The translations under genes and the position numbers were made by a program. The notes beneath the pieces were generated by a model. It did not search any database and was not told the origin of the DNA. It saw only the letters and a program-made list of their open reading frames with translations. 25,992 bases of DNA from a virus, in the IMG/VR virus record IMGVR_UViG_3300042402_001290, positions 1 to 25,992 of that record; one strand, written 5' to 3'. Below are positions 1 to 25,992 of the stretch, in pieces. Each line of letters begins with the position of its first letter. Positions within the stretch are counted from its first letter, which is position 1.

Positions 1-2051
1 GTAGCAGTACCTTCACCTGCAACGGAAACTATTGTAAGACCGCTCGAACTTGTTTCTACGCCAGGTGTACCTGCGGCTACTGTTGCTACGTAGTTACCAG
101 TTGTATCAGTTCCAAGAGCAACACTATTTGCTGCAATAGTAGTTGCAAAAGATAAGTTACCAGATCCATCAAATGAACCACTTACACCAGTTACATCGCC
201 AGTTAGTGTAATTGTTCTGCCTGTTGCCCATGCACTTGCAGTTGAGGCGTTACCAGTTAATGTTCCAGTTAATGTCCCGACAACTGTTAAGTCCCCTTGG
301 ACACTTGCATCATTTGCTAGCGTAACTAAACTAGTTCCTGAACCTAAATCAATGAATGCTGCTTCGCTAGCAATATTTAAAGTGTCGACATTATTATTTA
401 ACAAGTTAAACGTTGTAGAAACAGATGTAATACTGTTACCGTTTACTGCTAAATTTTTTGCAACTTCTAATGCATCATGTACTCTTGCATTATTGTAGAC
501 TATTAAGTTATTCTTAACATGGAAATCTTCATCTACTATTAATCTGTTACCAGTAACCCTAGCCGACTCTGAGGTAGTATCGTATTCGAATATTTTATCG
601 TTATCTAAGCAAGACACAAACACTTTATTTGCAGATGAACTGATATCAAAACCTGTCGGCGATGTTACAGTAATAGCAGTAGTTATTGTGCTAATATCTC
701 CTTCATCTGTATGAGTTGCACTAGTAATGTTCCAAGCCGAACTTAGTGTAAATTTGTTAATAGCATCGTGAACACTGTCTAATACGTAAAGTGTAATACC
801 ATCGCTTGACATTTTCATTGATGTTGGTTTAGGTGTTCTTGCAGAAATATTCAATTGTTGTGAATATGTTGCAGTACTTACAGTCCATGCAGTTCCTAAA
901 TTATATTCATAAATCCTAGTATTTTGCTGTCCTAGCACATACATTTTAGTTCCGTCTGATTTAAAAAACAGACCGTGCGGTAGTGTGTCTTGTGCAGATA
1001 TATCTTTACTACCTACATATGAAGCAGTTGATAAGTTCCACGCAGTAGAAAGATCGTACTGATGAACGCTTTGGCTGTTTGTACCAACTACATAAATTTT
1101 TGTGCCGTCTGCTTTAACAAATAACGAAGTTACATCAACTTCTTCTGCACTAACATCTAACAATTCTAGATAAGTTAGTGTATCAACTTTATATGCTGTT
1201 GTGAATGTGTATTTGTAAACATTAGGTGTACCACCGGTTGCTAACAAATAAAATCCATTTGTGTTGTCTATACATATTTCGGTTATGACAGAATCTTCAG
1301 AAGTGGTGCTAAACGAGTTTCCGTTATATTTCCATGAATCTATGCCTGTAGTTGATTCTATAGATACTTCGCCGAAGTCAATACCAGTAGCATAGATGTT
1401 TCCGTTAACATCTAATTTAAAAGTAGCACCTGGTGTAGTAGTATCACTTTCACCATAACCTAATCTTAAACTATGTGCAACTGATAACTTACCATCAGTT
1501 GTAAGTGCCATAGCACCCTGTGCAGTTGTATGTGTAGAATCTCCCCACCAAAACCCTTGACTACTATTGTTGTCCATTTGGAAAGTCATGGCTTTTTCGT
1601 TATCGATGCCACCATATGTTACACTATTTTCTAAACCTATAATATATGTGTTATTATTCCATAGTCTATATTTGTCTCTATTACTCGCTGCAGATAATGT
1701 AACTCTTCCGCCGGAAACTATTAAATTCCCTGCAACATCTACTTCGCCTGTACTTTTGATTCTGAGCTTTTCTGCGGCTGTGGCGCCAGCTGCCATTGTT
1801 TTAAATACAAAGTCAAAATCTTCGCTGCCAGATGTAACATCGGTAGTTACAACTTCAATCAACCCACCGATTTCATTATTGGTGTTGCTAGTTTCTGTAA
1901 TGAATCGAAGTCCGGTGCCTATACCATTTGCAGGTGTTCCTGTTGTAGTATGCGTTAATGTAATAGGATAAACAACGCTATCATTGAAAACGTCATTTTC
2001 TACATATGTACTATAGGCTGTGTTTAAAAAATCACTTAAATATTGCGCCAT
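1..2051 (-). CDS. Tail-fibre-like virion protein with beta-propeller-like repeats, partial (3' end outside window)
   Basis: The reading frame starts at ATG 2051 and stays open for 683 codons to the window edge, so the C-terminus is missing. The N-terminus (MAQYLSDFLNTAY) and the following 200 residues are low-complexity, Thr/Ser/Asn/Gly-rich beta-type sequence typical of phage fibres. About residues 250-490 (roughly 580-1300) hold five repeats of 50-60 aa with a core like DGTKxYVxGxxxxxIYEYxL followed by an S-T-A-W-x-x-S-T-A motif. These resemble YVTN/NHL-type beta-propeller blades. The part nearest the window edge (SVALGTDTTGNYVA) matches modules of the 1978-aa fibre at 6488-12424. A receptor-binding or carbohydrate-binding role is inferred from the fold type and context. 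A purine-rich GGAAAT lies about 11 nt before the ATG, and the gene follows the 971-aa gene by 15 nt. Confidence 0.75.
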   Translation of the reverse strand, partial: MAQYLSDFLNTAYSTYVENDVFNDSVVYPITLTHTTTGTPANGIGTGLRFITETSNTNNEIGGLIEVVTTDVTSGSEDFDFVFKTMAAGATAAEKLRIKSTGEVDVAGNLIVSGGRVTLSAASNRDKYRLWNNNTYIIGLENSVTYGGIDNEKAMTFQMDNNSSQGFWWGDSTHTTAQGAMALTTDGKLSVAHSLRLGYGESDTTTPGATFKLDVNGNIYATGIDFGEVSIESTTGIDSWKYNGNSFSTTSEDSVITEICIDNTNGFYLLATGGTPNVYKYTFTTAYKVDTLTYLELLDVSAEEVDVTSLFVKADGTKIYVVGTNSQSVHQYDLSTAWNLSTASYVGSKDISAQDTLPHGLFFKSDGTKMYVLGQQNTRIYEYNLGTAWTVSTATYSQQLNISARTPKPTSMKMSSDGITLYVLDSVHDAINKFTLSSAWNITSATHTDEGDISTITTAITVTSPTGFDISSSANKVFVSCLDNDKIFEYDTTSESARVTGNRLIVDEDFHVKNNLIVYNNARVHDALEVAKNLAVNGNSITSVSTTFNLLNNNVDTLNIASEAAFIDLGSGTSLVTLANDASVQGDLTVVGTLTGTLTGNASTASAWATGRTITLTGDVTGVSGSFDGSGNLSFATTIAANSVALGTDTTGNYVATVAAGTPGVETSSSGLTIVSVAGEGTA

Positions 2052-2066
2052 TTTTATTTTATTTCC

Positions 2067-4982
2067 TTATGCTTGTGCTTCTGACCATCTTAGCAACACA
2101 CTTGCTCGTGCTGTACCTGTTGTTGTTCTTACGTTTATAGCTAGAATATCAGGACCGTCTGGATATTTGTAATCGCCACCTAACGGTGCACCTGTTAATT
2201 CTTTCAAATCAGACAAGTCAATTAACCCGTCTGTCGCACCGTCTGTTGTTGATGGCGCTGTATACGCAAAAATTTGTTCTCCGGGCAATGCAAACGTTCC
2301 CGAACTCCAAGTAACGCTTGTTGCAACTTGTGCAAAACTAGGCTGACCTCCAACTGCTTCTGTGTTAAGTGCAGTCCATGTTGCGTTAGAGAAATTCTTA
2401 GGATTTAACACACCTTCAACAACACACGCACCTGAAGATGTACCCGAACTAACCGCAGTACTAAGTGCTTGTAATAACAACTGACTTCTGTTTAATAAAT
2501 CTTTTGATCCCAGTTGTCCTACTGCGCTGTTTGCTACGCTAGGCGCAAGTCTTATTAAGAAGAAGGTTTGTGTTGTTGTGCTTATGTTAATATGAGTACG
2601 TTGATAGTTAAAGAAGTATCCACGATCTTCATCATACCCACCGTCTGCAATCAATGCACTGCCCCAGTGTGTAAGTGTTGGGCTACAAGTGTTACTAATA
2701 ATAATAGCACCTGTATTTGCAGAATGTGTTGTCGCACTCCCGGCTGTTAATGTATTAACGTTACCTTGCTGATACTGTACTAGTGATGCTGCTCGTGTGC
2801 ATCCAGTAAAGTTTCCTGGTCCTGTAGTTGTACTTCTGCCAGTGTATGAAACAATCTCATTATCTATATACAATGTTCCTACATCGGGGAATAGCGTTAA
2901 ATCTGCTGCAGGGACTGTTGTTTGAGACGAGTTCATTGCTGCTGTCAAATATGTACTAGGGCTATCATTTTCAATACTATAACGAATAGGTAAGTTACCG
3001 CTTCTCATGTACGCTTCGTCGTTAATGTTGTTATTTTTAAATCTATGAGCCATCACCCAATGACCATCACTTCCTCTAGCCATGAAGTCGATATAACCTG
3101 CACCATACCAGCTATATTGAATACCCATCATTTGCATTTTATTTAAATCGATAGTATAACCGCTCGGTCCTGTGCCGTCCATATTATCTATGTTAAAGTC
3201 ACCTTGTTTAACTCTAAGTTCTTCTACAAGAGATATACGAACCCCGCTGGCTGCAATGCCTCTATAGTCTGGTGTTACAAATATGTTAGTATCATCAAAC
3301 ACTTGAGTTACGAAGTGAATCATACCTCTAATAACGACACGATCTCCTACTCGCAATTGCTGTGTAAATCGTGTACCATCTCCGGTTATTAAGTTATCGT
3401 TAGGGTTAACAGTAGCAGTTCCTGCAATTTGAAATGTACTACTACGTCTTACACAATATAAATCGATCCCGTTAAATTCCCAGAATATACCGTTTTGATC
3501 GTCAAACACCCCTGCACGAACTGCAGCACCTTGCCAATTTTTAACATATATTTTTGTTTTACGATCTAATGTAGGTGTAGCACTACCAAGACTTGTTGTT
3601 GCAGTGACAGTGAATGTATAGTCGTCTACAATGCTAGCAACTGTATAAGTTCCGTTATACCCTCCAGTAGTCACACCTAGTAATTCAATTGTTGCACCTA
3701 TTTGCAATCCGTGATCTATAGCATCTGTTGCAATAGTAATAGTAGACCCAGAACTTGTACCGCTCGCAGAAACTGTTATAATATCATACTTTGGTTTAAA
3801 TAACGTACCTGTTGACCATACATACCCTTTTCCTGACTGATACCGGAAATACTTCTTAGTTTGTCGAACAACTGCAGCACCATATGTTGGCGTTTTAGTA
3901 GATAAAATAACACCGCCATCCATTGGTCTATGCAAGATTGTTGCATTCGACTGTGCATGTAGTGTCACGCTAGATGGACTGCTTACTGCACCGCCTGCTC
4001 TTGCAAGATATGTAAATGATGTTAAACTAGGTGTTGATAACACAACAAACGGACCAGATGCTAATGTGGCATTAGTACCTGAAGCTACTGTAACGTGTAT
4101 TATTGTTCCTGGTATTAATCCGTGTGGGCCTAGAAAGTTTAATGTAATAGTGCTAGGGTTGCCGCCGCTACTGGTTGCACTGTTAACAGGAATACTTGCT
4201 CCGTTGTAAAATTCTCCACGTCTAACCAATGTTTCGTCAGTTTTCAAACTTTGGCCGTTCGACGTTCCTACTAAACCTCTAGCAAAATATGTTACACTTG
4301 TGCTAGAAGGAACGCTAAAAATCACAAAATTACCATCTGCACGGCTAAACCCAGATATACCTGAATCTAGTCCACTTACGTTCACAACTCCGCCGACTGC
4401 CATACCATGCGCTGCAGTAAACGTAACAGTAATTAAACTATTAGAACTACTAGTAGTTGTATAATTAGTTGTTATTGTTGATACTTCTAAGTCAATGCCT
4501 GGCAATTCATACGCACTAGGATACCCTCTTACAGTTCCGTAGCCTGCCCATTTGGTTGGCTGTAGACCATATTCAAAGTCAGCATCAATTAATGATTGCG
4601 GGTTAGATACTCGCATACGGTCAATTGCATCAGTACCGAATCCCCACGGTTTGATCGACATTGCTTCATGATCTTTACCTTCTACATAGATAGACAATCT
4701 GTCAGATGAACTCATTGTGCTAGTATCTGCAGCAAGAGTTAATGTAGTATATCCGTCGGTTTTATATGATATACTAGGAAATGCTGTTCCGTAATTTCCC
4801 AAAGTAAATGCAGTTGTTGTTCCAGCAAAATCACTATCTGCAAAATTATAAATTATAACGTTATCAGTTGTGTTAGTTATAACTAAAAAGTCTTCTAATA
4901 CGTATCTTCCTGGGATTATAATTGTGCCAGAACCTGCGGCTGCAGGGGAAAATACATATTCACTTATTCGTTTCTTTGCCAT
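2067..4982 (-). CDS. Large virion structural protein with repeated beta-sandwich modules
   Basis: 971 aa, starting MAKKRISEYVFSP, with AGGAAC about 8 nt before the ATG. The first 160 residues (including SIKPWGFGTDAIDRMRVSNP) look like a conserved head domain of large structural proteins in marine T4-like phages; this is from memory of the family, not a search. Three modules of 50-60 aa follow, each with an AHGM/PHGL/DHGL motif, a G-x-x-I/V stretch and an F-x-V/T-Y ending, at about residues 180-235, 275-330 and 410-465. Such modules are common in phage virion proteins. One related copy occurs in the 1978-aa fibre (around 8560-8760). A second globular part (residues 490-720) contains WEFNGIDLYCVRRSS and MMGIQYSWYGAGYIDFMARG. 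No enzyme motif or membrane segment was seen. The likely role is a fibre or baseplate-associated structural protein. Confidence 0.75.
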   Translation of the reverse strand: MAKKRISEYVFSPAAAGSGTIIIPGRYVLEDFLVITNTTDNVIIYNFADSDFAGTTTAFTLGNYGTAFPSISYKTDGYTTLTLAADTSTMSSSDRLSIYVEGKDHEAMSIKPWGFGTDAIDRMRVSNPQSLIDADFEYGLQPTKWAGYGTVRGYPSAYELPGIDLEVSTITTNYTTTSSSNSLITVTFTAAHGMAVGGVVNVSGLDSGISGFSRADGNFVIFSVPSSTSVTYFARGLVGTSNGQSLKTDETLVRRGEFYNGASIPVNSATSSGGNPSTITLNFLGPHGLIPGTIIHVTVASGTNATLASGPFVVLSTPSLTSFTYLARAGGAVSSPSSVTLHAQSNATILHRPMDGGVILSTKTPTYGAAVVRQTKKYFRYQSGKGYVWSTGTLFKPKYDIITVSASGTSSGSTITIATDAIDHGLQIGATIELLGVTTGGYNGTYTVASIVDDYTFTVTATTSLGSATPTLDRKTKIYVKNWQGAAVRAGVFDDQNGIFWEFNGIDLYCVRRSSTFQIAGTATVNPNDNLITGDGTRFTQQLRVGDRVVIRGMIHFVTQVFDDTNIFVTPDYRGIAASGVRISLVEELRVKQGDFNIDNMDGTGPSGYTIDLNKMQMMGIQYSWYGAGYIDFMARGSDGHWVMAHRFKNNNINDEAYMRSGNLPIRYSIENDSPSTYLTAAMNSSQTTVPAADLTLFPDVGTLYIDNEIVSYTGRSTTTGPGNFTGCTRAASLVQYQQGNVNTLTAGSATTHSANTGAIIISNTCSPTLTHWGSALIADGGYDEDRGYFFNYQRTHINISTTTQTFFLIRLAPSVANSAVGQLGSKDLLNRSQLLLQALSTAVSSGTSSGACVVEGVLNPKNFSNATWTALNTEAVGGQPSFAQVATSVTWSSGTFALPGEQIFAYTAPSTTDGATDGLIDLSDLKELTGAPLGGDYKYPDGPDILAINVRTTTGTARASVLLRWSEAQA

Positions 4983-4994
4983 TATGTGTTCCTA

Positions 4995-6455
4995 TTATCC
5001 TAATGCTATCGATAGTGCTACTGTTGTTGAAATCGGTGTATCTAACCCCGCAGGACCAGCGTCTCCTACAGGACCTGCTGCGCCTACGGCAGCATAAACT
5101 TGCCATGTTGTTCCGCTGTAAACAAAGTCTACTTTTATTTGACCTAAGTCTAAAATAAAATCATCCGCAACACCTTCTATTGTGCTACCGTTTCTTGCAA
5201 TTGTTAAATTGTTTGCTTCCCAATCATTTATATCAAACACCACTACAGTGTCACCTGTGCTGGGAGATGCGGGTAGTGTTATCGTAAAACTACCGCCTGA
5301 TGTATTTGTTAAAATTCTATCGCCTGCAGATGCAGTATAGTTTGCTGTTTTTGTTAAATAGTTACCAGCTACCGCACTTTGCACAAACTGAGTTGTAGCA
5401 ATTTGTGTTGTGTTTGTTCCTGCAGTAGCAGTAGGTGCAGCAGGTGTCCCAGTAAGTGTTGGGCTAGTTGCAAGAACAACTGAGCCAGTGCCGGTGGTCC
5501 CTGAAAAACCAAAAACCTCTACAGCCCACCCTGCAGCACCATTGCCGGCAGTAAGATCTATGCTAGTTACTAGTATAGAAGTTCCAGCAAGTAAGTTAGC
5601 TACTGTAGCAGAATTTGCAGCTCTAACTTCGATATTACCGGTTGAATTATTTACTAAAAGGAATGACATTCCCAATGTCATTGTTTGTGGCGCAGGTAAC
5701 GATACTATTTGTGTGGAGGTCCCTGTAAAGAATTGTTGATAATTGCTGTTCACAGTTAGTATAGTTGTACCGGCGGCAGTTACAGTAGTGCTATACCCTA
5801 TTCTAATATTATTAATTGTTGGAAGAGAAATTGTTGGAGCGGTACCAAACACAAGGGCACCGGAACCCGTTTCATCACTTATTACACCAGCAAGTTGCGA
5901 ACTAGTAGTGGTCGCAAACGCACCTAAGTTATTTTGTAAAAGTGCAAAAGTACCAGTTGTAGTTGGTAATGTTAGTGTAGGAGTTCCAGCTGCTGCAGGT
6001 GCTACGATTATAGCAGTGCCTGAACTAGAACCAGTTAAGCGTAAGGATTTACCAGATGCTAATGCAAAATGTTCACTGCTAGTCCACGCATCTGTAGCAT
6101 CGACCCAGTTTAGTGTTTTATCTGTTGTGCCTCTTAAAGTTATACCGCCGCCGTCTGCTGTAACGTCACTTGGACTTGCTACAGAACCTAATTCAATGTT
6201 TTTGTCGTCGACTGATAATGTTGTGCTATTAACAGTAGTTGTTGTTCCATTAACTGTTAAATTTCCGGTTACAACTAAGTTATTGTTAACAGTAGTGTTG
6301 CCTGTCCCAGCGCCAAGTGCAATTGTGGTTGCTGCGCCGAATGCATTAACTGTTGTAGCAGTAGTGTTAATTAAACTTAAAGTTGAAACACCTGTTGTGA
6401 TATCTCCGCCCACAACTAAGCCGTTTTTGACTACAAAATTATTATCATTGGCCAC
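4995..6455 (-). CDS. Fibre-like virion protein with short collagen-like C-terminus
   Basis: 486 aa. The N-terminus (MANDNNFVVKNGLVVGGDI) is a motif recalled from tail-fibre-like structural proteins of marine T4-like phages. Residues 60-95 (NLVVTGNLTVNGTTTTVNST) are nearly repeated in the 1978-aa protein, at the DNA level too (about 6230-6290 and 10680-10745). The middle is Thr/Ser/Gly/Ala-rich beta-type sequence; a stretch around residues 340-360 (APTATAGTNTTQIATTQFV) is typical of phage fibres. The C-terminus has a few collagen-like triplets (GAAGPVGDAGPAG), which can form short trimeric stalks. The start is supported by a strong GGGGAGAG Shine-Dalgarno sequence about 8 nt upstream. A CATAAATA octamer at 6485-6492, overlapping the stop of the preceding gene, may be its own late promoter. 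Confidence 0.75.
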   Translation of the reverse strand: MANDNNFVVKNGLVVGGDITTGVSTLSLINTTATTVNAFGAATTIALGAGTGNTTVNNNLVVTGNLTVNGTTTTVNSTTLSVDDKNIELGSVASPSDVTADGGGITLRGTTDKTLNWVDATDAWTSSEHFALASGKSLRLTGSSSGTAIIVAPAAAGTPTLTLPTTTGTFALLQNNLGAFATTTSSQLAGVISDETGSGALVFGTAPTISLPTINNIRIGYSTTVTAAGTTILTVNSNYQQFFTGTSTQIVSLPAPQTMTLGMSFLLVNNSTGNIEVRAANSATVANLLAGTSILVTSIDLTAGNGAAGWAVEVFGFSGTTGTGSVVLATSPTLTGTPAAPTATAGTNTTQIATTQFVQSAVAGNYLTKTANYTASAGDRILTNTSGGSFTITLPASPSTGDTVVVFDINDWEANNLTIARNGSTIEGVADDFILDLGQIKVDFVYSGTTWQVYAAVGAAGPVGDAGPAGLDTPISTTVALSIALG

Positions 6456-6484
6456 GGTTCACTCTCCCCAATTGGCATATATTA

Positions 6485-6492
6485 TATTTATG
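6485..6492 (-). promoter_or_regulatory. T4-late-like promoter octamer before the 486-aa fibre gene
   Basis: The minus strand reads CATAAATA 30 nt before ATG 6455. It overlaps the stop codon of the giant fibre gene (6488-6490). Confidence 0.4.
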
Positions 6493-9400
6493 CAAGTAGA
6501 AGAGTCTGAACTATCTTATATTGTGTACTATTAGTGCTTACTTGCGTTGCTAATATTCTAACATTTCCGCCACTAATATCAACATCATATGCTGCCAAAT
6601 CGCTTGCACCTGTGTTGACCATAGCGTATTGTGTTGCGCTGGCTGTGGTTCCGTTGTGAACAATTAGCATTTCGGTTATACTTCTAGCACCAGTTACAGT
6701 GTCTCTAGATTGTATTACTACTTTGCCGCCGCCGAACGTAGTAGTACTAAATGATGCAATTGCTGTCTGTGAAGTAGATGTAAGTGTTGCAGTTGCACTA
6801 TCTAAATTGTAAGTGCTGTCAATTCTAATTGCACCATCAACATGTAATTTTTCTGCAGGAGTTGATGTATTGATACCAACATTGCCATTTAATAATGTAT
6901 ATCCAGTTCCAGTCGGAGTTAATGTTATATTTTGATCAGACCCTCCAGCTGTAATAGTAATTGCGCTTGACCCAGTTATATTGCCTACACCAGTTAAGTT
7001 ACCTGAAACGTTTGCACTACCATCGAAGTTTTGACCCCACAGAGTTCTTACAGTTTGTAACGTAGTTGCAGTAGATGCGTTTCCGCTTAATGCTGCAGTG
7101 ATAGTTCCAGCACTAAAGTTTCCGCTTGAATCTCTAGCAACAATAGCACTGTTTGTATTTGAACTTGTTGCTGTTGTTGCTGAATTGGATACTTTACCTG
7201 AAGTTGAAATAGTCGCTAGTTTTGTGTCAACTATACCTGCTGCAGAATTTATGTCTGCGTTTACAATTGAATCAGCAGTTATACCCGCTGATATTGTGAT
7301 ATCAGCACTTCCGTTAAACGAAGTAGCAGATCCGGTCACATCTCCGCTTATGGCAATAGTTCTTGCTGTAGTTAGTGTGTCTGCAGTACCTGCAGTTGCA
7401 ACGTTTAGATTTGAGACTCGTGTGGTTGATGTAATTACAAATGGTGCTGTGCCAGTTGCAATGGTATTTGTTAATTGGTTGTTCATATTAAGCGTAGTTA
7501 CGCTAGTAAGAGAACCTGTAACGTTAGCAGAACCATTAAAGTTTTGTCCCCACAGTGTTCTAGTGGTTGTTAGTGTTGCTGCACTTCCTGTTGTGTTTTG
7601 ATTACCGGTAGTATTAACTCCTGGCAAATCAATATTAGCTGACCCATCAAAACTCACACCACCGATTGTTCTTGCAGTCTGTAGTGTAGTTGCAGTGGTT
7701 GCATTTCCGCTTAGTGCTGCAGTAATTGTACCTGCTGTAAAGTTACCACTTGCATCTCTGGCAACAATTGCACTGTTGGTATTTGTGCTAGTTGCAGTCG
7801 TAGCGGAATTGGATACTTTGCCGGCGGTCGAAATAGTTGCTAGCTTTGTATCAGCAATCGCTGCAGCGGAATTTATATCTGCGTTTACAATTGAATCAGC
7901 GGTAATTGCTGCTGATATTGTGATATCAGCACTTCCATTAAATGATGTAGCAGATCCGGTTACATCTCCACTTATTGCAATGTTTCTTGCTGTAGCAAGT
8001 GTAGTTGCAGTAGTTGCGTTCCCGCTTAGTGCTGCGGTAATAGTCCCGGCACTAAAGTTACCTGACGAATCACGAGCAACAATTGCACTGTTGGTATTTG
8101 TACTAGTTGCAGTCGTAGCGGAATTGGATACTTTACCTGAAGTTGAAATGGTTGCTAGTTTTGTGTCAACTATACCTGCTGCTGAGTTGATATCTGCGTT
8201 AACAATCGAATCAGCAGTTATAGCTGCTGATATTGTGATATCAGCACTTCCGTTAAATGATGTTGCAGTACCAGTTACATCTCCACTTATTGCAATTGTT
8301 CTTGATGTAGCAAGTGTAGTTGCAGTAGATGCGTTACCTACTAGCGCACCTCTAAAGTTTGCTGCTTGAATATCAGCAAGAGCAAAAGAGACATGACTAG
8401 TATCAATAAACGGACTTACGTCAGGCTCCGGGGTATAGCCTTTAAACGCTTTAAAATAACCGTCGGAAGCGTCACGGAAGAATCCGCCGTGCTGATAGGT
8501 AGTATCGTAATAACCGAAAGAAAATCCCAAGTCAGGGTTAGCATTTGTTCTTGCCCGTGCAGTTCCGCCCGAAACATATGAACCGGTTGCAGTATTTGCT
8601 ATAGTAAACGAATTCGTTGCAACCGCAGTTATAGTTTGATTTGATAAGTTATACGCAGACGGATCTACACCAATAATACTTACAGACATGCCTGGTGTAT
8701 AATTATGAACTTCGTTAGTAGTATAAACAACGTTTGTACCATCTCCTACTACATTGGATATAGTTGTTAATATCGCCTGATTCAGATAGATCATATTATC
8801 AGTTACTGATAAATTAGCAGCGGTAGTAGTGGTAGTTGTACCACCTACAGACAAGTTACCGTCTATAGTAACATTACCATCGAACAATGCATTATTAAAT
8901 GTCACGTTTGCAGTAGTTGAAACGTCTTGTCCGATTGCAATTGTCGGAGTCGCACTTTCTCCTGTGTTGTTTGATAATGTTACACCTGTGCCTGCTACAA
9001 GACTTGCTACGTAGTTACCAGTTGTGTCAGTTCCAAGGGCAACACTGTCTGCAGCAATTGTTGCGGTGATAGTAATATCAGCTGATCCATTAAACGAAGC
9101 AGACCCGCTTAGATCTCCCCCAAGAGAAATAGTTCTTGATGTTGCAAGTGTAGTTGCAGTAGTTGCGTTCCCGCTCAATGCTGCGGTGATAGTCCCTGCA
9201 GCAAAATTACCACTACTATCTCTAGCAACTACTTTTGATGATGTATTTGCACTTGTTGCGTCGACTGCTAGTGTTAGTCCTGCGCCTTCACTTCCGCCGT
9301 TACCGCCGGTGATGTATGATCCATTGGTTATGCTTGCTACGTAATTGCCTGTTGTATCAGTTCCGAGGGCAACACTATCTGCTGCAATAGTTGCTGTTAG

Positions 9401-12400
9401 TGTTACGTTTGCACTTCCGTCTATGCTTACGTTACCAGTTAGATCGCCGCCTAGTGTAATTGTTCTAGAATTTTGCCATGCACTTGCTGTGGTTGCATTA
9501 CCACTTAGTGCTGCAGTGACAGTTCCTGCACTAAAGTTACCACTGCTGTCACGAGCAACTATAGCACTATTTGTGTTTGAACTAGTGGCTGTAGTAGCTG
9601 AGTTTGAGACTTTACCTGATGTTGATATTGTAGCTAGCTTTGTATCAGCGATTGCAGCACTTGAGTTAATATCTGCGTTTACAATTGAATCAGCGGTAAT
9701 TGCTGCTGATATTGTGATATCGGCACTACCATTAAATGATGTTGCAGTACCAGTTACATCTCCACTTATTGCAATTGTTCTTGATGTAGCAAGTGTAGTT
9801 GCAGTAGATGCATTTCCGCTTAGTGCTGCGGTAATTGTTCCGGCGCTAAAGTTACCTGACGAATCACGAGCAACTATAGCACTATTTGTGTTTGAACTAG
9901 TGGCTGTTGTAGCTGAGTTCGATACTTTACCAGCTGTTGATATTGTTGCTAGTTTTGTATCAGCTATTGCGGCACTTGAGTTAATATCTGCGTTTACAAT
10001 TGAATCTGCTGTAATGCCTGCTGATATTGTGATATCAGCACTTCCGTCAAACGAAGTAGCAGATCCGGTTACATCTCCACTTATGGCAATTGTTCTTGCT
10101 GTAGCAAGTGTAGTTGCAGTAGATGCGTTACCACTTAATGCAGCGGTAATTGTTCCTGCTGCGAAGTTACCAGACGAGTCGCGGGCAACAACCTTAGATG
10201 CTGTATTTGTAGTAGTTGCGTCGACTGCTAGTGTTAGACCAGCGCCTTCGCTTCCTCCATCGCCTCCGGTGATATAAGATCCGTTAGTGATACTTGCTAC
10301 GTAATTGCCTGTTGTATCTGTTCCTAATGCAACACTGTTTGCAGAGATAGTTGCTGTTAACGTTCCGTTTGCTAAATCAGTCAATGTTACACTACCACTT
10401 AAATCACCTGCAAGTGTAATAGTCGGATCAGGTTTATTTAAAATGTCTGCCCATTCAACGTTTGCATCCACTGTTCCTTTTGTTCCGCTAAACACTTCGC
10501 TTGTGTTAGTTGCGTCAGGTATAAAAGTAAATTTACCAGTACTATCATCAAAACCAAAAAAGCCAACCTTTGCACTAGTTCCGTTATGCCAACGAAATTC
10601 AATGCCTCTGTCTTTGTTATCGTCAGTTGATGGAGCAGTATCTCCGCCTAATGTAATAACAGGATCATCTATTGTAGTTACTGTTGAGTTAACTGTGGTT
10701 GTAGTTCCGTTAACTGTTAAATTGCCAGTGACAATTAAATTATTACCAACTGTAACATCATTTGGTAATCCAATAGTTATTGTCTGACCACTAGCAACTG
10801 CTTCTATTTCATTTGTTGTTCCGGCAATAGTTAACGTTTGTGTACTTAAATTTACAGTGCCAGTTCCAGATGTTCCTGCAATATTCAATGTTTGTGCAGA
10901 AGACGCAGAATCAACATATGCTTTGATACTTTGTTGTGTTGCAAGAGCTGTTGCACTATTGCTAGCCATATTATCTTCGTCTAATATACTACTAATTGCA
11001 GTTGTAGAATTAATAGTTAAAGTAGACGACACAGTTAATGCACCTGTTAATGCTAATGTCGAACCGTTAAATGTTAAATTAGAAGTATCTTGCAAACGGC
11101 CAGCAGTTCCTACATAAACTATTCTATTAGAAACTAAATCTGAAACTTTAAGGTTTGCTACTGTTGTTGCACCATTTACATCTAATGTTCCTGCTACCAG
11201 TGTATTACCCGAAGTAGCATTAACTGTAAACTTGTTTGTAGCAATATCAAAGTTACCATCGATGCCAGTAGCACCAGTTACATCTAAAATACCAGCAATT
11301 GCGGTATTACCACTAGTTGCATTAACTGTAAACTTGTTTGTAGCAATATCAAAGTTACCGTCTATTCCAACTGCACTTGTTACATCGAGTGTACCTGCGA
11401 TTGCAGTATTACCTGAAGTAGCATTTACTGTAAACTTGTTTGTAGCAATGTCAAAGTTCCCGTCAATGCCGGTAGCGCCAGTTACATCAAGTGTTCCTGC
11501 AACTGCAGTATTACCACTAGTTCCATTTACTGTAAACTTGTTTGTAGCAACATCAAAACTTCCGTCTACACCTAATGATCCGGTTACATCTAAAGCACCT
11601 GCAATAGCAGTATTACCTGATGTTGCGTTTACTGTAAATTTATTAGCACCAATAACAAAAGTAGTTGCATCAAAAGTTAAATTTGCATCATTTTCAAGTT
11701 CGCCGTCAACACCGACAATAACGATTCTATTATTCGTTAAATCGCTTACTTTGAGTGTACTAGCAATTATATCTCCTGTTCCATTCGGAGTTATATTAAT
11801 ATTACCATTAGTGTTTGTGCTAGTGATAGCATTACCATCTATTCTAATATTATCGACGTTAAGTTGACCAGTGACATTTGCTGTTCCAGATAATGCTAAT
11901 GTAGATCCATTAAATGTTAAACTTGAACTATCTTGTAATTCTCCACTTGTGCCTGCATAAACAACACGATTTGCAGTTAAATCGGTTATACTAGCACTTG
12001 CTAGTGTTGTTTGACCAGTAACACCTAATGTTCCTGCAATCGCAGTATTACCTGAAGAACTTGTAATTACAAATTTGTTTAATAACGCACCAAATCTAAA
12101 ATCACCGTTTTCGTCTAATTGTAATCTATGACTTCCGTTAGTATAAAAATCTAAGTCATTATTATTTGCACCCGGCGATGTTTCTGCAATGATGTATGTG
12201 TTACCGTCTACATCTTTAACACCGCCAAGACTTGTCCAGTTTGTGTTGACATATCCTTCAAATGATTGTAATGTTGAGTTAAATCTTATCTCACCCGAAT
12301 TAGGAGTACCGGGACGTTCAAATGTAGTACCTGCAGGAATCCTAATACTTCCGTTATTATTAATTACAATAGTTTCGTTACTAGAACTAATTCTATTTCG

Positions 12401-12424
12401 TTGGTGGTCAAAATTTAATGCCAT
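6488..12424 (-). CDS. Giant repeat-rich tail fibre / virion adhesin
   Basis: 1978 aa, almost wholly Ser/Thr/Ala/Gly/Asn/Ile. Residues about 250-420 carry five tandem 34-aa units (NKFTVNATSGNTAIAGTLDV type). Residues about 760-1780 carry five longer units containing ADSIVNADINS, DTKLATIS, SNSATTATS and AIVARDSSGNF, spaced 105 aa where adjacent. Two non-repetitive islands interrupt these: DRGIEFRWHNGTSAKVGFFG near 10550-10620 and DLGFSFGYYDTTYQHGGFF near 8480-8545. They look like paralogous globular fibre domains. Near the C-terminus, VGINTSTPAEKLHVDGAI (about 6840-6900) is a motif common just before the terminal domain of phage fibres. No endosialidase-type chaperone domain is evident. The start is ATG 12424 (MALNFDHQRNRIS), with AGAG about 7 nt before it and an AATAAATA octamer at 12449-12456. 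Role inferred: long host-binding fibre. Confidence 0.8.
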   Translation of the reverse strand: MALNFDHQRNRISSSNETIVINNNGSIRIPAGTTFERPGTPNSGEIRFNSTLQSFEGYVNTNWTSLGGVKDVDGNTYIIAETSPGANNNDLDFYTNGSHRLQLDENGDFRFGALLNKFVITSSSGNTAIAGTLGVTGQTTLASASITDLTANRVVYAGTSGELQDSSSLTFNGSTLALSGTANVTGQLNVDNIRIDGNAITSTNTNGNINITPNGTGDIIASTLKVSDLTNNRIVIVGVDGELENDANLTFDATTFVIGANKFTVNATSGNTAIAGALDVTGSLGVDGSFDVATNKFTVNGTSGNTAVAGTLDVTGATGIDGNFDIATNKFTVNATSGNTAIAGTLDVTSAVGIDGNFDIATNKFTVNATSGNTAIAGILDVTGATGIDGNFDIATNKFTVNATSGNTLVAGTLDVNGATTVANLKVSDLVSNRIVYVGTAGRLQDTSNLTFNGSTLALTGALTVSSTLTINSTTAISSILDEDNMASNSATALATQQSIKAYVDSASSAQTLNIAGTSGTGTVNLSTQTLTIAGTTNEIEAVASGQTITIGLPNDVTVGNNLIVTGNLTVNGTTTTVNSTVTTIDDPVITLGGDTAPSTDDNKDRGIEFRWHNGTSAKVGFFGFDDSTGKFTFIPDATNTSEVFSGTKGTVDANVEWADILNKPDPTITLAGDLSGSVTLTDLANGTLTATISANSVALGTDTTGNYVASITNGSYITGGDGGSEGAGLTLAVDATTTNTASKVVARDSSGNFAAGTITAALSGNASTATTLATARTIAISGDVTGSATSFDGSADITISAGITADSIVNADINSSAAIADTKLATISTAGKVSNSATTATSSNTNSAIVARDSSGNFSAGTITAALSGNASTATTLATSRTIAISGDVTGTATSFNGSADITISAAITADSIVNADINSSAAIADTKLATISTSGKVSNSATTATSSNTNSAIVARDSSGNFSAGTVTAALSGNATTASAWQNSRTITLGGDLTGNVSIDGSANVTLTATIAADSVALGTDTTGNYVASITNGSYITGGNGGSEGAGLTLAVDATSANTSSKVVARDSSGNFAAGTITAALSGNATTATTLATSRTISLGGDLSGSASFNGSADITITATIAADSVALGTDTTGNYVASLVAGTGVTLSNNTGESATPTIAIGQDVSTTANVTFNNALFDGNVTIDGNLSVGGTTTTTTAANLSVTDNMIYLNQAILTTISNVVGDGTNVVYTTNEVHNYTPGMSVSIIGVDPSAYNLSNQTITAVATNSFTIANTATGSYVSGGTARARTNANPDLGFSFGYYDTTYQHGGFFRDASDGYFKAFKGYTPEPDVSPFIDTSHVSFALADIQAANFRGALVGNASTATTLATSRTIAISGDVTGTATSFNGSADITISAAITADSIVNADINSAAGIVDTKLATISTSGKVSNSATTATSTNTNSAIVARDSSGNFSAGTITAALSGNATTATTLATARNIAISGDVTGSATSFNGSADITISAAITADSIVNADINSAAAIADTKLATISTAGKVSNSATTATSTNTNSAIVARDASGNFTAGTITAALSGNATTATTLQTARTIGGVSFDGSANIDLPGVNTTGNQNTTGSAATLTTTRTLWGQNFNGSANVTGSLTSVTTLNMNNQLTNTIATGTAPFVITSTTRVSNLNVATAGTADTLTTARTIAISGDVTGSATSFNGSADITISAGITADSIVNADINSAAGIVDTKLATISTSGKVSNSATTATSSNTNSAIVARDSSGNFSAGTITAALSGNASTATTLQTVRTLWGQNFDGSANVSGNLTGVGNITGSSAITITAGGSDQNITLTPTGTGYTLLNGNVGINTSTPAEKLHVDGAIRIDSTYNLDSATATLTSTSQTAIASFSTTTFGGGKVVIQSRDTVTGARSITEMLIVHNGTTASATQYAMVNTGASDLAAYDVDISGGNVRILATQVSTNSTQYKIVQTLLLA
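7080..10150 (-). repeat. Long repeat units of the giant fibre (315-nt period where adjacent)
   Basis: Five coding repeats share the ADSIVNADINS...AIVARDSSGNF block. They form a cluster of three (about 7.1-8.3 kb) and one of two (about 9.5-10.1 kb), separated by related but diverged units (GGDLSG...SVALGTDTTGNYVAS) and a globular island. Near-identical DNA includes 7765-7823 against 8080-8138 and 9551-9604 against 9866-9919, each pair exactly 315 nt apart (105 codons). The high DNA identity suggests recent duplication or gene conversion. Confidence 0.85.
11160..11670 (-). repeat. Tandem 102-nt coding repeats in the N-terminal part of the giant fibre
   Basis: About five consecutive units of 34 codons, with cores NKFTVNATSGNTAIAGTLDV and GIDGNFDIAT. 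For example, the same gtaaacttgtttgtagcaa string starts at 11226 and again at 11328. The last unit degenerates. The period is an exact multiple of three, consistent with coding repeats that vary fibre length. Confidence 0.85.
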
Positions 12425-12448
12425 GCTACTCTCACAAATTGCTTATAG

Positions 12449-12456
12449 TATTTATT
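12449..12456 (-). promoter_or_regulatory. T4-late-like promoter octamer before the giant fibre gene
   Basis: The minus strand reads AATAAATA, one base from the T4 late consensus TATAAATA, 25 nt before the ATG at 12424. Similar octamers sit at like distances before several other genes here. Confidence 0.4.
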
Positions 12457-12493
12457 AGTATCTACACTTGTTCCTTGTATGTTCTATTACAAC

Positions 12494-12516
12494 GCCAATG
12501 GTAATTTACCATTGGC
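12494..12516. other. Perfect 10-bp inverted repeat between protease and giant fibre genes
   Basis: GCCAATGGTA and TACCATTGGC flank a 3-nt ATT loop. It lies 37 nt past the end of the protease gene (stop at 12553) and before the fibre promoter octamer. No T-run follows on either strand, so it is not a standard rho-independent terminator. It could act as an RNA-processing or stability hairpin, or as a weak terminator. Confidence 0.5.
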
Positions 12517-12552
12517 TGAATTATTAACTGTGTTATAAATCATATAATAACA

Positions 12553-15249
12553 TTATAAAATTTTTCTTCTTCGTATTTGTCTGCGAGGGTAGACTGATCC
12601 AGAAGCTGGGCGACCTTTATAAATTTTTGGAAAACTTGGCTTGTTATTAGGTCTCATGTTAGGGAACCACAACACTTTATTTGCAGCACCTTCTAAAGAT
12701 GTGTTAAAATTATATGTTTCAGCCGGATCATCGGACATTTGCATCGGCTTACTAATAACATTTAACAGTTCTCTTGCTTGTTTTTGTGTCATATCTGGAT
12801 ATTTTTCTAACATACAGGCAAGAATACCGCATACTTGCGGGCAGGACATGCTCGTTCCACTAACCTTACTATAAAAATTACCGCCACCACGATCAACTTT
12901 TGTTCTAGAGGAAATATCAGGCATTGCACTTTGTATAAAGTTACCGGCGGCGAAAATATCAACATTTTGTCCAAAGTTACTAAAATCAGCTTTTCGTTCT
13001 TTATTATTCCTATGTGTTAGGTTTAATGCACCAACAACGATGACTGCACTGTCTGTGCCGTTCCCCGCCGCTGCCGGAGTTTGCGGTCGATGATAATAAA
13101 CGTTAATGTTTGAGGTTGTTGTATAATAATTGTTATAATAAGGATGATCTGAACTATACATCGGCACATAACCGTTGCCTGCACTAGCTACAACTATAAT
13201 ACCATCACTTATAGCATCAATAATATCTGCTTCAACTGATAACGCTCGTCCAGTTTGAGTGCCTCCTGTGTTGTATCCAAATCCTCGCATGTCTTCCGAG
13301 GTAAACAGGTCATAAATAAGAGTTTTAGCTTCATTTTGTTCCCAAGTCACGTCAAATGTATTTGGTGTATTTTCAAAAAATCTTACTTCCCATCGCATTT
13401 TTGGATCGGAAGGAGTATTATAAAAGCCATTAGGGCTTCCTTCCCATACAATTCTAAACTCCCTATTTGGTGTTACGCCTGTTGTACCGTACCAAATACT
13501 ATAACATCTTCTGAAGGTGCGATCCGGCGGCGAACTGAAACCGGAACCCATCATAATTTTAGGTATAGCGGGCGACGACGGTGTCACACTAGCAATTGGG
13601 TGTGTTAATGCAGAACCTAAAGTTATATAACTGTCTGAAGTTACCTGAATTTGACTATACGTTTGTCCTAAATATTGAATATTAAAGGGAAGATTTAATG
13701 TCCAAAAACCATAACTATTAGATCCGCGAGTTGGTGTACTACTCGTTGTTAATCCAGAAACATTGGCAATTGGAGTAAACGGAAGTACTTGAACAGTGCC
13801 TGATTGATCAGGCGCTGGCGAAACAGTTTCTTCATTAAATTCTTGCATTTCTAATGTTTCGTCAAAATCACTAAAGATTTGACCACGCTCGCCTGTTGTA
13901 ACTACCCACGAGACATCAAATTCAATTTCATCACTGTCTGCCGGATAAGTTTCAACAGTATAACTGATAGAAACTTGTCTAGAAGAACTAAAGCCAAATC
14001 CACCTGTTATTTCGACATCAATCTCAGGTCCGTTAACTTGAGTTGAAATCATTGAACCGTTATCAACAATTCTTCGCAATATTATATAACTGTTTGCACT
14101 ATTGCAACTTGCACGTATTCTACTATTCTGCGAAACATCGCAGGGTGCTAATACTGTAACTTCATATTCGTCGGCAGGATCAGTTTGTGTAAAGCTAAAT
14201 ACCTGATTTGGTATTTTTTCCCATGTTTCTGGCCATGCAACCATTCTGTCAGTAACTGAACTTGTAGTCCCCGACGTTGTAAATCTAGTTTTACTATTTG
14301 CCGGATCGCCTGATTTATCAACAATTTGTGAGGTTGCACTGTATGCTCCATAAAATCCATTATAAGCAAAGCCAATTAGACCTGGAGTTGTATATCTTGT
14401 ACCATCATACGTAACACTTTCAATTTGACTTAGTTCTACTGTTCCACCGCGAATCCCCCAACTATTGTTTACAATTGTTGGATTTTTTCTTCCTGTCAAC
14501 GGGTTAATTGGTTTATTATTGTGAAATGCTCTAATATAGTCGTATGCTAACGTTGTATCTATGCTATTATTAACGTCATTTTCGCCAAACCTTAGTGCTA
14601 GAAAATATATGTTTGCATCTTTTGCCCAGCCTTCTTGACGACCTACTGCTGTTCCTGCACAATGTATATTGTGAAAATTACTGCTAGTGCCACGCTGTGC
14701 ATATGTTCTTCCAACATGAGGCAAATCTCCGACAGCACTAGCATGTTGCCACCAGTTATAATCTACAACTCTAGAAACTCCGTTATCATCTAAAAATTCT
14801 GAATGGTTTGGTTCCCATGCTTGGTCGTCTAAAATTATAACATCTACATTTTTACCTGTGTAAGGAAATCGAATATCTTGTGTGATGACATCTAGGTTAT
14901 TATCAAAGTTAGTGTTGTTTTCTCCAATATAATGTCTCCATAAACCCCACTGATTGTCTGATCCATCGTTTGATGATGAACGGGCCCATCTTCCGCCTCG
15001 TGTATTCATCAGTACCGGAAGTTCATCTGTTACTATTTCTACGAATTCTACTCTTGTATCTTGTTCGACTGCTAACGCTTCTTGCGGTGTTAGCATATAA
15101 TGTGTAACACGACTTGTTGGTTTTCTCAAATAAACGTCAACAGCCCTATCAGGGATAGTTATAGACCCTCCCTCTGTTTCCATGTCATTATAAAAATTTT
15201 CTAAGTCATGATAGTTTTTTAATACAACAGCATACTTGTGTAAGTTCAT
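12553..15249 (-). CDS. Subtilisin-family (S8) serine protease, virion-cluster encoded
   Basis: 898 aa. The subtilase triad is visible: Asp141 in VIILDDQAW, His193 in NFHNIHCAGTAVG, and Ser800 in SGTSMSCPQVCG, with oxyanion Asn692 in VVASAGNG. NNSWG near residue 262 and VVGAL near 740 also fit the fold. The first 80 residues end with YMLTPQEALAVEQDTRVEFV, which resembles the C-terminal part of an I9-type inhibitor propeptide, so autoprocessing is plausible. About 400 residues sit between NNSWG and the oxyanion Asn, including a beta-sandwich-like stretch (LPFNIQYLGQTYSQIQVTSD). The C-terminus is very basic (RRQIRRRKIL). There is no obvious signal peptide. A strong GGAGG lies 7 nt before the ATG, and the gene follows the 354-aa fibre gene by 1 nt. 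Protease identity is firm. A virion-borne role, such as processing fibres or host surface proteins, is inferred from position. Confidence 0.9.
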   Translation of the reverse strand: MNLHKYAVVLKNYHDLENFYNDMETEGGSITIPDRAVDVYLRKPTSRVTHYMLTPQEALAVEQDTRVEFVEIVTDELPVLMNTRGGRWARSSSNDGSDNQWGLWRHYIGENNTNFDNNLDVITQDIRFPYTGKNVDVIILDDQAWEPNHSEFLDDNGVSRVVDYNWWQHASAVGDLPHVGRTYAQRGTSSNFHNIHCAGTAVGRQEGWAKDANIYFLALRFGENDVNNSIDTTLAYDYIRAFHNNKPINPLTGRKNPTIVNNSWGIRGGTVELSQIESVTYDGTRYTTPGLIGFAYNGFYGAYSATSQIVDKSGDPANSKTRFTTSGTTSSVTDRMVAWPETWEKIPNQVFSFTQTDPADEYEVTVLAPCDVSQNSRIRASCNSANSYIILRRIVDNGSMISTQVNGPEIDVEITGGFGFSSSRQVSISYTVETYPADSDEIEFDVSWVVTTGERGQIFSDFDETLEMQEFNEETVSPAPDQSGTVQVLPFTPIANVSGLTTSSTPTRGSNSYGFWTLNLPFNIQYLGQTYSQIQVTSDSYITLGSALTHPIASVTPSSPAIPKIMMGSGFSSPPDRTFRRCYSIWYGTTGVTPNREFRIVWEGSPNGFYNTPSDPKMRWEVRFFENTPNTFDVTWEQNEAKTLIYDLFTSEDMRGFGYNTGGTQTGRALSVEADIIDAISDGIIVVASAGNGYVPMYSSDHPYYNNYYTTTSNINVYYHRPQTPAAAGNGTDSAVIVVGALNLTHRNNKERKADFSNFGQNVDIFAAGNFIQSAMPDISSRTKVDRGGGNFYSKVSGTSMSCPQVCGILACMLEKYPDMTQKQARELLNVISKPMQMSDDPAETYNFNTSLEGAANKVLWFPNMRPNNKPSFPKIYKGRPASGSVYPRRQIRRRKIL

Positions 15250-15250
15250 A

Positions 15251-16315
15251 TTATGCCTCCAATGGTAAAATAACTAAGTCAGCAGTGATTGTTCTAGTAG
15301 TCCCAGACTTGTTTTTGATTGCAAGGTAAATTGTATCTGTTACAGGACTTTCATCATTCCAACCAATACTTGTAGGAGTAAATTTAACTGTTGCAGCACC
15401 CGCAGTAATAATTTCTGCATGAACTCCTGCATCTGGATCAGGATCTACTAATTCGGAACGACTACTGTCATTTGTTCTTGCGGTTGTACTACTGTAAACT
15501 CTAACCCATGCTGCAGCATCTACTTGAATCGATAAAACAGCGTATACTTTAGCAGCACTTGTAATACTAACATTGGCGGTCGCAGCATCTGCGATACTTG
15601 CAGTAGTAACTGAAACGGTTGTTCTGCTTGATAAACCACCTCCGCCGCCGCCCGATGATGCAATAGTGATTTCGTCGGCACTTGTTCTTGTTAGTGTAAC
15701 GTTTGACCCAGCAGTTAATTTAACGTTATCTGTTGAACTATCACTACCTGTTAAGCGTAAGTTTACGCCGCCTGTTGCAGTTTCTGCACTGATAGAATAA
15801 GTTATGATATCTGTAGTTAATGCAACTGTTCCACTTGCATTTGGTAATGTGATTGTACGATCGGCAGTAGGATTTGTAACTGTTAATGTTGTTTCGTTTG
15901 CATCTGCTGAAGAACCTTCAAAAACTATGCTACTACCATCTATAGTTAATCCAGCAAATGTCGGACTACTATTACTTGCTATACCAAACGCAGTACCTGT
16001 TGCGCTTATATTACCGGCAGCACTTAATGTAAAATCTAAATTTAGTGCGCCTTGCGTAGTAGTTGTTGTATCACTGACGCTAACTGCAACTGTGCCGTCG
16101 GCATCTGGTAATATAATGTCCCTGTCTGCTGTGACTGTAGTTGCTTGTAACTTTACTTCCCAATCGTCTGGTGTAGTGCCTTCAAATATAAGTTTAGTTC
16201 CTTGACTAATCCATATGTTTCCTTGTGGATATAGTGCAATATCCGAGTCACTCGAAATATCTAAATCATCATTTTTTTTGCCACTAATGCCGGTAGGGAA
16301 TCTTGTTTCTGTCAT
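15251..16315 (-). CDS. Fibre-like virion protein with duplicated N-terminal module and glycine hinge
   Basis: 354 aa. Two related segments, about residues 36-80 and 124-166, share an IFEG...TADRxIxLPxAxGTVA pattern, seen in phage fibre and decoration proteins. Residues 222-227 are a run of six glycines that looks like a hinge. The final 125 residues form a separate beta-rich domain (VYAVLSIQVDAAAWVRVYSS and YLAIKNKSGTTRTITADLVI) resembling C-terminal domains of other phage virion proteins. This is the first gene after the gp23 terminator. An AATAAATA octamer lies 23 nt upstream, and AAGGAGAAAC is the ribosome binding site. Function beyond a structural or adhesin role is not determined. Confidence 0.75.
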   Translation of the reverse strand: MTETRFPTGISGKKNDDLDISSDSDIALYPQGNIWISQGTKLIFEGTTPDDWEVKLQATTVTADRDIILPDADGTVAVSVSDTTTTTQGALNLDFTLSAAGNISATGTAFGIASNSSPTFAGLTIDGSSIVFEGSSADANETTLTVTNPTADRTITLPNASGTVALTTDIITYSISAETATGGVNLRLTGSDSSTDNVKLTAGSNVTLTRTSADEITIASSGGGGGGLSSRTTVSVTTASIADAATANVSITSAAKVYAVLSIQVDAAAWVRVYSSTTARTNDSSRSELVDPDPDAGVHAEIITAGAATVKFTPTSIGWNDESPVTDTIYLAIKNKSGTTRTITADLVILPLEA

Positions 16316-16337
16316 TTCAGTTTCTCCTTGTTATACA

Positions 16338-16345
16338 TATTTATT
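16338..16345 (-). promoter_or_regulatory. T4-late-like promoter octamer after the gp23 terminator
   Basis: The minus strand reads AATAAATA between the gp23 terminator and the ATG at 16315. This is the position expected for a promoter restarting transcription into the fibre/protease cluster. Confidence 0.5.
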
Positions 16346-16356
16346 GAAAAATACAT

Positions 16357-16383
16357 AAAAAAACAGGGCCCTAAGGCCCTGTT
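16357..16383 (-). terminator. Rho-independent terminator of the capsid operon
   Basis: On the minus strand AACAGGGCC, a 4-nt loop TTAG and GGCCCTGTT form a 9-bp GC-rich stem followed by a run of T residues. It lies 24 nt past the stop of the major capsid gene. A strong terminator after gene 23 fits the need to isolate this very highly expressed gene. Confidence 0.93.
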
Positions 16384-16406
16384 CTTAATTGTAGTATAAC
16401 AAACTA

Positions 16407-17564
16407 TTAGCTGAAGCTTAGGTTTGCAGTTGTAACAGCAATCTTGCTTAGGTAGTCTGCAGCGTTACCAAGAGATGAAGCCTGGTTGCTTAGTTCTACA
16501 TAACCGTAACGTGTCATGAAGCTAACTACTGGCTCGAATGTGCTTGGATCTAGAACAGTTCCTGAGCTCATTAGAGGGATGTATGGGCAATAGAATGCCG
16601 CTGCGTCAGTTTCGGTTGAACCCTTATAACCAACTAGTACGTCATCGTTTGCTGCATACTGGTTTACATAAACCTTCATAGTACCATTTAGAGTACCGAC
16701 AAACTTGGTGTTAGTTGGTGCTTCGAATGGGCCTTCAGTTGTTCTTGCGAATGCTGAAGTAGTTGCTGACTGTAGTACAGTTAGAACAGTTGGGCTAACA
16801 ACTACCCAGTTACCAGCACCACGACGTGTGCGGGCAGCGATAGTGTTTGCGTTCTTGTTGATTAGAACTGCTAGAGCAGCATGTTCGTCACCAACGAATG
16901 TTGCAGTACCGCTTACACCAGCTTGGTTGTAAGTATCAGCTGCAGTGCCTGCTAGTGAGCTTAGGCTTGCAATGATTTCCTGATCGATTTCAGCAGTGAT
17001 TTCTTGTGCAAGTGCTTGCATGATTTCTGCTTCAACGTCTAGGCCGTGCATTGCGTTTGCATCTTGAGCAGCTTCAAAAGTCCAACGTGCTGATAGCTTA
17101 CGTGTTTTAGCTTCAACAGTTTGCTTTAGAACTTGGATGCTTAGTTTCTTACCAGCAACACCTTCTAGTGCGCTTGTAGAATCTGCACGGTTAGTGCTTG
17201 CGTTACCTGAGTAACCGGTTGCAATTGCGAATGGGCTTAGTGCTTCATCACCTGCAGTTACACCGTCGAAAGTTTCAGCGTAACGAACACGTAGAGTGTG
17301 GATTTGGCCTACTGGGCCAGTCATTGGCTGAACACCAACGATCTCGTTGGCGATAACAGTTGGCATTACACGACGGATAACTGGAAGGATAACTTTGTTA
17401 AGTGTAGCAATGTTACCAGCTTGTGTTGCACCTGAGGATGCAGATTCTGCAAGGTATCTCTTGGTATTCTCAAGAGTTGTTTCCATTACTTTTTTCTTTG
17501 TTCCAGTAAGACCATCGGTAAGGGCTTCTTTGGTAGCTGACCAATTTTCAAATAGGTTGCTCAT
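16407..17564 (-). CDS. 23: Major capsid protein (T4 gp23-like)
   Basis: 385 aa, clearly shorter than T4 gp23 (521 aa). It is recognised by its N-terminal region (FENWSATKEALTDG, then NIATLNKVILPVIRRVMP), by TGPVGQIHTLRVRYAE, and by the C-terminal part (FYCPYIPLMSSGTVLDPSTF and FMTRYGYVEL), all hallmarks of gp23 in T4-like phages. It forms the hexameric capsid lattice. A LAE tripeptide at residues 38-40 fits the (I/L)-x-E rule of the gp21 prohead protease, so the mature protein may begin near Ser41. AAGGAGA lies about 8 nt before the ATG, and scaffold gene 22 ends 12 nt upstream. GC and codon choice are more even than in the fibre genes, consistent with high expression. The short length suggests loss of an insertion or outer domain. 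Confidence 0.96.
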   Translation of the reverse strand: MSNLFENWSATKEALTDGLTGTKKKVMETTLENTKRYLAESASSGATQAGNIATLNKVILPVIRRVMPTVIANEIVGVQPMTGPVGQIHTLRVRYAETFDGVTAGDEALSPFAIATGYSGNASTNRADSTSALEGVAGKKLSIQVLKQTVEAKTRKLSARWTFEAAQDANAMHGLDVEAEIMQALAQEITAEIDQEIIASLSSLAGTAADTYNQAGVSGTATFVGDEHAALAVLINKNANTIAARTRRGAGNWVVVSPTVLTVLQSATTSAFARTTEGPFEAPTNTKFVGTLNGTMKVYVNQYAANDDVLVGYKGSTETDAAAFYCPYIPLMSSGTVLDPSTFEPVVSFMTRYGYVELSNQASSLGNAADYLSKIAVTTANLSFS

Positions 17565-17576
17565 TTTTCGGTCTCC

Positions 17577-18671
17577 TTAGTTTAGTCCGGCTAGTTTGCG
17601 AAGGTTTACAATATTGGCATCGACCGCAGCTTCTGCTACGTTTTGCTTATTACCTGTGACTTCTTTTGCAGATTCGCTCAGGACCTTCTTAGTTTCTACT
17701 TTTTTAGTATCTTCCTTCAATACTGATGGTAGATACTTGTTGAATGCACCTTGTAGGTCCTTTGTTTGAACACTTTCAAGTAATGCACCCATTATTTCTC
17801 TATGCTGCTTGGAAAGTGGAGACATCATTTCATTCATAATGACTCTTCTTTCTGACTTGTCTTCTACAATACGAGCATTACGTGCTGATTCTTGTAGTTG
17901 GACTTCTTTTGCAGCGATAGTTTTGCTTGCTTCATTTAGTTTGCTGCTTAGTTCATTGATTTTCTTGTTTAGTTTTGCAGTTTCAGTGCCTTCGTTAAGC
18001 ATACTGCTCATAAACTCAGCTGCGAATGTTTCGAATATCTTACGTCCAAAAGTATTTTCTTTTGCAACGTTGATATCTTCACGTAGTGTAGTAAGTTCTT
18101 TCTTGATAGTTGTTTCAAGAATAGCATTTACTTTCTTTGCAGCGTTTTCAACAAACTCACGCTTTGCAGACTCGATTACAGCCTTGCCTTCTTTTATCAT
18201 TTTGACTTTAGCTTCAACTAGTGAGCGTTTGTCTTCATGAAACTCGTTTAGCTCTTTGGTAAGTTGCTCAAGAACAAAACCCTCTAATGTGGTCATATTT
18301 GCTTTTTGAGCGTTACGATCTTCGCGAAGTTCGGAAACTTCTTTACGAAGTGCTTCCATTACAAACCCATCAAGAACCTTTGCGTGTTCCATCATATGCT
18401 TGCGGTAAGCAACACGATCTTCAGCTAGCTTAGTTTTGTCTGCTTTGAACTCATTGAGTTCAGAAGCAATAACATCACCTAGCATTGAATCCATAGCTTC
18501 TACAATTTGCGATTTGTCATTTTCATAACGTTGTGCAAATTCTTCTCTAAGTTCTGCAGTGATTTGTTCACGTGCTTCACTTAGTTGTGCTTGCCATGCC
18601 TCGTTTATTGAAGATCTTACCTCTTCGGAGAGCGTCTTTGAGCTTAATAGTTCATCTATTGCGTGAGCCAT
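17577..18671 (-). CDS. 22: Prohead core scaffolding protein (T4 gp22-like)
   Basis: 364 aa, almost wholly charged helical and coiled-coil sequence with few aromatic residues. Repeated segments of about 40 aa share the pattern LxGFVxExLxKExxExxEDR (about residues 95-160), with a related VIASELNEFKADK before them. It would form the inner core that templates the prohead and is then degraded by gp21; LxE-type tripeptides such as LLE in the C-terminal half are possible cleavage sites. It sits between gp21 and gp23 as in T4. Its AGGAGAG ribosome binding site lies inside the last codons of gene 21, and the two genes are 1 nt apart, suggesting coupled translation. Confidence 0.93.
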   Translation of the reverse strand: MAHAIDELLSSKTLSEEVRSSINEAWQAQLSEAREQITAELREEFAQRYENDKSQIVEAMDSMLGDVIASELNEFKADKTKLAEDRVAYRKHMMEHAKVLDGFVMEALRKEVSELREDRNAQKANMTTLEGFVLEQLTKELNEFHEDKRSLVEAKVKMIKEGKAVIESAKREFVENAAKKVNAILETTIKKELTTLREDINVAKENTFGRKIFETFAAEFMSSMLNEGTETAKLNKKINELSSKLNEASKTIAAKEVQLQESARNARIVEDKSERRVIMNEMMSPLSKQHREIMGALLESVQTKDLQGAFNKYLPSVLKEDTKKVETKKVLSESAKEVTGNKQNVAEAAVDANIVNLRKLAGLN

Positions 18672-18672
18672 A

Positions 18673-19311
18673 TTAATCTCTCCTATACTTTAAGTTGGTT
18701 ATAAGTTTTGTTACCTCTTCTTGGAGATAACGTTGTGCTTTTGCATCATGCTTAACAGCACTAGCAACATCCATTAATACATTTCCCCGTCTATGATTCA
18801 TAATTCTTTCATAGATTGGATCAGGATATGCATCCGGTGCGCTTGGATTAGCAACAATATCAACAGTGATAATTTCAAAGTCATTAACTTTTCCATTATC
18901 ACCAACATTTCCACTGCCTCTACTTGACACGCCCAGTTTCACTCCACTTTCCAATAAGGTTTTACAAATATTTCCCATTGGAGTTGGCAGAATTTTTAGT
19001 TTACCGATACCATTAGCACCATCGATATCCATCTCAGTGATAATGTGACTTACACGATCAAGGTTGATGTTTAAATCATCTGGGTGATCAGCTTCCCCTA
19101 ACACGCTATATCCTTTTTTGATTTTTTCATTAATAGCTTTAACTGCTCTATGAATTTCATCTTTTGGATAAATGCGGTTGTTTTGATTACGCACATCACC
19201 TTCGATAAAAATACCTTTCATATACAAGCTCTTACCATTAGCTTCTTCAATTGCTTCGGTAATGATATTTGCTTGATTAAATGTTAGGTGCTCGGTGAGT
19301 GGCTTAAACAT
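18673..19311 (-). CDS. 21: Prohead core maturation protease (T4 gp21-like)
   Basis: 212 aa, the usual size for this family (T4 gp21 is 212 aa). The herpesvirus-like serine protease fold is indicated by the order: MKGIFIEGDVRNQNNRIYP near residues 31-49, catalytic His76 in GEADHPD, and catalytic Ser at 129/130 in LGVSSRGSG, followed by DFEIITVDIVANPSAPDA. These match the conserved blocks of T4 gp21. It cleaves scaffold and capsid proteins after (I/L)-x-E inside the prohead. It abuts gene 22 (1 nt) and the acidic core gene (1 nt). A purine-rich AGAGAGATGAAG precedes the ATG. Confidence 0.95.
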   Translation of the reverse strand: MFKPLTEHLTFNQANIITEAIEEANGKSLYMKGIFIEGDVRNQNNRIYPKDEIHRAVKAINEKIKKGYSVLGEADHPDDLNINLDRVSHIITEMDIDGANGIGKLKILPTPMGNICKTLLESGVKLGVSSRGSGNVGDNGKVNDFEIITVDIVANPSAPDAYPDPIYERIMNHRRGNVLMDVASAVKHDAKAQRYLQEEVTKLITNLKYRRD

Positions 19312-19312
19312 A

Positions 19313-20062
19313 TTACTTCATCTCTCTTTTTGGAGCAGGTGCTGCACTTAGTTTTGCGCCAGCTTCTGGGCCTTTAACGCTCATTGCTTTTGCTGCTGGT
19401 GCTTTACCGCCTGCTTCTACTTTAGTGTCAGTTGGGTGTGGTTTTGCATCGGTTGCACCTTTGCCGCCTTTGCCTACTGGAGACTTTGCACTGTTGTCGC
19501 TACCGTCTGCCATGTTTGCTTTTACTGACTTAAGAGTGACTGATTCGCCGAATGCTTTCATGCTTTCGTCTTCTTCGTCGTCGCCTTCTTCTGATTCTTC
19601 GCTTTCGTCGCCTTCTTCTGCATCACCCATTAGGTCTGCAAATGCTGCACGAAGTTCTGCGATAGCATCTTCAACATTAGCTAATGCTTCTTCTGCATCT
19701 GAATCATCGCCCATGTCTTCCATGCCCGAATCATCGGCACCCATGTCAAATGATAGTTCGTCTGATGCTTCTTCGTCATCGTCCATTTCTTCTGCATCGT
19801 AGATTTCTTCGTTATCGATTTCTTCTTCTGCAGTTTCGATGTCGCTTAGGAAATCGTCTTCCTCGTCGCTAACATCAATTGTTTCGTCTAAGTCTTCTTC
19901 TTGAATTTCTTCTTCGACTTCTTCATCACTTTCAGTAATTGCTGACCAGTGATTCTTTGCTTTTTCTACAAAGATTGTGTGTAGAAGATCTGATGCCTTC
20001 TCACGCTCGTCGTTAACAAGATATTCAAGGACTTTTACTAGTGAATCCTTGTGATTGCTCAT
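19313..20062 (-). CDS. Acidic prohead core protein (T4 gp68 position)
   Basis: 249 aa. The N-terminus (MSNHKDSLVKVLEYLVNDER, then FVEKAKNHW) is an amphipathic block seen in prohead core proteins of marine T4-like phages. Residues about 45-165 are extremely acidic, with long Asp/Glu runs, and the last 80 residues are Lys/Ala/Gly/Pro-rich and probably disordered. It occupies the place of T4 gene 68, between 67 and 21, but is longer than T4 gp68 (141 aa) and shows no alignable motif to the eye, so homology is positional. A role as internal scaffold degraded or packaged during maturation is inferred. It has a strong AAGGAGAT Shine-Dalgarno sequence and starts after a 163-nt gap containing a hairpin. 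Confidence 0.75.
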   Translation of the reverse strand: MSNHKDSLVKVLEYLVNDEREKASDLLHTIFVEKAKNHWSAITESDEEVEEEIQEEDLDETIDVSDEEDDFLSDIETAEEEIDNEEIYDAEEMDDDEEASDELSFDMGADDSGMEDMGDDSDAEEALANVEDAIAELRAAFADLMGDAEEGDESEESEEGDDEEDESMKAFGESVTLKSVKANMADGSDNSAKSPVGKGGKGATDAKPHPTDTKVEAGGKAPAAKAMSVKGPEAGAKLSAAPAPKREMK

Positions 20063-20155
20063 TTGTTAATCTCCTTAAAAAAATTTACAGGCTTACCAAG
20101 ATGGTTTACAGTTTTATTTAGCAACCAAGACATATTACCTGCTCAAATGGTGGTA

Positions 20156-20209
20156 AAAACAGCACTTTTTGATTAACTTACTTAGTATAAGTAGTTTCCG
20201 TGCTGTTTT
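20156..20209 (-). terminator. Large stem-loop between gp67-position gene and acidic core gene
   Basis: AAAACAGCAC (20156-20165) pairs perfectly with GTGCTGTTTT (20200-20209). An inner ACTTA/TAAGT hairpin lies in the loop. On the minus strand the distal arm ends in TTTTT, so it can work as a rho-independent terminator or attenuator for the gp20-gp67 transcript, 17 nt past the stop at 20226. The rest of the 163-nt gap shows only the ribosome binding site of the next gene. Confidence 0.6.
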
Positions 20210-20225
20210 ACATACTTGTTAGATA

Positions 20226-20429
20226 TTATTCAGCTGCGGGCTTTGAATAGATATCTTTAATACTTTCAATTCTAGATGCATATTCAGTTGCATGAACTTC
20301 ACGTTGTTTACGTAATCTGTTTAAATGCTTAAGTGTTAATCGACTACGACGAGTATCGTCAATTTTACGATTACTAAATTCGTTGTCTTCTGCATCATAA
20401 TATTCAACCAAAAACTCATTACTACGCAT
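20226..20429 (-). CDS. Small head-module protein (T4 gp67 position)
   Basis: 67 aa, with a charged N-terminal third (FLVEYYDAEDNEFSNRK) and a basic helical part containing DDTRRSRLTLKHLNRLRKQR. Small proteins with an RLTLxHLNKLRK-like block are recalled from the same place, between gp20 and gp21, in marine T4-like phages. T4 gp67 is a prohead core protein of 80 aa; homology is suggested by position only, and this protein is less acidic. AAGGAT precedes the ATG. The gene follows gp20 by 2 nt, so the two are probably cotranslated. Confidence 0.75.
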   Translation of the reverse strand: MRSNEFLVEYYDAEDNEFSNRKIDDTRRSRLTLKHLNRLRKQREVHATEYASRIESIKDIYSKPAAE

Positions 20430-20431
20430 TA

Positions 20432-22105
20432 TTATAATCCTTCTTGACCTGCCGGTGGTGTCGGTGCATTTTCTTCACCGCTAATTGGACTACCTTCTTC
20501 TGCTGGTGTCTCTTCTGGCGTCATGTCTCCTGCAGCCATGTCTGTATCAAATCCTCTAACCCCAACACTACCTAATCCAGGTGTGCTTTCACTATCAGGA
20601 GTTGTTCCGGGCTTATTCTCTTCTTCCCACATACGTTCGTTTTCTAATATTTCTTCGTCAGTTAAGCCTAAGTATTTGGACAATACAAAACGTCTGCTTA
20701 GATATGGAACTGGTTCTAAGTTTGCAAATACGTTAGCACGGGCAGCATGAACTTCAATTTCTTTATACTGACTAAATGATTGCGGCTCCGCAAACTTAAG
20801 TTCAAAAATACCACTGTCGATGTTAATACCACGATTTTTCATAAAGAGCTTAAATTCTTTATCAAACACAGGGCTAACAATATTTTGCAATCTCTTACAA
20901 TATTGGTTAAATCTGTGTTCTTGAATAAACGCAGTTCCTACTTTACCGTCAACATATGTTGCTGTGCCATCGTCTGGACCGGTTGGCAAATAGCTTGTAG
21001 GAACACGTAATGCTCTTAACATTTTATTTGTAAAATATCTTAAGTCGTCAATTTCGCCTAAGTTAGTGCCGCCTGGTAATACTTCAACTTTGCTACCACG
21101 ACCTTCTGCAGTCTGAGCAAAGAAATAATCTTCCATAATGCTTAACGGGTTGTATGCTGCATCCATAATAGTAGTGCCGCCGCCAGTTCTGCTTGGAATA
21201 CGCTTTTGGTGAATTTCATTTTTTACACGCTCAACAAAGCCCATTGCTTTGTTTGCAGGCATGTTACCTACGTCAACATAAAACACACGGCGTTCTGGTG
21301 CTCTTTGAACACGATAGATAATAATACTATCTTCTAGCAATTCTTTTTGCTTGTAAGTTTTAAAGATTGGGTCTAATATACTACTACCAAATGGATAATC
21401 ACTATCCATACCTTCGGTTAATGCGCTATGTACAACATGTGTTGCATCAACACTGTATTCTTGTATATTGCCAAAGTTTGATTGATAGTTTGCTCCGTTG
21501 CCTACAGGTGTTCTGTCAACAACTTGTGATCTAACTGTACTATTAACTGTACTGTATGATTGTGCAAGTTGAACAGGTTTACTAACTGTTTTGTCTTTAA
21601 TATTAAGGTTAATGTTCTTTAAAACATATTGCTCAGGTTCTTTACCTTTTGCTTCGTTAATAATAACTTTACTTACATCAACTGGATTTACATAATACAA
21701 TTCCCATGTTTCGGGGTCACGTATAAAAAACTGATCACCATACTTTATAATGTTGCGGAATGTTCTAAACATTCTGCGATCCCAGTCTTGTAAGTTGTTC
21801 CATTGCTGTAGTGTTTGCTCTAATATTCGAACTTCACTTTCAGTTGCGTCTTCTTTGAATCTAAACTCAAAAGGAGAATTTGTATCTTCGTTTAATTGTG
21901 TGCTAAATTCTGCAATGATATCAAGTGCAGCATTTACTTCGCTGTCCATGTCCATTTGATCGTACTGTGCATAACGCTCTACACGGTTTGGTTGCCCGCT
22001 ATAAACTTCAGGTAGCCAGCTTTGAAAGCGACTAGAACTGCTAGGTTTAGAGCTATGCGAGTCTTGACCTTGATATACAGTAAAATGCTTTTTCCATCCA
22101 GCCAT
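20432..22105 (-). CDS. 20: Portal vertex protein (T4 gp20-like)
   Basis: 557 aa from ATG 22105 (MAGWKKHFTVYQG); T4 gp20 has 524 aa. The portal family is recognised from DMDSEVNAALDIIAEFST near residue 53, RTFRNIIKYGDQFFIRDP near 110-125, YRVQRAPERRVFYVDVGNMP near 265, and LPGGTNLGEIDDLRYFTNKM with LRVPTSYLP near 345-370. The last 60 residues are acidic and Pro-rich, probably a disordered tail. It forms the dodecameric ring for DNA packaging and neck attachment. An in-frame TTG at 22108 is less likely as start: GGAG lies 8 nt before the ATG. The ATG overlaps the endonuclease stop as TGATG, so translation may be coupled. Confidence 0.96.
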   Translation of the reverse strand: MAGWKKHFTVYQGQDSHSSKPSSSSRFQSWLPEVYSGQPNRVERYAQYDQMDMDSEVNAALDIIAEFSTQLNEDTNSPFEFRFKEDATESEVRILEQTLQQWNNLQDWDRRMFRTFRNIIKYGDQFFIRDPETWELYYVNPVDVSKVIINEAKGKEPEQYVLKNINLNIKDKTVSKPVQLAQSYSTVNSTVRSQVVDRTPVGNGANYQSNFGNIQEYSVDATHVVHSALTEGMDSDYPFGSSILDPIFKTYKQKELLEDSIIIYRVQRAPERRVFYVDVGNMPANKAMGFVERVKNEIHQKRIPSRTGGGTTIMDAAYNPLSIMEDYFFAQTAEGRGSKVEVLPGGTNLGEIDDLRYFTNKMLRALRVPTSYLPTGPDDGTATYVDGKVGTAFIQEHRFNQYCKRLQNIVSPVFDKEFKLFMKNRGINIDSGIFELKFAEPQSFSQYKEIEVHAARANVFANLEPVPYLSRRFVLSKYLGLTDEEILENERMWEEENKPGTTPDSESTPGLGSVGVRGFDTDMAAGDMTPEETPAEEGSPISGEENAPTPPAGQEGL

Positions 22106-22650
22106 CAAAGTTCTCCGTTACTGTTTTGTTTTTTTATTTGTGCGGCTCTTCTCGCAGAGCTCCATGGTTTTCCTTTATGAGCAAACGGTTTTTCTTTGAT
22201 TTTTTCTAATCGTTGTTTTCGATACTCGGGATCGTCCCACATATTTTGTACTACTTGTCGAATTTTTTCAGCATGTTCTAAAGTTTTTGTGCCTTTATAA
22301 TTTTCAGTTGTTGTCTTTTTTACGCCAGTTAAGGACTCGGAAATGCGTTGTTTTGTTTCTGGTGCATGATGCCAGTTAGAATTTCCTGTTTTACCGCCTC
22401 TTTGTAAATTTAACAGTGGACCTGTGTTTTTACATTTCATACCATAATGTTCAATTAGATATTTTTCTTTTTCCCATGCTTCTTCTTGAGTCATATTATC
22501 TTCTATAATAATATAATTTATGTCAGGAACAGATACATAAAGATGTTTTTCTATTGCTCTTCTTCCTTTTCCCATGCCAACATAATATGGATTATTATCA
22601 TAATCCAAATATATATAGACATAATAATTTTTTGGTGTCTTCCATGACAT
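22105..22650 (-). CDS. Free-standing GIY-YIG homing endonuclease
   Basis: 181 aa from ATG 22650 (MSWKTPKNYYVYIYL). The open frame extends 45 codons further upstream, but that part overlaps the end of the preceding gene and looks non-coding, while AAGAGAT lies about 8 nt before the chosen ATG. The GIY-YIG core is Y10-V-Y and YYVG (22-25), with Arg30/31 in GKGRRAIEKH, a Glu in EEAWEKEKYLIEHYG (57-70) and Asn81 in LLNLQRGG. After it come DNA-binding NUMOD3-like motifs: HHAPETKQRISESLTG (94-109) and KGKPWSSARRAA (about 159-170). Such genes spread by cutting alleles that lack them. Here it sits between the tape-measure-like gene and the portal gene without breaking either. An AATAAATA octamer at 22679-22686 may transcribe it. 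Confidence 0.88.
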   Translation of the reverse strand: MSWKTPKNYYVYIYLDYDNNPYYVGMGKGRRAIEKHLYVSVPDINYIIIEDNMTQEEAWEKEKYLIEHYGMKCKNTGPLLNLQRGGKTGNSNWHHAPETKQRISESLTGVKKTTTENYKGTKTLEHAEKIRQVVQNMWDDPEYRKQRLEKIKEKPFAHKGKPWSSARRAAQIKKQNSNGEL

Positions 22651-22678
22651 GTGTTTATATCTCTTTTGTTTTGTAGTA

Positions 22679-22686
22679 TATTTATT
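22679..22686 (-). promoter_or_regulatory. T4-late-like promoter octamer before the homing endonuclease
   Basis: The minus strand reads AATAAATA 29 nt before the ATG at 22650 and 2 nt past the stop of the tape-measure-like gene. Confidence 0.4.
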
Positions 22687-22687
22687 C

Positions 22688-24391
22688 TTATTGGAACATA
22701 GCACCAGATCTAATGGCAGCTGATAATTCAGCCATAATAGCTCTATTTTCTGCAATATTTTCTGCTGTTCGTGCAAAAAAATCACCTAAAGCACTTCTTA
22801 CACCTTGACCAATAGCGTCGGGTGTCAGTGCGTCAGTTGCAGCAACACCACTGTCACGTATTATCGACGCAAATTCAGCAAACTGGGCAGTCGCTGCTTG
22901 AACGCCTGCAGTGCCATTTACGCCTATTTCCATTATACGCTGCAATGCCTCTATACTTTCTGTTTCATTTAAAGCACTGGTTCCTGAAGCGGTTAATATA
23001 GCGTTGAACATCGCTGCTTGCATTTGTTGTATCATTACTTCTGAATCTTGTCTCATGCCTGCTATTGTTAAATTCGACGATCTTACTTGGCCTGCTGCTT
23101 GATCAAATGCGGCAATTAGTCCGGCCAATGATGTATTCATTTGATCTACTACAGGTGGGGTAGCTTGCATTGCCGCAGTTAATGCCATAGTAGCACCTTC
23201 TACTCCGCCGCCTCTACTAAGTATTCCTAATTGTTGTTTTTGAGTGTCATTCATATTGTCAAACCCAATGGCCAACTGACTCATTATTGCTTGAGCCATT
23301 TGAGCATCCCCTGCATTTGCAGCGGCTGCAGCTTGTTCAATAGCCCCATAAATATCCAAACCTGCTACGCCTTGTGCAACGCCTGCAAATTCTGCAAATC
23401 CTTCATTGCGTACAGCTGGATTCATGCCTAACATCTGATTTGTCAATCCTAATTGCATCATTTGTTGCACAGCCGGGCCTAATTCTGTCATTGCCATTAC
23501 AGCGGTTCTTGCAGCATTTGCTTGATCATCTTGTAACCCTGCCATAGCGGCAGAAAAATCAGCGTTACGATCCATGTCCATTCTTGCTCTTATACGAGCG
23601 TGAACGTCTTGGCCTGTGAGTCTTGCTACTGCCATTTGCTGCATATATTGTTCTTTCAATGCTTCAGACATTTGGTCAGCATTGAGCTTTTGCATTTCCA
23701 TGGTACTAGTTAACTGTCGACGGATTTCTAACTCGTCTATCATATACTGTGCTGCTTCTGTAGAAGTCATGCCTAAATAACCCACGTCTTCTGTGTTTTT
23801 TCGTAGAGCAGCAACAAACTGAATAAGCCTATTTGTTCCCTCAGTGGAATTTTTACCCAAACTAGTAATAGTTGTTCCGAATGTACTGACATATGCAGTT
23901 ACTTGTTCTAGCCCTAAACCAACTGCGGCTGCATCATTTCTCAAATCAATCAGAGACGTACCTGCATTAGCACCAACCCTCGAAAGTTTTGCCATACTCT
24001 CAGACGCTTGTTCTACTATTCCTACTAGAGATCCTAATACCGAACCGATCTTTTCCATTCCAAACCCGGCAAACATAGATCGAACTGCTTCTTGTATTCC
24101 TGCATTAGCTATTAAAGCAGAAAAACCAGATTCTATACCAGTAAAAAGTCGGGTAAGACCCGACTGTTCGGATGCAGGACCTATGTTAGCGGCCGACGAT
24201 GCTAGTCTCCCAGATACACTGCCGCCCGCCAGGTTGTTTAATGCTGTTACTTGCGCCTGTGTTCCGGTTTGAATTATAGCAGTTTGTTGCTTCAATTCAG
24301 TTAACATTTGCTGAGAAGTATAATCCATTGCGAAATCGGGAATTTCGATTCCAACTGCAACACCTCCGACTGGTATATTAATTATTGCCAT
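22688..24391 (-). CDS. Tape-measure-like tail protein (possible T4 gp29 counterpart)
   Basis: 567 aa, Ala/Gly/Met/Gln-rich and mostly helical, close in length to T4 gp29 (590 aa), the tape measure/hub protein. A hydrophobic Gly-rich segment lies near residues 100-130 (FAGFGMEKIGSVLGSLVGIV). It is followed by a helical repeat region containing YVSTFGTTITSLGKNSTEGT, then RLIQFVAALR and YLGMTSTEAAQYM, which resembles a block seen in tape-measure proteins of large myoviruses. No lysozyme or peptidase motif was seen. It is divergent from, and adjacent to, the putative tail assembly chaperone at 24448, as expected for tape-measure genes. It begins a leftward transcript with a perfect TATAAATA octamer 39 nt before the ATG. 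Direct homology to gp29 is not shown; another internal virion protein is possible. Confidence 0.55.
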   Translation of the reverse strand: MAIINIPVGGVAVGIEIPDFAMDYTSQQMLTELKQQTAIIQTGTQAQVTALNNLAGGSVSGRLASSAANIGPASEQSGLTRLFTGIESGFSALIANAGIQEAVRSMFAGFGMEKIGSVLGSLVGIVEQASESMAKLSRVGANAGTSLIDLRNDAAAVGLGLEQVTAYVSTFGTTITSLGKNSTEGTNRLIQFVAALRKNTEDVGYLGMTSTEAAQYMIDELEIRRQLTSTMEMQKLNADQMSEALKEQYMQQMAVARLTGQDVHARIRARMDMDRNADFSAAMAGLQDDQANAARTAVMAMTELGPAVQQMMQLGLTNQMLGMNPAVRNEGFAEFAGVAQGVAGLDIYGAIEQAAAAANAGDAQMAQAIMSQLAIGFDNMNDTQKQQLGILSRGGGVEGATMALTAAMQATPPVVDQMNTSLAGLIAAFDQAAGQVRSSNLTIAGMRQDSEVMIQQMQAAMFNAILTASGTSALNETESIEALQRIMEIGVNGTAGVQAATAQFAEFASIIRDSGVAATDALTPDAIGQGVRSALGDFFARTAENIAENRAIMAELSAAIRSGAMFQ

Positions 24392-24410
24392 TAACTACTC
24401 ACTTTATTCA

Positions 24411-24418
24411 GATAAATA
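24411..24418 (+). promoter_or_regulatory. T4-late-like promoter octamer for the gp26-like gene
   Basis: GATAAATA on the plus strand, 30 nt before ATG 24448. It forms a divergent pair with the octamer at 24430-24437. Confidence 0.45.
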
Positions 24419-24429
24419 CATATATATAC

Positions 24430-24437
24430 TATTTATA
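24430..24437 (-). promoter_or_regulatory. Perfect T4 late promoter octamer for the leftward tail/head cluster
   Basis: The minus strand reads TATAAATA, the exact T4 late promoter -10 element recognised by the gp55 sigma factor. It lies in the 56-nt divergent intergenic region, 39 nt before ATG 24391. Confidence 0.65.
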
Positions 24438-24447
24438 GGTTTTAAAT

Positions 24448-25290
24448 ATGAACAATCCGCTAGAGAATTATTACAGAAACAAGGAAATATATATCAAATT
24501 GCCATCAGGCGGTAAATGGTATAAAACAAAACCAAAGTTATCTGTATCGGGAGAAATAGGCATTATGCCTATGACTACAAAAGATGAAATGATATTAAAG
24601 GTCCCGGACAGTTTATATAACGGAGAATCGTTATTCATTGTAATAAAAAGTGTAGCACCTGATATTGAAAATCCGTATGATGTTGCTATACCTGATGTTG
24701 ATGCAATTCTAATTGCAACACGAGCAGTTACACAAGGTAAAGACATGAATGTTTCTGTTAAATGTCCAAACTGTAATGAAACAACAGACTATGCAATAGA
24801 CATACCGTCGATGTTGAGTAAAATAAAAACTATCAACGATGATGTTGAAATTGAGATTAAACACTTAAAACTTAAATTAAAACCAAACACACTGGCAATC
24901 ATGACAGCATCAAGTATAGAAAGTGTAGAAGTGGCTAGACTCAGAAAAACTATAGTCGATTTAGAAGCTAAGAATGATTTTGAAAATTCTAAAAAATTAG
25001 TTGAACAGAGTCTGAATCGAATTGCGGCTGCAAATCTAGCAGTAATCGCAGACATGATCGAATCAGTAACTACGCCAGACGGGACCGTAGTTACTGAGTA
25101 CAAAGATATACTTCAATGGGTTCAGAATTTAGACTTAAAAAGTAACGAAAGAATTAAAAAAGCCGGAGAACATTTAAATGTAAGTGGTATCCCAAGAACA
25201 CACACGTTTACATGCAGTAACGAGTTGTGCAACCATACGTTTGACGCAAGTGTTGAAATTAACCCCACTTTTTTTTTCACTCCGAAATAG
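24448..25290 (+). CDS. 26: Baseplate hub / tail assembly protein, T4 gp26-like (short, 0-frame form)
   Basis: 280 aa. The N-terminus (IKLPSGGKWYKTKP, then SGEIGIMPMTTKDEMIL and SVAPDIENPYDVAIPDVDAI) matches the T4-type baseplate protein family that includes gp26. Cys106 and Cys109 (CPNC) together with Cys256 and Cys261 (CSNELC) look like a split zinc ribbon around a helical insertion (residues 155-200). T4 gp26 (208 aa) is needed for baseplate hub assembly. The gene is divergent from the tape-measure-like gene. The ribosome binding site is weak (AGG about 9 nt before ATG). Near the end of the frame is a run of nine T residues, after which it stops at TAG 25288-25290; a -1 shift there would extend the protein (see 25278-25523). 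Confidence 0.85.
   Translation: MNNPLENYYRNKEIYIKLPSGGKWYKTKPKLSVSGEIGIMPMTTKDEMILKVPDSLYNGESLFIVIKSVAPDIENPYDVAIPDVDAILIATRAVTQGKDMNVSVKCPNCNETTDYAIDIPSMLSKIKTINDDVEIEIKHLKLKLKPNTLAIMTASSIESVEVARLRKTIVDLEAKNDFENSKKLVEQSLNRIAAANLAVIADMIESVTTPDGTVVTEYKDILQWVQNLDLKSNERIKKAGEHLNVSGIPRTHTFTCSNELCNHTFDASVEINPTFFFTPK
25263..25290 (+). other. Putative programmed -1 ribosomal frameshift window
   Basis: The -1 frame is closed by TAA at 25260-25262, and the 0 frame ends with TAG at 25288-25290. The 28 nt between them contain nine consecutive T residues (25269-25277), read in frame 0 as ACT TTT TTT TTC. T TTT TTC fits the X XXY YYZ slippery heptamer. No clear downstream stem-loop is visible. A homopolymer sequencing error could give the same picture. 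Confidence 0.65.
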
Positions 25291-25523
25291 CAACAACAAA
25301 TGATATTTCTAAAGTCATCTTAAATTATGAGAAGATGTCTAAAGGTATACGCAAAGAAATTTTTGACATTGTGTTATATTCGAGCGGAGCATTTAATATA
25401 TCAGAACTATGGAATGTTCCATTAGGATATCTAAAAGAAATCACACAATCAATTATTGATAAAAACGAAAAAGAAAAACAAGCATTAGATAAAGCTAAAG
25501 GTATATCATCAACAATGTTTTAA
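25278..25523 (+). CDS. -1 frame extension of the gp26-like protein (gp51 / GT-type tail chaperone domain)
   Basis: From codon CAC 25278 this frame is open for 81 codons to TAA 25521-25523; fusion at the slippery site gives about 358 aa. The sequence (SKGIRKEIFDIVLYSSGAFN, then ISELWNVPLGYLKEI) has the pattern of tail-assembly-chaperone C-terminal domains: a short helix, an IS-x-L-W/Y-x-x-P block and a charged helix. The only internal ATG (25335) has no properly spaced Shine-Dalgarno sequence, and no GTG or TTG start exists upstream in frame. Expression by frameshift is therefore more likely than independent initiation. In T4 gene 51 follows gene 26, so this may be a reduced gp51 counterpart; that homology is inferred. 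If not frameshifted, the gene would be a 62-aa ORF at 25335-25523. Confidence 0.65.
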   Translation, partial: HSEIATTNDISKVILNYEKMSKGIRKEIFDIVLYSSGAFNISELWNVPLGYLKEITQSIIDKNEKEKQALDKAKGISSTMF

Positions 25524-25539
25524 TTTTGTTATATACTTT

Positions 25540-25601
25540 ATTCGATTAGCTACGCTAATCATCAATCTTCGCTTAGTAGCTCGATTGAATTATTTTTTTT
25601 T
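25540..25601 (+). terminator. Rho-independent terminator of the rightward gp26-like operon
   Basis: ATTCGATTAGCTA (25540-25552) can pair with TAGCTCGATTGAAT (25577-25590) using two G-U pairs and one bulged C. A nine-T run follows at 25593-25601. A competing perfect hairpin, GATTAGC-TAC-GCTAATC (25544-25560), and CAATC/GATTG pairing can form within it. It lies 16 nt past the stop at 25521-25523, and the T-run fixes the orientation as plus. Confidence 0.8.
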
Positions 25602-25992
25602 ATAATCTTTTATGATTATATATTACCTGGAGTTTCAGTCGCACTTAGCTTGTTACAGCTAAATGCGACCGAACAAGGCATTACCCATCGTCCACTAGCG
25701 CAACGTTATAGTGCAACCTTATACAGGCAGAGGCGGTTGTGCTTTACCCCTTTACACACTGCTTACAACGCAGAAACACCGACTGCAATAACGTCTACAG
25801 TATCGGCTATCCGTGGGATCCAATGGCACAGGAGAGCCCACTCATTTGGTTTGTTTCCCTCAGCAAGGTCCGTTGGCTAAACACCTAGTGTCGCCTCCTC
25901 AATGCTTTTATATGGAGGGTATGTCTTTTTGATTTTGGAGAGATTCTAATAGAGCCTTGGATTTGCCAACACGGATGTCGATTATGCCGTTA
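25602..25992. ncRNA. Candidate large structured non-coding RNA, truncated by window end
   Basis: No convincing reading frame is present. GC rises (47% in 25741-25800), unlike the AT-rich flank. Stems seen: 25638-25650 with 25657-25669 (GTCGCA, one C-A mismatch, TTAGCT, 6-nt loop); AGTGCAACC 25710-25718 with GGTTGTGCT 25735-25743 (two G-U pairs); a CTGC/GCAG hairpin near 25759-25773; CCGACTG 25779-25785 with CAGT and CGG 25798-25806 (AT bulge); GTGGG 25813-25817 with CCCAC 25837-25841; CCTCC 25894-25898 with GGAGG 25914-25918. Many local stems in a non-coding tract next to a terminator suggest an ornate RNA of the GOLLD/ROOL kind found in phages, but no family was recognised. G-U evidence is split: the 25710 stem favours plus, the 25638 stem favours minus, so the strand is open. 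Confidence 0.5.

Follow-up and report, generated by a model that had tools for sequence, protein, structure and literature searches.

The slip site of the lambda chaperone gene G/GT is GGGAAAG. For the chaperone genes of T4-like phages, Vladimirov, Gautam and Davidson (Virology 2022, 566:9-15) are credited with having recognised the genes and are said to have found frameshifting conserved in several groups, with T4 itself reportedly using genes 26 and 51 instead. A review of 2016 still has T4 as an exception to the conserved frameshift (PMC5009743), and another source counts T4 gp26 and gp51 among the hub assembly chaperones (PMC3004832). Two further sources treat tail assembly chaperone (TAC) genes of T4-like phages: one states, citing Vladimirov, Gautam and Davidson, that some of these phages have two TAC genes, a short and a long one, in place of the frameshift (PMC10885494), and the other credits Vladimirov et al. 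2022 with the polyT slip sites in T4-like TAC-N genes (PMC12846349). Publication of the T4-like case in 2022 makes the present work, in its central idea, a confirmation and not a discovery: the link between T4 hub proteins and the general TAC scheme, which the original prediction put forward, is already in print (PMC10885494, PMC12846349).

Here we describe a locus that adds one member to the known T4-like frameshifted TAC genes. It lies in a 26-kb virus record of an uncultured phage; the whole stretch of DNA analysed, 25,992 nucleotides, is referred to as the window. With other T4-like TACs the gene shares PF12322, the logic of a short and a long form, and a poly-T site where the short form ends (PMC12846349). 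T4, by contrast, has two paralogous genes, while the window has a T9-extended site and a divergent tape-measure-like gene. The likeness to G/GT of lambda and to other long-tailed phages (PMC5009743) is one of gene architecture – a short chaperone, a -1 extension near the 3' end and an overlap right before the zero-frame stop – whereas in lambda the slip site is not poly-T and the gene order is different. The TAC genes of Pakpunavirus/Vandenendeviridae and of Andersonviridae also have a -1 frameshift, but these are other phage families and their invariant motif, GTTTTT, is one T shorter (PMC12846349).

The chaperone gene and its overlapping frame

The features of the locus are as follows.

24448-25290, plus strand: zero-frame product (TAC-N), T4 gp26/gp51-type, 280 aa; PF12322 2e-15, phrog_150 7.5e-16
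25260-25262, plus strand: TAA closing the -1 frame upstream and setting the start of the overlap; same TAA in contigs L001, L126 and L128
25269-25278, plus strand: slip site, T9 followed by C; T9 exact in contigs L001, L125, L126 and L128
25278-25523, plus strand: -1-frame extension (TAC-C), 81 aa and stop; homologues among the -1 tails at 17 other loci
22688-24391, minus strand: gene next door, divergent, for a structural protein of 567 aa that is tape-measure-like; position as in RaK2, 121Q, PAC2 and Phosso

The 280-aa protein belongs to the PF12322/phrog_150 family, its match to PF12322 (T4_baseplate) exceeding the curated cut-off (57.5 bits vs 24.5); phrog_150 is a baseplate hub family. 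The 3' end of the zero frame reads ATT AAC CCC ACT TTT TTT TTC ACT CCG AAA TAG: the T9 occupies 25269-25277, a T TTT TTC heptamer stands in zero-frame phase at 25272-25278, and a second in-phase heptamer, T TTT TTT, at 25269-25275. Near the end of TAC-N there is thus an in-phase slippery heptamer, and the -1 frame is open throughout it. The two frames overlap by 28 nt and the -1 frame stops at TAA 25521-25523. The 81 post-slip residues start at His, preceded by F277, so that residues 1-277 plus the extension make up a 358-aa TAC-NC. Past the slip, the first ATG of the -1 frame lies at 19 codons and the first GTG at 31, and no Shine-Dalgarno sequence was found at a usable distance from the -1-frame start codons in the window: the extension is conserved and has no start of its own. 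Neither the Pfam nor the PHROGs HMMs gave anything useful for the -1 tail of the window. The end of the zero frame and the opening of the -1 frame, the 28-nt overlap with its T9 and T TTT TTC, and the want of a usable start for the 81 residues are all as the original prediction had given them.

We consider it very probable that the locus is the TAC gene of a T4-related myovirus, encoding a short TAC-N and a -1-frameshifted long TAC-NC. The slip itself – its occurrence, its efficiency and its ribosomal nature – we infer, as we do the roles and contacts of the proteins. The majority of ribosomes would read 24448-25290 and give TAC-N; a minority would slip one base back on the U-run, with tRNA-Phe re-pairing on U UUU UUC, bypass the zero-frame stop three codons on, and give the 358-aa TAC-NC, which would carry an extra helical TAC-C domain encoded by the -1 frame to 25523. 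If lambda is a guide, the tape-measure protein would be coated by TAC-N in large numbers and by a little TAC-NC; the two forms would also bring in the tail tube protein, and would depart before the virion is completed.

Close relatives: error, chance and internal starts

The window is a metagenomic contig and homopolymers are error-prone: with an assembly or homopolymer error at the T-run, the true run length would give one frame and a single fused gene. However, T9 is exact in four further contigs. One of these, L001 from IMG/VR, encodes a protein 95% identical to that of the window and shares its T9 and its frames; the other three (L125, L126 and L128) were recovered through a search with the conserved non-coding stretch that adjoins the window gene. 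Across the chaperone locus the DNA of the four is 66-92% identical to that of the window (66-70% for the latter three), and in all four the phase of T9 is identical and a -1 tail of 81-84 aa is open; T-run and frame relation, which the original prediction had proposed to follow in homologues, are kept. In L125, L126 and L128 AACCC-N-ACTTTTTTTTTC is kept exactly, and the zero-frame stop comes three codons past the slip site. Moreover, cultured-phage isolates, whose run is T6, have their frames in the same relation. Assembly error is in practice ruled out, and the chance we would assign to it is negligible.

Between the tails of the window and L001, the substitutions number 9, 0 and 17 at the first, second and third codon positions of the -1 frame, as expected if that frame codes for protein, and an open run of this length has a probability of 0.0004 by chance (mononucleotide shuffling). 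T9 runs are not unusual in the AT-rich window (2 observed vs 1.7 expected): T9 alone is not rare, and it is phase and protein, both conserved, that carry the weight of the evidence. For the frame arrangement, the comparison of these sequences is decisive.

A further possibility is that the tail is made as a small protein of its own, by an internal start or by coupling to the zero-frame stop. It is annotated in this way, as small genes, in 121Q, Phosso and XbC2, and in Atu_ph07, Phosso and 121Q an ATG overlaps or touches the stop. Yet the junction has no nearby ATG in the window, L001, PAC2, RaK2, Vibrio 2.275, L125, L126 or L128. In the window and its close relatives the -1 frame has its first ATG 19-49 codons downstream (three of the five have it 43-49 codons in); a TTG three codons downstream is another possible start in two cases, and a Shine-Dalgarno sequence at a workable distance from the -1-frame starts is absent in all five close relatives examined. 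The conserved tail, furthermore, starts at FF, upstream of the annotated starts, and the same domain is already fused in gp51 of T4, RB43 and Aeromonas 31. A separate tail protein is therefore a most improbable reading.

Conservation of the slip site

At least 69 phage records contain a homologue of the window protein. Junctions were read in Atu_ph07, PAC2, SCTP-2, Phosso, RaK2, 121Q, Vibrio 2.275, XacN1, RAS14, Kaldavass, GAP32, CBB, XaC1, Munch, BF, XbC2 and Hallingskeid, in the IMG/VR contigs L014/L015, L037, L038 and L041, and in the cyanophage S-RIM8. In all of them Phe-Phe is encoded as T TTT TTC (T TTT TTT in XacN1 and RAS14). The zero frame stops 1-14 codons past Phe-Phe, in sequence that varies across lineages, and the -1 frame opens close upstream of Phe-Phe and encodes, over this wide sample of junctions, FFR..LL..PEEI...MP..ER..., a homologous domain of 66-86 aa.

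The slippery T TTT TTC/T stands at the same Phe-Phe in 20 of 20 -1-type loci, which clustering at 40% identity sorts into 10 clusters. Of 42 other Phe-Phe pairs in these records, 9 (~21%) have a slippery context; taking clusters as independent, the probability that ten of ten would be slippery through codon bias alone is ~2e-7. Two phages were left out of the counts: Campylobacter phage WX1, where a frameshift tail was sought at the gp26-like gene and none was seen, and the uncultured phage LR756511, where the tail begins at an ATG lying past the zero-frame stop.

Long A/T runs are a known substrate of polymerase slippage. RNA polymerase slipping on T9 would produce T10 mRNAs that are read into the -1 frame, with the same product as a ribosomal slip: this is the only serious rival, and we give it a small but appreciable probability. 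T9 is longer than a heptamer calls for, five contigs of the window's clade retain it, and polymerase slippage has been raised for U7 (PMC4066793). All other -1-type lineages, however, have six or seven Ts at the slip site – too short for efficient slippage by the polymerase, and yet the in-phase heptamer is kept – so the T6 sites oppose its generality. Strong RNA stems that lie a few bases downstream in several lineages (z of -5.8 in Atu_ph07, -6.4 in L014, -4.1 in XacN1, -3.7 in Phosso and -2.5 in L001) also favour the ribosome. In the window itself no downstream RNA stimulator stood out, the stability there not being significant (z -0.44); a stem at 25313-25340, downstream of the slip site, is also present in L001.

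Relation to T4 gp26 and gp51

T4 gp26 and gp51 both match PF12322 (8.8e-64 and 3.9e-52, respectively) and align to each other; on the 282 columns of phrog_150, gp26 covers 14-235 and gp51 covers 13-280. These alignments identify the two as paralogues, with gp51 as the long form: a gp26-type domain plus a C-terminal tail. The original prediction, in which a frameshift joins gp26 to gp51, has to be revised in this respect, for the -1 part is probably the counterpart of the last ~50 residues of gp51 only, and gp51 is itself a gp26 paralogue. The programmed -1 slip that it envisaged, giving a short and a long gp26-type form on the lambda G/GT scheme, is supported; the gp26-gp51 fusion falls away.

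The tail of S-RIM8 provides the connection to gp51. With phrog_634 ('baseplate hub assembly catalyst') it gives a match of 2e-30, and the same family is matched by the C-terminal parts of gp51 from T4, RB43 and Aeromonas 31. As direct profile comparison of -1 tails with T4 gp51 yields a weak match (P 0.002, probability 14%), the link between the -1 tail and the C-terminus of T4 gp51 rests on this cyanophage bridge. S-RIM8 (Sullivan et al. 2010, PMC3037559) resembles the window in its poly-T junction (AGT TTT TTC GGA TAG) and its -1 tail (L032:4660-4857), but is annotated as two genes: the annotated 'gp51' (4723-4860) is what remains of the gp26 -1-frame tail when the gene is called from an internal ATG. 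Cyanophage gp51 is without its first ~200 residues, for which the relevant passages of the S-RIM8 paper offer no explanation (PMC3037559); the -1 frame accounts for their absence.

T4 gene 26 keeps FF, encoded as G TTC TTT, and gene 26 of Aeromonas 31 is without FF: in both phages, where the long form has a separate gene, the slippery context has been lost from gene 26. Small 'hypothetical' genes of jumbo phages (phrog_18291) correspond to the same C-terminal chaperone domain.

A second clade with the tail in the +1/-2 frame

In a homologous chaperone clade the tail lies in the +1 (equivalently -2) frame, and this is true of 87 of 87 readable loci. The clade takes in Microcystis phage Mel-JY01, the Flavobacterium immuto phages, RM378, SP-15, LIS04, GXN1 and the uncultured phage LR756508, together with about 80 IMG/VR contigs (locus labels L002, L007, L028-L031, L034, L035 and L042-L121). 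A typical junction is TTT YTT TGG CCT GAC, read as F[FL]WPD in the zero frame and as FFGLT in the shifted frame. The -1 tails and the +1-frame tails are homologous (hhalign 96.7%, E 3.5e-10), and this clade is possibly less known than the -1 shift.

We lean towards the view that one family has come by its long form along three routes: a poly-U -1 shift (the window, jumbo phages and a cyanophage), a +1/-2 shift (the Flavobacterium/Microcystis/Bacillus-phage clade), and duplication plus fusion in T4. The direction of the shift would have switched within the family, and in the window's clade T9 could add slippage by the polymerase to that by the ribosome.

Structure and gene order

The AlphaFold model of the window's TAC-N has a pLDDT of 87.5, and its structure matches in BFVD are T4-like hub proteins, with E down to 2e-22. 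A Foldseek search of TAC-N against the PDB gave no match with E <1. Of the 824 PDB chains aligned, 2ob9, the HK97 tail assembly chaperone, came third (Z 7.0, rmsd 5.2, 100 of 107 residues), at a score also reached by unrelated helical proteins. The model of the -1 tail is of low confidence (pLDDT 66).

The TAC gene adjoins the tape-measure-like gene, but in divergent orientation; the expectation that it would lie just before the tape-measure gene was not borne out in the window, where 22688-24391 is on the minus strand. The 567-aa product of this neighbour has weak similarity to its counterpart in PAC2 (E 2e-5). Its identity as a tape-measure protein is weak; it would be the likely client of the chaperone. 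The classic order is found in relatives: in SP-15, immuto and LIS04 the genes run sheath, tube, TAC, tape measure, which puts TAC between tube and tape measure, the position of lambda G/GT.

Other features of the window

A T4-type head module is on the minus strand, with portal (phrog_213, 4e-116) and, by position, putative protease, scaffold and capsid genes. Between the tape-measure-like gene and the portal lies a GIY-YIG homing endonuclease ORF (22105-22785, minus strand; phrog_314, 4.7e-16). L001 is without this gene, and its tape-measure-like gene and portal are ~36 nt apart. The MSWK start of the ORF resembles the start of the L001 portal, which suggests that the portal start may have been duplicated upon insertion.

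The non-coding stretch that adjoins the chaperone gene (25531-25910, ~380 nt, likely minus strand) is next to a GIY-YIG-like ORF. Where aligned, it is 94-99% identical in five IMG/VR contigs (L124-L128), while in three of the five the chaperone locus is merely 66-70% identical. Folded on the minus strand it has a z of -2.7; it had no match in Rfam or in the phage collection, and an Rfam search of the window returned nothing. The stretch is a candidate structured RNA or recently mobile element.

Two large proteins are also encoded on the minus strand. One, of 898 aa (12553-15249), lies among structural genes and has subtilisin-like motifs, HCAGTAVG and GTSMSCPQVCG, that were read by eye. The other, of 1978 aa (6488-12424), contains many near-identical repeats (NKFTVNATSGNTAIAGTLDVTG; SGNASTATTLATARTIAISGDVTG) and is probably a tail fibre or adhesin.

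Implications

The analysis settles the identity of the overlapping frame and provides a corrected gene model for phages in which the locus is annotated as 'gp26' accompanied by either a hypothetical protein or a short 'gp51'. Families of unknown function, phrog_18291 among them, become the C-terminal part of a TAC. If the three routes to the long form are truly those of one family, then the evolution of recoding direction would be testable within a single gene family.

Follow-up and report, generated by a model that had tools for sequence, protein, structure and literature searches.

What kind of element occupies the gene-poor tract at the end of this phage contig? The window analysed here comprises an entire linear contig of IMG/VR, 25,992 bases long, and its genes for a portal, a head protease, a major capsid protein, tail fibres and a gp26-like baseplate hub mark its source as a T4-like myophage. 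The original prediction was that the last 390 nt or so may form a giant structured RNA that continues beyond the window and belongs either to GOLLD or ROOL or to a new class. GOLLD is a large non-coding RNA with multiple pseudoknots that phages and prophages carry; it was first found in aquatic metagenomes, is often longer than 800 nt and often lies near tRNA islands. ROOL is likewise found in phages and prophages and has several pseudoknots and no known protein partner. Both form RNA-only cages, and their function is unknown (PMC12286853). It is obscure partly because few members occur in tractable phages. As set out below, the tract carries a member of a predicted folded non-coding RNA family, previously unlisted, that is common to many uncultured T4-like phages and cultured giant phages.

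The tract and its coding content

The expected rise in GC is present (0.50 across 25630-25905 versus 0.39 contig-wide), as is a terminator-like hairpin with a T run directly before the tract (Table 1). The tract was also said to lack any credible gene. This holds apart from its last 85 nt, which encode on the minus strand the C-terminus of a SegE-type GIY-YIG protein (NGIIDIRVGKSKALLESLQNQKDIPSI, followed by a stop). In relatives the full SegE/GIY-YIG protein has 146 aa (PF19835, E 9.5e-35 for the complete relative). Read as protein-coding sequence, the tract yields this SegE tail only, and the protein homologue extends no further. Since the tail takes up the end of the tract, the non-coding part measures about 290 nt, is read from the minus strand and lies entirely within the window. 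What continues past the contig end is the SegE gene; the RNA itself is complete. A structured RNA is thus borne out by the comparative evidence, but "giant" overstated the size of this copy.

A long near-perfect stem was correctly recognised and reaches 17 bp as minus-strand RNA. Its two G-U pairs become A-C mismatches on the plus strand, so that full pairing is obtained only in RNA read from the minus strand. Stems alone are no proof, however. The folding energy of the tract is not significant (z -1.3 on the plus and -1.5 on the minus strand), with 8-10% of shuffles folding equally well. Single-sequence folding energies were left out of the evidence, and the case for the RNA is a comparative one.

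Two observations concern the surroundings of the tract. Many contigs, including the window, stop within a few hundred bases of SegE (L015, L018, L025, L028, L041, L045, L060, L063, L064, L071, L072, L076, L080). Assembly may break repeatedly at the SegE locus, as would be the case for a segment common to many strains. Moreover, a second homing-endonuclease gene (phrog_314, E 4.7e-16) lies at 22105-22785 on the minus strand of the window, between the portal gene and a 567-aa gene, and has a homologue in few RNA-bearing loci.

Table 1. Features of the window around the RNA, with two copy-bearing loci of cultured phages
Feature	Position	Strand	Remarks
Baseplate hub gene, T4 gp26-like	24448..25290	+	convergent with the RNA; phrog_150, E 7.5e-16
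62-aa ORF	25335..25523	+	kept in 15 loci
Terminator-like hairpin with T run	25540-25597	+	after the 62-aa ORF
Structured RNA, about 290 nt	25634..25919	-	ends approximate, placed by homology to relatives; 5' end at the high coordinate
3' hairpin, 17 bp	25634..25673	-	two G-U pairs; U-A to C-G compensatory change in L088
Pd 3' strand (CACU), then contiguous PK1 3' strand (AUAACGU)	25703..25713	-	
Variable hairpin Pf	25717..25727	-	in relatives CCU/AGG, CCUA/UAGG, CUAG/CUAG
Pc 3' strand (ACAACCG), then without gap Pe 3' strand (CCUCU)	25729..25740	-	together the signature CAACCGCC
Pe 5' strand AGGGG	25747..25751	-	partner CCUCU, 25733-25729
Pd 5' strand AGUG	25757..25760	-	partner CACU, 25713-25710
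Pc 5' strand CGUUGU	25765..25770	-	partner ACAACCG, 25740-25734
Hairpin Pb	25779..25806	-	variable; arms 25806-25798 and 25785-25779; loop gives one PK1 strand
PK1 5' strand ACGUUAU	25788..25794	-	partner AUAACGU, 25709-25703
Hairpin Pa	25813..25841	-	stem GUGGG (25841-25837)/CCCAC (25817-25813); encloses the conserved CUCU motif
Helix P0 3' strand GAGGG	25857..25861	-	partner of 25915-25919
Helix P0 5' strand CCCUC	25915..25919	-	within the final SegE codons; pairs with 25857-25861
SegE-like GIY-YIG nuclease gene, 3' end	25908..25992	-	truncated where the contig ends; immediately upstream of the RNA
Copy-bearing locus of 121Q	326.6-327.3 kb		
Copy-bearing locus of RaK2	279.6-280.2 kb		

Relatives and distribution

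Relatives of the element were collected in several ways. An exact search with the hairpin and an internal 18-mer returned L004-L007, L088 and L089. More distant homologues (L008, L010 and L013) came from loci neighbouring SegE, and their alignment showed an invariant segment. A pattern made from this segment was found in 77 contigs, and a second pattern, combining two separated motifs, gave at least 120 matches. The element is carried by at least 188 IMG/VR loci. These comprise at least five sequence groups, which keep the same order of elements despite most letters differing. In each of 18 large contigs, exactly one copy of the RNA is present.

Close relatives allow the RNA to be compared with its neighbours. 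Between the window and L088, the RNA core is 99.5% identical, versus 70.2% for the hub gene; between L006 and L088, identity is 88.9% for SegE and 78.6% for the PMM gene. Selection would appear to act on the RNA, the core being more conserved than the adjacent protein genes.

The family was defined by Pc, Pe, Pd and PK1, by contiguous 3' strands of Pd and PK1, and by the motif CGUUG...CAACC(C)GC. All of these are present in the window and in 18 of the 19 other named copies. As for the genomic place, between SbcC/gp46 and a convergent gp26 hub gene, the gp26 side is seen in the window and the SbcC side in L006 and L007.

Conserved structure and covariation

Two alignments were scored for covariation. 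The first (A3) consists of 39 divergent uncultured copies, with the window type excluded, and covers five helices. Its cells are 80.5% paired, and its covariation score is 0.388, versus 0.156 in shuffles. In hairpin Pa, two pairs show at least four pair types each, with 39/39 copies paired. Helix Pc (CGUUGN/NCAACCG) shows AU, UA, GC and CG at position 85/127, while in Pe (NNNGG/CCNNN), which crosses Pc, 92.8% of the cells are paired and four pair types occur at 117/137. Helix P0 covaries across L001, L008, L010 and L156, which read CCCUC/GAGGG, CCCCC/GGGGG, UCCUC/GAGGA and UCCCC/GGGGA. The compensatory changes expected of related sequences if the tract encodes an RNA are thus present.

A covariance model, R1, was built from A3. 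It matches the window at 25847-25727 on the minus strand with 34.8 bits (E 3.4e-7), the window type being absent from the seed, and it also matches in 29 of 80 SegE loci. In a negative control of 98 bacterial loci picked solely by a 14-base motif, R1 gave nothing below E 0.18. The cultured phage that is nearest by SegE, Methylophilales phage Melnitz, gave no R1 match.

The pseudoknot PK1 is complementary in all 20 named copies, including the window, and Pd in 19 of them; the 3' strands of the two helices are contiguous in 19 of the 20 copies examined. At least nine distinct PK1 sequences occur among the named copies. In an anchored test, the PK1 strands of one copy scored 16.7 on average, versus 12.2 for swapped strands (sd 2.4); the unrestricted test gave 18.8 versus 15.9. 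An unrestricted search for PK1 together with Pd was too permissive, and signal and noise were not separable in it.

The second alignment (A4) holds 16 cores from cultured jumbo phages. In its multiply pseudoknotted four-helix core, 351 of 351 cells are standard pairs, and 15 of the 22 pairs show compensatory changes. The covariation score of 0.556 compares with 0.192 in shuffles (0 of 500 reach it) and with at most 0.131 in slid controls. The choice of ends for the A4 sequences took the pairing into account; this tilts the result somewhat towards the structure, though it would not account for support of the degree observed. G-U pairs are used throughout, for instance in 13 of 16 sequences at columns 75/96. 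Covariation support of this kind is as strong as any structured RNA gets short of experiments. Comparison of the copies shows a transcript predicted to fold into a conserved core, which would form a compact, multiply pseudoknotted unit.

Copies in cultured jumbo phages

In its portal and SbcC proteins, this lineage is nearest to jumbo phages (Phosso, PA5oct and relatives). A blastn search of cultured phages with the group A-E RNAs returned nothing credible, which would suggest a family confined to uncultured phages. This reading was wrong because blastn cannot bridge the sequence distance; it was overturned by R1 matches in the jumbo phages to which portal/SbcC relatedness pointed, and confirmed as wrong with a blastn search using RaK2. 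In Atu_ph07, RaK2, GAP32 and PA5oct, R1 reached E-values of 6e-5 to 0.75 at the best places, in regions that are unannotated or hold dubious small ORFs only. These scores are weak by themselves, and the jumbo-phage copies rest on the A4 covariation, blastn paralogy and synteny. The RaK2 search matched 44 phage records, among them 121Q and Escherichia phage Sharanji (K-12 MG1655), and a genome was often matched at several places.

The family is therefore found in cultured giant phages of E. coli, Klebsiella, Salmonella and other hosts, such as RaK2, 121Q, Munch, GAP32 and CBB. Several jumbo phages have two to four paralogous copies in gaps that are mostly unannotated. The verified cores number four in Munch, three each in 121Q and GAP32, and two in RaK2. 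The jumbo-phage copies look like 450-600 nt, versus about 290 nt in the window, and their 5' and 3' domains vary in size. The PA5oct copy has the same place as the window RNA, flanked by SbcC and the hub gene. Similarly, one copy of 121Q (326.9 kb) has gp46/endonuclease VII on one side and the hub gene on the other, as in uncultured phages. The family is kept at one locus across very distant phages.

In published jumbo-phage annotations, the RNA fills gaps of 600-1000 nt that are left blank or assigned dubious small ORFs. Doubtful small ORFs are annotated over or opposite the RNA in PA5oct (L401, 3340-4680) and in Hallingskeid (L411, 884-1495). At the syntenic place in Phosso (L405, 3460-4474), a 1-kb unannotated gap gave no R1 match; a copy that has diverged strongly, or a different RNA, may be present there.

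Since the family is present in cultured phages of laboratory E. coli, the role of a large phage RNA becomes directly testable.

Genomic place and transcription

The setting of the RNA is highly constant. Of the 127 loci holding the gp26 hub gene, 126 have it downstream of the RNA on the opposite strand, and of the 127 loci holding SbcC/gp46, 126 have it upstream on the same strand. Portal and capsid genes follow further downstream; wherever a full-length capsid gene was found, it is about 8-12 kb downstream of the RNA and on the same strand. SegE is far less constant: 18 loci have it inverted, and many other carriers lack it or have it at a distance. It is therefore regarded as a neighbour of the RNA rather than a partner. 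The idea that SegE and the RNA home as one unit was dropped on the same grounds.

An exact TATAAT is found 250-480 nt upstream of Pc in 16 of the 18 jumbo copies (4.2 expected), often accompanied by an extended -10 and a TTGRGACA-like -35. In the window type (L006), no promoter above chance was found. Because of this, and because P0 overlaps the last SegE codons, the RNA of the window type may be processed from the SegE transcript. For the family, it is strongly suggested that the RNA would be an independent transcription unit and not the leader of a downstream gene.

Terminator-like hairpins with T runs were observed at two other places. In L407, L408, L412, L406, L455, L463 and L466, one lies inside the 3' part of the RNA, ahead of a second conserved CCCC/GGGG hairpin, and transcription of the RNA may end prematurely or in a regulated manner in these copies. 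In L410, L454 and L461, one stands right after the presumed RNA promoter, as if a short leader transcript were made.

Searches for known RNAs

At the gathering level, neither the window nor the RNA of 14 additional loci matched any Rfam 15 family. In E-value mode, no meaningful match was obtained for the window, for groups C and D or for five cultured phages. The GOLLD and ROOL models did not match the window at E up to 10, nor other member types at the cut-offs used on them, and the proposed membership in either family was given up. Models of group I and group II introns, tmRNA, RNase P and tRNA likewise gave no match in the window. Unlike an intron, the element lies between genes, not inside one. 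The window is without a tRNA island: no tRNA was found in it, and among 14 loci scanned, tRNAs occurred in L093 only. The other half of the original alternative, a new class, is strongly supported by the covariation, the synteny, the spread and the absence of an Rfam match. No description of the RNA was found in searches of the open literature, jumbo-phage papers included, although one may exist in subscription journals or on bioRxiv.

Function and alternative explanations

In the reading that best joins these results, the element is a stand-alone gene for a trans-acting, pseudoknotted non-coding RNA, found in T4-like jumbo phages and in uncultured phages related to them; from sequence comparison we assign this reading a probability of roughly 0.7. 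In the fold that the comparison shows, the loop of hairpin Pb pairs with a downstream strand to form PK1, and this strand directly adjoins the second long-range helix, Pd. Pc and Pe cross PK1 and Pd, giving a compact interlocked unit. The RNA would be made during infection and, as a folded molecule acting in trans, would serve the cycle of the phage itself. Its likeliest form may be the scaffold of a ribonucleoprotein or, by analogy, a self-assembling RNA complex like GOLLD or ROOL. Action in trans through a folded complex is suggested by the independence of the gene, the interlocked pseudoknots and the GOLLD/ROOL precedent.

The RNA might instead act on its own transcript, as a 3' UTR structure or a processive antitermination element comparable to put of HK022. 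The group A RNA directly follows SegE on the same strand, with P0 reaching into the SegE codons, several jumbo copies are flanked by genes that share one orientation, and paralogous copies are scattered over the genome, all of which would suit such an element. Nevertheless, the syntenic 121Q copy reads plus and is flanked by two minus-strand genes, one divergent and one convergent, and a cis element is also difficult to reconcile with the almost invariably convergent downstream neighbour, the inversions of SegE and the copies' own TATAAT. Given also a structure far more elaborate than that of known put elements, action in cis is considered rather unlikely. An origin of replication, at which the transcript would serve as a structured primer similar to ColE1 RNA II and several copies would mean several origins, is improbable. 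It would agree with the adjoining recombination-replication nuclease genes (gp46/47, resolvases), the sigma-70-type promoter and the several copies per jumbo genome, but the single copy in each of the 18 large contigs speaks against it. Equally improbable is a role in virion assembly or packaging, comparable to that of phi29 pRNA. The constant place upstream of the portal, protease and major capsid genes on the same strand invites this idea, yet position is a poor guide to function, the promoter type of the jumbo copies resembles a host sigma-70 promoter and not a late one, and no likeness to pRNA in sequence or fold was seen.

The two remaining explanations question the nature of the element itself. 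A diverged GOLLD, ROOL or other known Rfam family would also be a large, pseudoknotted, phage-borne RNA of unknown function, but the Rfam scans and the missing tRNA island contradict this explanation, which is very unlikely. A conserved DNA element or protein gene, in place of an RNA, is hardly tenable. A 76-aa plus-strand ORF (25650-25880) is open in the window and its closest relatives, but stops break its frame in the relative L013, and it was rejected as a gene. Furthermore, the G-U pairs throughout the family and a 3' hairpin that pairs fully only as minus-strand RNA are features of a transcript.

The stand-alone RNA gene could moreover represent a wholly new class of large phage RNA, a once-per-genome core part of uncultured T4-like phages that was amplified to several paralogues in enterobacterial jumbo phages and acts in trans by means of a fold in which three or more pseudoknots interlock. 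The chances of this wider proposal are judged to be about even. If true, it would reveal a previously unseen RNA machine of giant-phage infection.

Comparison with known systems

By any test applied, the new RNA appears not to be homologous to known large phage RNAs. The pRNA of phi29 is a phage RNA needed for head function; the new RNA lies upstream of head genes and has neither sequence nor structure in common with it as far as was found. The HDV-like ribozymes, which form a double pseudoknot, presumably come close in layout, since the order P1, P2, P1.1, P4 resembles that of Pc, Pd, Pe and Pf. However, the new RNA is without a P3 between Pd and Pe, the A3 linker being too short for a P3 hairpin, has no HDV match in Rfam and carries the additional pseudoknot PK1 with its upstream hairpin. 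With ROOL it shares several pseudoknots and carriage by phages, but it has no Rfam match and differs in genomic place, size and core motif (CGUUGN...GGUACNGNNCAACCGCC). As with GOLLD, the RNA is large, multiply pseudoknotted and phage-borne; in contrast to GOLLD, it has no Rfam match, is about 290-600 nt long and resides between the gp46 and gp26 genes of T4-like phages.
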